DNA of 52,573 bases from a candidate division SR1 bacterium (GTDB lineage Bacteria; Patescibacteriota; JACMRA01): positions 1-52,573 of the forward strand of contig JACMQI010000031.1 in assembly GCA_014377045.1 (NCBI GenBank), read 5' to 3'. The translations under genes were made by a program, and so were the position numbers. How positions within the stretch are numbered: the stretch's first letter is position 1; every line of letters starts with the position of its first letter. The notes under the pieces were generated by a model that ran no database searches, was not told where the DNA came from, and saw only the letters and a list, made by a program, of their open reading frames with translations. Below, in pieces: positions 1 to 52,573 of the stretch.

Positions 1-1
1 A

Positions 2-361
2 TGTCTATTTATCCTTGGATTTACCCTGCCTACTTTTCTGTATGATAGCGGTCCTTTGAGCGGACTTGAAAAGTTATCCAATGTCGAGGAGAAACAATAT
101 TTTCGACAAATATTGGGTGATGGTATCGAAAATGACTATTTTTTCAATATTCCTAGGCGCGAGAGAGGTGCATTATTTTTAGGTTATCATATTGAAAGTA
201 TTAAAAAAATAACTTCTTTTGATGATTTAAATAATTCAGAGTGCAAAAGTCTCGCAGTTAAGTTACCAATATACGAAGCGGTAGTGCAACCTAAAATTAT
301 ATTCGGAATTACGTGGAAAAACTGGAAGATGTGTGGTCAAAATAGCATTTATGGACTATAA
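2..361 (+). CDS. Partial membrane-anchored protein, type A of the cluster (5' end outside window)
   Basis: The reading frame is open to the left edge of the window, so only the C-terminal part is seen; the in-frame TTG at 56 is not needed as a start. The visible part begins in a hydrophobic segment (FILGFTLPTFLY), followed by a soluble domain with SIKKITSFDDLNNSEC and a terminal FGITWKNWKMC. It is clearly paralogous to the gene at 1276-1875 (shared pattern: hydrophobic segment, Y-x-x-G, KSxKKI, EC/KC, YEA, FG, KMC). The domain probably lies outside the membrane because it follows the transmembrane segment and holds paired cysteines; this is inference. No known family is recognised. It heads a run of six related genes. 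Confidence 0.75.
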   Translation, partial: CLFILGFTLPTFLYDSGPLSGLEKLSNVEEKQYFRQILGDGIENDYFFNIPRRERGALFLGYHIESIKKITSFDDLNNSECKSLAVKLPIYEAVVQPKIIFGITWKNWKMCGQNSIYGL

Positions 362-417
362 GTTACATATTGATATTTTATAATCAACTTTTCCTTATTA
401 TGTAAAATCTAACGGTA

Positions 418-810
418 ATGTCTGTTATCCTTCTAATTAAAAAATTACTTTTAGTTGCAATTTTGATTTTTGTAGTTTTTAGTGTTAATATACTATTTGC
501 TCAATTAATTGTAAAACTATCCTCTAGAGCATACCAAAGCCAACCCTTGGATGAGTCTGATATGTTACGCATGAGCTACCTCTTAGAAGAAAGAATTTGG
601 GGGTCAGGCGATTATTATAAAGACCGCTTAGGTACAATGGTAAACAGTTTCTACAAGCAAGATATACCAAAAGGTTTTAGTGCTGACATTCTAACATATG
701 CTCCATTTGATGACAAAGAGCAATTTTCAAGAATATACACAATTAATTTTACAAAAGTATGGTATTTTGGTATACTGATTGAAACAAAGACTATCATTTG
801 CAAGATATAA
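418..810 (+). CDS. Small membrane-anchored protein, type B
   Basis: A protein of 130 residues with one N-terminal membrane segment (about residues 5-28) and a soluble C-terminal domain. Its last 25 residues (INFTKVWYFGI...IICKI) match the end of the gene at 2289-2717 (INYTDIWYFGI...VVCKI), so the two are paralogues. The same W/YFG-then-Cys ending appears in degenerate form in the other four genes of the cluster. No Shine-Dalgarno site precedes the ATG. Function unknown; the topology suggests an envelope protein facing outwards. Confidence 0.75.
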   Translation: MSVILLIKKLLLVAILIFVVFSVNILFAQLIVKLSSRAYQSQPLDESDMLRMSYLLEERIWGSGDYYKDRLGTMVNSFYKQDIPKGFSADILTYAPFDDKEQFSRIYTINFTKVWYFGILIETKTIICKI

Positions 811-852
811 AATATACTAAAAATATGTCTAATTCGCTAGTTTTTCCTTACT

Positions 853-1200
853 ATGTCAAAAGTTATGCTCGATAAAGCCAATTTAGTATTTATTATAATA
901 ATGATTTTAGCTTTGTGTAGTTGGACAATACCTAATTTTATATTGGCTCAACCTCTGTCTAGTGTTGCGGTTGACAAGTCAAATGATAAGTTTCTTATTT
1001 TTGCAATTAATATAAGCAATGCAGATTATTCAGACATCGGATATTTTAAAACTGGTATAACGATAAAATCTATCAAGTACAGAAGTGTAGATGATATTCA
1101 GTATTCTTTTAGCGAAAGTGATGTAAAATCGTTGACGATTAGAGTACACACTTGGTTTGGATTAGTACGAAATGAAGAGTTATTATTAAATTGTAATTAA
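853..1200 (+). CDS. Small membrane-anchored protein, type C
   Basis: A protein of 115 residues with an N-terminal hydrophobic segment (about residues 10-32) and a soluble domain of about 80 residues. It is paralogous to the gene at 1924-2274: shared features are F-(L/V)-(I/V)-(F/Y)-A near residue 50, an N/KTG(I/V)xIKSI motif, and a terminal VHxWF plus NC. The ending resembles the YFG...C module of types A and B, which suggests that all six genes derive from one ancestor. No family is recognised. Confidence 0.75.
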   Translation: MSKVMLDKANLVFIIIMILALCSWTIPNFILAQPLSSVAVDKSNDKFLIFAINISNADYSDIGYFKTGITIKSIKYRSVDDIQYSFSESDVKSLTIRVHTWFGLVRNEELLLNCN

Positions 1201-1275
1201 TTGACTATGATAGCACAAGAAACATGAATAAATATGCTACTTATCCATATTGGCTGAAAACTTATAACAGATAAT

Positions 1276-1875
1276 ATGAAAATAATATTAAATTACCTAT
1301 TAGTTATCTTTATTGTATTTGTACTATTTTTTGCTACTGTTTCCTTAGGATTTAGTGCTTGGATTTTATTGACTGTTCTAGTAATAAGTTTATTAATTAT
1401 TTATATTTGGACATTGTTTTTCACTATTAAATTGCCTTTTTCTTCTAAATGGTTACCATATGTAAAAGATAGTCAGTCAAAAGCTAAGAGTTTGAATTAT
1501 ATAATGCACTTATATTTTATATTTAGTATAATATTATTGCCTATTTTATGTATATTTGGGTATTTGATTCCGAGATATATGTATTATAATGGTTATTTTA
1601 GTGGTACTAACAACTTATCTCTTGAAGAAAAAAATTATATAAATACTATAGCAAACGATGATTACAATTTTGATTTATATATTAACGATCTTGATTTGGG
1701 ATACTACGTAAAAAGTGTAAAGAAAATACAAAATAAAGGCGATCTCGAAAATTCTAAATGCAAAGGATATATAAGCTCTTTTCCAGCCTATGAAGCAAAC
1801 ATTGACATAAAAACTTATTTTGGGTTGACTCAATACAATTTAAAAATGTGTAATAATATTAATGTAAAAAACTAA
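1276..1875 (+). CDS. Multi-pass membrane protein, type A'
   Basis: A protein of 199 residues with three hydrophobic segments (about 2-22, 24-46 and 76-104) followed by an extramembrane domain of about 95 residues. The last segment and the domain match the partial gene at the window start (IPRYMYYNGYFSG versus LPTFLYDSGPLSG; YFGLTQYNLKMC versus FGITWKNWKMC). This is the only complete type A member, and it shows that type A has extra N-terminal membrane helices absent from types B and C. Function unknown. Confidence 0.75.
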   Translation: MKIILNYLLVIFIVFVLFFATVSLGFSAWILLTVLVISLLIIYIWTLFFTIKLPFSSKWLPYVKDSQSKAKSLNYIMHLYFIFSIILLPILCIFGYLIPRYMYYNGYFSGTNNLSLEEKNYINTIANDDYNFDLYINDLDLGYYVKSVKKIQNKGDLENSKCKGYISSFPAYEANIDIKTYFGLTQYNLKMCNNINVKN

Positions 1876-1923
1876 GTAATTTATAAATTAAATCTTCAGC
1901 TTATACATACTTTGTAAAATCAT

Positions 1924-2274
1924 ATGCTCATTAAGAAAGCATTTGTACTATTTGTTGCAATCATAGCTATTTTGACAGCCTTAGTGTTATTTAGTCAAGT
2001 TATACCAAGATTAGTTCTGCATAATAGTATAAGATTTTCGAATTACAATAATGATAGTTTTGTTGTGTACGCTTTTGGAACCACTGAAAAAAACTATTCC
2101 TCTAGTCTTGGTAGTCTAAATACAGGCGTAAGCATAAAATCAATCGTTGCTGAGAACGATATTAGAACAAAAAGCTGTTTTCATTCAAATTCTAAAGTTT
2201 TAGAAGCTAGGTTTACCGTTCATGGTTGGTTTTGTATACCACTTTATGAGGTAGTAGAGATTAACTGCACATAA
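1924..2274 (+). CDS. Small membrane-anchored protein, type C'
   Basis: A protein of 116 residues with one N-terminal membrane segment (about residues 7-30) and a soluble domain. It is the closest relative of the gene at 853-1200 (NTGVSIKSI versus KTGITIKSI; VHGWF versus VHTWF; both end in NC plus one residue). It has an additional cysteine in the middle (SCFHS) and one in the WFC position where its paralogue has G. It lies 14 nt upstream of the type B' gene, so the two are probably co-transcribed. Confidence 0.75.
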   Translation: MLIKKAFVLFVAIIAILTALVLFSQVIPRLVLHNSIRFSNYNNDSFVVYAFGTTEKNYSSSLGSLNTGVSIKSIVAENDIRTKSCFHSNSKVLEARFTVHGWFCIPLYEVVEINCT

Positions 2275-2288
2275 ATCTCAATAAAAAT

Positions 2289-2717
2289 ATGTTAAAAGCT
2301 TTACAAGACCAACCAACCCATAGCTATTTAGTAATTATATTTGTGCAGATTGTTATCGTATTTACAATTTTTACTATTTGTATTTTTTTAGTAACACTCT
2401 TTACAGTACCTACTTTTGTTAGTGAGAATAATTCTAAAATAATTTCAAAATATGAATATGTTGGAGTAGAAAGATCTGTAATTTTTGATATTATAAAATA
2501 TTGGAGGGTAACATTTGATGGAGGGTCTAAGCTTTTAGATATTAAAATCAATTCATTAAACATAACTCCTTATAATAATTCTTTCGATAAAAGTATCAAA
2601 CCCTGTCAAACTACATCACAGACTGAAAATTATAAAAGTATTTATGCTATAAACTACACAGATATATGGTACTTTGGCATACCCGTAAAAACTGAAACTG
2701 TTGTTTGCAAAATTTAG
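2289..2717 (+). CDS. Small membrane-anchored protein, type B'
   Basis: A protein of 142 residues with one membrane segment (about residues 14-40) and a soluble domain that ends in IWYFGIPVKTETVVCKI. It is paralogous to the gene at 418-810. An internal Cys (KPCQTT) may pair with the terminal Cys. It is the last of the six related genes. Its order relative to type C' is reversed compared with the first set (B then C, here C' then B'), so the cluster did not arise by one simple tandem duplication. Confidence 0.75.
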   Translation: MLKALQDQPTHSYLVIIFVQIVIVFTIFTICIFLVTLFTVPTFVSENNSKIISKYEYVGVERSVIFDIIKYWRVTFDGGSKLLDIKINSLNITPYNNSFDKSIKPCQTTSQTENYKSIYAINYTDIWYFGIPVKTETVVCKI

Positions 2718-2762
2718 CTTTTAATTGTACTTTCTTATTTGCAAGGTTGAGTTTTTGCCCAT

Positions 2763-2793
2763 AAAAAATCCCGACGATACAAAAGTAAGTCGG
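2763..2793 (-). terminator. Rho-independent terminator of the 2817-3140 gene
   Basis: Read on the minus strand, a CCGAC/GTCGG stem encloses a 13-nt loop and is followed by GATTTTTTA. It lies 24 nt downstream of the minus-strand gene. Confidence 0.6.
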
Positions 2794-2816
2794 AAATACT
2801 AGAGACTGATATTAAT

Positions 2817-3140
2817 TTACAGTTTCAATTTTTTCAAAAACTGATTGATTTGTTCACTAAGTGTCGCAATAGAGTCATTTACTCGTACAGTTTCTTCTTC
2901 GGTGAACCTACGATCCAAGTCTAATTCTTGTAAAATAGCTAAACATTCTTTTCGTGATTTAGTAATAGAATGCTTACCTACTGTGTCAAAATCACAGTTT
3001 AAATTTTTGATTAAATCACTAAGTATTTGAAAGCTCCTAAATTCGATACCGTTATATAGCCACAACTGAATAGTTTTATCATCTCGTTGCAAATTGCCGA
3101 TACTCAACCAATACTTTTGCAAATCTAGCAGATCGTCCAT
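2817..3140 (-). CDS. Hypothetical protein, 107 residues
   Basis: A charged, mostly helical soluble protein without membrane segments or recognised motifs. A terminator-like hairpin follows directly downstream on the same strand, and the start is an ATG, which together support a real gene. The opposite frame also holds a short ORF (2845-3030) but without such support. It stands alone between the membrane-protein cluster and a divergently transcribed HAD hydrolase. Confidence 0.6.
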   Translation of the reverse strand: MDDLLDLQKYWLSIGNLQRDDKTIQLWLYNGIEFRSFQILSDLIKNLNCDFDTVGKHSITKSRKECLAILQELDLDRRFTEEETVRVNDSIATLSEQINQFLKKLKL

Positions 3141-3201
3141 GATTTGAATACAAAAAAGTGTTCATAGTATATATTTTGCATAAACTTATCTTTTGTCAAA
3201 C

Positions 3202-3230
3202 TTTACAATTATAATCAGCTATACTATAAT
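3202..3230 (+). promoter_or_regulatory. Sigma-70 promoter placed for a leaderless transcript
   Basis: TTTACA (3202-3207), a 17-nt spacer and a perfect TATAAT (3225-3230). The ATG of the HAD gene is at 3239, only 8 nt after the -10 box, so transcription should start at or next to the start codon. Confidence 0.65.
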
Positions 3231-3238
3231 AGTATTTC

Positions 3239-3847
3239 ATGACTTATATATTCGATTTTGATGGAGTTCTTGCAAACACCTTTGAGTGCTATATAGAGTT
3301 TATATCTAAAAACTTTTTCTTGAGTAAAGCGGCTGCTACAAAACTTATAATGAAGCATACTTACACAAACGATAAACCTAAAATGTATGCTCAGATTATA
3401 GAGCGATTTAACATGACTAAGTTAGAAAAGTTTTTGAAAGAGCAATCAAATATTTTATTTGAAGATAGAATAAAAGAAATCTTGCAAATCGATGGACAAA
3501 AAGTTATTTTGACACGAAACTATGCTCAATGTGCAATGTATGTTTTAGGTCAATATGCTGATCTTTTTGATCCGATTATTGGTTTTCACGAGGCTTCAAA
3601 CAAAACTATTGGTTTTTCACTATTACAGGACAAATATAATATTGATTTAGCTCAATCAGTATTTATAACGGATACAGTAGGTGATATACTCGAGGCGAAA
3701 AAATTTATGAAAGAAACTCAGATTTTTGCTACAGATTGGGGATATAATTCGATTTTAGAGCTTGAACAAGTCCTGGAACCTTCACAGATTATCTCTAATT
3801 TTAGTTCTTTTATAGTGCAAGTAAATGTATCAAAGCTTCGCGAGTAG
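3239..3847 (+). CDS. HAD-superfamily hydrolase
   Basis: A predicted phosphatase of 202 residues. Motif I is at the N-terminus (FDFDGVLANT, nucleophile and acid Asp). Motif II is the Thr in VILTRN (around residue 87). Motif IV is DTVGD (around residue 143). A helical cap lies between motifs I and II, as in subfamily IA enzymes (phosphoglycolate phosphatase-like). The substrate cannot be told from sequence. The last 38 nt overlap the 3' end of the convergent exonuclease gene. The promoter is close enough to the ATG that the mRNA is probably leaderless. Confidence 0.85.
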   Translation: MTYIFDFDGVLANTFECYIEFISKNFFLSKAAATKLIMKHTYTNDKPKMYAQIIERFNMTKLEKFLKEQSNILFEDRIKEILQIDGQKVILTRNYAQCAMYVLGQYADLFDPIIGFHEASNKTIGFSLLQDKYNIDLAQSVFITDTVGDILEAKKFMKETQIFATDWGYNSILELEQVLEPSQIISNFSSFIVQVNVSKLRE

Positions 3848-4397
3848 CTAATACATCACCCAAAGCTGTGTGTGAGTCATAATTATTTATTCCAAATATA
3901 TCTTTTAAGCCTCCTGGACTCGATAAGCTAGTAGTTTGCGGAAAAGGAAGTGGCAAACCATTTAGTTGAGCCTTTAGATTAACAAAATTAGCTATTGATT
4001 TGGTATCTAGAAATTTATTTTTGAACATAAATTCGCACTCTTTTTGCATCCCATTCACTATATACATATCTGTCAAAAAGCTATAATCAAAGGGAAAAAA
4101 CTGTGCAATATAAGTAGGTGTATCATCAAAATGTCTTTGAGTGAAGTCATACAATTTTATACAGCTATCGTTGTAAGATACACCAGATTCGATTCTTTCT
4201 TTTGTGAAACCATTAATTTTTAAAGACTCTGGATTTAGTTTTTTATTTCCTGGGTTGACATCAAAGCAGACTGTCTCTAGTATTTCCAGTCTGTCATCTA
4301 AGGCTGCAGCTGCTATCTCACAAAGACCGTTGATACCGACCATAAGTCCTGTAGCTTCTGTATCGATAACTATATATTTGCCCTTTTTTTCTTGCAT
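3810..4397 (-). CDS. DEDDh-family 3'-5' exonuclease
   Basis: A protein of 195 residues related to the DnaQ/RNase T exonuclease superfamily. The three Exo motifs are visible: DTEATG near residue 12 (catalytic Asp and Glu), FDYSF near residue 103, and HTALGD near residue 176 (His plus Asp of the DEDDh type). It may serve as a proofreading or repair nuclease or in RNA trimming; the exact role is not determined. It overlaps the HAD gene tail to tail by 38 nt. Confidence 0.85.
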   Translation of the reverse strand: MQEKKGKYIVIDTEATGLMVGINGLCEIAAAALDDRLEILETVCFDVNPGNKKLNPESLKINGFTKERIESGVSYNDSCIKLYDFTQRHFDDTPTYIAQFFPFDYSFLTDMYIVNGMQKECEFMFKNKFLDTKSIANFVNLKAQLNGLPLPFPQTTSLSSPGGLKDIFGINNYDSHTALGDVLATREALIHLLAL

Positions 4398-4473
4398 ATT
4401 TTAAAGGGTATATTACAAAGATTGATTTTGTCAATTTGACAAATTGTCAGTCAGTATTTAGTGTAATCTATAT

Positions 4474-4794
4474 ATGAAGATGCTTAACTACTATTTATTC
4501 ATCACAGTAATTGTATGTTTGATTTGCGGATTTGGTTTATATCAAATCATATTAACTATGAAGCCTCAAGTTAATGCTAAGATTCAAACTGTTACTACAG
4601 ATCTTCGCGAAATTAATGCACCAGAAAAAGAAGAAAGTAGAAAAATCAATGTCCCAGATAATTTAAAATCTGTAGAAACAGTGAAACCTCCAGAAGTAAA
4701 GAAGAAAGAAGAGCCAAAATCTATCAGTGTTCCAGTAGAAAATGTTTTTGAAAGAGGTGCTTATAGTGATCAAAAAGATGCCTACAAGATTTAG
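4474..4794 (+). CDS. Single-pass membrane protein with a charged tail
   Basis: A protein of 106 residues. Residues 5-29 form a membrane helix or signal anchor. The rest is hydrophilic, rich in Lys, Glu and Pro (KPPEVKKKEEP), and probably disordered. No domain is recognised. It lies between the divergent exonuclease gene and the tRNA-Asn promoter. A TTGACA at 4436-4441 is the likely -35 box. Confidence 0.65.
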   Translation: MKMLNYYLFITVIVCLICGFGLYQIILTMKPQVNAKIQTVTTDLREINAPEKEESRKINVPDNLKSVETVKPPEVKKKEEPKSISVPVENVFERGAYSDQKDAYKI

Positions 4795-4809
4795 GTTAAC
4801 ATAGTTTAC

Positions 4810-4838
4810 TTGACAAACTCGCAATAAATTATTATTAT
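4810..4838 (+). promoter_or_regulatory. Promoter of tRNA-Asn
   Basis: TTGACA (4810-4815), a 17-nt spacer and TATTAT (4833-4838), ending 15 nt before the mature 5' end of the tRNA. Confidence 0.65.
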
Positions 4839-4853
4839 AAAATAGCTATTTAT

Positions 4854-4928
4854 TCCGGAGTAGCTCAGCGGTAGAGCAGTTGGCTGTTAACCAATTGGTC
4901 ATAGGTTCGAATCCTATCTCCGGAGCCA
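4854..4928 (+). tRNA. tRNA-Asn (GTT)
   Basis: A complete cloverleaf: acceptor TCCGGAG/CTCCGGA, a D arm with the GCTCAGCGGTAGAGC pattern, anticodon loop with GTT, a T arm with GGTTCGAATCC, discriminator G and an encoded CCA. It is transcribed alone from its own promoter to a terminator. Confidence 0.97.
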
Positions 4929-4937
4929 TCAATTGTT

Positions 4938-4962
4938 CTCGTCCTAAAGGCGGGTTTTTTGT
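4938..4962 (+). terminator. Terminator after tRNA-Asn
   Basis: A six-pair stem with two G-U pairs (CTCGTC with GGCGGG), a five-base loop and a run of six T. Confidence 0.6.
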
Positions 4963-4986
4963 TATTTGATATATATTTTGTACAAG

Positions 4987-6153
4987 CTATAATTCATTTA
5001 TTGGATAAACTCCGGCTTTGTAAATTATAGTTTTTATTTCATTATCATTTTTGTAATCATTTATTAAGTTATACATTTTCCAGGTTTCAATTATTTGATC
5101 ATGACTTATAAATTTAGAAAAATCGTCATTTATTACTGAGTCAAAAAGTCTCGTATGGTCTAAAACATTGTCATTATTTAAGTTAAAACTTATCATTTTT
5201 TGACCGTTTACAGTTTTGCAAATTTGTTTTTGAGGATCAAAATTCCATATAATTTTTGAATTATCATTAAAAAGTAGGAGGATACTAGTTGACTTTATAC
5301 CGAGTGATTTTCCTGATTCAGCTAGTATTTCCAAATTATCAGGTCCTTTTAATAAAAGATTAAAATATGTATCTGTATTACTTTTGTCTTGTTCCGCATC
5401 TATTTTATAGCTATCATATTGACCTACAAGCAAATTTTCAATAGTGATTTTAGAAGACTGTATCAGAGGTAATTTAAAGTAGTTTTCTGCAAGTCTATAA
5501 ATAGTAATAATATGTTGAAACATATCTTTTAGAGTACCAGTTTGGTCAAAATACCCAGATCGTCCTTTAATATCTACTGATTCTAAAGCCTTTATTTCTA
5601 CCTTTTTTAGAGTTTGTATTCTCGGCATAATATCAGAAATAATTTGCTTACTTAGATCGCTACTTGTTTTAAAAGCATAATGGTCAAAGAAGTGAATACG
5701 ACGGGTAAGAGTACAAATTTTAGTTTTATTTATGATATTTTCAGCTTCTTCTAGATTCTGTCCAAAAGGCTTTTCAATAATAATATCAATATTTGCATGA
5801 CTAAGTGGACAGGCTTTTTCCAAAAATGATACAAACACGCTAGGTGGGATGGCAAGGTAAATAATCAATCTTTCATTATTAAGAAGTTTAGAAAAAATCT
5901 CATCTAAAATATTTGCATCGTCATATTGACCTTGAATATACTCTATTTTACTTAGTTTATGCTTGTTATTTTTATTACTTTGATTCAGTAAGTTTTGAAT
6001 TTCATTGTCATCTGCTTCGCTTCGAGAATATCCTATCAACTCAGTCTTCATCAAATGGCTATTTTTTTCTGCAAATTGAGCAATGGCTGGTAAAATTTTA
6101 CGTTTGGCAAGATCGCCAGTAATACCCATGAGTAGTATTTTGATAGTTTTCAT
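4987..6153 (-). CDS. zwf: Glucose-6-phosphate dehydrogenase-like protein (short, divergent)
   Basis: The first enzyme of the oxidative pentose phosphate pathway would oxidise glucose 6-phosphate with NADP. Evidence: N-terminal Rossmann motif ILLMGITGDLAKRKILP (the family's GxxGDLAxRK), EKPFG near residue 127, and FDHYAF near residue 155, matching the family's DHYLGK region with the catalytic His. At 388 residues it is about 100 shorter than usual, and the Lys of DHYLGK is displaced. I chose the ATG at 6153 because it sits just before the Rossmann strand; an in-frame ATG at 6174 would add seven residues. No 6-phosphogluconolactonase or gnd lies nearby, so activity is likely but not certain. 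Confidence 0.8.
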   Translation of the reverse strand: MKTIKILLMGITGDLAKRKILPAIAQFAEKNSHLMKTELIGYSRSEADDNEIQNLLNQSNKNNKHKLSKIEYIQGQYDDANILDEIFSKLLNNERLIIYLAIPPSVFVSFLEKACPLSHANIDIIIEKPFGQNLEEAENIINKTKICTLTRRIHFFDHYAFKTSSDLSKQIISDIMPRIQTLKKVEIKALESVDIKGRSGYFDQTGTLKDMFQHIITIYRLAENYFKLPLIQSSKITIENLLVGQYDSYKIDAEQDKSNTDTYFNLLLKGPDNLEILAESGKSLGIKSTSILLLFNDNSKIIWNFDPQKQICKTVNGQKMISFNLNNDNVLDHTRLFDSVINDDFSKFISHDQIIETWKMYNLINDYKNDNEIKTIIYKAGVYPINEL

Positions 6154-6202
6154 ATCGTAGACATTAATCAGCATCTAGATTATTGGCAAGAGTATAATTA
6201 AA

Positions 6203-6230
6203 TTTGACAAGCATGGCTTTTTCTATTAAA
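6203..6230 (+). promoter_or_regulatory. Promoter of tRNA-Thr
   Basis: TTGACA (6203-6208), a 16-nt spacer and TTAAAT (6225-6230), 13 nt before the tRNA 5' end. It is divergent from the zwf-like gene. Confidence 0.55.
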
Positions 6231-6243
6231 TTAGAGAATAATT

Positions 6244-6319
6244 GCCCTCATAGCTCAGTCGGTAGAGCGCATCCATGGTAAGGATGAGGTCACCAGTTCG
6301 ATTCTGGTTGTGGGCTCCA
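6244..6319 (+). tRNA. tRNA-Thr (GGT)
   Basis: A cloverleaf with anticodon stem CATCC/GGATG and loop ATGGTAA (anticodon GGT), T arm ACCAG-TTCGATT-CTGGT, discriminator T and an encoded CCA. The acceptor stem GCCCTCA/TGTGGGC has a T-T mismatch at pair 5-68. A T-rich stretch follows without a clear hairpin. Confidence 0.95.
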
Positions 6320-6373
6320 GTAAACATTATTTTTTTCTTTTAGAACTAATTTTTTTTCTAAAATCAAATTATA

Positions 6374-6402
6374 TTGACAAATTAATGTCTTTTGTTTAAA
6401 TA
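6374..6402 (+). promoter_or_regulatory. Promoter of the UDG-like gene
   Basis: TTGACA (6374-6379), a 17-nt spacer and TAAATA (6397-6402). Confidence 0.5.
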
Positions 6403-6426
6403 TATTACATTTTTTTGGTGCGTATT

Positions 6427-7008
6427 ATGACTTTAAAAAAAATAAATAAACAAATAACTAACGATATTTCAAATCAATGGGCAATATCCTTAGGATATAA
6501 ACCTATATATAGTGTTTCAGAAAACTCTAAAATAATACTTATAAGCCAAGCTCCAGGACGTGTCTCTCAAGAAAAAAATATAGCCTGGGATGATGCAAGT
6601 GGAAAGACGCTTAAGAATTGGCTTGGGGTAACAGAAAATGAGTTTTACAATTTAAATAATTTTGCAATTTTGCCTATGGATTTTTATTATCCAGGAAAAG
6701 ATTTATACGGTGATTTACCACCAAGAAAAGAATTTGCACGTCTTTGGCATCTACAAATCTTAAACCAAATGAATAATGTACGATTAAAAATTCTCATTGG
6801 TGGGTATGCCCAAAAATACTACTTGTTTAATGAAAAAAAATCTAATTTAACAAAAAAAGTAAGTGACTTTGAAACTTTTTTACCAGAGTATTTTCCGATT
6901 GTGCACCCGTCGCCACTTAATTTTCGATGGAAAACTAAAAATCCGTGGTTTGAAAGTGAGGTTATTCCTAAGTTACAGAAAATAGTGAAGGGTATACTGG
7001 CCTCGTAA
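6427..7008 (+). CDS. Uracil-DNA glycosylase superfamily protein
   Basis: Likely removes uracil or another damaged base from DNA (base excision repair). The N-terminal part holds the UDG motif A region (SQAPGRVSQ, around residue 35), followed by a GKTLKNWLGV segment. The C-terminal motif B is HPSPLNFRW (around residue 162), with the His that contacts the uracil O2 in this superfamily. The pattern resembles single-domain UDGs of 180-210 residues. I chose the ATG at 6427; a GTG at 6418 in the same frame is possible. It is monocistronic with its own promoter. Confidence 0.8.
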   Translation: MTLKKINKQITNDISNQWAISLGYKPIYSVSENSKIILISQAPGRVSQEKNIAWDDASGKTLKNWLGVTENEFYNLNNFAILPMDFYYPGKDLYGDLPPRKEFARLWHLQILNQMNNVRLKILIGGYAQKYYLFNEKKSNLTKKVSDFETFLPEYFPIVHPSPLNFRWKTKNPWFESEVIPKLQKIVKGILAS

Positions 7009-7471
7009 TTCAATTTTAATGTTAGTTAAAATATAAATATATAAAGAAAGAGTACAAAAAAAATTAAACAAGAAAATACAAAGTTTGAAGAATTTGGTAG
7101 ACTAAATAACTTGGGTATATTTCAGTTTTTGATTTGAAAATTACTGTTATTACAGAATTATTTATTTGAACAAAAAATTGGTAAATATATATTTCATGAA
7201 GACAAATATAAGGTAATTGCTGAGGGTGTGAAAGTATTTAAACGAAGTGCTGTCTTGTTTCTTACATTCTGCAAGTAAATCTAATTCAGACATTCAGTTA
7301 GTATGTAAATTTTTTAGGAAAAACTAAAGACTGTATAGCTCTTGAAAGATATTAAACTAGACTTTATAAACTTGCTCAGCAAAATAGTAAAACTAATTTA
7401 TGTAGCAATATCCGCAAATTGATTTTAGAGTCAACACTGCTAAATTAAGCAATAAAAAGAAAAACTAGTCA
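7009..7471. other. 463-bp gap without an intact gene; possible decayed coding sequence
   Basis: No frame is open beyond about 35 codons. On the plus strand around 7180-7280 a protein-like stretch (KYIFHEDKYKVIAEGVKVF) ends at a stop and a second one (FLHSASKSNSDIQLVCKFF) follows in another frame, as in a decayed gene. No family can be named. No terminator or RNA structure was recognised. Confidence 0.3.
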
Positions 7472-9199
7472 CTAGATATTTTCACTTACACTTGCTTTTC
7501 CTCCCCCAACTGAAAGTACTATATCGGCATCCTGAATAGTATTTTGTCTATGCGCAATGACTATTTGAGTAACTTTAGAGGTGAGATTACTTAGTGATTC
7601 TTGAAGATACTGCTCAGTAATAGTGTCTAAATTTGCCGTAGCTTCATCTAAAATTAGGATTTTTGGCTCACGTAGTAAAACTCGAATAAAATTGATAATT
7701 TGTTTTTGTCCTTGAGAAATATTTTGTGAATTATTATTTACTTCCGTATTTAGAAACTCTTGCAAATTCGGTATTATTTTATCTAGTTCATGGGACTCAA
7801 TATCTTTTATAAGATCTGAGATTAGAGTAATGGAATCGCTGGTATTATATTTTTCGTACCGTATATTTCCATATACTATATTGCTTGCAACAGTGCCACT
7901 AAACAAAAATGGATCTTGTAATATAAAGCCAATAGAATTATAGAAATCATCTTGTGACCATTCTTTGAGTTCTTCTCCAAATATTTTGATAGATCCTGAA
8001 CTTTCAGAAAGTAGTCCTGTCATTAGTTTTGCTAGGGTGCTTTTACCTTCACCAGTCGGTCCGATAATAGCAAATTTAGAATTAGTTGGTATACTAAAAG
8101 AGACCTTATCAAATACTTTTTGACCGCTATTATGATAAGTAAAACTAACATTTTTAAATTCTATTGCAGTTTTTAATTGAGTGTTAATAAGACTATTTTT
8201 TGATTCTGTACTGAATACTTTACTTGTTGGCTCATCAAGAATTTCACGGATTCGTGTAAGTGCCGCCATAGCTTCTGCAAGTGAAGCAAAAACGCTACCA
8301 AGTTCGCGAAGCGGTAAAAAGAATTTTATAACTGCAAATATAAATGCAACTAAAGCACCAATTGACAGACTGTTATTGTTTCCATTAAGAACAAATATAG
8401 CTATAATTATAGCTAAAAGTGATAGATTTCCAGCAAGATTATAGATGGGGTTGAAAATATTGGTAAAAAATCGACTATAAAAATTTGCTTTTTGGTTATC
8501 TTTGTTGAATTTATCAAACTCGCTTGAAAGCTTTGTATGTATATTGTAAGCTTGGATGACTTGATAATTATTGAGATTATCCACTAAATATGATTTTAGT
8601 TTACCATTGTTTTCTAGCCCAGCCTTGTTTGTTTTTTCAACTACTGGCCGTATAATTAAACTAATAATGACGGTTAAAAACACACCACCAAAGGCTATCA
8701 AGGCAAGAAAAGGATTGAGAATTAAGAGATATATAGCAAAAGCAATAAATACAAAAAATGAAGATGTAAATGAGAATATATATTGTCCTAAAAAGTTATC
8801 GAGCAGGGTAGTATCACTATTAATACGTGAGATCAAATCACCAGATTGATTTTCATTGAAAAAGTCTGTTTTTAGTTTTTGAATGTGAGCGAAAAGATTG
8901 ACACGAATTTTGTACATGATACGCTGCGCTGCATGACCTACAGTAATGACTTGGTACCGAAATATCCCCGCCTCAAGTAAAAACAAAACACACATAGCAA
9001 GAGTTACCTGCAAAAGAAGTGGATAGTTTACTGTTTTTATAGCATTATTTATAACATATTCGATAGCTATTGGAGTTAGTGTTTGCAGTAGGGCATTAAT
9101 GATAACAAAAATTATAGCGATTATAAAAGCTCTTTTTTCAGTTTTTAGGTACTGCCAAGCAAAATTTGCATTGGTATTGGAAATAGTTTTTTTGGTCAT
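7472..9199 (-). CDS. ABC exporter half-transporter (canonical ATPase site)
   Basis: A protein of 575 residues with six membrane helices (residues 20-310) and a C-terminal nucleotide-binding domain. Visible motifs are Walker A GPTGEGKS, a signature in the variant form ISQGQKQ, Walker B ILILDEAT with catalytic Glu, and an H-loop IAHR. The next gene upstream encodes a second half-transporter 34 nt away with degenerate motifs, so the two probably form a heterodimeric exporter. The substrate is unknown; lipids, peptides or drugs are typical of the family. Confidence 0.9.
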   Translation of the reverse strand: MTKKTISNTNANFAWQYLKTEKRAFIIAIIFVIINALLQTLTPIAIEYVINNAIKTVNYPLLLQVTLAMCVLFLLEAGIFRYQVITVGHAAQRIMYKIRVNLFAHIQKLKTDFFNENQSGDLISRINSDTTLLDNFLGQYIFSFTSSFFVFIAFAIYLLILNPFLALIAFGGVFLTVIISLIIRPVVEKTNKAGLENNGKLKSYLVDNLNNYQVIQAYNIHTKLSSEFDKFNKDNQKANFYSRFFTNIFNPIYNLAGNLSLLAIIIAIFVLNGNNNSLSIGALVAFIFAVIKFFLPLRELGSVFASLAEAMAALTRIREILDEPTSKVFSTESKNSLINTQLKTAIEFKNVSFTYHNSGQKVFDKVSFSIPTNSKFAIIGPTGEGKSTLAKLMTGLLSESSGSIKIFGEELKEWSQDDFYNSIGFILQDPFLFSGTVASNIVYGNIRYEKYNTSDSITLISDLIKDIESHELDKIIPNLQEFLNTEVNNNSQNISQGQKQIINFIRVLLREPKILILDEATANLDTITEQYLQESLSNLTSKVTQIVIAHRQNTIQDADIVLSVGGGKASVSENI

Positions 9200-9233
9200 A
9201 TTTAATATAGTGAAAAGTGGATAATAAGGTTAT

Positions 9234-10922
9234 TTATTCAACTGTTTGCTGGCTAGCTTGTATTTGACGGTATTCTGGGCTAGATTTTAGGAGCTCTTCA
9301 TGGGTTCCAGTCATCAAAATCTCACCTTCCATAATAAGAATTATCTGATCGTAATCTTGAATAGTAGAAATATTTTGGCTTATACTTATTATGGTTGTAT
9401 TTGGATAATTAGAACTAAGTCGTGACTGAATAGTATTTTTAGTTGTATTATCTACGCGAGCAGTAAAATCATCTAATAATAAAAATTGTGGATTGTTATA
9501 TAATGCTCTTGCAAGCGTGAGTCGTTGTTTTTGACCACCACTTAAATTTGCTCCAAGTTCACTCACTCCTCCTTTATCTTTGTCAAGCTTTTCAAGAGTG
9601 GCTGTGCACATAGCTGTTTGATATTTGGCTTCATCCCATTCACGATTTAAAACTACGTTTTGCTTGAGATCACCTGAGAAAATAAGCGATTCTTGGTATA
9701 CTGTAGTGATTCTATCCTTGATATAGTCTTGATCCCAACTCAACAGTGATTTATCATCGATAAGTATTTCCCCAGAAGTAGGGTGTATCATACCAGTAAG
9801 TAAGTTTATCAAAAGTGATTTACCAGCTCCTGTTGGTCCAAGAATAGCAGTTTTTTTGCCAGTTGGTATCGTAAAGTTGATATTTTTTAGAACTTTTTTA
9901 CCACCATATTCAAGGTTTACATTTTTAACTTGTATACCCTTTTTAATAGTTTTTTTGATATCACCAGATGGGGATTCTTCAGGACTATTGAGTAGTTCAT
10001 TAATACGCTTAAGGCTGACACCAAGGCGAGCGATTCCTTGTGAATTAAAACCTATAATAAATATAGGAGCAGTAAGCAGCGCATAATAGCTAATATAGGC
10101 ATTTATGTCGCCAAGTTTGATTTGCCCTGCGATATATGCGAGAGCCCCAAAGTATAAAATACCAAAAGTAGTCCAATTTGAAATGGTATTGATAATCGGA
10201 ATAAGCGACGAAAAAGCTTCAATAATTTTAAAACTTATATTCTTGCTTTCGGTTGTGAGTAGATTAAATTTTCTTGTTTCCCAAGACTGTGAATTTTGAA
10301 TACGGACTAGATTTGATCCGTAAATATTTTGACTAATAGCGTTATTGAGATCAGTTTGATTTTCTTGGCTGAGCTTGAAATACTTGGTAACACTTTTGAA
10401 TATCCAAGCAAAAGCTGCCACGATTACGGGTAGGGAAATAAAAGCTATGAGACCCAGCTTCCAGTTTGTAGTAAATATGAGGATCAAAGCGCCTATAAAA
10501 AGTAGCATAGCTTTTACAGACAAAACTAGTTCTCCTGCCATGATATTTTTTACATTGTCTACATCGCTACCAAAAAGTGTGATGATTTGACCAATCCCAA
10601 TATTATTTACATTGGTGTAGTTTTGAGTGGTGAGTTTATCCATGAGTTTTGCTCGAAGATCATAGCCAACCTTTTCACGAAAAATCGCTCCGAGGGTGAC
10701 CTGTAGAATTTCGATTAGGAGTAAAATACCAACGACACCTCCAAGTGTCCAGATCCAGCCCCAATCTGGATGACCAGCTTCTAGTGATTTGATAAGCTCG
10801 CCAGTGATATTTGGTATAGCTAGCGAAAGTCCAGTGACTCCAGCAACTAAGATAAATAAAGAAATTAGGTAGTATTTATACTGTAAAACAAGCTGTTTAA
10901 AGGTCAGTGCGGTGATAGATGC
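9234..10922 (-). CDS. ABC exporter half-transporter (degenerate ATPase site)
   Basis: The partner of the 7472-9199 gene: six membrane helices followed by an ATPase domain with Walker A GPTGAGKS and canonical LSGGQKQR. The Walker B end reads LLLDDFT, so the catalytic Glu is Asp, and the H-loop reads ISISQN without His. This is the pattern of the non-consensus site in heterodimeric exporters. I chose the ATG at 10922 because the N-terminus then resembles that of the partner and a TTGACA promoter lies just upstream. An in-frame start at 11057 would add 45 hydrophobic residues. Confidence 0.88.
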   Translation of the reverse strand, partial: ASITALTFKQLVLQYKYYLISLFILVAGVTGLSLAIPNITGELIKSLEAGHPDWGWIWTLGGVVGILLLIEILQVTLGAIFREKVGYDLRAKLMDKLTTQNYTNVNNIGIGQIITLFGSDVDNVKNIMAGELVLSVKAMLLFIGALILIFTTNWKLGLIAFISLPVIVAAFAWIFKSVTKYFKLSQENQTDLNNAISQNIYGSNLVRIQNSQSWETRKFNLLTTESKNISFKIIEAFSSLIPIINTISNWTTFGILYFGALAYIAGQIKLGDINAYISYYALLTAPIFIIGFNSQGIARLGVSLKRINELLNSPEESPSGDIKKTIKKGIQVKNVNLEYGGKKVLKNINFTIPTGKKTAILGPTGAGKSLLINLLTGMIHPTSGEILIDDKSLLSWDQDYIKDRITTVYQESLIFSGDLKQNVVLNREWDEAKYQTAMCTATLEKLDKDKGGVSELGANLSGGQKQRLTLARALYNNPQFLLLDDFTARVDNTTKNTIQSRLSSNYPNTTIISISQNISTIQDYDQIILIMEGEILMTGTHEELLKSSPEYRQIQASQQTVE

Positions 10923-10938
10923 CATAGTGATGATGAAA

Positions 10939-10967
10939 ATAGTTGCACCGTAATAGTTTGTTGTCAA
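10939..10967 (-). promoter_or_regulatory. Promoter of the ABC exporter operon
   Basis: On the minus strand: TTGACA (10967-10962), a 17-nt spacer and AACTAT (10944-10939), 16 nt before the ATG at 10922. It supports the shorter start. Confidence 0.45.
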
Positions 10968-11161
10968 TAGAAGTGAAGGTAAATAAAAGGTTTTAAAAAA
11001 CGAGCTAAATATAGTGGTCCAGTTGATGAATAAATATATTAATAATATAGCAAACACTGCTGTTTCTGAAATAAAGGTTTTGCTTTAAATTAATATGTAT
11101 TTGCAAAACGATCAAGCTGAAATTGACAAAACTTTCCTCTAAAATTAGGGTAAAATTAAGT

Positions 11162-12763
11162 ATGCTCGAGAGTATCGAAATCAGAAATTTTAAAGGAATA
11201 CAAGGCGACAGCACACCTATGATATTAAAAGGTTTAGCTAAAGTGAATTACTTAGTTGGAAAAAATGGTAGTGGTAAGAGTAGTGTGTTGGAAGCATTCG
11301 CTCAAAATAAAGTCATTTTCAGAATATCAGATGGTAAAATTTTATATTCTTTTGATGGACTTGAAGATTTTGATAAACTATTAGTAGATTTGGATGATTA
11401 TGAGGATACAATACCTTTAACTGACACACAATTCCATACAAAATTAACATTATTTAGTGAAGTCCCAGTTTCAAGTAAAAATATTATTTTAAATTCAAGC
11501 TTAAAAGACTATGTTCTCAAAATTTATTTGATAATTTAGATAATTATTGTAATTTAAGAATAAATAGCTTAAGAAGATGATTTTATAAATATTAAAGAAA
11601 GTAATGAATCAAAGTTTTTAGATGAAAAAAAACGACTGATATATTTATTAAATGATTTACGGGTTTCAAATATCGAAATAATCAATATTAAACGAGCTGA
11701 TTTAACAGGTGAAATTGAAATACTTACATTGAGTCCAGGTATAAAATTTAAACCTGAAGCATTATTTGATGGTCAAAAAAATATAATTAACTTTGATCTA
11801 AATTTAGAAGAAAAGTGCAATGATTTATATTTTCATGAATTTGAAAGTTTCAGACATAAATATAAAAGAGATAAAATAGTCATTTTGATAGATGAACCCG
11901 AACATGGTTTACATCCTAATTTTCAGAAAAAAATTCCAAAACTACTGAGTCCGTTATCCAACAGATGGACTGAATTTATTATAATAGTATCAACTCACTC
12001 ACCATTCATAATCAGTGCAGTAGCAGAGTTAGGTGAACAAGAATTTAATGATTGTAAAGATAAAACAATAACTCGTAAACAGTTTCAACCTACTCTAAAA
12101 GTCTATCAAATAGAAGATGGACAGTGCCAAAAATCTTATGGATATTGGGGAAATGGCTGTGTGCAAAAATCTGCTGAAATGTTGGGAGCGGGTTTGTTTT
12201 ATTTTCATGATATACCAAAGACAAAAATTATCAATGATGTTTATCAGATATATTGCGAAGGAGCAAATAGTGAAGTAAATGATACAGAGTTTTATAATCT
12301 TGTATCTAAAAATTGGGATAAAAATGTCATTTTTATAGGTTGTAGTAGTTGCTCAGAGGTAAATAAACAAGCCTCAATTATGAACGAGTTTAATAAACTG
12401 CAAACCGGACAAGCAAAAGTAATCGCTTTTTTTGATTCTGATAAAAAAGATAAATATCATGGTTTAGAATATGCAAAATTTACAAATAGATATGAATTTG
12501 AAAATTATTTATATGACCCAAAAATCGTATGTAGTTGTTTCGAAATAACTTTAGAAGAGTATATTTCAATTATTGAGGAAGACTGGAAAAACAAGGATTT
12601 AAAGAAACTCCATAAAAATTGTCTTAAAAGTAAATCAAAACAAACAGAAGATATAAGTTGAGCTAGTTTTGAACGTAAGTTATTTGAACATTTAAAAGAA
12701 AATACAGAATTATTGGTTGACATTGCAAAAGAGCTCGCAGAATTGTTCGGATTTGCTAATTAA
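11162..12763 (+). pseudogene. Broken OLD-like gene: ATPase plus TOPRIM nuclease
   Basis: When the lesions are repaired the gene encodes about 533 residues. The N-terminal half is RecF/SMC-like (IEIRNFKGI, Walker A GKNGSGKS). Later come Walker B ILIDEPEHGLHP and STHSPF, then a TOPRIM-like domain (YCEGANSE, FFDSD). This is the architecture of OLD-family nucleases, many of which act in phage defence. The frame is lost near 11520 (one A too few) and regained near 11570 (one A too many), which creates stops between. An in-frame TGA at 12659 is followed by 33 sensible codons (SFERKLFEHLKENTELL) up to TAA at 12761. I chose the ATG at 11162 because IEIRNF is the usual start of such ATPases. It is inactive unless the indels are sequence errors. 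Confidence 0.75.
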
Positions 12764-12984
12764 GATTATTAATTAGGTTTAGTAATTATCTTTTTTGTTT
12801 ATTAATAAAGTAAAAATAGAGTTTTTCTATTCATTTTTGTCTTAATATAAAACGAATCAAAAAATCAAGATCGTGCAAAACTCATATTCGCTTAAACAGT
12901 TGCGCAGTCAAGGAGTGTGAATATGTTGATTCTGTTGAGTGATTACCTCAATATAGATTAAACTTTCAAATATTATTACAATTG

Positions 12985-13158
12985 TTATTTTACGCTACCA
13001 ACTCCAGCCTTTATCTTCTGATTTAGTTTCTTTTTTTTCATTCTCAGCTGTAAAAATAGTTCATAAAATTCGATGATTTCACCTTCGAAGTCGTCTTCTA
13101 ACTTTTTAATAGTTTGTCTTGTTACTCCCAGTTTTTCTGCAATTAATTTTAGTTTCAT
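12985..13158 (-). CDS. Small HTH protein, 57 residues
   Basis: A short frame that starts 2 nt after the stop of the ATP-grasp gene, so it is translationally coupled. Residues 4-20 read as a helix-turn-helix (LIAEKLGVTRQTIKKL), followed by an acidic patch and a Lys-rich tail. This may be a regulator or a DNA-binding accessory of the operon. It has no recognisable dimerisation domain, and the function is inferred from the HTH alone. Confidence 0.6.
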   Translation of the reverse strand: MKLKLIAEKLGVTRQTIKKLEDDFEGEIIEFYELFLQLRMKKKKLNQKIKAGVGSVK

Positions 13159-13160
13159 AT

Positions 13161-14426
13161 TTAGTTTACGATTAGCCAGCTGCTATAATTATCTATCACA
13201 TTTTCTTCGGATACCCTCATGCCTTGACCACCAGTTTTCCAGCCATCTTTGGTTTTATACACAAATTTTTCTAAGGTTGATTTATAGGCTATATTATCTA
13301 TAACTATAGGATAGCTATTCCACATTTGTTGGTAGATATAATACTGATTATTGTAATATTCATCTGACATATCACCGTTAAAGTTCGTAGTTTTACCCAA
13401 AATAGTTTGTTTTCCAAACACACCAGTACCTTGACGACCCCAAATTGGTTTGCCTATCCAGCTTTGTATCCCTGCTTTTTCCAGATCTTCTTGAGTATAA
13501 AAACTAGGAGTCCAGTAATCCATAAGCTCTCTATTAATCAGCTCGTTTTCCTGTATATAAACTAATAGATATTTATTTTGTGATATAAAACTTTGGCCGT
13601 TATAGACAGACACTTGTTTGAGATCCATAGCTTTTTTTAGCAGATCGTAAAAATATGAGCCATCAGGGTAGGGGTTTTCATGGGTAAATTCAAGCGGATA
13701 CCAATTAAATAAAATATCAAATTCAGTTTGAGTATTAGAGTTAAAGGGTTTGCTCGTGCTTTGCTTAAAATCAAATGTCAGATTTGTGCAAACTTCTGTT
13801 TTTTTTGTAACTCTCAAACCATCAACCAATCGCTTTAAATAATTCATTTCATAAATATCTTCGGTCGAATCACAGGTTAGAAAACCTATAGTACAGTCTT
13901 TTAGCTCTTTGCTTATACTATTGGCACATAGTTGTAGCTGGTCGTTTAGACTTTGCATTAGGCCAGCTATATATTTAGTGTCACGTGCCGGTTTACCTAG
14001 TAATTGCAGAGCTTCATCTGTACCACCTTCTAATTCAAAATTATATGAAGGTGTCTGACTATTTATTTCTATTAGTTTTGGATTACCGTCCATATCAACT
14101 ACAAAGCCTAGCCTCATATACGAAAGATTTTGAGTTGGTGTTTTGATAAGGTCTATTAGATCTAGCGGATAACATAGCTCGCCTAATCTCGATTTCTGTT
14201 CGTTAAAAAGGGTAGCTGTAGTGCTATCAATAAGATTGGCCAGATCTACTGAAAGTTTATTAAACTCATCTTGATTTAGTTTGCACCCAGTTTGTATCAA
14301 GTTGATAGTTTGACTAAACAAATAATCACGGCCTTGGACTTTTGGATATGGTAGGCCAGTACTATTTGTAAATTTATCGGAAAAGTTTTCTTCTTCCCAT
14401 TGTTTAATTGATTCGTGTATCGACAT
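13161..14426 (-). CDS. Glutathionylspermidine synthase-like ATP-grasp protein (YgiC/YjfC family)
   Basis: A protein of 421 residues related to the synthetase domain of glutathionylspermidine synthase, a C-N ligase. Visible signs: N-terminal WEEENFSDKF, the pre-ATP-grasp region with DMDGNPKLIEINSQTPS, DILFNWYPLEF, and the ATP-grasp glycine loop KPIWGRQGTGVFG followed by IYQQMW. Standalone members in E. coli (YgiC, YjfC) lack the amidase half, as here, and ligate an unknown peptide or amine substrate. It sits in an operon with PspA-like, DUF350 and YgiB-like genes, the known neighbourhood of this family. The gap to the upstream gene is 16 nt. Confidence 0.85.
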   Translation of the reverse strand: MSIHESIKQWEEENFSDKFTNSTGLPYPKVQGRDYLFSQTINLIQTGCKLNQDEFNKLSVDLANLIDSTTATLFNEQKSRLGELCYPLDLIDLIKTPTQNLSYMRLGFVVDMDGNPKLIEINSQTPSYNFELEGGTDEALQLLGKPARDTKYIAGLMQSLNDQLQLCANSISKELKDCTIGFLTCDSTEDIYEMNYLKRLVDGLRVTKKTEVCTNLTFDFKQSTSKPFNSNTQTEFDILFNWYPLEFTHENPYPDGSYFYDLLKKAMDLKQVSVYNGQSFISQNKYLLVYIQENELINRELMDYWTPSFYTQEDLEKAGIQSWIGKPIWGRQGTGVFGKQTILGKTTNFNGDMSDEYYNNQYYIYQQMWNSYPIVIDNIAYKSTLEKFVYKTKDGWKTGGQGMRVSEENVIDNYSSWLIVN

Positions 14427-14442
14427 GTTATTTATAACTTAT

Positions 14443-15120
14443 TTAGCTTGATGATGATGTGCTCGATCCAAATCCGCCACCATGTCCAGAATTGCCAGAT
14501 GATTTAGATGAGGAGCTGCTGGACGATTTTTTAGAACTAGACGAAGTCGGTTTTGTAATAGTAGGTTTAGAAATAGGTGATGTCTTTATTTCAGAGCCAT
14601 TGTTACCTCTATAAGTAGTAGTCCGAATACTGTTATCATTGCTTCTATATGATGTATAGCCGTTATTATTTAAAAAAGTATTACCAGTAAAAAATCGATA
14701 CAATAGTAAATCACCTAAAATACTATCTCTGATTGGTGGCTGATAGATATACCTAGTCTCAGGTTGTTTTGTTTCTTTATTTTCTCCAGTGCAAACAAAA
14801 GACTTTTTTTCTTCATCATAACCAGATATAACATCGCCCATTTTGCATAATATTTTAGTAGGATCAGAGACTTTAAATTTAGTTCCATTTTCTAATTCAA
14901 CTTCTGAACCGTTTATATTTTTAATTTGCTGATTATCAATTTTGGTTACATCTTCGACAGACGTCACTACTTTTTCGTCTTCTTCTGCAGTATTATCTTG
15001 AACTGGAGAGTTTTCAGAGCTTGGGGATGTAAGATTTAACTTAGTTATACTATATGCACCGCCACCTGCAAGTAATGCTACAAGTATTATAACTGCAATA
15101 GTCTTTGATTTATCATTCAT
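14443..15120 (-). CDS. Membrane-anchored Ser/Gly-rich protein, YgiB/DUF1190-like
   Basis: From the ATG at 15120 the protein has 225 residues, with a membrane anchor at about 6-27, an acidic linker, a cysteine-containing middle (CKMGDVISGY, FVCTG), a segment before a hydrophobic patch (YIYQPPIRDSILGDLLLY), and a Ser-rich tail with GHGGGFGSS. The middle hydrophobic patch plus the C-terminal GGFG tail resemble YgiB (DUF1190), which accompanies YgiC in many bacteria. This assignment rests on context and architecture, not on strong identity. The in-frame start at 15174 would place extra hydrophobic residues before the anchor and seems less likely. Confidence 0.7.
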   Translation of the reverse strand: MNDKSKTIAVIILVALLAGGGAYSITKLNLTSPSSENSPVQDNTAEEDEKVVTSVEDVTKIDNQQIKNINGSEVELENGTKFKVSDPTKILCKMGDVISGYDEEKKSFVCTGENKETKQPETRYIYQPPIRDSILGDLLLYRFFTGNTFLNNNGYTSYRSNDNSIRTTTYRGNNGSEIKTSPISKPTITKPTSSSSKKSSSSSSSKSSGNSGHGGGFGSSTSSSS

Positions 15121-15216
15121 ATTATTTAAATTTATCAATAATAATTTTAATAACAAGATATAGTATAACCCCAATTAATAGTATATCTGTAAGTGTTAAA
15201 TGAAAAATAAACATAG

Positions 15217-15498
15217 TTATTTTAGGAAAATTGCAGTTGCAATCGCAAAGCCTGCCGATAAGATAGATAAAGCAATAATATATTGACCTTTATGATCTAT
15301 TTTGAGTTTATCCATTTCATCAAAATCAATATAATTAGTAAGTAAATCAAATGTAACGATACTAATATAAGTTGCAATAGGTAAATATACAATCCATAAG
15401 AAATCCAAATTTATACCAAAAACTTCTCTTTTAGCAAAAAATCCGAAAACAAATAAGAGTATATATGTGAGTACAATATTTTTTATTTTATTGGTCAT
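15217..15498 (-). CDS. DUF350-like small membrane protein (YjfL type)
   Basis: A protein of 93 residues with three hydrophobic segments (about 7-24, 32-54 and 72-91) separated by a charged loop (DEMDKLKIDHKG). DUF350 proteins are small multi-helix membrane proteins encoded next to PspA-like and YgiC/YjfC ATP-grasp proteins, and this gene occupies exactly that position, 12 nt after the PspA-like gene. The assignment relies on topology and operon context. Confidence 0.65.
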   Translation of the reverse strand: MTNKIKNIVLTYILLFVFGFFAKREVFGINLDFLWIVYLPIATYISIVTFDLLTNYIDFDEMDKLKIDHKGQYIIALSILSAGFAIATAIFLK

Positions 15499-15510
15499 AG
15501 ATAATATTAT

Positions 15511-16242
15511 TTAGTTTATATCAGCAAAAGGATCTGTAGATTCATTTATGATTTTTCTAGCTTTATTAGCATCTAATACTGATTTTTTGCTTTGCATAGC
15601 TACTTCTAGTTTAGCAGTGTTTTCAGCCGTTTCAGTATCAACTTTAGTTAAAATATCGTTTACACCTCCGCCCACTTGATCTGCATCAAAAGCACTTATG
15701 CTTTCGGCAATGTTCTTTTGAGCTTGTGAAAACTGATTTTTCATTTTTGCTGTCTGGATATCATCACGCTGTTCTTGGTAGGTATCTCGAGCCATATTTG
15801 CCATTTCAATAGCCTGATCATGAGTTGGCTGTAAGTTAGTGATATTGGTAGTGATTGCATCCAGTTTTTCTTGTACTGGTGTAATACTATTCATGAGGCT
15901 TACCGCTGTTTCCTGAATAGCTAGTTTTTTATTTTCATCAGTTTCAGTGTCTAGTTTAGCTTTTAGTTTAGTTCGTAGATCTTTGTTTTCATCTACCTTA
16001 GTTTGCAGTTTTTCTTGTTCAATTTTCAGCATTTTCATCTGTGCGATAATTTTGGCTTGAGCTTCGTTTGTTTTTGCTTCATTCTTACTGATTTCAATAT
16101 TAGCCTGGTTTAGCAAGGCTTCCTTATTCTCTATATTATCCATGTTTTTATTGAATAATGATTTAACAAAAATAGAAAATCTTTTATTAAAAATAAAGAG
16201 TAAAAGTACGATGATTGCAAGGATATATAATAATGTAAACAT
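15511..16242 (-). CDS. PspA/YjfJ-like coiled-coil protein with N-terminal membrane helix
   Basis: From the ATG at 16242 the protein has 243 residues: a membrane helix at about 2-21, then long coiled coils (about 35-150) rich in Ala, Gln, Lys and Glu, and an acidic tail. Length, helical pattern and operon partners match the PspA/IM30 (ESCRT-III-like) proteins such as YjfJ, which coat and stabilise membranes. Unlike classical PspA it carries a real transmembrane helix in place of an amphipathic one. The longer TTG start at 16260 would begin upstream of the predicted -10 box and is rejected. Confidence 0.7.
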   Translation of the reverse strand: MFTLLYILAIIVLLLFIFNKRFSIFVKSLFNKNMDNIENKEALLNQANIEISKNEAKTNEAQAKIIAQMKMLKIEQEKLQTKVDENKDLRTKLKAKLDTETDENKKLAIQETAVSLMNSITPVQEKLDAITTNITNLQPTHDQAIEMANMARDTYQEQRDDIQTAKMKNQFSQAQKNIAESISAFDADQVGGGVNDILTKVDTETAENTAKLEVAMQSKKSVLDANKARKIINESTDPFADIN

Positions 16243-16250
16243 ATATAAAT

Positions 16251-16279
16251 AAATTAACAAAAACTATACTGTCTGTCAA
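16251..16279 (-). promoter_or_regulatory. Promoter of the PspA/DUF350/ATP-grasp operon
   Basis: On the minus strand: TTGACA (16279-16274), a 17-nt spacer and TAATTT (16256-16251), 8 nt before the ATG at 16242. This predicts a leaderless or nearly leaderless mRNA and fixes the start of the first gene. Confidence 0.6.
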
Positions 16280-16419
16280 ATGTTTTTTTACAAAAAATTA
16301 GGTTCGCTAGATTCATAACGTACAAGCAGTTTGGTAACTACTTGTTAATTAGAACTTTTAGTTTTTTTACTAAGAAAATCTCCTGTATTTTTACTATTAG
16401 TAGATAAAAGTAATAAATG

Positions 16420-16893
16420 CTATTTCTCCAAATGCTCTAAAAATAAATAGCCTACTGCACACGATGAATTTGATACGTTTAGGCTTTCTTTTTTACCATT
16501 CATAGGTAGGTGGAGCTCAGTATCAAGCTGTATAATTAGTGCTTTTTCAAGACCGGAGATTTCATTGCCAAACCACAAATAATAATCCGTATCTATAATT
16601 ACAGAATTTTGATTAAGATAATCAAATATATTAGAGCTTGTATCACTAATTTCTATACCAATATGTCTACCGTCACTTTTGCTAATTAAGACCTCTTGAT
16701 AGTGCTCAAAATGTTCCCAGTTTACAGTATTCTCCGCACCGATTGAGGTTTTTTTGACCAATGCTAATGTTGCTCCAACAGGTTTTGGTGTATATCCAAC
16801 TAAGATTAATCCATATCCTAAAGCATCGCAAGTCCGCATGATAGCACCTACATTCCAAGCCGACCTTATGTTATTTAAGACAAAATATACCAT
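16420..16893 (-). CDS. SpoU/TrmH-family RNA 2'-O-methyltransferase
   Basis: A protein of 157 residues of the SPOUT (knotted) class that methylates a ribose 2'-OH with SAM. All three family motifs are present: motif 1 NIRSAWNVGAIMRTCDA near the N-terminus, motif 2 WFGNEISGL near residue 110, and motif 3 LPMNGKKESLNVSNS near residue 135. It has no N-terminal RNA-binding extension, so it is a minimal member; the target (tRNA or rRNA) cannot be told. It starts 2 nt after the transporter gene upstream, so the two are co-transcribed. Confidence 0.92.
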   Translation of the reverse strand: MVYFVLNNIRSAWNVGAIMRTCDALGYGLILVGYTPKPVGATLALVKKTSIGAENTVNWEHFEHYQEVLISKSDGRHIGIEISDTSSNIFDYLNQNSVIIDTDYYLWFGNEISGLEKALIIQLDTELHLPMNGKKESLNVSNSSCAVGYLFLEHLEK

Positions 16894-16895
16894 AT

Positions 16896-18017
16896 TTATA
16901 ATATTTCTTTGGTTCTTATTCTATTTGATAAAATGCTAAAAAGAGTTTGAATGAAAATGATAATTAATGGTCCTATGATAAAACCCATTAGGCCAAATAT
17001 ACTAATTCCTGAGATAATACTTGTAAGAATAAGCAGTGTGTTTCCTTTTTTCCCAGAAGCAATAATTCTTGGTATCAGAATATAGTTTGTCCAAAGTATA
17101 ATCAATTCACCAACAATGGCAAATATAAAAGCAAAAGTTGGATTGGTAGGAAAAATCAGCAATACAGGAATAGCGTAACCAAGTTCCGATGGGGACAAAG
17201 GAAGTACACCGATGAAAAATATAACTACAGTTAATATAAAGATTCCCTGAATTCCAAATATCCACATAGCAATGGCACATACAATGGCATGAACCAAACC
17301 TGATAAAATATTAGCAACGACGACATTTCTAACACCGCTTTGAAAATCATCTATAATACTTAGAGCTTCTAGTTTTTCAAACGGCAATAAGCTAAATATC
17401 TTTTTTAACCAGCTTTCACCATAAACAAGGCAATTAAACCAGCTAAGTAAAAATATAATAAGATAAACAAGCTGATTAAAAACCACATTGATCGATTGCC
17501 TACCAAAATTAAAAGCATTGTTAATATTTTCTTGAGTAAATACTTCATCTGTATTTGAGTTACCATTGCCAAGTAATCCTGCGACCTGATCAGCCTGTTT
17601 GTTTAGATTGTCAACAATTTGTACCAAAAATTCTTTAGAGATGCCAATACTTTCTGCGGCGTTAACAATCTTCGTATTTTCAGGTAATTTATTAGTAAAA
17701 TCTATAATCCGTGTTGTAAACGTTGGTAGCTCGTGTATAAGCTGCTGTGTTGTGATGTTAGCAAAAATACTTAATATACTACAAATAAAAAATAAAGTAA
17801 CAACGGCGGATATGCTCTGGGATATTGTAAATTTTTTAAATTGATTTAGAAACTTATGAGTATAATTAAATACTGGATAAGTGAGAGTTGCAATAATCAA
17901 GCCTAAGGTTAAAGGAGTAATAAATTTATAGTTAAAAATCCAAATAAAATAGCCAATTATACCTATTATAGCATAGATTATTGCAGATGACCAAGTCTTT
18001 TTTTGAGAGGTTTGCAT
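16896..18017 (-). CDS. AI-2E/PerM family (UPF0118) membrane transporter
   Basis: A protein of 373 residues with about seven to eight membrane helices and the soluble loop after helix 3 (about residues 95-165) typical of the family. Family-like signs are the internal GVLPLSPSELGYAIPV (residues 270-286), followed by PTNPTFAFIFAIVGE, and LIPRIIASG before the last helices. Members export small molecules or ions (AI-2, Na+/H+ exchange), but the substrate here is unknown. A TTGACA lies at 18053-18048 on the minus strand, with an AT-rich -10 close to the ATG. Confidence 0.88.
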   Translation of the reverse strand: MQTSQKKTWSSAIIYAIIGIIGYFIWIFNYKFITPLTLGLIIATLTYPVFNYTHKFLNQFKKFTISQSISAVVTLFFICSILSIFANITTQQLIHELPTFTTRIIDFTNKLPENTKIVNAAESIGISKEFLVQIVDNLNKQADQVAGLLGNGNSNTDEVFTQENINNAFNFGRQSINVVFNQLVYLIIFLLSWFNCLVYGESWLKKIFSLLPFEKLEALSIIDDFQSGVRNVVVANILSGLVHAIVCAIAMWIFGIQGIFILTVVIFFIGVLPLSPSELGYAIPVLLIFPTNPTFAFIFAIVGELIILWTNYILIPRIIASGKKGNTLLILTSIISGISIFGLMGFIIGPLIIIFIQTLFSILSNRIRTKEIL

Positions 18018-18072
18018 ATTTATTATATATGCACCAATTTAGTTGTTTGTCAAGCAATGAATAAAATAGAAA

Positions 18073-18249
18073 CTAATCAGCAGATGTTACTTTAATACGA
18101 GTAGTATTTTGTGGCTGTACCTCCACTATATTTTTTTTTGGGCTAAAACTATCATAATTATTGTATATAAGATATAGAGTAAATCCAATAATAACTATCG
18201 CTCCAACTCTAATTATGTCACTTATGAATTTGCTTATACTCTCAATCAT
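18073..18249 (-). CDS. Small single-pass membrane protein, 58 residues
   Basis: Starts MIESISKFISDIIR, then a membrane helix (about residues 13-31) and a polar tail (VEVQPQNTTRIKVTSAD), ending in TAG. Codon use and topology resemble those of the other small membrane proteins of the window. It lies 55 nt upstream of the AI-2E-type transporter on the same strand, so it may be co-expressed with it. No family is recognised. Confidence 0.5.
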   Translation of the reverse strand: MIESISKFISDIIRVGAIVIIGFTLYLIYNNYDSFSPKKNIVEVQPQNTTRIKVTSAD

Positions 18250-18472
18250 ATACTAAAAACTTTGATTTATATCGACAAATGTTTGTATACAAGAATGTTT
18301 TTGTCAAGAGTGTTTATAAGATATAAAATTTAATTATAAATATTTGTAAATATAAGGGGCAATATTTTGCTAGTCTGTAGCTTCACTATTTGCTCATTAC
18401 AAGATAAATAACTCATTATTTTCCAATATGTTTTATTTATTTAATAGTATTTTTTACTTGCATCTTAATTAT

Positions 18473-18501
18473 TTGACATTGCAAAAAAAAAGAGATATAA
18501 T
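18473..18501 (+). promoter_or_regulatory. Perfect sigma-70 promoter before the cell-wall protein gene
   Basis: TTGACA (18473-18478), a 17-nt spacer holding an A9 run, and TATAAT (18496-18501). It has consensus boxes and spacing, so probably one of the strongest promoters in the window. The start point would be near 18508. Confidence 0.75.
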
Positions 18502-18507
18502 TGGTGA

Positions 18508-18590
18508 GTTAGTTAGTTATATCATTAACTTTGTATCAAACAATTTTTTCATGTCAGAGCTTAGATTATCATAGCTCTTTTTTTCTTATC
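18508..18590 (+). ncRNA. Candidate small RNA or attenuated leader
   Basis: Between the promoter and the downstream ATG at 18643 the predicted transcript folds into a first hairpin (AGTTA...TAACT) and then an intrinsic-terminator hairpin with a T run. Transcription would often stop near 18588 and give an RNA of about 80 nt, or be attenuated before the downstream gene. I recognise no riboswitch class. Confidence 0.4.
18556..18588 (+). terminator. Intrinsic terminator inside the leader of the cell-wall protein gene
   Basis: Stem AGAGCT (18556-18561) / AGCTCT (18573-18578), an 11-nt loop and then eight T with one C. It is located after the promoter and before the coding region. Confidence 0.6.
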
Positions 18591-18642
18591 CTGGTAATTA
18601 TTGAAGAATATTTTCCTATACAAATATAAAAATACAAATATT

Positions 18643-20448
18643 ATGAACAATAAAAAAAATCTCCTTAGATTAAGTGTCGCACTTATAGTATTTAACCTTT
18701 TTTTAGGTGGGGCTTTCTTTGTAAATCAGTCTTTTAATCAGTCTAGATATGATGAGCAGTCAGTTATTTTAGACCAAGCAAATAAGGAAGTTTTAGGTAT
18801 TAATACAAATATTCCACAGTTTTCAATAAATTATATAATGAGCAATACTACTTTTAGTTCAAGTCGTGCATTCCCGAATGCTGATTCAATACAAAATTAT
18901 CTAAATAAAGTGAGTTCACCGCTTGCAAACTACGAAGTCTCTGGTAAAAAAGCTTCGTCTCTAATCTTTGAGGCTAGTAGGGGGGTCAGCAGTAGTCAGT
19001 TTGGTGTAACTCCAAATATAAACCCAGGGGTAATTTTGGCTTATTTAGAAAAAGAACAAGGTCTTTTGAGTTTACGTGGATATGATACAAAAGTTGATCC
19101 AGAAAACCGAATTAAAACAGCTATGGGTTATGGCTGTCCTGATACAAGCAAATGTAATAACGAGTATTTTGGTTTTGCAAATCAACTTAAATGGGGCACA
19201 TACCAATTACAATATAATTACAACAATGCTACCAATTCTAATTTTTCTCATGTCGTAAACAAAACTATCAATACGCTTGATGGTTATAATGTGTTCTTAA
19301 GTAATGAAGCTACTGCTGCTAATTATCGATACACACCACATGTATATTGGGGAAATTACAATTTATGGAAGATCTTGACTGCAAATGGTTGGGGCGCAGA
19401 TAGCACTAATTGGAGTCAAGAAGATATAGATAGAGTGAACATAAAAAAAATAGATACAAATGAAGGGTTTGACACTGATAGAATTAAACCAGAAGATATG
19501 ACAAATATACTTAATAAAAACTTTAGTATTGGTGATAGCGGCGGCGAAATTATCTTATTACAAAGATTTTTAAGACAACAGCAATACTTTACATATTCTG
19601 AAATAACGGGAACTTTTGGAAATATAACAAAAAATGCGTTAGAAAATTATAAAAAAGAAAAAGGAGTCGCAAATACTGAAAATAATAATTCGTGTAAAAA
19701 TCTTTATGCCAAAAATTGGACTATTGGCCAAGTAAGTGATGAAGTCAAAGCATTGCAGGAATGTCTAAGAAAAGATGGTACATTTGATTACCCTATTAGT
19801 ACAGGTTATTTTGGTCCAGTTACGCGGGCTTCTCTTGAAAAAACTCGATCTAAAAATGACCAGCTAATTTTAGCTATAGAACCTCCTAAACCTGCTACTC
19901 CAACTTGTGATGACATAAAAGCAAAGTCTTGGCAATATGGTGAAAGAAGTGATGAAGTCAAATCTTTACAGCAGTGTTTAAGACAAGTCAAACTTTTTTC
20001 TTATCCTGAAAATACTGGTTATTTTGGTCCTCTTACTCAAGAAGCTCTCAATAAATGGAAAACGACATCAGTGAATAACTCTTCTTTAATAGATCAAGGA
20101 TGTGATCAAATTAAAACTGAGCCATTTACTTATGGAGAAAAAAGCGAAAGAGTAAGAACACTTCAAAAATGTATGAAAGATGCGGGTGTATTTAATTGGC
20201 CGTATATAACGGGTTACTTTGGATCTGTAACTCAAGAATCTTATAGCAAATGGAAAGGTAAAGCTGTGCCACAAATTGATTGTGAAGAACTTAAGAAAGC
20301 TGAATGGATATTTGCTGAGGAAGGTGATCGCGTAAAACAACTTCAATCTTGTATGAGACAAGCTGGCACCTTTAAATTTTCTTCTGATACGGGATATTTT
20401 GGAGAAGTCACAAAACAAGCTCTTATAAAATGGCGTGGATATTTCTAA
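18643..20448 (+). CDS. Secreted cell-wall protein with a lysozyme-like domain and five peptidoglycan-binding repeats
   Basis: From the ATG at 18643 the protein has 601 residues. Residues 8-26 form a signal peptide or anchor. Residues 65-270 hold a domain with GVILAYLEKEQGLL, AMGYGCPD and YFGFANQL, a pattern seen in secreted actinobacterial proteins and suggestive of a lysozyme-like glycan hydrolase. Five C-terminal repeats of about 60 residues (starting near 291, 350, 422, 486 and 546) have the PG_binding_1 pattern D-x-V-x-x-L-Q...TGYFG-x-x-T. Repeats 2-5 each carry two Cys, one at the repeat start and one after LQ, probably a disulfide. The TTG at 18601 is a less likely start. Confidence 0.82.
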   Translation: MNNKKNLLRLSVALIVFNLFLGGAFFVNQSFNQSRYDEQSVILDQANKEVLGINTNIPQFSINYIMSNTTFSSSRAFPNADSIQNYLNKVSSPLANYEVSGKKASSLIFEASRGVSSSQFGVTPNINPGVILAYLEKEQGLLSLRGYDTKVDPENRIKTAMGYGCPDTSKCNNEYFGFANQLKWGTYQLQYNYNNATNSNFSHVVNKTINTLDGYNVFLSNEATAANYRYTPHVYWGNYNLWKILTANGWGADSTNWSQEDIDRVNIKKIDTNEGFDTDRIKPEDMTNILNKNFSIGDSGGEIILLQRFLRQQQYFTYSEITGTFGNITKNALENYKKEKGVANTENNNSCKNLYAKNWTIGQVSDEVKALQECLRKDGTFDYPISTGYFGPVTRASLEKTRSKNDQLILAIEPPKPATPTCDDIKAKSWQYGERSDEVKSLQQCLRQVKLFSYPENTGYFGPLTQEALNKWKTTSVNNSSLIDQGCDQIKTEPFTYGEKSERVRTLQKCMKDAGVFNWPYITGYFGSVTQESYSKWKGKAVPQIDCEELKKAEWIFAEEGDRVKQLQSCMRQAGTFKFSSDTGYFGEVTKQALIKWRGYF

Positions 20449-20520
20449 TTATTTTTTAATTTTTTTAAGTAATCTTATTTTAGTCTTGCCAAAACATATA
20501 AATTATTGTATGAGGTTTTT

Positions 20521-20871
20521 ATGACAGCTGAAACTATTATTCAATTTCTTAAAATTTTTGGACTTATAATGTTTGATACTTTTTTTTTAGTAATGATTAT
20601 ATTAGGTATATATCTGTTTTTTGTAGTCGCAAATTTACGAAAATTACTTAATTCACTACAAAATGAAATTAAAAAAACTGTTATAAATTTTGAAGAGGAT
20701 GCTTATTTAATTGCAAATGCACTAAAATCTAAAATCGAATCAATAGATAGTAAAAAAATCGTTTGGGGCTCGACTTTACTTGGTGGGGTGTTTGGTCTAA
20801 TTAGTAAGGGTTTTTTCAAAAAAAGTAAATCTAAAGGAATTGCAAAATCAATTATTGACATTTTTTTATAA
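20521..20871 (+). CDS. Membrane protein with amphipathic helix, paralogue of 24973-25308
   Basis: A protein of 116 residues from the ATG at 20521 (a TTG at 20506 is in frame). One or two membrane helices occupy residues 5-42, a charged helix follows (LLNSLQNEIKK), then a Gly-rich hydrophobic stretch (WGSTLLGGVFGLISKG) and a basic tail. The same plan and sequence (QFLKIFGL versus QYLEIFGL; STLLGG versus PTILGG) occur in the gene at 24973-25308. The layout resembles DUF948-type proteins that accompany YtxH proteins. It is followed by a YtxH gene. Confidence 0.65.
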   Translation: MTAETIIQFLKIFGLIMFDTFFLVMIILGIYLFFVVANLRKLLNSLQNEIKKTVINFEEDAYLIANALKSKIESIDSKKIVWGSTLLGGVFGLISKGFFKKSKSKGIAKSIIDIFL

Positions 20872-20941
20872 TTTTTTACTTGACAAGTTTTTTGGTTTTA
20901 TTTTGAGTTAATTTACACTTTTTAAATTTAATAATTTTTAT

Positions 20942-21292
20942 ATGTTTAGTTTTTATAATAAATACAAGCAAGAAAATCAAAAAAAAGTTCTAACGTCTGC
21001 TGTTTTAGGTATTATTGCAGGTGCTGTAACTGCATTATTCATATCTCCTATGCGAGGTAGCCAGGCTAGAAAAATGGTTACAGATAAAGCTAAAAAAGTT
21101 GCTCAAGATATGGAAGACAAGTTTTCCTACACTGCAGGTGCTGTAGGAACTGGTATAAAAGATATCAGTAACAATATTAGAGATAAGGCAGAAGAGGTCA
21201 AATCTACAGCAGTTCGTGACATAAATAAAGGTCGAAGTAAAACTGCAGATGGTCTTTCAGACGCTTCAGACAAAATAAACCCTCATACATAG
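20942..21292 (+). CDS. YtxH-like general stress membrane protein
   Basis: A protein of 116 residues. The N-terminal hydrophobic segment with small residues (VLGIIAGAVTALFISPMRGSQARK) matches the YtxH pattern GxxxGxxxxxLxxPxxGxxxR. The rest is a charged amphipathic helix with repeated K/D/E and S/A, resembling LEA-like stress proteins. The gene is followed by a strong terminator. TTGACA at 20880-20885 may give it a promoter of its own. Confidence 0.8.
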   Translation: MFSFYNKYKQENQKKVLTSAVLGIIAGAVTALFISPMRGSQARKMVTDKAKKVAQDMEDKFSYTAGAVGTGIKDISNNIRDKAEEVKSTAVRDINKGRSKTADGLSDASDKINPHT

Positions 21293-21316
21293 TTTTATTT
21301 ATAAATTATACTTTGC

Positions 21317-21350
21317 AAACACTCTGATATATGCAGAGTGTTTTGCTTTT
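21317..21350 (+). terminator. Terminator after the YtxH-like gene
   Basis: A ten-pair stem (AAACACTCTG with CAGAGTGTTT) with a 7-nt loop, followed by a T-rich stretch. Confidence 0.8.
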
Positions 21351-21357
21351 CGAAATA

Positions 21358-21386
21358 TTGACAGCTGCAATAAAGTAAAGTATAAT
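21358..21386 (+). promoter_or_regulatory. Perfect sigma-70 promoter of the large surface protein gene
   Basis: TTGACA (21358-21363), a 17-nt spacer and TATAAT (21381-21386). The start would be near 21393, with a leader of about 39 nt. Confidence 0.8.
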
Positions 21387-21431
21387 TAAACAAAATAAAA
21401 GACCAAAAATACAAAAACAAAAACTCCAATT

Positions 21432-24400
21432 ATGAAATTTAATCCTAGCTTGAGTAAAAGGTTTGCTATAATAAATATTATTCTAATATTTGTGAGCATT
21501 TTGTTACTTGGATTAGGCTCAGTTTTGTTATTTGGTAGTATACAAAAAGCGACATATCCTTCAAAAGCTTTTATTCCAGATACATGGTCGGTCTTAGGTA
21601 GCAATACTAGTAGTCAATATTGTAATGGTTCAACCTCTGCCGGCTCAAATTTGCCCTCACAGTTTAAAAATTCTGGTGACATTGTTGCTATTTCTGGTGG
21701 TGTCGATCATGTTCTTGCATTAAAAAACGACAACACTGTTAAATCTTGTGGAAATAATACCGCTGGTCAGTTAGGAGACGGAAGTAATGCTAGTAAAACA
21801 AGCTTTGCTTTCATACCAGGGCTTACAGGAATAGTACAAATAGTTGCTGGGAATAAAATATCTTTTGCTTTAAATACACTAGGTCATGTGTATCAGTGGG
21901 GTGAAACTGTTACTGGTAATACTAGTATTCCAGTTTTAGTTCCAGGGTTATCTAATATAGTTTCTATTACATCATCACAAAGCACGTTACTCGCAGTAGA
22001 TAGCTCATCAAATCTTTATGGATACGGGCTTAATGCAAGTGGTGAGGCAGGAAATGGAAATAATCTAGCAATTATAACTCCAACTATAATAGAAACGGGT
22101 GTAACTCGTGTACGGTGTTCAAAAGAAGCCTGTGCAATTATTAAGTCAGGATCTATATACACTTCTGGTGGTAATTCAAAAAAAGAACTAGCTAGTGATA
22201 CGCTGCCTAGTAGATATACGTTTGGAATAGTAAATACACAAAGATCTCCAAACATAGCATTAAGTGGGATAGTATCTATTGCGTCTGGTCCAAGTTCATA
22301 CAATTTTTATGCACTGGATAGTAGTGGTAAAGTCTGGTCATGGGGAGATGCGAATTATCTGGGCTACTCACTACAAGGTAATACAAATGGAGACTTAGCT
22401 AGAAATATAACAGCACTGACCAGTATCACTGAAATATCTGGCTCATATCCATTGGCATTAAGAGCAAGTGGTGAACTATATACCTGGACTAATATTAGCC
22501 CAACATTGATAAATGGTATCACAAATACAACTAAGCTCAATCAAAGTAGTGGACAAACTGCGTATATTAAAGGTAATTTGTTTAATCCTTTAGATATAGC
22601 TTCAGCTAATACCCTAAATCCTACTTGTATTCCTGCAGAAGTCAACCATCTCACCACATGTACTTTTACATTACCATTGTTTAGAGATCTACCAAATTCG
22701 CTTTACATTGGCATAGGTGATGCGGCTCCAGCTGGAAACTGTTCAGGGTCTGCCATTATAAATTGTACGAATGTACCTACTGGTTCTGTAGATGGGAACA
22801 GTATTATTTATATACAAATTGGAAATAATAGTAAGGTATCCACACAAGGCAATGCAATAGTTAAAAAAACAATTATTAACAATTCGAACATTATAGCTCA
22901 AAGTGGTACATGTATACCAAATACAGTAAATCAAGGCGAGTCTTTAAGATGTATTTTTCCACTTACTGGAAGCACGTCTTTTGATATTCCTCCAAATGGT
23001 CTTAGAGCAGCTATTACAAATATTTCAGGTGATAAAAATAGCATAATAGGTCCAAGTGATTCGTGCCAAATTGAGAACTTGACACTAGTATGTACCAGTA
23101 TTCCAACTAGTTTAGGCAGTGCTTTCGGTAGTTTAGGCACACACGAAGTTGTCATCTATGAACCTGGAGCAAATAGTTATTTTTTTAATAAAGCAGTTGT
23201 AAGTATCAATTTAGTCACTATAAAAAACTCTAATATTTTGACCTCGAATGACTGTGTAAGCTCTAATATAATTCAATCAGGTAGCGATTATAATTGTACA
23301 TTTGCTTTAACAGGAAGTGTTTCTAATCTATACGCCATGCCACAAGAAGGTGTTGTAGCAAAGATAGCCACAGGATCAATAACTTCACCGCTATGTGTGA
23401 TACTGAATAATGGCACGGCTGGGGTTAAACTAAGTTGTAATAATATTCCAACTCTGGGTATAACTCGTGGCGTAAAAAGTGTATTGGTAAGTGCAGGGTT
23501 AGCTACCTATGAAAGCAGGGGTAGTATTACTATCAAAGATAATATTCTTGGAGTTGATTTAAGTAATTTAAATATTACGTGTAACAGTGGTAAGGTAAAT
23601 TCTACAACTATCTGTTCATTTAGCGTCCCTAACTTTACTTCTTACAGAGAATTAACTCTTGGGGTTGGTGAAACACTTACTGGAGGGGTGTGTTCTATTG
23701 ATGGAAGTATAGCTAATTGTACAAATATTCCTACTGGACCAGACAAAGGAAATCAAATTATTTACGCACAGTTGGAGGCAAATATGAAAGTTAACACTGG
23801 TCGTACAGGTGAACTAATAAAAGTATTTGATGATGCAACTGTAGAGTTTAGTATTTTTAGTTGCATGACAGCTAATATTGATACTATTACAACGTGTTCA
23901 TTTGATATTCCCCAATATGAGAGTATTTCTAGTGGGTTTGGAATACAAATAGGAAATTTTACAACAGCAAGTAGCTGTTCTGTAAGTGGATTGGTTGGAA
24001 CTTGCTCTGGAGTGAATACTGGTAACGAAACAGGTGATCAAATGATTTATGCAGGAACTTTAGCAAAAGTGAAGACGGGAGAAACAGCGACAATTACTAG
24101 ACCGATTTTACAATCAGATCTAAAGAATTTCTCACAACTTGTTAATTTGGTATGTATTCCAAATCCTGTTGCAGTTTTCTCCAATACAATATGTGCTGGA
24201 AAGTTTCCAAATTATATAACTGGTAGTGCTAATTTTAAACTCAAAATTAGTGGAGAAAGTGAATCTTCTTGTACTGTAACAAACCTGCAGATCAAATGTC
24301 CAAATATAAACACTGGATCTAATGCAGGTGATAAAGGTATTCAAGTTTCGATGAATGGCGGTAATTTTGAAGATACAGGATTATTTTTAACTATAAGTAG

Positions 24401-24968
24401 TAAGATTATAGGGGACAACGAACTCGCTATTTTGGGAGATCCATCAAAAAATCAGATTTTAAGCCAATTTGAGTGTGGCATAAATGGTATCGTTTACGCA
24501 GGAAAAAATACTACTTGTACAATTAAGGCTGCACCCGGTTGGGTTATATACCCAGGGTTTAAAATGAGTATAGAAATTGATCCTCCTACAGGTACATGCT
24601 CTCAATTTGGAACTAAAATAACTTGTATAGAAGTTCCAGTGGTTGAAGATACTTCTACTCCAGGTGTTTTGTTTTTAGTAAATAAAAGTGGCCAAACTAT
24701 TTTTGTAGGGGTTACTTACGTAGTTCAGGCAGCGCCTACTAATTTTATTTATGTTCCTCCTGAAAATCCAATAAACCCTACTGAACTAGCTACCCCTAAA
24801 GCCAATTTACCAACTGGTACTACTCCTTCTGTTTCTCAGCCAAATTCTACAAATGTTGCAGAGACACCGAGGACTGGAGGACTAAATATCGCTTTTATAG
24901 TAGTGCTTGTAACAACGTGGATTCTTATGTTTTATAGGTTCTTTTACAATAAAAATAAAATAAAATAA
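21432..24968 (+). CDS. Large surface protein: RCC1-type propeller, seven four-Cys modules, sorting-like tail
   Basis: A protein of 1178 residues. Residues 10-38 are a signal peptide. Residues 75-370 contain RCC1-like repeats (HVLALKNDNTVKSCGNNTAGQLGDGS), probably a beta-propeller. About residues 385-1100 hold seven modules of 90-110 residues, each with the order Cys (after a CIP-type turn), Cys-x-F, Cys and Cys-x-N-(I/V)-P/T-TG, as in C-N-x-(V/I)-PTG. These look like disulfide-bonded beta-sandwiches. A Pro/Thr-rich linker leads to TPRTGG, a hydrophobic helix and a basic tail, an LPXTG-like cell-wall sorting signal in which Leu is replaced. It is probably an adhesin or host-contact protein (inference). 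Confidence 0.8.
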   Translation: MKFNPSLSKRFAIINIILIFVSILLLGLGSVLLFGSIQKATYPSKAFIPDTWSVLGSNTSSQYCNGSTSAGSNLPSQFKNSGDIVAISGGVDHVLALKNDNTVKSCGNNTAGQLGDGSNASKTSFAFIPGLTGIVQIVAGNKISFALNTLGHVYQWGETVTGNTSIPVLVPGLSNIVSITSSQSTLLAVDSSSNLYGYGLNASGEAGNGNNLAIITPTIIETGVTRVRCSKEACAIIKSGSIYTSGGNSKKELASDTLPSRYTFGIVNTQRSPNIALSGIVSIASGPSSYNFYALDSSGKVWSWGDANYLGYSLQGNTNGDLARNITALTSITEISGSYPLALRASGELYTWTNISPTLINGITNTTKLNQSSGQTAYIKGNLFNPLDIASANTLNPTCIPAEVNHLTTCTFTLPLFRDLPNSLYIGIGDAAPAGNCSGSAIINCTNVPTGSVDGNSIIYIQIGNNSKVSTQGNAIVKKTIINNSNIIAQSGTCIPNTVNQGESLRCIFPLTGSTSFDIPPNGLRAAITNISGDKNSIIGPSDSCQIENLTLVCTSIPTSLGSAFGSLGTHEVVIYEPGANSYFFNKAVVSINLVTIKNSNILTSNDCVSSNIIQSGSDYNCTFALTGSVSNLYAMPQEGVVAKIATGSITSPLCVILNNGTAGVKLSCNNIPTLGITRGVKSVLVSAGLATYESRGSITIKDNILGVDLSNLNITCNSGKVNSTTICSFSVPNFTSYRELTLGVGETLTGGVCSIDGSIANCTNIPTGPDKGNQIIYAQLEANMKVNTGRTGELIKVFDDATVEFSIFSCMTANIDTITTCSFDIPQYESISSGFGIQIGNFTTASSCSVSGLVGTCSGVNTGNETGDQMIYAGTLAKVKTGETATITRPILQSDLKNFSQLVNLVCIPNPVAVFSNTICAGKFPNYITGSANFKLKISGESESSCTVTNLQIKCPNINTGSNAGDKGIQVSMNGGNFEDTGLFLTISSKIIGDNELAILGDPSKNQILSQFECGINGIVYAGKNTTCTIKAAPGWVIYPGFKMSIEIDPPTGTCSQFGTKITCIEVPVVEDTSTPGVLFLVNKSGQTIFVGVTYVVQAAPTNFIYVPPENPINPTELATPKANLPTGTTPSVSQPNSTNVAETPRTGGLNIAFIVVLVTTWILMFYRFFYNKNKIK

Positions 24969-24972
24969 TTAT

Positions 24973-25308
24973 ATGAACACTCAAATTATCATACAGTACT
25001 TAGAAATTTTCGGTCTTACAGTTTTCGGTCTTTTCTTCTTAACTTTACTTGTACTCACCATATATTTAGTAACCATTGTGGCATTTATCAAGAAGACTAC
25101 TAATATTATATTGAATGATATTTCAAAAATCATATCTTTTGTCGACAAGGAGGCTCAGTCAATATCTTCATTGGTAAAAAATAAAATTACAGCTATCGAT
25201 ATAGAAAAGATTCTTTTTGGTCCTACAATTTTAGGTGGAATTGTTGCATACTTAAAAAATAGTTTTAGCCCAAAAAATAGAAATAAATCTAGGAGTAAAA
25301 CTAAATAG
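24973..25308 (+). CDS. Membrane protein with amphipathic helix, paralogue of 20521-20871
   Basis: A protein of 111 residues that begins 4 nt after the stop of the surface protein gene, so it is co-transcribed with it. A membrane segment lies at residues 10-40, then a charged helix (DISKIISFVDKEAQS), a hydrophobic PTILGGIVAYL and a basic tail. It is clearly paralogous to the gene at 20521-20871, which stands on the other side of the surface protein. No family name can be given with confidence. Confidence 0.7.
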   Translation: MNTQIIIQYLEIFGLTVFGLFFLTLLVLTIYLVTIVAFIKKTTNIILNDISKIISFVDKEAQSISSLVKNKITAIDIEKILFGPTILGGIVAYLKNSFSPKNRNKSRSKTK

Positions 25309-25321
25309 TTTATCTGTAGTC

Positions 25322-25350
25322 TTGACAATCTATTTTGCTTAATCGATAAT
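25322..25350 (+). promoter_or_regulatory. Promoter of the FKBP gene
   Basis: TTGACA (25322-25327), a 17-nt spacer and GATAAT (25345-25350). Confidence 0.65.
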
Positions 25351-25371
25351 ATATTTATAAAATAAAACTTT

Positions 25372-25905
25372 ATGAAAGAGGAATTACTAGTTCAAGAAAA
25401 ATGGTACGATAAAACAAACGTAAAAATAATTGCTGTTATAACAATAGGTTTATGTATTTTTGGATATTTTGGATACCAATATTCTAACATTCCTTGCAAG
25501 TATACTAAAAAGCCAAACTTGACAGTCATCAATAAAGATTTTATAAAAATAGACTGTATGGAAAACATAGCTAATATTACATCGGGATTAATTGTAGAAG
25601 ATATAACAATAGGTAGTGGAACAGAAATAAAATCTGGCGACACTGTAAAAATGCATTATTTGGGTAAATTATCTTCTGGAGAAAAATTTGACTCTAGCTA
25701 TGATCGTAATGAACCATTTACTACTAAAATAGGTGTAGGTCAGGTAATCAAAGGATGGGATGAAGGTGTGCCTGGTATGAAAGTCGGGGGTAAGCGTAAA
25801 CTAACTATCCCACCTGCACTCGGATACGGTGAAAAAGGCATTGGTCCTATTCCTGGAAATGCTACTTTGGTATTTGAAATAGAAGCTGTAGATGTAGTAA
25901 AATAA
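25372..25905 (+). CDS. Membrane-anchored FKBP-type peptidyl-prolyl isomerase
   Basis: A protein of 177 residues: membrane anchor at about 18-36, a linker with two Cys ([15 protein letters not shown]), then a complete FKBP domain (about 70-177) with [45 protein letters not shown] and a final [12 protein letters not shown]. It catalyses proline cis-trans isomerisation, here outside the membrane. The position next to large secreted proteins fits a folding role. A terminator follows. Confidence 0.95.
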
Positions 25906-25927
25906 ATCTGGTTTTTAATATGATTTT

Positions 25928-25951
25928 CCTATCAGTTATGGTAGGTCTTTT
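25928..25951 (+). terminator. Terminator after the FKBP gene
   Basis: Stem CCTATC/GGTAGG (one G-T pair), a 6-nt loop and then TCTTTTTA. Confidence 0.6.
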
Positions 25952-26013
25952 TATTAGTTGACACTTATCTTCAAAATAAATCAGTATTATTATGAGATTT
26001 AGTTATAAATAAA

Positions 26014-26256
26014 ATGAATATTTTTGATTTGCTGAAAACGATATTAATTACTTTAATTAAATTAGTAGATGGAGCAAACGTCTATTTTAATAATTTAGAT
26101 TTTCGCATAAGTATTACCGCTGTATTACTTGCTTCTCTAGTTGTGATGATTACAATTTTCAAGAAATCTAATTGGAAGGTGTTATTATTGAGTTTTGTTT
26201 TAGCTTTTTTGATACCCCAAATATCATATCTTTTAACTAAAATCCCAAAGAAGTGA
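26014..26256 (+). CDS. Small two-helix membrane protein ending in TGA
   Basis: A protein of 80 residues with hydrophobic segments at about 4-20, 32-48 and 54-76 and a basic C-terminus (KIPKK). It is one of only two apparently intact genes in the window that end in TGA, and a TAA follows two codons later. A longer frame on the opposite strand (26082-26327) is taken as its shadow because it lacks hydrophobic patterning. Function unknown. Confidence 0.55.
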   Translation: MNIFDLLKTILITLIKLVDGANVYFNNLDFRISITAVLLASLVVMITIFKKSNWKVLLLSFVLAFLIPQISYLLTKIPKK

Positions 26257-26311
26257 TTGTAATTATTTTTCAGTGATAAACTCTTAGATTTATTATGTCT
26301 TTGAGTCTTTT

Positions 26312-27742
26312 TTATAATTTTTTGCACTCTGTTGGTAGATCTCCAGTAGGATTTTTGTTTTCATCCCAAGTGTAGCTTGTACATTGATAATTACTAGTAT
26401 TTCCAGCTTTATCAGATAAATTAATATCAGTTTTTACAAAAAATACATTATAGAAGTAACAATATCCTTGCGGTGTCTGGACTAGGTTTTGATTTGGGCT
26501 TAGTTTATCGTAAATTTGGCAACCTCCCATGTCATTTGTAGTTGTAAATACGGCTTCTTCACCGGCAACAATTGTCTTTATATAATTTGCACCGCCTTTA
26601 TAACCCCAAGTTTTTGCAAGTAGTGGTTCTTTAAATCTGGGGTCGTTTTCAAAAGTTTCATTAAATGGTCTAACTATTACTTTAGTTTCAGCCGTCTCGG
26701 AAGTCTTAAATTTGAGAGTAAAATTTCCTTGGTTAAACTTTTTTTTAGTGTCTAAAAAAGTAAATTCGACAGTTGGTGCTTTAGTATCGCTAATTATCTT
26801 GAATTCTTTATTTACTTCAAAACCATCATTATCTTTAAAAGTGTATACAAATCTATTTTCACCTTCTTTAAGAGTTAAAAGAAGAATAACATTTTTATCT
26901 TTTTCAGTTCTTGTAACTTCGCTGTTTACATCAGAGATTGATCCAGGCTTGTTTGTCTTACAAGTTGCTTCAACTGTATTTTTGTTAGTTAACTCTGGCA
27001 GTGTAGAGCATTCAAAAGTTGGTAGTTCTACATTTTTAATAACTAAAGCGTCAGTTATTTTGGTGGAGTTTCCAGCTTTATCCACTATACTGTAATTTAA
27101 AATTAGTTCTTTTTTATCGCCAAATGTTATAGGGCATATGTATTTAAAAGACTGTTCAAAAAGTTCTTGCTTACATTTATTTTCTGAATTTTTTGGTGTG
27201 TACATTGTTTCGTCATTATTTTTGACGATCAAATCGTTTTCTTTAGTTACAAAACTGAAGCTATCTTCTTTTTTTGGATATGCTTTTTTAGTTTCTAGAT
27301 CACTAAAGGTTGGAGCATCGTAATCACCAGTGACAGTCACTTCTGTAAAATCGTTTGATTTGATTCTTCCAAGTGCAAAAATATCTTTATAATTATAAAT
27401 TTTAAAAGTATGTGTTCCTTCAATTTTACTGAAATTATATTGGTTTTGGTAGTTTTTAGCTGGCCAGTATGGTCTTCCTTCAAAGTATACTACGATACTA
27501 TCTTTGGCTTCAAACTTTATATCTTGATTAGTTATTTCGCCTGGTTGGTTTATTAATTCTGGTTTTTTTAGATTTTTTGCAATATATTTGGGTGCATAAC
27601 TAAAAATCGTTACGGTAGTAAGTATAATTATAAGTAAAAATATAGCAAAAATATTGAATTTTTTATTAGAAATAAGCCTAATTAGATAATGTTTTGTAGC
27701 ATTTATAAATTTTAGTAAATTTGATTTAAAAGAAGAAAACAT
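26312..27742 (-). CDS. Membrane-anchored surface protein with Ig-like domains
   Basis: A protein of 476 residues. After a short basic cytoplasmic part, residues 31-50 form a membrane anchor. The extracytoplasmic part has beta-rich modules with signatures of bacterial Ig-like domains: YSIVDKAGNSTKITDA, ENRFVYTFKDNDGFE, DTKAPTVEFTF and INLSDKAGNTSNYQC. Cysteines occur in pairs in the second half. It is convergent with the small gene at 26014-26256. It is probably structural or adhesive; I see no catalytic motif. Confidence 0.75.
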   Translation of the reverse strand: MFSSFKSNLLKFINATKHYLIRLISNKKFNIFAIFLLIIILTTVTIFSYAPKYIAKNLKKPELINQPGEITNQDIKFEAKDSIVVYFEGRPYWPAKNYQNQYNFSKIEGTHTFKIYNYKDIFALGRIKSNDFTEVTVTGDYDAPTFSDLETKKAYPKKEDSFSFVTKENDLIVKNNDETMYTPKNSENKCKQELFEQSFKYICPITFGDKKELILNYSIVDKAGNSTKITDALVIKNVELPTFECSTLPELTNKNTVEATCKTNKPGSISDVNSEVTRTEKDKNVILLLTLKEGENRFVYTFKDNDGFEVNKEFKIISDTKAPTVEFTFLDTKKKFNQGNFTLKFKTSETAETKVIVRPFNETFENDPRFKEPLLAKTWGYKGGANYIKTIVAGEEAVFTTTNDMGGCQIYDKLSPNQNLVQTPQGYCYFYNVFFVKTDINLSDKAGNTSNYQCTSYTWDENKNPTGDLPTECKKL

Positions 27743-27796
27743 AGATATAACACAAAATATGAAGTTTATTCATGAGTTCGTCAAATCGAGTATATA

Positions 27797-27826
27797 AATA
27801 AAAACTGGGTTTCAAATGTACCCAAT
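27797..27826 (-). terminator. Minus-strand terminator
   Basis: On the minus strand a six-pair stem (TTGGGT with ACCCAG, one T-G pair) and a 9-nt loop are followed by TTTTTATTT. It lies 20 nt downstream of a 44-codon frame and is the main support for that frame. Confidence 0.45.
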
Positions 27827-27845
27827 TGGTCTGCTCTTATAATAT

Positions 27846-27980
27846 TTATTTTGGATCTAAGCTTACTTTAAGTTTAATTGAATAACATTCATTATTAAAA
27901 AATCTGTTTAGTTTTCTGATTATATGTTGATTTTCATTGCATAGTAACTTAAGTATACACATTAGTAATTTGTATTCCAT
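27846..27980 (-). CDS. Possible small protein, 44 residues
   Basis: MEYKLLMCILKLLCNENQ..., with three Cys and a basic, helical character, ends in TAA and is followed by a terminator-like hairpin. A GGGAGG lies 24-29 nt upstream, too far for this ATG; a nearer ATG in another frame would give a 9-codon peptide (MYLAWNTNY). Evidence is limited to the terminator and the open frame. Confidence 0.3.
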   Translation of the reverse strand: MEYKLLMCILKLLCNENQHIIRKLNRFFNNECYSIKLKVSLDPK

Positions 27981-28075
27981 GCTAAATACATTAACAACAC
28001 CTCCCAAAATAAAATAATTTTTTTAAAGTTCATTAATATTCTTTATTTTAGCAATTAGAGTATAGTTTTATTTCC

Positions 28076-28104
28076 TTGACACAAGCCAGTAAATATGGTG
28101 AAAT
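28076..28104 (+). promoter_or_regulatory. Promoter of the Der-HAD gene
   Basis: TTGACA (28076-28081), a 17-nt spacer and TGAAAT (28099-28104), with a leader of about 29 nt. Confidence 0.55.
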
Positions 28105-28139
28105 AGACTAAATACAACTAATTGAATCTACGAATTAAT

Positions 28140-30260
28140 ATGACTAAGTCACCACTTATAGCCTTAATTGGTCTTCCAAACTCAGGAAAAAGCACTCTTA
28201 TTAATCGACTTACAGGAGATCGAAAGGCAATTACTGCCAAAGAAGAACACACTACTCGTGATCTTAATTATGGTGAAGATTTTTGGGAAGGAATGTTCCT
28301 CCGTTTCGTTGATACTGGAGGGCTTGTACCTGATACTATTGATAAAATTCAAAAGCAAATTCAGGTAAAATCCTGGGGAGCAATAGCTGAAGCAGATATG
28401 CTCATTTGGGTCATTGATAGGAAGCAAAACCCTGAAACAATCAGTGATAAAATTTTATCAAAGGTATGGAAAACTGGAAAGCCAGTTCTGATATGTATAA
28501 ATAAAGTAGACGATCCAAACAAAGATGCTGATGTTTCTGATTACGCTCGTCTTGGTGGTTTTGATTTTATTAATATTAGTGCACAAAATGGCTATAATCT
28601 TAATATTTTAGCTGATATAATAGTTGAAAAATCACTAGAGCTTGGGTTTGATAAACCACCTGAAGCTGAACATCCGGTTTATACTTTTAAAAATAAGAAA
28701 AAGTCTCGACTACAGGATGTCAAAACCGATGCAGATGGCAAATATTATGTGACCCGTGAGAATTCTGAAGATGGACCTGGAATGTTTGAATCTTTTACTA
28801 ATGAATCTACTGAAAAAATCGTAGATATAGATAATGTAGTGTTTGATCTTAATAATGTCGTGTTTGAAAATCGTATTTGGCAATTACATAAATATCTTAA
28901 TGAAGAAGGAGGAATCGTAGTATCTAGGGAAAAATTAGGGTTATTATATGATCAAATAGAAGATAAAGGATATGAAATGGGTACATTAGAGTTTTTTGGT
29001 GCATTGGTTAAGGAGTTGCAGTTGGAATCATTTACAGCAGATAATCTATTTAACTTTTATTCTAATTCAAACATAGTTATTGAAACTACCTTTGCGTTTA
29101 TCAAAAGTCTCAAAGCTGATAGAAAAAATATTTATTATCTTACAAATACTAGTCGCCCAACCTTTGAATCTCGCATAACTACTGATATTTTCAGTTTTTT
29201 TGATGGCGGTATAGCAAGTTTTGAAACAGAAACCAAAAAGCCAGATCTCAAAATTTATACTTTACTGGTTGAGAAATATCAATTGGACATTAGTAAGACT
29301 ATTTTTGTCGACGATAAAGAAGAAAATATCGATACAGCAAGAGATCTTGGTATGTGGGTTATAGATTTTGATAAAGATATCACTGATTTGACTTTTGAGT
29401 TAGATAGGATAGAAACGGGTAGGGTAGAAAGACTGAAGATTATACCAAAGATTATACTGCTTGGAAAACCAAATGTAGGTAAAAGCTCGTTATTTAATGC
29501 ACTTGCTGATAAAGATATGCAGATTGTAACTGATATTGCAGGTACTACACTTAGTGTAAATGATTATTTACTAGAAAGAGAAAACAAAAACCACAAAAAG
29601 AAACAATATGTTTTGCTCGATTCTACTGGTATTCGCCGTCCAGGTCAGCGCACTTTTGGGGTAGAAACTTTTGCTACTTTTCGAACGATTGAAGCTACTT
29701 ATCAAGCGGATGTAGCTTGCTTTATTTTAGATGGTTCACAGCCATTGACCCACCAGGATCAAGTTGTAGCTGGTATTTGTAAAGAAGCCAAAAAAGGTAT
29801 TGTCATGATATTAAATAAAGCTGATTTAGTTTCACCTGAAGAAAGACAACAATATCTCAGACATTTATTTGCCAAATTTCAATTTCTTAAAGAAGTAAAA
29901 TATGCTTGGGTATCAGCTAAAGACGGTATAAACTTAGAACAAATTTGGGATTTGATTGATGAGTCTATTGCTAACCGAGGAAAAGAAATATCACACGAGG
30001 ACCTACGTAAACTCTTCAACTATATTATGAAGAAACAACCGCCAAAAAAGTTATCTGCAAAGAAGAAAGCAGTTATCTATGATTTGGTATACAAAAAAGC
30101 AAATCCGCCTACGTTTGAACTACTAGTAAAAGATAGGGAAACGATTCATTGGTCTTATATGAGATTTTTGGAAAATACACTTCGTAAACAGTTCGGTTTT
30201 GCAGGGGCATCGATTGTGGTCAAGATGGTGGAGGTGAAAAGAAAGAGGGTTTTGACATAG
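28140..30260 (+). CDS. der: GTPase Der (EngA) with an inserted HAD-like domain
   Basis: Der is a tandem GTPase needed for 50S ribosome assembly. From the ATG at 28140 the protein has 706 residues. G domain 1 (about 1-170) has GLPNSGKS, DTGG and NKVD. G domain 2 (about 437-610) has GKPNVGKSS, DSTG, NKAD and SAK. The C-terminal KH-like domain (about 615-706) ends in the usual basic tail. Between the G domains, where normal Der has a short acidic linker, lies a HAD-like domain (about 226-425): FDLNNVVFEN (motif I, second Asp replaced by Asn), YYLTNTS (motif II), KKPDLKIY (motif III) and IFVDDKEEN (motif IV). Normal Der is about 440-490 residues. The KH core and both P-loops look intact. Confidence 0.92.
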   Translation: MTKSPLIALIGLPNSGKSTLINRLTGDRKAITAKEEHTTRDLNYGEDFWEGMFLRFVDTGGLVPDTIDKIQKQIQVKSWGAIAEADMLIWVIDRKQNPETISDKILSKVWKTGKPVLICINKVDDPNKDADVSDYARLGGFDFINISAQNGYNLNILADIIVEKSLELGFDKPPEAEHPVYTFKNKKKSRLQDVKTDADGKYYVTRENSEDGPGMFESFTNESTEKIVDIDNVVFDLNNVVFENRIWQLHKYLNEEGGIVVSREKLGLLYDQIEDKGYEMGTLEFFGALVKELQLESFTADNLFNFYSNSNIVIETTFAFIKSLKADRKNIYYLTNTSRPTFESRITTDIFSFFDGGIASFETETKKPDLKIYTLLVEKYQLDISKTIFVDDKEENIDTARDLGMWVIDFDKDITDLTFELDRIETGRVERLKIIPKIILLGKPNVGKSSLFNALADKDMQIVTDIAGTTLSVNDYLLERENKNHKKKQYVLLDSTGIRRPGQRTFGVETFATFRTIEATYQADVACFILDGSQPLTHQDQVVAGICKEAKKGIVMILNKADLVSPEERQQYLRHLFAKFQFLKEVKYAWVSAKDGINLEQIWDLIDESIANRGKEISHEDLRKLFNYIMKKQPPKKLSAKKKAVIYDLVYKKANPPTFELLVKDRETIHWSYMRFLENTLRKQFGFAGASIVVKMVEVKRKRVLT

Positions 30261-30333
30261 TTGGTTTGCGCGTATTGCATATAAGTGGTTTATATAATAT
30301 AATAAGTTTAATATAGTATTAAGCGATAAATTT

Positions 30334-33300
30334 ATGCAAAATATAGCGGCAAAGCCAAGCACACATGAATCAAAGTCCGAAATAAAAAAATATACTGTAG
30401 AAAGTTTAATAAGTAAATTTCATAGACAGCTTCGCAGTGAATTTAATGAGATAGTAAAAAATCCTATTTGTGGAGATTCTCATCTCACTGCGGATGGTAA
30501 AATGAGCCTGACTCAAGAATTTATTGATTGGAATAGATTTAAGCAAGATTTACCAGATAAGGATTTTAAGTTTGAGGATGTTAATCAATATAGTCCAAAG
30601 ATAGAAATAATTGGTATTAGAAATGATGATAGTCTTGAACTGTTTATACATAATTTAATATATTCGTTTACACAAATGAGTGCGTCTATTTCGCATGAGT
30701 ACAATATCAGTTCGATTATAGCGAAGACATTTGATGTTCATTTTTCCGATGATTTGTTTGCGGAACATATTTTTGATGCAAAAACTCCAAGTCATTCTGA
30801 TCAGATTGCTATTAATAAACTTTTGCAAGATTATAATTGGGCTATTGAACAATTTAGTGATGAGACAAAAGAAATTGTGCTTTTTAAAATAAAAAAAATG
30901 ATAGTGGAAAATGCAGCAAATAAATTAACACCGCAGTACTACAATTATAGTAATGAGATTTATACAAAAGAAAAATCTAGTACTCAAGAAATCGTAGATA
31001 GCGAAGATTTAGGAATTATTGATGAATATCTAAAGCAAGAAATAAATTATCAATGTGCGGAGAACCTTATTTCAAATAGTGAAAGATTAAGATTTTCTCA
31101 TTTTCCTGCAAAAGAATGTAACAATCTAAGCGAAATTTTTAGTCATTATCAAATAAGCCAGAAAAAACAATATGATTTAGTAAATGAGTATATAGCTGGT
31201 GAACTAACTAGAATAACTGAAAGTAAAGATTCTCCAAATAAAAAAGGAAATGATTTTGCTAGCGACATTGGACAAGAACTGGTGGCTAAATACAAAGAAA
31301 TTGTCACAGAAGAAGATAAAAAATTATTTACTGATAAGGTGAAAGCAAATTCAATCAAAGAATCAATCTTAACAGAATATAGAGATAATTTATATGGTGA
31401 CGAGCTAAACAATTTTGTACAGGTGCTCAACATAGATACTAAATTAACCCAATTTGACAAAGGACTCTTAAAAGAAATTAGTATTACATCTCCATCTTTA
31501 GTCAGCCTATTTGAGAAATTCAAAATTACTGATATGAGTAGCCTGGAGACTACAAAAAAAGTATTAGGTTCAGACATATTTAATTTTGCCGTGACAATTC
31601 CTAATTATAGGGTTGATTTAGAATTGACAGATGTGTTGAAATATAAAAAGTATGGCCTAAGAGGCTATCAAATAAATAATATTTGTTATGGAACACGAGG
31701 TACGAAATTTGAGTCTGAGTCTGAGGAAGTAAAATATATATTGACGCTACTTACTGGTGGTGCCGATCGTAATTGGCAAGATTTTGAATATGAAAATATT
31801 TCTACGGATTCTAGTTTAAGATCAATAGAAAATGTTACTGTTTTAGATACTGACTATATAGATCATTTAGATATGGAAATAAACCGCATTAAAACTGAAA
31901 TGGATAAAGTAGACTTGAACACACTTTCAAAAAAAGATATATTTGAATTGGAAGATGAATACACAAAATATGAAGTCAAATATTTCCAAAATTCAGGCGA
32001 AGAAAGAAAACATCAAATATCGATTTCATCTAGAGAGAAAAGCGATTTAATGTATGAGCATGAACTCACTGTTGAAGCTTACGAGCAAGAGAATAAATTA
32101 GATATAGGTTTCCGTAATATGTTTGAAGTATTTGGATACAAAGAAATGATGACATATTCAACTAATAAAGATATTACACCTCATGATGCACTGTTCTGTT
32201 TCAATGAAATCTTACATTTATTTGGGCAATCAGGCTTGAATCCACAACAGTTTTATAATAATATATTTGCAGATATAAAAGCAGATACATCTACATATGA
32301 AGCTGGATCAGCTCATCACATGCTGAATTCTATTTCACAGGTTCTAAAATACGAAAATACTAATGATATGGAGCAAACTATTATAAATATAAAAAATATC
32401 TTTCCAGAATCTAACATAAATAGTGTGCATGATATTTTTGCTAGTTGGGTCAATCTAAAGAAGTTTTATACTTTATTTCAATCGAAGTCAGAAATGTATG
32501 CATTGGCTGAAATTAAAAAAAATGGTTCAGAAAAGCAGCTAAAATATGCCCAAGAATTGATATTTCACAAAGGATCAAAAGTCAATACAAATGAAGTTAT
32601 TCGATTTATCACCAATCCAGATTCTTTTTTTAAAAGCTCAGATGTACATTCAGATTACAATCTTCACAACAACAAGAAGCCATCTAATTATTATGATATT
32701 CCACACCTTCCTTTAACAGCTGAAGATCTTAGAGATGCTATTATCGAAGGTTCGCTAGATCGAATCCAAGTATTTAGACCACTTGAAGTAGAATATTCGC
32801 TTCCAAAAACTGATGTAAAACCTCCTACTTTTGAAGAAGAGTTATCGAGAGCATTAGGATCTAGAAAAGATGATATAAAGCCTGAGGCAAAAGAAATCAA
32901 AGGGCTTACTCGAAATATCAAATCTACGCTAGAAAAAAATGGATATATATTTGAACAATACTCAGATTTCACTACAGCACTTGCAAAAATAATTTCAAAA
33001 GCTAAAATACTATCAAATGAATTAAAAATTGAACTGGAGAAAGCCATATATAATAAACAAAATGGTATCAATAAATACGAACCTGAGAAAACCATATTTA
33101 TAGCTAAAATAAATCTTAAGTCTGATCCAAATGGAGTACTTGCTGGTGATGATACTGCTTGCTGTATGCCTTTTGGTTCTGGTAAAAATAATATTTATAC
33201 AGCAAATCCAAATTGTGGTATGTTTACAATCCAAGTAAAACAAGCTGATAGTACACTACGAACTATTGCTCAAAGTGTATTAACTAAGGATTACCAAACA

Positions 33301-34275
33301 CAAGAAACTATACCTGATTTAATGTCTTTTATATCGAGTGGACAGCTAGATAAAATCAGTGATATGACAGAGAAAAGTAATGTAGTTTTAAGCTGTGATA
33401 ATATTGAACTTAACCCAAACTGGAATGACCGCGATTGTCAAGAAAAAATTAGAAAAATATACCAGGACTTTTTTAAAGAATACTTAGATAGATTTTCAGA
33501 ACTTGATAATTTAGACTCGGATAAGATAATTATAGGACAAGGATATACAGATTTGACCATGAATGTACCAAAAGTACTAAATCAATATTTACCTTTGGCT
33601 CCAGTGGCATACTCTGACAAAATGCACAATACAGTACTTAGCTTAGCTGTAGGTATTTCGGATATAGCCAAAAATCAAAAAAAATCGCAAATTAATGAAT
33701 ACGATAAAAAGATAGATTGTGAAATCACTACGCCTGGTATTTCGTATGCTACTTTTGAAAATACTCTTTCTATTTCTTATATAGAAACTACAAAAGCATA
33801 CACCGATAATCAGGATTCAATCACTGGACTTCATAATATGGAAAATGGATTGATAGCAAAAGATATTTATAATGCTCATCATTATCGACCTAATATGTCT
33901 ATTAAATACGCTGATAAAGACGGTAAGGTAAGAGGCTATATGTTTGCGTATGAAGGAAAAGAAAATAAGGAAAGTAATCTTAATTTTTTGTATATTTCAG
34001 ATTTGGCTACAGATAAGACAAGTAAGTTACATGGTGGAAGACTGATTCAAGGGTTCATAGAGTTATACGAAAAAAACTACTTAAGTAAAGGTGACAGGAT
34101 ACCTATAAAATTTCAGAGTAGAGAAAGTACTAGCTACAGGATAATACAAAACCAGCTAAGCCAACTTGGAGAAAAATTAGGAGTAAAATTTGATCTTGTA
34201 GAAAATGGACATATTTTAAGAAACGGTGAGAAATTTATTGAAACACTCATAATTCCTAGTAAAATCGAAGCTTAA
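30334..34275 (+). CDS. Giant protein of unknown function, 1313 residues, GNAT-like C-terminus
   Basis: No membrane segment or signal peptide, so probably cytoplasmic. The first 900 residues are helical, charged and without a recognised family. Around residues 925-990 is a compact region with NGVLAGDDTACCMPFGSGK and a following NPNCGMFTIQV; its Cys-Cys and Gly-rich loop look like an active or binding site. The last 130 residues resemble a GNAT acetyltransferase fold (FLYISDLATDK, LHGGRLIQGFIELYEKN, then a helix with STSYRIIQNQL), although the acyl-CoA loop is not canonical. It is transcribed alone between der and the dedA-like gene. I do not recognise a function. Confidence 0.75.
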   Translation: MQNIAAKPSTHESKSEIKKYTVESLISKFHRQLRSEFNEIVKNPICGDSHLTADGKMSLTQEFIDWNRFKQDLPDKDFKFEDVNQYSPKIEIIGIRNDDSLELFIHNLIYSFTQMSASISHEYNISSIIAKTFDVHFSDDLFAEHIFDAKTPSHSDQIAINKLLQDYNWAIEQFSDETKEIVLFKIKKMIVENAANKLTPQYYNYSNEIYTKEKSSTQEIVDSEDLGIIDEYLKQEINYQCAENLISNSERLRFSHFPAKECNNLSEIFSHYQISQKKQYDLVNEYIAGELTRITESKDSPNKKGNDFASDIGQELVAKYKEIVTEEDKKLFTDKVKANSIKESILTEYRDNLYGDELNNFVQVLNIDTKLTQFDKGLLKEISITSPSLVSLFEKFKITDMSSLETTKKVLGSDIFNFAVTIPNYRVDLELTDVLKYKKYGLRGYQINNICYGTRGTKFESESEEVKYILTLLTGGADRNWQDFEYENISTDSSLRSIENVTVLDTDYIDHLDMEINRIKTEMDKVDLNTLSKKDIFELEDEYTKYEVKYFQNSGEERKHQISISSREKSDLMYEHELTVEAYEQENKLDIGFRNMFEVFGYKEMMTYSTNKDITPHDALFCFNEILHLFGQSGLNPQQFYNNIFADIKADTSTYEAGSAHHMLNSISQVLKYENTNDMEQTIINIKNIFPESNINSVHDIFASWVNLKKFYTLFQSKSEMYALAEIKKNGSEKQLKYAQELIFHKGSKVNTNEVIRFITNPDSFFKSSDVHSDYNLHNNKKPSNYYDIPHLPLTAEDLRDAIIEGSLDRIQVFRPLEVEYSLPKTDVKPPTFEEELSRALGSRKDDIKPEAKEIKGLTRNIKSTLEKNGYIFEQYSDFTTALAKIISKAKILSNELKIELEKAIYNKQNGINKYEPEKTIFIAKINLKSDPNGVLAGDDTACCMPFGSGKNNIYTANPNCGMFTIQVKQADSTLRTIAQSVLTKDYQTQETIPDLMSFISSGQLDKISDMTEKSNVVLSCDNIELNPNWNDRDCQEKIRKIYQDFFKEYLDRFSELDNLDSDKIIIGQGYTDLTMNVPKVLNQYLPLAPVAYSDKMHNTVLSLAVGISDIAKNQKKSQINEYDKKIDCEITTPGISYATFENTLSISYIETTKAYTDNQDSITGLHNMENGLIAKDIYNAHHYRPNMSIKYADKDGKVRGYMFAYEGKENKESNLNFLYISDLATDKTSKLHGGRLIQGFIELYEKNYLSKGDRIPIKFQSRESTSYRIIQNQLSQLGEKLGVKFDLVENGHILRNGEKFIETLIIPSKIEA

Positions 34276-34330
34276 ATAGTAATGAGTTTCATTTGACCCA
34301 AAATCAAATTTGTAGCATAATTATACTATA

Positions 34331-34921
34331 ATGAACACAGATATAAATTACTGGATTTCTCAGTACAGCTATTTTGGTTTTTTCCTTTTTGGGCTTCTAA
34401 ATTTTGTTATTCCAAGTGAACCTATACTCACGTTCGCTGGTTTTCAGATACAGCAGGGGCGACTAAATTATTTTTTAGTTTTAATAAGTGCATTAGTTGG
34501 GAGCTTTATTAAAACTTCGGTCATTTTTGGATTTGGTTATATTTTTGGCAAACAATTTTTGATTAAACATGCTCGATGGACTGGATTTAGAGAAGAATAT
34601 CTTGATTTCGTGAAATACCGTATAAACCATTATGGTTATCGCATACTGACACCACTACAGTTTGTACCTGTGGTGAGAAGATTTCTTGGGGCTCCAGGTG
34701 GTTTACTTCGGCTCAATTTTGTGAAGTTTATGATATACAATATGTTAGGAGTTGCCTTGTGGTTCACTTTTCTTATTTCTACAGGTTTCTTTTTTGGCAA
34801 GGGGTATGGTAAGTTACCAGCTCAGTTTCAAGGATATTTGAATTATCTAGTTTGGGGTATTGGAGCGGTATTTTTGGCAATAATAATTTATGAGATTATA
34901 GCTCACTTCAAAAAAAGATAA
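34331..34921 (+). CDS. DedA-family membrane protein
   Basis: A protein of 196 residues with the DedA/SNARE-associated pattern: a first half with FVIPSEPILTFAGFQ, then GSFIKTSVIFGFGYIFGK, and a second half with the arginine signature FVPVVRRFLGAPGGLLRLNFVKF. Four to five membrane helices are visible. DedA proteins move undecaprenyl phosphate or other lipids across the membrane and affect envelope homeostasis. It is convergent with the sigma-factor gene, 21 nt apart. Confidence 0.92.
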   Translation: MNTDINYWISQYSYFGFFLFGLLNFVIPSEPILTFAGFQIQQGRLNYFLVLISALVGSFIKTSVIFGFGYIFGKQFLIKHARWTGFREEYLDFVKYRINHYGYRILTPLQFVPVVRRFLGAPGGLLRLNFVKFMIYNMLGVALWFTFLISTGFFFGKGYGKLPAQFQGYLNYLVWGIGAVFLAIIIYEIIAHFKKR

Positions 34922-34942
34922 CGTACAATAATTTAAGTATTT

Positions 34943-37141
34943 CTAGCTTTCTCGAATCCTAAAGTAATGGTCACCTTTTTTACCTATTTTAGCATCGACT
35001 ACAAAATACCTTCTACCAAGAAACTGTATCAAGGCTTGCTTTTTCAAAAGTTTTTCTGGCCATTCTACAAATATCAGATTTGAAGTGTTTATGAGCTCTT
35101 CTTCAATCCAGTCTTTGTCTTCATCTGTGACAGCTTTAAGTCTGTGAAGATCCATATGAACGACGGATTCTATATTTGCAGTTTGACGTGTGTTGCTGTT
35201 TAACGTTACTTCATATTTTTGCATAAGAGCAAATGTTGGTGAGGTAGCGGGTTCGACAGTCTCGATGCGCTTACAAACATCTTGTACGATAGTCGTTTTG
35301 CCCGATCCCATATCTCCACGTAAGAAATAGAGTGAACAATTACCTGTCAAAATACTATCTTCGATAATATCAATGAGATGTTCGAGAGTAATTTTTTTGT
35401 TAAATGGTATTTCTAGGGTTGCTTTATCTTCGCGTTTGAAACTTGCAGGAGCAAATGTTTGCGGCATTATGCCTTCCAAAAAATCTACGAGTTTATAACT
35501 GTCAGGATGTTGACGAACTTTAGCCAACGCTACCTCTTCTATTTGACGAACACGCTCACGGGTAACGTGAAAAACCTCACCAATTTCTTCGAGAGTATGA
35601 GCTACACCAGTACCATCAAGGCCAAAACGAAGTAGGATAACTTTCTTCTCTCTAGGTTCAAGGCAGCCATCGATAATATCCATAATATAGCTACGAAGAA
35701 CTCGATTAGATGCTACATCGATAGGTGACATGGTTCGATCGTCTTCTATAGTTTCTACAACCTGAGTATCACTGTCTTCGCTATGACCTACCATAGTATC
35801 TATAGAAACTGTATCTTGGCTAATACGCTTGAAATAGTAGATAGTATCCAAGTCTACATCTAGTCTTTCTGCCATTTCGTCATCTCCTGGTTCGCGGCCA
35901 AGTTCATCGACCAAAGCACGTTTTTCTTTTTTGTATTTATTGAGTTTTTCTTCAACGTGAACTGGTAATCTAATTGGGCGACTTTGATCAGCAAGCGCAC
36001 GTCTTATGCTTTGGTCAATCCAATAAGAAGCGTAAGTAGAAAACTTATAGCCTCTACGCCAATCGAATTTTTCTACTGCGCGAAGTAGCCCTATATTTCC
36101 CTCTTGAATGAGATCAAGGAAAGCGAGGTTTCGACCCATATATTTTTTGGCACTGTGTACGATCAAACGCAAGTTGGCATTACATAATCCGAGTTTTGCA
36201 GACTGATCACCTTGCTCTATTCGTTTAGAAAGCTCTACTTCTTGATCTTTGGTAAGGAGCGGATAACGAGAAATGTCACGAATATAATTTTGGACCGCAT
36301 CGTCTTTAAGGTCTTCACCTTGAATATCTCCAGCAAGGGTGCCTTTGATTTTTTGGGACAGTTCCAATTCACGTTTGCGCATGGTGTCATCATTCTCAAG
36401 AGAGCTCCAAAGGTTGTCAAGGGTTGAATCAAATTTGATAGGTGAACCACTATCTTCACATAAATCCATGATATCCTCAACCAAAGGCACATTTTCTTCA
36501 GGCTTCGGCATTAAATATAATAGTTCATCTTCAGTAACGAACCCACGTGTCACACCTTGTTGAATAACGGAAACCACCTGAGCTTTAAACTCATCACTTT
36601 GCTTGAGAAATTCTGGATATAAAGAGCTGTCATTTTCAATAAACTTCTTTAAAGTCCTTCCTTGGTTTTTTGTCACTCTCTTTTTAGTGATTTTTTTCAT
36701 TTTAACTTTAACTCCATCGTCAGTAAGACGGTATCTTTTACTACCTCTTTGTTCTATAAGATCGTCGTTAAGAGCTGCCATTCTGTTGGTATCTGCAGTA
36801 GATATAAGATGAAGACCTAGAATACCTTTTCGAGTTACGAGCTCTTCTGGATTAGCTTTTCTAGCAAGTCGTCTTTGGCGAATACTTTCAACTACTTCTT
36901 TACTTTGCACAGGTTGCGCTTCGGGTGGATGCTCAAGCATTCTTAAGTCATGGGCTGCCTGCCTATCTTTATCAATCTGAAGGTTTTTAAAAATTTTAGT
37001 AATTTTTGGAGCCTTGACTTTATTCGTCTTGGATGAACCAATGGTAAGTCTTTTACGATTTGCAGAAGATCTCTTGATTTTTGATTCTTCGTCAGAAGTG
37101 TTTGAATTTTGTAAGGTTTGAGCTATAGTATTTTTTGACAT
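34943..37141 (-). CDS. rpoD: Primary sigma-70 factor fused to TsaE
   Basis: A protein of 732 residues in one uninterrupted frame. Residues 1-165 are a basic, probably disordered N-terminus. Residues 170-235 resemble sigma region 1.1. Residues 280-430 hold regions 1.2-3, with AVQNYIRDISRYPLLT, DLIQEGNIGLLRAVEKFDWRRG and FSTYASYWIDQSIRRA. Region 4 follows at 495-550 (TLEEIGEVFHVTRERVRQIE). From about residue 575 to the end is a complete TsaE domain: P-loop LRGDMGSGKTT, SPTFALMQKYE, HMDLHRL and EWPE. TsaE is the ATPase that drives synthesis of t6A on ANN-decoding tRNAs. No internal start is obvious, so the two are probably made as one chain. Confidence 0.95.
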   Translation of the reverse strand: MSKNTIAQTLQNSNTSDEESKIKRSSANRKRLTIGSSKTNKVKAPKITKIFKNLQIDKDRQAAHDLRMLEHPPEAQPVQSKEVVESIRQRRLARKANPEELVTRKGILGLHLISTADTNRMAALNDDLIEQRGSKRYRLTDDGVKVKMKKITKKRVTKNQGRTLKKFIENDSSLYPEFLKQSDEFKAQVVSVIQQGVTRGFVTEDELLYLMPKPEENVPLVEDIMDLCEDSGSPIKFDSTLDNLWSSLENDDTMRKRELELSQKIKGTLAGDIQGEDLKDDAVQNYIRDISRYPLLTKDQEVELSKRIEQGDQSAKLGLCNANLRLIVHSAKKYMGRNLAFLDLIQEGNIGLLRAVEKFDWRRGYKFSTYASYWIDQSIRRALADQSRPIRLPVHVEEKLNKYKKEKRALVDELGREPGDDEMAERLDVDLDTIYYFKRISQDTVSIDTMVGHSEDSDTQVVETIEDDRTMSPIDVASNRVLRSYIMDIIDGCLEPREKKVILLRFGLDGTGVAHTLEEIGEVFHVTRERVRQIEEVALAKVRQHPDSYKLVDFLEGIMPQTFAPASFKREDKATLEIPFNKKITLEHLIDIIEDSILTGNCSLYFLRGDMGSGKTTIVQDVCKRIETVEPATSPTFALMQKYEVTLNSNTRQTANIESVVHMDLHRLKAVTDEDKDWIEEELINTSNLIFVEWPEKLLKKQALIQFLGRRYFVVDAKIGKKGDHYFRIRES

Positions 37142-37334
37142 GGAGATATGTTAAAGAATTTGTGTTGTTTGAGTGGGCTTTTTTATGCTTGGAGCAACAT
37201 AAGTATAAACATGCAAATTAATGTCTACGTTATTTCAATAATAAGGGCTTTAGCAATGATTTGTATTATAAATAAAAAATGTAAAATAGTCAAATAAATA
37301 TCGCATTTGCTAGAATTAAATTTTAGGTTATCCC

Positions 37335-37363
37335 TTGACTAATTTTTATTATCTCTGTAGTAT
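37335..37363 (+). promoter_or_regulatory. Promoter of the cyclophilin gene
   Basis: TTGACT (37335-37340), a 17-nt spacer and TAGTAT (37358-37363). A TATAAT a few bases further on may be an alternative -10. Confidence 0.5.
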
Positions 37364-37395
37364 TTGATATAATAATTATACTTCATACACTATTT

Positions 37396-38292
37396 ATGCC
37401 TAAAATAAAGGAAAAAAACCTAAATACTCAATCCGTTTCAAACAGCTCTAACGATTTAGCAAACACAATATTTAGTATATTTACTTTAATTGTTCTTGGT
37501 ACTGGATTTTTGTACTATTCATATAACTTTTTTCCAAAAGTACTAGACCAAACCGAAGACGCGAAAAGCAAAAAATATGTAAAAGATTTGGAAAATCGAA
37601 AAGTAAACGAGGATCAGCGTAAATCAGATCGCCAAAAAGAAGTATTAGACAAAGATCCAGACAATCTAAAATTTGATGGTGCGGCAGTAGACATGAAAAC
37701 AAATTTTGGTAGTCTAAAAATAGACCTTAAATATGCAGCTGCTCCAAAAACAGTTGAAAGCTTTGTAAGATTAACTTCAAGAAAATATTTTGATAAACTT
37801 GATTTTCACAGATATGTAAAGGGTGATAACTTTAGTATTATACAGGGTGGAGATCCAAAAGGTACAGGTACAGGTGGTGAAAGTGCATTTGGCACGCCAC
37901 TACCGGATGAGATATGGAAAGTAGCTCCAATTAAAGCAGAGGATAAAAGTGGACTAATCACAAATAATCCAGAATTTATTGACGCTAGTTTGTATCCAAA
38001 TTTCGACAAAGAAAAAGGTACTGTCACATATAAAAAAGGAACAATCATCATGGCCAATAGTGGTCCAAATACTGGAGGTAGTCAGTTTTTTATTACACTA
38101 AATGACACTGTACTTCCCGCAGCGTATACTACTTTTGGAATAATACGTGAGGAAAGTTTTGCTACTTTAGATAAGGTCTACAAAGATGTAGGAGTGATAG
38201 AAAAAAATCAAGGCACTCAAGGCTACGAAAGTACGACTAAGGATGGGCAACCTGATAAGGAGCTTTATATCGAAACAGTACGAATAATATAA
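37396..38292 (+). CDS. Membrane-anchored cyclophilin-type peptidyl-prolyl isomerase
   Basis: A protein of 298 residues: membrane anchor at about 25-47, a Lys/Asp-rich linker, then a cyclophilin domain (about 92-298) with FHRYVKGDNFSIIQGGDPKG, ANSGPNTGGSQFFITL and the closing AYTTFGII. It would act on proline bonds of secreted or surface proteins, alongside the FKBP at 25.4 kb. A 40-residue insertion between the GGDPKGTGTGG and GTIIMANSG parts is longer than in minimal cyclophilins. It is followed 34 nt later by the AlaRS gene. Confidence 0.93.
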   Translation: MPKIKEKNLNTQSVSNSSNDLANTIFSIFTLIVLGTGFLYYSYNFFPKVLDQTEDAKSKKYVKDLENRKVNEDQRKSDRQKEVLDKDPDNLKFDGAAVDMKTNFGSLKIDLKYAAAPKTVESFVRLTSRKYFDKLDFHRYVKGDNFSIIQGGDPKGTGTGGESAFGTPLPDEIWKVAPIKAEDKSGLITNNPEFIDASLYPNFDKEKGTVTYKKGTIIMANSGPNTGGSQFFITLNDTVLPAAYTTFGIIREESFATLDKVYKDVGVIEKNQGTQGYESTTKDGQPDKELYIETVRII

Positions 38293-38326
38293 CACTTTAT
38301 AAAAGATAAGCGATCAAATTTATTAT

Positions 38327-39229
38327 ATGGATTCCAAAACATTGCGACAAAAATATTTGGATTTTATGGCCGAAAAAGGTCATGTCATTGTACCTTCTAG
38401 CAGTTTAGTACCGAAAGAAGATCCAACTGTACTTTTTACCACCGCTGGAATGCAACCGATGATACCGTATTTAACTGGCCAGGATCACCCACTAGGTACA
38501 CGTATAGCTGATAGCCAAAAATGTTTACGTACAGATGACATAGAAGAAGTAGGAGACAATAGGCATTTGACGATGTTCGAGATGCTCGGAAATTGGAGTC
38601 TTGGAGATTATTTTAAGGAAGAAATGATAGGCTGGACATTTGAATTTTTAACTCACAAAAAGTGGCTTGCATTAGACCCAAAAAGATTATTTGTAACTGT
38701 TTATAAGGGTAGTGAAAATGCAAATGCTGATGAAGAAGCTGTTGTGATGTGGGAAAAAGTGTTTGATGAGGCTGGTGTAAGTGCAAATGTTGGCACTGAG
38801 TATGATTTTGCTAATCTCAATGCCATAGGAAATTATCTTTATCGAATTACTCGTAGAAGTGGAAAAGATAATTGGTGGGGATTACCTTATAAAGGACCGT
38901 GTGGTCCATGTAGTGAAGTATATTATTTGCTTGATAAACATCCTGTAGATTTTCAGGAAAGCCTATTTCCAAACATGACAAATGATGCAATAGAAAATTT
39001 TATAGAAAACGAGATAGTTGAAATCTGGAATAATGTATTCATGCAATATGAGGGTGAAAAAACTGATAAAAAAGAACCTAAAAATCTTACTCCTCTTGCT
39101 AAAAACAATATCGATACAGGTGCGGGATTTGAAAGACTTTTGACTATAGTTAACAAATTAGAAAGTCCTTTTGAAAGCGATGTACTAAAGCCAATTGTAG
39201 ATGTTGTCAAGAAATATCGAACAAAATAA
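38327..39229 (+). CDS. alaS: Alanyl-tRNA synthetase, catalytic domain only
   Basis: The class II aminoacylation core of AlaRS: residues 1-60 with FMAEKGHVIVPSSSLVP and FTTAGMQPMIPYL, then motif 2 (MFEMLGNWSLGDYFKEE), GPCGPCSEVYY near residue 190, and motif 3 (DTGAGFERLL near residue 265). The protein stops at 300 residues with TAA, whereas AlaRS normally has about 870 residues with tRNA-recognition, editing and C-Ala domains. The downstream sequence has no continuation in any frame. Either the remaining part is encoded elsewhere (as in the split AlaRS of Nanoarchaeum equitans) or this is a paralogue beside a full-length gene. Confidence 0.9.
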   Translation: MDSKTLRQKYLDFMAEKGHVIVPSSSLVPKEDPTVLFTTAGMQPMIPYLTGQDHPLGTRIADSQKCLRTDDIEEVGDNRHLTMFEMLGNWSLGDYFKEEMIGWTFEFLTHKKWLALDPKRLFVTVYKGSENANADEEAVVMWEKVFDEAGVSANVGTEYDFANLNAIGNYLYRITRRSGKDNWWGLPYKGPCGPCSEVYYLLDKHPVDFQESLFPNMTNDAIENFIENEIVEIWNNVFMQYEGEKTDKKEPKNLTPLAKNNIDTGAGFERLLTIVNKLESPFESDVLKPIVDVVKKYRTK

Positions 39230-39314
39230 GTTAGCTATGCATTGAGAGATTTTGTTATTACATAAGTATATTACTTTGCTTATAATCAACGGGTTGGCTT
39301 TCCTACAAAATATA

Positions 39315-39350
39315 AATAAAAAAAGGAGCCTGCTTTATAGTGCCTGCTCC
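39315..39350 (-). terminator. Terminator of the 39376-39762 gene
   Basis: On the minus strand a GGAGC/GCTCC stem is followed by seven T. The same hairpin may also stop transcripts from the alaS side. Confidence 0.7.
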
Positions 39351-39375
39351 TATATATTTATGTTAGACTTGAAAA

Positions 39376-39762
39376 TTAGTGATCGTTCCAAGCGTGCCAC
39401 TGTGTTTTATTGACTTTTGGCTGAACTTCTAGATTTATGTCTTGAAACTTTCCATTTATAGTTATATGAAAAGCTTTTAAATAAACACTAATTGTCAATA
39501 CTTTTGATTCATCGCCAGCATTAGAAATATTGTATTCAAAAGATAGTGGAGTAGTATTACAATTGCTTAGAAAAATATCTAGTTCTTTATATGAAATTAC
39601 ATCATCAATAGATATAGATAGACTACTATCTTGGTTGTGTTGTATAATCAAACTATGAATGTTTTTAGCATCTTGAATCCTTAAGAATCCTTCGCTTTTA
39701 CATTGGAGTTTAGTCGATTCGATAAATGTATTTTGTTGCATTACTTTATGCCTCAATATCAA
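39376..39762 (-). CDS. Hypothetical protein, 128 residues
   Basis: A soluble, probably beta-rich protein (LSISIDDVISY, LTISVYLKAFHITING) without signal peptide or known motif. It contains SKVLTISVYLK and ends with HAWNDH. A good terminator follows directly downstream, which supports expression. It stands alone. Confidence 0.65.
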   Translation of the reverse strand: MILRHKVMQQNTFIESTKLQCKSEGFLRIQDAKNIHSLIIQHNQDSSLSISIDDVISYKELDIFLSNCNTTPLSFEYNISNAGDESKVLTISVYLKAFHITINGKFQDINLEVQPKVNKTQWHAWNDH

Positions 39763-39935
39763 CTAAAACAATATCAGTTTTATTACTATAACTGTCAAGA
39801 TAATTTGAAGCCTATATCTTTCTAAGGCATTTATACCTTGACAGATTACTAGTATATTATTTATACTTTTAACACATATTGTTTTACAGTAAATACAGAA
39901 AGATTTTTATAATCTTTATATACCTGGTACAAGTG

Positions 39936-39965
39936 TTGACATACTTTTAGCAGACTGAGTATAAA
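39936..39965 (+). promoter_or_regulatory. Promoter of the fasciclin-domain gene
   Basis: TTGACA (39936-39941), an 18-nt spacer and TATAAA (39960-39965). Confidence 0.6.
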
Positions 39966-40018
39966 CTACATTCTTAATTTTATAAAGTATATATTTCAAA
40001 TTTATTCAATTTATTATT

Positions 40019-40471
40019 ATGGCTAGTTCAAATTCACAAAATATCGTACAAATCGCTAGTAGCGATAATACATTTTCTACACTTGTTGCAGCTGTTAAAG
40101 CTGCAGGGTTAGTAGAAACACTTTCAAGCACAGGTCCATTCACGTTATTAGCACCAAATAACGAAGCTTTTAGTAAAATCCCCAGTGAAGTTTTAAACAA
40201 GCTGTTACTACCTATAAATAAGGAAGTGCTTGTAAAGATTTTAACCTATCACGTGATTTCAGGTGAAGTTGATTCATCTGCTATCATTACTATGGATTCA
40301 GCTGACACTGTGGAGGGTTCAAGTATTACGATTGCAACAAATGGAAGTACTGTTGTATTGAATGGAAATACAAAAGTTCTAAAAGCTGATATTATGGCTT
40401 CAAATGGTATTATACATTGTATTGATTCGGTGCTGATACCATCAGGGCTAGATCTATCAACCTTAAAATAA
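40019..40471 (+). CDS. Fasciclin (FAS1) domain protein without signal peptide
   Basis: A single FAS1 domain of about 135 residues: FSTLVAAVKAAGLVETL, then PFTLLAPNNEAFSKIP (the H1 region), ILTYHVISGEV (the conserved YH) and ADIMASNGIIHCIDSVLIP (the H2 region). FAS1 proteins usually mediate adhesion and are secreted, but this one has no signal peptide or anchor. Known small bacterial FAS1 proteins share this form. It has its own promoter and terminator. Confidence 0.93.
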   Translation: MASSNSQNIVQIASSDNTFSTLVAAVKAAGLVETLSSTGPFTLLAPNNEAFSKIPSEVLNKLLLPINKEVLVKILTYHVISGEVDSSAIITMDSADTVEGSSITIATNGSTVVLNGNTKVLKADIMASNGIIHCIDSVLIPSGLDLSTLK

Positions 40472-40501
40472 TAGTCTACATTTTTAAAAAATCTATATAC
40501 T

Positions 40502-40530
40502 CCTTGCCCTAAAAAGCAGGGGGTTATATT
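40502..40530 (+). terminator. Terminator-like hairpin after the FAS1 gene
   Basis: Stem CCTTGC/GCAGGG with one G-T pair, an 8-nt loop, followed by GGTTATATTTTA. The T run is imperfect. Confidence 0.4.
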
Positions 40531-40534
40531 TTAT

Positions 40535-40562
40535 AAAAAAAAGCCTCTTTACATCAAAGAGG
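40535..40562 (-). terminator. Terminator of the 40583-40858 gene
   Basis: On the minus strand, CCTCTTT/AAAGAGG with a 5-nt loop is followed by C and eight T. Confidence 0.85.
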
Positions 40563-40582
40563 TATGTTAACAAGTCCAAGCT

Positions 40583-40858
40583 TTATTCTTCTATATAACT
40601 CCAATCGATATAATTGGTTATAATATTTACAGGGTGTAAGCACTCACCATTTTCATCATAACTTGCATCCCAATCGTCATGACGTGGATTTGGATCACCA
40701 ACACGCTTATTTTGCGCGTAATATTTTGGATCATCATAGAGATAGTTATAATCTGGCTCAAAAATACAGCCTTTTGCATTTTTATACAAGTGGAGTTTTT
40801 CAGTTTCCTCGGAAGTAAGTGCTGGAATTAAAACGATCTCATCGTCTAATATTTCCAT
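40583..40858 (-). CDS. Hypothetical acidic protein, 91 residues
   Basis: A small acidic protein rich in Tyr, Asp and Asn (PDYNYLYDDPKYY, RHDDWDASYDENGEC) and ending in WSYIEE. It shows no membrane segment. It has a perfect-spacing promoter upstream and a strong terminator downstream, so it is expressed as a single gene. I chose the ATG at 40858; another in-frame start lies at 40870. No function is recognised. Confidence 0.7.
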   Translation of the reverse strand: MEILDDEIVLIPALTSEETEKLHLYKNAKGCIFEPDYNYLYDDPKYYAQNKRVGDPNPRHDDWDASYDENGECLHPVNIITNYIDWSYIEE

Positions 40859-40892
40859 GATAAATAACAATAATGCTTTAGTTAACTAATAA

Positions 40893-40921
40893 ATTTTAGC
40901 TTAAAAACAAACTATTGTCAA
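40893..40921 (-). promoter_or_regulatory. Promoter of the 40583-40858 gene
   Basis: On the minus strand: TTGACA (40921-40916), a 17-nt spacer and TAAAAT (40898-40893). Confidence 0.65.
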
Positions 40922-41034
40922 ATACTATTTTAAGAAATAATTTTTTAAAATAGGACAAAATCAATATTTATAATATAATTCTTGCATCTGCAATTTGTAT
41001 CCATAAAATTTAAATCTTATGAGTGGAACGTGAT

Positions 41035-41301
41035 TTATTTTTTGTTAATTTTTTTTAATATCGCATATTCTTCATTATTATTTCTAGCAAAATAAGTATT
41101 TTGAGGAATAGAAACAATCCGATATTGAACCTTAATTTCATTATCCTTTTCTTTAGTGTTTATATCATCAAGCTCGTCTGGATTAAGCTCAAAGCCTATC
41201 TTAGAAAAGCAACGTAGTCTCTAAAATTTAGATTGAGTATCTTTTTTATTTATTTTACTATTATATTTCTTAACTGCTGTGACTAGAATAAACATTTTCA
41301 T
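41035..41301 (-). pseudogene. Probable pseudogene of a small protein, in-frame TAG
   Basis: Reading through one TAG (codon 27, 41221-41223) gives an 88-residue frame from the ATG at 41301 to the TAA at 41035. The second part (FSKIGFELNPDELDDINTK, then VQYRIVSIPQNTYFARN) has normal protein composition. It lies in an otherwise gene-free 590-bp gap, so it looks like a recently inactivated gene. No homologous family is recognised. Confidence 0.4.
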
Positions 41302-41401
41302 TGCATTTAAACATATTAATACTTTTGCATCATCATTTTAGCTTAAAATTTTGTCAATTTTTGAGTTTCTTAGATACTATCTATGTATTTTAGTTTAAAA
41401 T

Positions 41402-41438
41402 AAAAAATACCCACCTATCAATGTTATTTTAGTGGGTA
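41402..41438 (-). terminator. Terminator of the 41455-41886 gene
   Basis: On the minus strand a seven-pair stem TACCCAC/GTGGGTA with a 17-nt AT-rich loop, followed by TTTTTTA. Confidence 0.6.
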
Positions 41439-41454
41439 ATTTATTTTGATAAAA

Positions 41455-41886
41455 TTAAGACTCTATATATGCAAGTTGTTTATTCGTAAGCTCTAAAGAG
41501 TTAAATAGTATTTGTAACTCCATAGCTACTTCTGATTTATCACAGCAATTTTGATTTTTTATGAGAAAATATATCAGTGAACAAATACCTGATGAATAAC
41601 AATCTAAAAATGGATACTGAGTTCCAGCATCAATAAGTTGGTTTAAAACATATGTAACTATCATATTTTTTGAAAGACTCACTTGACGTAGTTTTATCAC
41701 CGTAATAGGTTGGAAAACCCAGTAATTTAATCCTGAATTTTCTTGCTCAAAATTATCAAATAATACTTTAAATGTTTCAAAGATACAAAAATCCATACAT
41801 AATTGAAATAAAGTTCTATATTGTTCAGTGGTGAAGCCTTTTTTCTTAAATTTTTCATCCAAACTTAATTGATCAAAATTTTTCAT
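41455..41886 (-). CDS. Hypothetical helical protein, 143 residues
   Basis: A soluble, mostly helical protein with many Phe, Leu and Cys (LCMDFCIFETFKVLFDNF, NQNCCDKSEVAMELQ). No signal peptide or known motif. Terminator directly downstream. It is separated by 70 nt from the ABC-F gene on the same strand, so they may share transcription. Function unknown. Confidence 0.65.
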   Translation of the reverse strand: MKNFDQLSLDEKFKKKGFTTEQYRTLFQLCMDFCIFETFKVLFDNFEQENSGLNYWVFQPITVIKLRQVSLSKNMIVTYVLNQLIDAGTQYPFLDCYSSGICSLIYFLIKNQNCCDKSEVAMELQILFNSLELTNKQLAYIES

Positions 41887-41956
41887 GCGTTATTTCTTCA
41901 AAAAAAACTATCTGGTTAGTATTATAGTTATAGGTCTTTGTCAAACTAATTTATTA

Positions 41957-43693
41957 TTAGCTCAACTCTTCAATTTCACTTGTAATATTGAGCCAGAGGG
42001 CTTCCTGCTTAGCTAATTCTACTTCGTTGTCGGAGTCAATTTCTTTGAGATTTTGAATCTTACGATCAACTTTTTTAAGATCTTTTTGAAGTTCGTAAAG
42101 TCTTATTCTTTGTTGTTTATCAAGAGCTTTTACAGGTTTATTTATACTTTTGGCTACAGTTATAATTTCATCATTTGATTTTTCATTTGCATCACTTTCA
42201 GCTTGCTGTTCTTTTTGCCACACATAGTCCTCATATGAACCAAGTACGCGGCGCACATTTCCTCCTCCCACTTCCCATATCTCACTAGCAAGAAGATTTA
42301 CAAAAGTTCGATCATGACTAACTACAAAGACAGTTCCATTAAATTCTCCAAGCGCAGCTCCCATTGCCTCTACAGTCTCAAAGTCCAAATGATTAGTCGG
42401 CTCATCTAACAGAAGTACATCAGATTTAGATAAAAACATTCCAGCAAGACAAAGACGAGCTTTTTCTCCTCCAGAAAGGACTTCCACACGTTTTTGAGTA
42501 TCAGATTTTTTAAATAAAAAGTTACCCATCATCATAAATATCACGCTGTCGTTAAGTTCTGGACTTGCAACTCTCCTTAAGTATTGCTCCACACTTTCTT
42601 TTGGGTCGAGAGCAAGATGTACATGCTGTGCGTAGTAGGCTATTTTGAGATCGGGTGACCACCGAAGTGAACCAGCTACGGTATCTAATGTGCCTGCCAG
42701 CGTTTTGAGAAGAGTAGATTTACCTTGTCCATTATCTCCCAAAATAGCTACTTTTTTACCTTTTTCTACGTCAAGCCTGATACCTGTCGCGATAGTTTTA
42801 TCTGGATAACCGATACTTAAATCAGCTATAGATAGACCAACTCCGCTTCGAGTAAGAGTAGGGGGGATGACCATGCGAACAGTGCTTAAAGCATTTGCAA
42901 TACCTATTTTTTTGGTATCTAACCTATCGATTTGCTTCATCTTGCTTTGGGCTGACTTTGCCATACTTGCTTTAGACCCGAAACGATCTACAAAAGTTTG
43001 GAGCTGTTTTTGTTTTAATTCAATATTTTTATTTACAGAGGCGGCTAGGGATTTCTGCTCTTCTTTAAATTCTAAATACTGCTCTAATGGTTCGGGATGT
43101 AGCACTATCTTGCCGTGTTCGACCTCCATAGTACTGGTACAAGTTTTCTTGATGAATTCCCTATCATGAGTAATACATAAAAATCCACCTTTAAACGTCT
43201 TTAAAAAGTTTTCAAGTAAGATGAGAGTTGAAAGATCGAGATAGTTGGTAGGCTCATCTAAAAGCAAAAGATTTGGGTCAAAAAGTAAAGTAGAAGTGAG
43301 TTTGACACGCATTTGATAACCACCTGACAAGTCACCAATTTTTTTGGTTAGCATATCGCCTTTTAACTGAAATTGAGCAGCTACTTTAGCACAGTCCCAC
43401 TCTGGTGCTCCAGTATAACGCTCTAAAAATCCCATTACTGTTTCATCAGGTGTAAACGGATCAACCTGCGGAATATAACCCAGTCGAAGTTCAGGCATAT
43501 GCACTATCTCACCTTTATCCATTTCCTCAACATCCATTATCATCTTAAATAGGGTACTTTTACCAGCTCCATTACGGCCTATAACACCAATTTTCTGCTT
43601 TTCGTTTATTGATACACTTGCGTCTTCAAAGATGATTTTTTCACCATAGTTTTTGTGCACTTCACGTACTTGGAGTAAGAGTTGGTTAGCCAT
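41957..43693 (-). CDS. ABC-F family ATPase (ribosome-associated)
   Basis: Two ABC ATPase domains in one chain and no membrane segment. Domain 1 (about 1-215) has GRNGAGKS, LSGGYQMRV and LLLDEPTNYLD. The linker (about 230-290) is helical and basic, the P-site tRNA interaction motif of the family. Domain 2 (about 295-500) has GDNGQGKS, LSGGEKARL and LLLDEPTNHLD. A C-terminal coiled coil (about 510-578) resembles Uup. ABC-F proteins resolve stalled ribosomes or protect them from antibiotics; the subgroup is closer to housekeeping factors than to resistance genes (inference). I chose the ATG at 43693 (MANQLLLQ). Confidence 0.95.
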   Translation of the reverse strand: MANQLLLQVREVHKNYGEKIIFEDASVSINEKQKIGVIGRNGAGKSTLFKMIMDVEEMDKGEIVHMPELRLGYIPQVDPFTPDETVMGFLERYTGAPEWDCAKVAAQFQLKGDMLTKKIGDLSGGYQMRVKLTSTLLFDPNLLLLDEPTNYLDLSTLILLENFLKTFKGGFLCITHDREFIKKTCTSTMEVEHGKIVLHPEPLEQYLEFKEEQKSLAASVNKNIELKQKQLQTFVDRFGSKASMAKSAQSKMKQIDRLDTKKIGIANALSTVRMVIPPTLTRSGVGLSIADLSIGYPDKTIATGIRLDVEKGKKVAILGDNGQGKSTLLKTLAGTLDTVAGSLRWSPDLKIAYYAQHVHLALDPKESVEQYLRRVASPELNDSVIFMMMGNFLFKKSDTQKRVEVLSGGEKARLCLAGMFLSKSDVLLLDEPTNHLDFETVEAMGAALGEFNGTVFVVSHDRTFVNLLASEIWEVGGGNVRRVLGSYEDYVWQKEQQAESDANEKSNDEIITVAKSINKPVKALDKQQRIRLYELQKDLKKVDRKIQNLKEIDSDNEVELAKQEALWLNITSEIEELS

Positions 43694-43749
43694 AATATGA
43701 TATTTCATCTAAAAATGGCATATTTAAGGAGTTGTGTCAAATAGGTATA

Positions 43750-43776
43750 AAAAAAGTCCTCACTGTTTTAGTGAGG
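43750..43776 (-). terminator. Terminator of the 43839-44093 gene
   Basis: On the minus strand, CCTCAC/GTGAGG with a 7-nt loop is followed by ACTTTTTTT. It also insulates the ABC-F gene from upstream transcription. Confidence 0.75.
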
Positions 43777-43838
43777 AAGTGGGTTTAGTTAGTTTGTCTA
43801 TCCCAGTAACTGTCATAAGCTATTTCAATACCAACTTT

Positions 43839-44093
43839 CTATACACGTTTTTCAGTACATTCAAGTCTTGCAGTAAGAGTAGGTAGTGTTTTGGTATAAA
43901 TATAGAATGGTAGACATACTCTGATTAACTTTTCATATAATTCATCCAAGTATATTTCAGCATTTGTAGATAAATTCTTTGTTTTTAAACACTGCCGTGA
44001 TGTCAAAACTTGAGTTGCTTGAAACTTAAAAATTGGAGAAATAAGATATATTAAATTATAGTTAAAATTAATAGCACTACAGCAATTTCTCAT
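43839..44093 (-). CDS. Hypothetical protein, 84 residues
   Basis: A basic protein with five Cys and one moderately hydrophobic N-terminal segment (NLIYLISPIFKF). No motif is known. A clean terminator lies 60 nt downstream on the same strand, which is the main support for a real gene. TAG stop. Confidence 0.5.
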   Translation of the reverse strand: MRNCCSAINFNYNLIYLISPIFKFQATQVLTSRQCLKTKNLSTNAEIYLDELYEKLIRVCLPFYIYTKTLPTLTARLECTEKRV

Positions 44094-44231
44094 ACAACTA
44101 ACATTGTAGTATTTATTTTATCAAATATTGAGTTAGAGCAGTTTTCAACTTAAATAAGTGTAGCTTGACAAGCGTAGAGAAATACAGCACACTAACATAG
44201 CAAACTCCTTGTTATTTTACTGGAAAAAACT

Positions 44232-45272
44232 TTGAATATTACGAAACACCATGTTGAGAAATTTGTGTGGTATTGTACTCATTTAGCTGATCTATTTGGA
44301 AAAGTTAATCTTGATTCTGATACTCAATGCAATTTGTTAGCATATAGTATTGTTATCGGACATAAATATCCGTATCTTTACGAGAGTGATACTATAAAGT
44401 ATGAGAATAGTGCAAAACTCCTAGACAAAACCACGATCATCTCACGGAATTGCTGTTTTAATAATTTTGCAAAATCAAGTGATGATCATATACATCATTG
44501 GCGTAATTATATTTTACAACAATTTTCTTTAGGTATTCATGCTGTTTGTTTACAAGACTTTCCCTATTCTCAAATATCGCACCTTGAGCGACCAGGACAT
44601 ATGGTTTATTTAGCATATGCTATTGCGGATACTGGTGGGTTAATAGTTAACATAATAATTATCAACCCAAAATTTGTTTCTAAATTTGAATTTGAAGAAA
44701 CTGAAGTCTCCTATTTATCAGAACGCTCAACTAATAATCCAAAATTTGCATCAGGTACTTTACTTGTTTGTTTAAAGGATAAAAAATTGACTCTAGGCTC
44801 TCATTATAGTTATCACACTACCAAAGCTCGTTCTCGAGCAATAGAAATGACCAATCGGTTTAGTTTTATCTATGATTTAAACACGATAAATAAATCAGAT
44901 TTGATTATTTGTGGAGACTTTAATCCGCGAACATTGTCTCGCTTGACTGATGAAACATCACTGGAAAGAACTAAACGCAGAAAGCATAGTATCTTGGTTT
45001 ATAATCTTAAACTGATTTGTTTTATTATATTTTCATTGTTAGGAATCACACCATTACAAGAATTAAAAAAATATTCTCGTTATGGAATTATCTGTCCTAA
45101 TACATCTACTATAAAAGATAAATCATTTGGCCCAATTACTCTACCTGCTAGTAAGCTAAATTGGACGTTTGATGCAGTGCAAACAATATTGCCATCCAGT
45201 AAAATAATGATACAAGTTTGTAGTGGAGATGATTTAAGCGATCATTATCCAATCCAAATAACAATACAATAA
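44232..45272 (+). CDS. Endonuclease/exonuclease/phosphatase (EEP)-like protein
   Basis: A protein of 346 residues with the fold signatures of the DNase I/EEP superfamily: an early Asn in SRNCCFNNF, LQDFP in place of the usual metal-binding LQE, LGSHYSYHTTKARSRA, CGDFNPRTLSRL (the GDFN motif) and a C-terminal SDHYPI with the catalytic His. Enzymes of this superfamily cleave phosphodiesters in nucleic acids or lipids. The metal-binding Glu is replaced by Asp. A hydrophobic stretch of about 20 residues (residues 255-275) interrupts the domain. No in-frame ATG precedes the conserved part, so a TTG start is assumed. Confidence 0.7.
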   Translation: MNITKHHVEKFVWYCTHLADLFGKVNLDSDTQCNLLAYSIVIGHKYPYLYESDTIKYENSAKLLDKTTIISRNCCFNNFAKSSDDHIHHWRNYILQQFSLGIHAVCLQDFPYSQISHLERPGHMVYLAYAIADTGGLIVNIIIINPKFVSKFEFEETEVSYLSERSTNNPKFASGTLLVCLKDKKLTLGSHYSYHTTKARSRAIEMTNRFSFIYDLNTINKSDLIICGDFNPRTLSRLTDETSLERTKRRKHSILVYNLKLICFIIFSLLGITPLQELKKYSRYGIICPNTSTIKDKSFGPITLPASKLNWTFDAVQTILPSSKIMIQVCSGDDLSDHYPIQITIQ

Positions 45273-45287
45273 GCTATTAACTCTTAT

Positions 45288-45314
45288 GCTACGTGAAAAC
45301 CACGTGGCTTTTTT
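45288..45314 (+). terminator. Terminator after the EEP gene
   Basis: An eight-pair stem GCTACGTG/CACGTGGC with an AAAAC loop, followed by TTTTTT. Confidence 0.9.
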
Positions 45315-45434
45315 AGCCCTCATAAGTTTTTTTGACCCAATATATCAAATAAAAAAAATTATTGTAATTGACCTTATATATAAGCCATATAGGAGCTAAT
45401 CACTAAATATAGTCTACGTAAACATGGGGAAAAC

Positions 45435-45463
45435 TTGACAATATTTTTATATCTCTCTTTACT
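45435..45463 (+). promoter_or_regulatory. Likely promoter of the HU gene
   Basis: TTGACA (45435-45440) and a weak TTTACT at 17-nt distance. Because the -35 box overlaps the longest possible reading frame, translation must start further downstream, at 45498. Confidence 0.45.
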
Positions 45464-45497
45464 GGCTACTACACCCTACTTAATGGGTGATTACTAT

Positions 45498-45797
45498 ATG
45501 AAAACTACTAAAATCAATCGTACAGAACTTATCGATGCTTTATCTACAGATGCAGGTGTAAGCAAAGCTCAAGCAGAGAAATTCTTAAACAGTTTCGTGG
45601 ATGTTGTTACTGATCACCTTAAAAAAGGCAATGAAGTAAACATCACTGGATTTGGTATCTACCGAGTTGTCAAAAGAAAACCGAGAAAAGGTATCAACCC
45701 AAAAACTCGAGAACCTATGCAGATCGGTTCCTCCGTCTCAGTTGCGTGGAGAGTCGGTAAGACCCTAAAGGAAGCCGTTAGACTCGCTACTAAATAG
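45498..45797 (+). CDS. hup: HU-family DNA-binding protein
   Basis: A nucleoid protein of 99 residues that bends and compacts DNA as a dimer. The HU/IHF pattern is clear: NRTELIDALSTDAGVSKAQA, the turn GNEVNITGFGIYRVVKR, then the DNA-binding arm with RKGINPKTREPM (the RxxRNPxTG-like signature) and a final helix WRVGKTLKEAV. I chose the ATG at 45498 because it matches the family N-terminus; the frame upstream would cover the promoter. A GC-rich terminator follows. Confidence 0.97.
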   Translation: MKTTKINRTELIDALSTDAGVSKAQAEKFLNSFVDVVTDHLKKGNEVNITGFGIYRVVKRKPRKGINPKTREPMQIGSSVSVAWRVGKTLKEAVRLATK

Positions 45798-45832
45798 TTC
45801 GTCGGACTTTCGTAAATTTCTTGTCATAATTG

Positions 45833-45857
45833 TCGCCCCTCGGGGCGTCTAAATTTT
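45833..45857 (+). terminator. Terminator after the HU gene
   Basis: A compact GC-rich hairpin (CGCCC/GGGCG around CTCG), followed by TCTAAATTTTTT. The GC content is very high for this window. Confidence 0.75.
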
Positions 45858-45912
45858 TTACTCTTGATTAAAATACGAATATAGTATATACAACGTTATA
45901 TTTAATACTAAT

Positions 45913-47862
45913 ATGTCTAAGCTTGAGGAATTAATGCTACAATCTAAAGGAGACCTTAATAATAGGAGAATGAGGGGTTTGTCTAGTTTTTATATCAATT
46001 TATTTAGCGCTTCCATATTAAATGGACAAGTTTACATGGATATAGACGCATGGAAGATGTTTGTTGATCCAGGTCTTAACCGGGTAGTTAAATGGAAAGT
46101 GCCCACTGGAGAAGTTTGGGCTAGTGTCAAAGTCGATATGTTTAATCGTGTTGGATTTATTAGTCGTATTTTAGAAAACTATGTGGATAGGGATAGTAAA
46201 TATAATAAACGTGATTTTACTATACTAACATGCGATATACAAGATTTTAATGGATATAATTTTAGCCAGAATGATAATGGTAGTAAAAATGATGGTGGAG
46301 ACTACATGATTAATTCTATTGCACACAAAATAAATATAGCTTGTAGCATATTTTCAAACTATATGAAGTCTGAATACAACGTAAAACAGCGTAACTTAAA
46401 TATAGTGCCCGCTAGATATGGAGGAGATGAGTTTGCTTTATTAATTGAAGGCAAAATCTCGCCAGAACATCTCGACCTTTTTATTGATGATATTAAAAGC
46501 AGAGTTAGTGAAGTATTTGGATACTTTAAAGATAATAATGGTAATATCGAAGTTAGAAATGCCAAACTTAAAAACGATACTATAAATTCGTTTCAAATGC
46601 CAGAAAATCTTGAAGAACAAGATATATTTATACATTTTTTAAAAAATAATAGCCTACTTGATCCTGATGAGTCAAGAGAGATACTTGATGATTTTGAAGG
46701 TGAATCGGTTGATATAATTAACAAAAATACAGTTGTCTATCCTAAAAACACTAAGTCTAATATTGATAAGCTACGCTGGATTACATCAAACAATTTTAGT
46801 TACAAAAATATTATTGATCATATGGATGTGCTAGATAACCATTTTAAAAATACCGAACATTCTGATAAGGCTTTGAAATTTTTTGAGCGCACCATGTATA
46901 ATGACATTTTTCAGCATAAAATAATCCCATATGTTGACTATGTTAGAGAGGTTTCTAGGGGTCATTATAGCGCAATAAGTATTTTTGATGTTGGTTTTTT
47001 AAAAGAAATAAATGAAAAATTTAATTTGGCTAGAGGTGACATAATGTTACAGAGTTTCTTTCAACAAATTTTGATAAATTTGAACCAAGCAGGCTTAGAT
47101 AATGTAGATTTTTCACGTAAAGGAGGTACTTTTTTTATAGGGCTAAAAGATGCTTCTGTTCCTGGTTTGGCTAATCTTATGAGTGGCATAAAAAAAACAA
47201 TTAATAAAGGATTGATATTCAAATATAAGGGTGAGACTATAACTCTACCATGCGGCTCTTCATATAGATTATTTAAAGACGATGAGTTGAGAATATTAAA
47301 AAAAAGAACAAGTATTAATGATTCCCAATTCAAGCAATCAAACCATGTAATTTCTAGTAAAAGAAGTGAGGCAGAGCTTATCAGATATAAAAATATGTGC
47401 ACATATTTAGCAAAAAATCAAATTCTAATGCGAAAGGTTATTAATCTTTTAAATACCAAACTAAAAGGTCAATCTAAGTCTTCTTTAAGTGATAAGACTA
47501 CTTCTACTTGGAATAAAGAACAATTTTGGGTTGATGCGCTTATTGGTCCTACTAACCTTTATTCTGCCTCAAGTGAGTTAGAAGGTGAAGAAAAAAATGA
47601 TAGTTTAACAGATGTTATCCCTGTAAGGTATATTGATAGGTGTAAAGTAGTAAAAACTGTATTTTCTGAGTTATCTGTAGCAGATTATGTTGATCAATTA
47701 GATGATATAATAGAACTGGTAGATATTCTAGAAATAGCTATAAGCAAAATGAAAAATACTAAAGTTATTACAAATTATTCATCCATGTCGCCGTCTGGAT
47801 CAGAAGAAATACTCACATCATCATCTGGATTGGAAGCAAAACTAGAAGGTGAGATAGCCTGA
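45913..47862 (+). CDS. Tandem GGDEF protein, second domain degenerate
   Basis: A cytoplasmic protein of 649 residues. The first GGDEF domain has the metal-binding DIQDFNGYN (about residue 110) and an intact RYGGDEFALLIEG (about 166), so it could make a cyclic dinucleotide. A second domain has FDVGFLKEINEKFNLARGD (about 357) and RKGGTFFIGL (about 401), where the GGDEF motif is lost; it may bind or regulate. No membrane segment or sensor domain is visible. The last 200 residues are helical and end in an acidic Ser-rich tail. It ends in TGA immediately followed by TAA and overlaps the convergent HNH pseudogene by 88 nt. Confidence 0.82.
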   Translation: MSKLEELMLQSKGDLNNRRMRGLSSFYINLFSASILNGQVYMDIDAWKMFVDPGLNRVVKWKVPTGEVWASVKVDMFNRVGFISRILENYVDRDSKYNKRDFTILTCDIQDFNGYNFSQNDNGSKNDGGDYMINSIAHKINIACSIFSNYMKSEYNVKQRNLNIVPARYGGDEFALLIEGKISPEHLDLFIDDIKSRVSEVFGYFKDNNGNIEVRNAKLKNDTINSFQMPENLEEQDIFIHFLKNNSLLDPDESREILDDFEGESVDIINKNTVVYPKNTKSNIDKLRWITSNNFSYKNIIDHMDVLDNHFKNTEHSDKALKFFERTMYNDIFQHKIIPYVDYVREVSRGHYSAISIFDVGFLKEINEKFNLARGDIMLQSFFQQILINLNQAGLDNVDFSRKGGTFFIGLKDASVPGLANLMSGIKKTINKGLIFKYKGETITLPCGSSYRLFKDDELRILKKRTSINDSQFKQSNHVISSKRSEAELIRYKNMCTYLAKNQILMRKVINLLNTKLKGQSKSSLSDKTTSTWNKEQFWVDALIGPTNLYSASSELEGEEKNDSLTDVIPVRYIDRCKVVKTVFSELSVADYVDQLDDIIELVDILEIAISKMKNTKVITNYSSMSPSGSEEILTSSSGLEAKLEGEIA

Positions 47863-48563
47863 TAAACTTTGTACCAATCAGTTCGAATACTTTCTTGAGC
47901 ATCTTTGATAGACACTTTACCTGAACAAATTTGATTGTATAAATAAAACTCTACTTTGTCTTTCTCACGAAAGCCTGGAACGGGCGTGGCTGGCTCGGGC
48001 CAAAGATTTTTGTCATCATTACTACCTCCTATAGATAACGGTATAAAGTTATCTAACTCATAATTACCAGTTGGTTTTGGATAGCTTATTTCGTATGATT
48101 TATAAACAGACTTTTTTTGTAAAACTGGTACATTACGAACTCGCTTTGCGTACCCAGAATCGCATACATCAATTTCGGTGATATTTTAGTAGATCGTACC
48201 AGGAGTTTTGATTGGGTTAGGGTATTTCTCATTTTTAAGTATTCTCAACCCCACAAAAGCTGGTAAGACCGATGCTAAAGTAGTACCATTTATAATTTGT
48301 GTTTCTTTGCTATTTGTCCATGCAACTGACCCTTGTTTACTTGGTTTAGTTTGATTTACTGTATTTGGATTGACGTTATAGGGTGAGTTGTAAAACTACC
48401 AACCAGCTAAAATAAGGGTAATTATGATAAAAATAGCGATGAGAGGGTGCTTACGACCAAAAGTTAACCCTTTTTTGACAGTTTGCTTACTAGTAATACT
48501 ATGAATCAATGATTTTTTTAGGCCAGAAGTTAAATTTTGTTTATAGTTTCGAGGAGCTGGCAT
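47775..48563 (-). pseudogene. Membrane-anchored HNH endonuclease-like pseudogene
   Basis: Reading through a TAG at codon 56 (48396-48398) and a TAA at codon 126 (48186-48188) gives a single frame of 262 residues. It has a basic N-terminus, a membrane anchor (IAIFIIITLILAGW), CDSGYAKRVRNVP, and YELDNFIPLSIGG followed by NLWPEP, which matches the DHxIPLxLGG...NLWP core of a common secreted HNH nuclease family. The usual His of the DH pair is Asn. The end overlaps the GGDEF gene by 88 nt. Two stops plus the lost His indicate decay. Confidence 0.75.
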
Positions 48564-48614
48564 ATCGATATAATAAGTTGCCCTGCAAATAAAGATTTTG
48601 TCAACTCATTAAAT

Positions 48615-48643
48615 TTGTCATAAACGCGAATATGTGGAATAAT
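48615..48643 (+). promoter_or_regulatory. Promoter placed for a leaderless transcript
   Basis: TTGTCA (48615-48620), a 17-nt spacer and AATAAT (48638-48643). The ATG at 48651 follows after 7 nt. Confidence 0.55.
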
Positions 48644-48650
48644 CTATAGT

Positions 48651-49277
48651 ATGGATCAAATTAAACATTTTGATAAATTGGAAAAACCTAAAGAGCCTGA
48701 ATTTGATAAAGACAGTTTTATAGATAACATGGATAAATACAGACTTGAAAATGCTGGCTCAAGAAATTTTGGGATATTTAAGTATCAAAATCAAATAATC
48801 AAGATAGCAAAAAAAGAAAAATCTTTTAAAAAAGAAACTGCACAAGAGCTGAGAGAGGTGATAAAAAGTTTAGGTTTGGCCGAAAGGGTGGTGATACCAA
48901 CTGATATTATTGATCTAGAGTACAATGGAATTCCGTCTAGCCTAGTAGTTATGCCGATAGCTTTTGGTATACAAGCAGATAAATTACCTGGTGATTTTAT
49001 CGATAACATACCTCCTAAACACTTTGATCAATTTGAAAAAGATATCAGGCTTTTGTCAGATTCTGGAGTAGCTATTGATTTAACCAAGCGGTCCAACTTT
49101 TTTTATTCCACAACAAAAGGGTTTGTATTCATAGATATAGATGTTTATACCAAAAAACCAACAAATAAGTTTATTGAAAAAGATGGCAAACAGTTTTACT
49201 ACGAATTTGAGAGATTTCCTTATTTTCCTAAAGAATATACATCAGCAAAAGATTTATTTTTGAATATAAGTAAGTAA
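48651..49277 (+). CDS. Hypothetical protein, remotely kinase-like
   Basis: A soluble protein of 208 residues. The middle contains FGIFKYQNQIIKIAKKE, reminiscent of the beta-strand with the ATP-binding Lys of protein kinase-like folds. Near residue 145 comes GVAIDLTKRSNFFYSTTKG, then FVFIDIDVY, resembling a catalytic loop and the metal-binding DxD of such folds. The usual glycine-rich loop is absent. I regard a pseudokinase- or phosphotransferase-like fold as possible but unproven. Confidence 0.6.
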   Translation: MDQIKHFDKLEKPKEPEFDKDSFIDNMDKYRLENAGSRNFGIFKYQNQIIKIAKKEKSFKKETAQELREVIKSLGLAERVVIPTDIIDLEYNGIPSSLVVMPIAFGIQADKLPGDFIDNIPPKHFDQFEKDIRLLSDSGVAIDLTKRSNFFYSTTKGFVFIDIDVYTKKPTNKFIEKDGKQFYYEFERFPYFPKEYTSAKDLFLNISK

Positions 49278-49484
49278 TTTTATATTATTTTTTACTAATT
49301 GATAGTATTGTTATTATTTACTGATTCATTAAGACCATATTCTTAGTATAACTCACAATTAACATAATTTTTTACTTGACAGTGTATAATTACTTATTGA
49401 TTTTTATATTGGGTGTTTCGCTAATACTCGTATTTTAAATATAATAATTTCAATTTTGTAATTGCACGCAAATTTAATTTATCT

Positions 49485-50333
49485 ATGTCTTATATTACAA
49501 CAACTCATACAAAAGCTTCAAAAGTCAATATTTATTTTGAGGAATACGGTAGCAATACTGCACAAGAGACTATAATTTTAATCCACGGTTGGCCGCTATC
49601 TCTTCGTATGTGGGAACCACAAATAATGCCACTTATAAATGCTGGTTATCGCGTTATAGCTTATGATAGGCGTGGGTTTGGAGATTCAGATCATACCTGG
49701 GACGGTCATGATTATGAAAGTTTGACTGCTGATTTAAACGACTTGCTCCAAGCACAAAACATAACCAATGCAACACTTGTAGGGTTTTCAATGGGTGGAG
49801 GCGAAGTAGCTCATTATATGGGTAATTACGATATTAGTCGAATTAAAAAAGTCGCTTTTATTTCAGCCGTTACGCCATTTTTACTCAAAACTGATGATAA
49901 TCTGGGAGGTGTCGATAATGATGTGTTTGTAGAGATGGAACAGGCTGTACTTGCTGATCGACTTCATTTTTTGGATGGTTTTGGTAAAAAATTTGTAAAT
50001 TGGGATAAATTATTTGGTGAAACAATTTCTAAGGAAATGCTAGATTATAGTTTTCAGATTGCAGCTTTTGCTTCTCCTAGATCGAGTTACTGTCAAATTG
50101 GTGCTTTTGCTCGTACAGACTTTCGGACAGATATTGCCAAGATGATAACTGTACCAGTTCTTATAGTACATGGAGATAGTGACCAGATAGTACCTATCCA
50201 GGCTTCTGGCGCAAGACTTGCAAAAATAATACCAGATGCTATTTATAAGGTTATAGAAAATGCACCTCATGGACTGACTATGACACATGCAGAAGAGTTT
50301 AACACCATATTACTTGATTTTATCAAGAGTTAA
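49485..50333 (+). CDS. Alpha/beta hydrolase (non-heme haloperoxidase-like)
   Basis: A soluble protein of 282 residues with the full alpha/beta-hydrolase layout: oxyanion turn IHGWPLS near residue 33, YDRRGFGDSD near residue 62, nucleophile elbow GFSMGG (Ser near residue 99), acid in VHGDSDQIVP (Asp near residue 228) and the catalytic His in APHGL (near residue 260). This arrangement is typical of the non-heme chloroperoxidase/esterase group. The physiological substrate is unknown. It is convergent with the next gene, 22 nt apart. Confidence 0.93.
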   Translation: MSYITTTHTKASKVNIYFEEYGSNTAQETIILIHGWPLSLRMWEPQIMPLINAGYRVIAYDRRGFGDSDHTWDGHDYESLTADLNDLLQAQNITNATLVGFSMGGGEVAHYMGNYDISRIKKVAFISAVTPFLLKTDDNLGGVDNDVFVEMEQAVLADRLHFLDGFGKKFVNWDKLFGETISKEMLDYSFQIAAFASPRSSYCQIGAFARTDFRTDIAKMITVPVLIVHGDSDQIVPIQASGARLAKIIPDAIYKVIENAPHGLTMTHAEEFNTILLDFIKS

Positions 50334-50355
50334 AATAATACAAGTTCAAATAAAA

Positions 50356-52032
50356 TTATTCATTATTGATGTTGGAGCTAGGTACTGCATACTTAGCTTT
50401 GGCTTCGTCTAAAAGTTGCTCTAGTTTAATTGTTATGGCTTGGCGGGTTGCTTGGGTATCACCACTTTTTTGTAAAATATCTTGTATATGATTCGCAAAT
50501 ATAAGCTCGCTGACAGGTCCGCTATCTTTTATTTGAGTCATGAGAAAATCAAACTGGGGTTTACTACTAAAAATTCCCGTGCGTCCAAAAAATCTTTCGC
50601 CTAAAAATAACTTATTTATATCTGACATAAATTCTACTGAAAACTTCATACTATTTTTTAGTATATCTAGTCTTTTCTGATGACGACCACTAATCTTTTC
50701 AAAAGTTTTTTGCTGTTTTTCAACTTTTTGTGGATCGTATTTAGGTAGTGACATCGCCAATGCTTTAGGACTTGTATTCTCTAAAAAAACCGGAGGCTTA
50801 TCAGTACTGCAAAGACTATTTAAAATCCAGTCCTTTGGATAGCCTTTTTGATACATAATTTGTAAGGCGTTCTTAAGTTCAAATATAGACGATTTGAGTT
50901 CGGTTTCCATTTGCTTGTAACTATTGGTTATCAAAGCTTTATTTTCTGGAGCTAAGTTTTTATTTTCAGATAGCAATTTATTAAATTTACTATTTTCAAT
51001 ACCATAATATGCAAAATAATATTCAAAAGATTTATCAGTAAAATCGTGATTAGGCTCACTAAAAAAAGCCATAACTTCTTCGTTAATACGTAGTTTAATT
51101 GAGTCAAAAAAAGTCTTTAAATTTTTATTTATATTATTTTTTTCATTCCACTTACAAATCTGACTAGTTAAGTTAGTTGCGATATTCGTTTTCTCCAAAT
51201 TTTTTGCGTTAGCTGGGTTTTGTAAACTCATCTCAGCATGAAATAACTCGTGAGTTTTGGTGTCAGTATTATAATCGTTATTAGCATCAATAAACTCTAC
51301 TATAATATTTAATCCTTCTTTTTCAATATAAAAACCACCACATTGAGATTTCCTTGTTTCTTCCTCATTATTTATTAATTTACTATGATATAAATTTTGT
51401 ACTAAATCAAAATCGGATGTTTTAATATTTATGGCAATTGGTAGATATTCCATCTCAAATTCAGGCAATTCGCCTTCATATTTTACTCCTGAAAAGTATT
51501 TTCTTATAAACTCATTTTTATCTTGACTTTTAGCTTTTTCTTGGAGCTTTTTTTGCAGTGATATTTGATATAACATATACTGAATTTTAGGACTCGTAGC
51601 ACCATTTGCAGCTACTTTATCGCATAAAAATCGCTCATATTTACCGTAAAGATAGGATAAATTATCTTTTTGAACTTCAGGCTCTTGAGTTGTATTTTCC
51701 GTAAGAGATTGTATTTCATTTCTAAGTAAGAGCTTTCTACCTGCATATTTTATATATTGATTTGTCACTCCGCCCTTTTGATATACTGTCGCTAATTTCT
51801 CCAAATTTTTGTTTTCTAAATATTCTTTAGCTCGTTTTGGTAATCGCATTATAAAATTCATGGCTTCTTGATCGGTGGGAATTGCAGCGTAAGCATCATT
51901 GATTAATTTTAGGGTAGGGGATTTTTTAAAATCTAGAAATGCATCTAATTTTTCCCTCATCGCACTTTTAGGCTTATTCTTCTGGTTCAAGTTTTCCCTG
52001 TGTTTTGGTATTTGTTTTTCAGGTATGTTCAC
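50356..52032 (-). CDS. Putative zinc metallopeptidase (HExxH), 558 residues
   Basis: A soluble, charged, mostly helical protein without signal peptide. Near residue 260 it has THELFHAEMS, an HExxH zinc site, preceded by a beta-strand (NIIVEFIDAN), the usual order in zincins. About 60 residues later a helix with NEEVMAFFSEPNHDF offers a Glu as third ligand, as in gluzincins. The remaining parts (residues 1-180 and 380-558) match nothing I know. Peptidase function is inferred from the motif; the protein may act inside the cell. Confidence 0.65.
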   Translation of the reverse strand: MNIPEKQIPKHRENLNQKNKPKSAMREKLDAFLDFKKSPTLKLINDAYAAIPTDQEAMNFIMRLPKRAKEYLENKNLEKLATVYQKGGVTNQYIKYAGRKLLLRNEIQSLTENTTQEPEVQKDNLSYLYGKYERFLCDKVAANGATSPKIQYMLYQISLQKKLQEKAKSQDKNEFIRKYFSGVKYEGELPEFEMEYLPIAINIKTSDFDLVQNLYHSKLINNEEETRKSQCGGFYIEKEGLNIIVEFIDANNDYNTDTKTHELFHAEMSLQNPANAKNLEKTNIATNLTSQICKWNEKNNINKNLKTFFDSIKLRINEEVMAFFSEPNHDFTDKSFEYYFAYYGIENSKFNKLLSENKNLAPENKALITNSYKQMETELKSSIFELKNALQIMYQKGYPKDWILNSLCSTDKPPVFLENTSPKALAMSLPKYDPQKVEKQQKTFEKISGRHQKRLDILKNSMKFSVEFMSDINKLFLGERFFGRTGIFSSKPQFDFLMTQIKDSGPVSELIFANHIQDILQKSGDTQATRQAITIKLEQLLDEAKAKYAVPSSNINNE

Positions 52033-52270
52033 CTAACCATTATATGCAATATAATCAATTTGGACAATTTTCGTTTATTGCATTGTATAAATTTTACTTA
52101 TTAATAAGTATACACTACTATCAAGGTATACATTTAATTAATTACTATTTTCAGCTATTTTTAATACAATGAGTATATTTATTCAAAATCTTTAGACTTA
52201 CCTTTTGGGAATCATTTTTGAGTACAGGTATAAAAAAGCATATATATTTCAATATGCATTATTTGTAAGA

Positions 52271-52465
52271 TTATCCGTGAATAATTTGAGTAGTATTTAC
52301 ATCAAATTTGACGAGCGATTCTTCCATATTTCTCATATTAGTGGCTTTAAATTCGCCAAATTTTTGAATATTATCAAGATGTTCTTGAATTTTTTGTTTA
52401 ACTGTACGCTGATCTCCTTGTAGAAGGCGAATAATAGTGGTATTTTCTTTCATTCTAGGTCTCAT
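52271..52465 (-). CDS. Small charged protein, 64 residues
   Basis: MRPRMKENTTIIRLLQGDQ..., a helical, charged small protein with no membrane segment. A TTGACA promoter with acceptable spacing lies upstream, and an AAGGA just before the ATG could serve in initiation (unusually close). The opposite frame (52205-52423) is considered a shadow. Function unknown. Confidence 0.5.
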   Translation of the reverse strand: MRPRMKENTTIIRLLQGDQRTVKQKIQEHLDNIQKFGEFKATNMRNMEESLVKFDVNTTQIIHG

Positions 52466-52495
52466 TCCTTTTTTTATTTCTAATAGCGTAAACTA

Positions 52496-52525
52496 ATTTA
52501 AACATAATTAATTCACCTTTGTCAA
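52496..52525 (-). promoter_or_regulatory. Promoter of the 52271-52465 gene
   Basis: On the minus strand: TTGACA (52525-52520), an 18-nt spacer and TTAAAT (52501-52496). Confidence 0.5.
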
Positions 52526-52573
52526 CAAAGATAAAACTGCTTTATTGATTTTTTCTACATAAATAATATGAAA

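Follow-up and report, generated by a model that had tools for sequence, protein, structure and literature searches.

A HAD-like domain inserted between the two GTPase domains of Der in a class-level lineage of the Patescibacteria

The der gene and its inserted domain

The window analyzed here, a stretch of 52,573 nucleotides, comes from a Patescibacteria metagenome-assembled genome (MAG) of 1.04 Mb and contains an open reading frame for the GTPase Der (28140-30260, forward strand). Der is among the most conserved ribosome-assembly factors in bacteria. The frame begins with an ATG codon and its product is 706 amino acids long; an alternative TTG start at position 28122, called by a gene-finding tool, would add 6 codons. 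The product scores 344.3 bits against the Der profile TIGR03594 of NCBIfam, which is above the curated equivalog cut-off of 306.7 bits, with the best-matching stretch at residues 434-696, and Pfam identifies two MMR_HSR1 domains and a KH_dom-like domain (PF14714). The protein thus has the layout that defines the Der/EngA family, that is, two complete G domains followed by a KH-like domain, with all G motifs present in both G domains. It is the sole KH_dom-like Der in the genome, and because it is a single copy with intact motifs, the Der core is presumably functional, with a predicted GTPase activity and a predicted role in the assembly of the 50S subunit.

The short linker that is typical between the G1 and G2 domains is absent, and 263 amino acids separate the GFDK and PKII sequences that flank this region. 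Linker length was taken as typical of the Der family rather than as defining it, and it is known to vary among EngA proteins (PMC8696166). The initial annotation had placed an insert exactly at the linker, which agrees with our finding that the extra residues lie between the end of G1 (around residue 170) and the start of G2 (around residue 434). The features of the gene are as follows.

28140..28649, forward strand: Der G1 domain, residues 1-170, with GLPNSGKST, HTTRDLN, DTGG, NKVD and ISA; MMR_HSR1 match at 7-122; 50-70% identity among the six class members
28650..28733, forward strand: variable charged linker, residues 171-198, predicted to be disordered (pLDDT <50); mean identity 19%
28734..28802, forward strand: beta-hairpin preceding the HAD domain, residues 199-221, DGxYxVxREn-eDGPGMF; G200, R206 and G212 invariant in all six species; mean identity 43%
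28815..29429, forward strand: HAD-IA-like inserted domain, residues 226-430, with a C1-type helical cap at about 241-312 (Pfam, AlphaFold, Foldseek)
28839..28862, forward strand: HAD motif I, VFDLNNVV, residues 234-241; nucleophile Asp kept, second Asp replaced by Asn (alignment and motif positions, as for the next three)
29130..29150, forward strand: HAD motif II, IYYLTNT, T335 kept
29232..29252, forward strand: HAD motif III, TKKPDLK, Lys kept
29301..29327, forward strand: HAD motif IV, IFVDDKEEN, Asp pair 390-391 kept
29439..29981, forward strand: Der G2 domain, residues 434-614, with GKPNVGKSS, AGTTLS, DSTG, NKAD and SA; covered by the TIGR03594 stretch; 59-67% identity in the class
29982..30239, forward strand: Der KH-like C-terminal domain, residues 615-700; PF14714, E=1.4e-13

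Directly 3' of der lies a gene for a 1313-residue protein with no Pfam match (30334-34275, forward strand). Further downstream, a match to the catalytic domain of AlaRS falls in an open reading frame of only 300 amino acids (38327-39229, forward strand), which is split or truncated.

The insert matches PF00702 at residues 230-404 with an E-value of 8e-12, over the curated cut-off, and also matches HAD_2. In AlphaFold predictions the HAD core carried a helical cap both for full-length Der (pLDDT 79.9, pTM 0.66) and for the insert alone (pLDDT 83.8, pTM 0.74). Foldseek matched the latter model to the N domain of soluble epoxide hydrolase, the HAD domain of drimenol synthase, 3cnh and YihX, with E-values of about 1e-8 to 1e-10 and TM-scores, normalized by target, of 0.54-0.68 to YihX and 3cnh, as expected of a HAD Rossmannoid fold. 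The initial annotation of a Der protein with a HAD-like domain between its G domains, for which structure prediction had been suggested as a check, is thus borne out by TIGR03594, both MMR_HSR1 matches, PF14714, PF00702 and the models. The hairpin preceding the HAD domain was modeled in the full-length protein as two strands at residues 202-209 and 212-220 with low to middling pLDDT values (about 54-63), and the same segment was unstructured in the insert-only model (pLDDT <50).

The full-length model was most similar to the 50S-bound YphC structures 9bsl and 9bs0 (TM-score by target 0.90), as compared to about 0.5 for crystal structures of EngA. Together with the G motifs, this match is the basis for predicting GTP hydrolysis and 50S binding. 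Because the model fits the ribosome-bound form far better, the insert may be compatible with the arrangement of Der on the ribosome and need not disturb it, a suggestion that is supportive only, since the pTM of 0.66 makes the relative placement of the domains uncertain.

The motifs of the HAD domain were read as in the initial annotation, with D-L-N in motif I and motifs II-IV kept. The Asn had been interpreted as a shift from phosphate hydrolysis to phosphate binding, and here we disagree. Among the 26 nearest HAD domains in the phylum, standalone or otherwise placed, the nucleophile is present in every one and the second Asp is missing in 25, with Gly as the commonest residue at that position. 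The solved relatives in the alignments have D-L-G or D-I-G in motif I, the former presumably being the reading in YihX. This protein is an active glucose-1-phosphatase (PMC4251788). Since the second Asp is commonly missing in the HAD-IA subfamily, the Asn is a subfamily trait, and we reject the view that it shows the domain to be catalytically dead or limited to binding. In these respects the insert resembles the HAD-IA variant 3 phosphatases, represented by YihX (2b0c, 8pno), the soluble epoxide hydrolase N domain (5mwa), the drimenol synthase HAD (9m7d) and 3cnh, with which it shares the Rossmannoid core, the helical cap, the D...T...K...DD residues and the missing second motif-I Asp, a feature of most members examined. 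It differs from them in being nested in a GTPase, in the decay of the motifs in sister species and in the loss of the cap in several of these.

Origin and decay of the insert across the class

The class-level lineage to which the window genome (G000) belongs was sampled with six species from one family (G000-G005), a small sample in which no genome is more than 86% complete. The segment between the G domains is long in all six, with 263 amino acids in G000, 198 in G001, 411 in G002, which has two HAD domains, 265 in G003, 200 in G004 and 157 in G005. Elsewhere in the phylum, about 150 listed Der frames were all 434-537 amino acids in total length, with no enlarged Der outside the class among them, and no HAD domain was located in a Der-like frame among the matches listed at E<=1e-6 in the other phylum genomes sampled. 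In phylogenetic trees, the HAD domains of Der grouped together to the exclusion of the 26 other HAD domains (support 95/83; 94% of bootstrap trees). Because the domains are monophyletic, and because the insertion site and the hairpin are shared, the sequences indicate a single insertion event in the ancestor of the class.

Fusion with a neighboring gene was considered as the source of the insert and rejected. In a genome from another family (G019), a gene for a standalone HAD protein with a D-L-N motif immediately precedes der and overlaps it by 4 bases (L033:1030-1674), but only one of 24 other Der loci in the phylum had a HAD gene within 1500-base flanks, and this HAD did not group with those in Der.

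The insert has diverged much faster than the surrounding protein, with a mean identity across the class of about 25% in the HAD domain as compared to 59% in G1, 62% in G2 and 60% in the KH-like domain. The hairpin segment is better conserved than the HAD domain itself and was retained, with its three invariant residues, in each of the six species. The nucleophile, the Ser/Thr, the Lys and the Asp pair are all kept in four of the seven HAD copies, including that of the window, whereas the other three have lost the nucleophile or essentially all catalytic motifs. One of the latter is the first copy of the tandem duplication in G002 (G002a), which has a Lys in place of the nucleophile Asp. In G003 the catalytic motifs are all lost, the four sites reading E...L...E...ST, and in the G005 insert no HAD domain was found by Pfam. 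A weak match of the G005 insert to the HAD profile around motif IV (8.5 bits, exceeded by 1 of 1000 shuffled sequences) is only suggestive of a HAD remnant. The helical cap could be recognized in the alignment only in G000 and G002a, and has been lost in G001, G002b and G004.

The der gene of G003 is itself apparently split within G2, at the beta2-beta3 hairpin, into two parts on separate contigs (L044:8004-9470 and L032:2239-2937). The N-terminal part ends with ...NDTLIERVIEDTPLLSK followed by a stop codon and the C-terminal part begins with MSKITKQYILLDSAGIRR. The GTPase may be naturally split, or the MAG may be broken at this point.

The class thus offers a natural series that includes four inserts with intact catalytic residues, a tandem pair, two badly degraded inserts and a Der that is apparently split. 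Such a series, from intact to degraded, amounts to a natural experiment.

Possible roles of the insert

We favor the hypothesis, to which we assign a probability of roughly 0.58, that the gene encodes a working Der with a captured and drifting HAD domain, which serves as a structural or binding appendage if it serves at all. Judging from the intact motifs, the sole Der most likely aids the maturation of the 50S subunit by means of its two GTPase domains and the KH-like domain. As the shared position and the monophyly show, a small HAD of the YihX/epoxide-hydrolase-N type was inserted once and in frame into the G1-G2 linker in the class ancestor, where it was tolerated by the Der scaffold, presumably because the linker is exposed at the surface. 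The HAD domain would then have drifted under weak constraint, with loss of caps, one duplication and loss of catalytic residues in several copies, such that Der would not depend on HAD catalysis. The hairpin and the folded spacer that have been retained probably represent a structural or contact module, which may position G1 relative to G2 and the KH-like domain or touch the pre-50S particle. The retention of the hairpin and a folded spacer, set against a HAD catalytic function that is not conserved, leads us to favor an appendage or a passenger over a sensor. A counterpoint is that the HAD domain of the window retains the nucleophile, Thr, Lys and Asp pair and could thus hydrolyze a substrate, and loss of catalysis in some species is compatible with a function in others.

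This counterpoint bears on the possibility that the insert is an active phosphatase, a house-cleaning or sugar-phosphate HAD enzyme that rides on an essential and well-expressed Der with no mechanistic link to it. The core catalytic residues in the window copy and three others are consistent with such a tethered enzyme, as are the phosphatases among its closest solved relatives (YihX, the soluble epoxide hydrolase N domain and the drimenol synthase HAD). In addition, LeuRS, ValRS and CarB proteins of the lineage carry nested Nudix, Ham1, HAD and serine-hydrolase domains, and the other HAD domains that PF00702 finds in the window genome are P-type ATPases only, although HAD_2 adds one more. However, the rapid divergence of the domain, with motifs lost in G002a, G003 and G005 and caps lost in G001, G002b and G004, makes this explanation rather unlikely.

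Another hypothesis, put forward in the initial annotation, is that the HAD domain binds a phosphometabolite and gates the movement of G1, G2 and the KH domain, thereby coupling metabolism to 50S assembly. The domain is located between the G domains, the relative position of which shifts with the nucleotide state in Der (PMC3466195), and the functional connection of the cyanobacterial regulator PipX with EngA (PMC8696166) provides a precedent for metabolic input. A phosphate sensor common to the clade would, however, be expected to keep its phosphate-binding residues, and these are lost, along with the catalytic residues, in G002a, G003 and G005. With the argument from the Asn also gone, and with a model that resembles ribosome-bound Der despite the insert, the sensor is a weak inference that we consider improbable.

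We also considered whether the insert supplies contacts with the pre-50S particle in place of ObgE. No ObgE (PF01018) was found in any of the six class genomes, though Der is present in all six and uL1 in five of them, and the same profile found ObgE in ten bacterial controls; furthermore, der and obgE are complementary in distribution in CPR bacteria (PMC12641178). Yet ABY1 is reported to lack obgE and to keep der (PMC12641178), and no enlarged Der was seen among the frames listed for the phylum outside the class. Together with the poor conservation of the HAD region, this makes compensation very unlikely.

Finally, every class genome for which a named record exists was assembled from a metagenome, but an artefact of assembly or gene calling has a negligible probability, since the same insertion site and hairpin recur, in open frames, in six species with independent MAGs, and misassembly, which the initial annotation had raised as a concern, is ruled out by the presence of the insert in these relatives.

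Our preferred reading of a captured and drifting domain can be set against known systems. Like other Der/EngA/YphC proteins (TIGR03594, PF14714), the window Der is a single-copy protein with two G domains with all motifs and a KH-like C-terminus, but a folded domain of about 200 amino acids and a hairpin replace the short linker. Another domain is also joined to Der in the bifunctional cytidylate kinase/Der proteins of the PRK09518 type, where it is, by name, a kinase rather than a HAD domain. The kinase is located at the N-terminus. The HAD fold of PcrP serves in protein binding without catalysis (PMC12632274), as proposed here for the Der insert, but PcrP is a standalone protein of another HAD subfamily. 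The fusion of Der and HAD is real and clade-wide, and is unreported as far as the searched literature outside subscription journals shows. A class-wide insertion of an enzyme fold between the two switches of Der shows how changeable the linker region can be.

Nested hydrolase domains and other fusions in the lineage

The insert in Der looks like one case of a wider habit of nesting hydrolase domains. The LeuRS of the window genome contains Nudix and Ham1 domains. In G002, ValRS and CarB each contain HAD and Nudix domains and LeuRS contains alpha/beta hydrolase and Nudix domains, and a class II synthetase in G003 contains a Nudix domain. In another family of the Patescibacteria, ValRS contains HAD, serine hydrolase and histidine phosphatase domains (loci of nested or joined hydrolase domains: L119, L120, L121, L122, L095, L094). 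Nested domains in CPR synthetases are likewise unreported in the same literature. It is possible, if doubtful, that HAD, Nudix, Ham1 and serine hydrolase domains have been grafted repeatedly, in this lineage, into surface loops of Der, LeuRS, ValRS and CarB, all essential proteins of translation or housekeeping, where they would replace separate genes or tune the host protein. A systematic survey of core proteins with nested hydrolase domains would be worthwhile in bacteria with tiny genomes.

Most LeuRS frames in the phylum are about 800-870 amino acids long, but many reach 930-1190 and one 1795 amino acids, and some matches to the editing domain are interrupted, which suggests that insertions are frequent. 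A fusion of a WecG-type glycosyltransferase with a Nudix domain was observed in three class genomes (L124, L125, L126).

The window also contains, on the reverse strand (34943-37141), a gene for a sigma-70 factor with regions 1.2, 2, 3 and 4, the C-terminus of which is fused to TsaE. No report of such a fusion was found in our literature search. The fusion is probably clade-wide, because TsaE lies within frames of 719-742 amino acids in all six class genomes.
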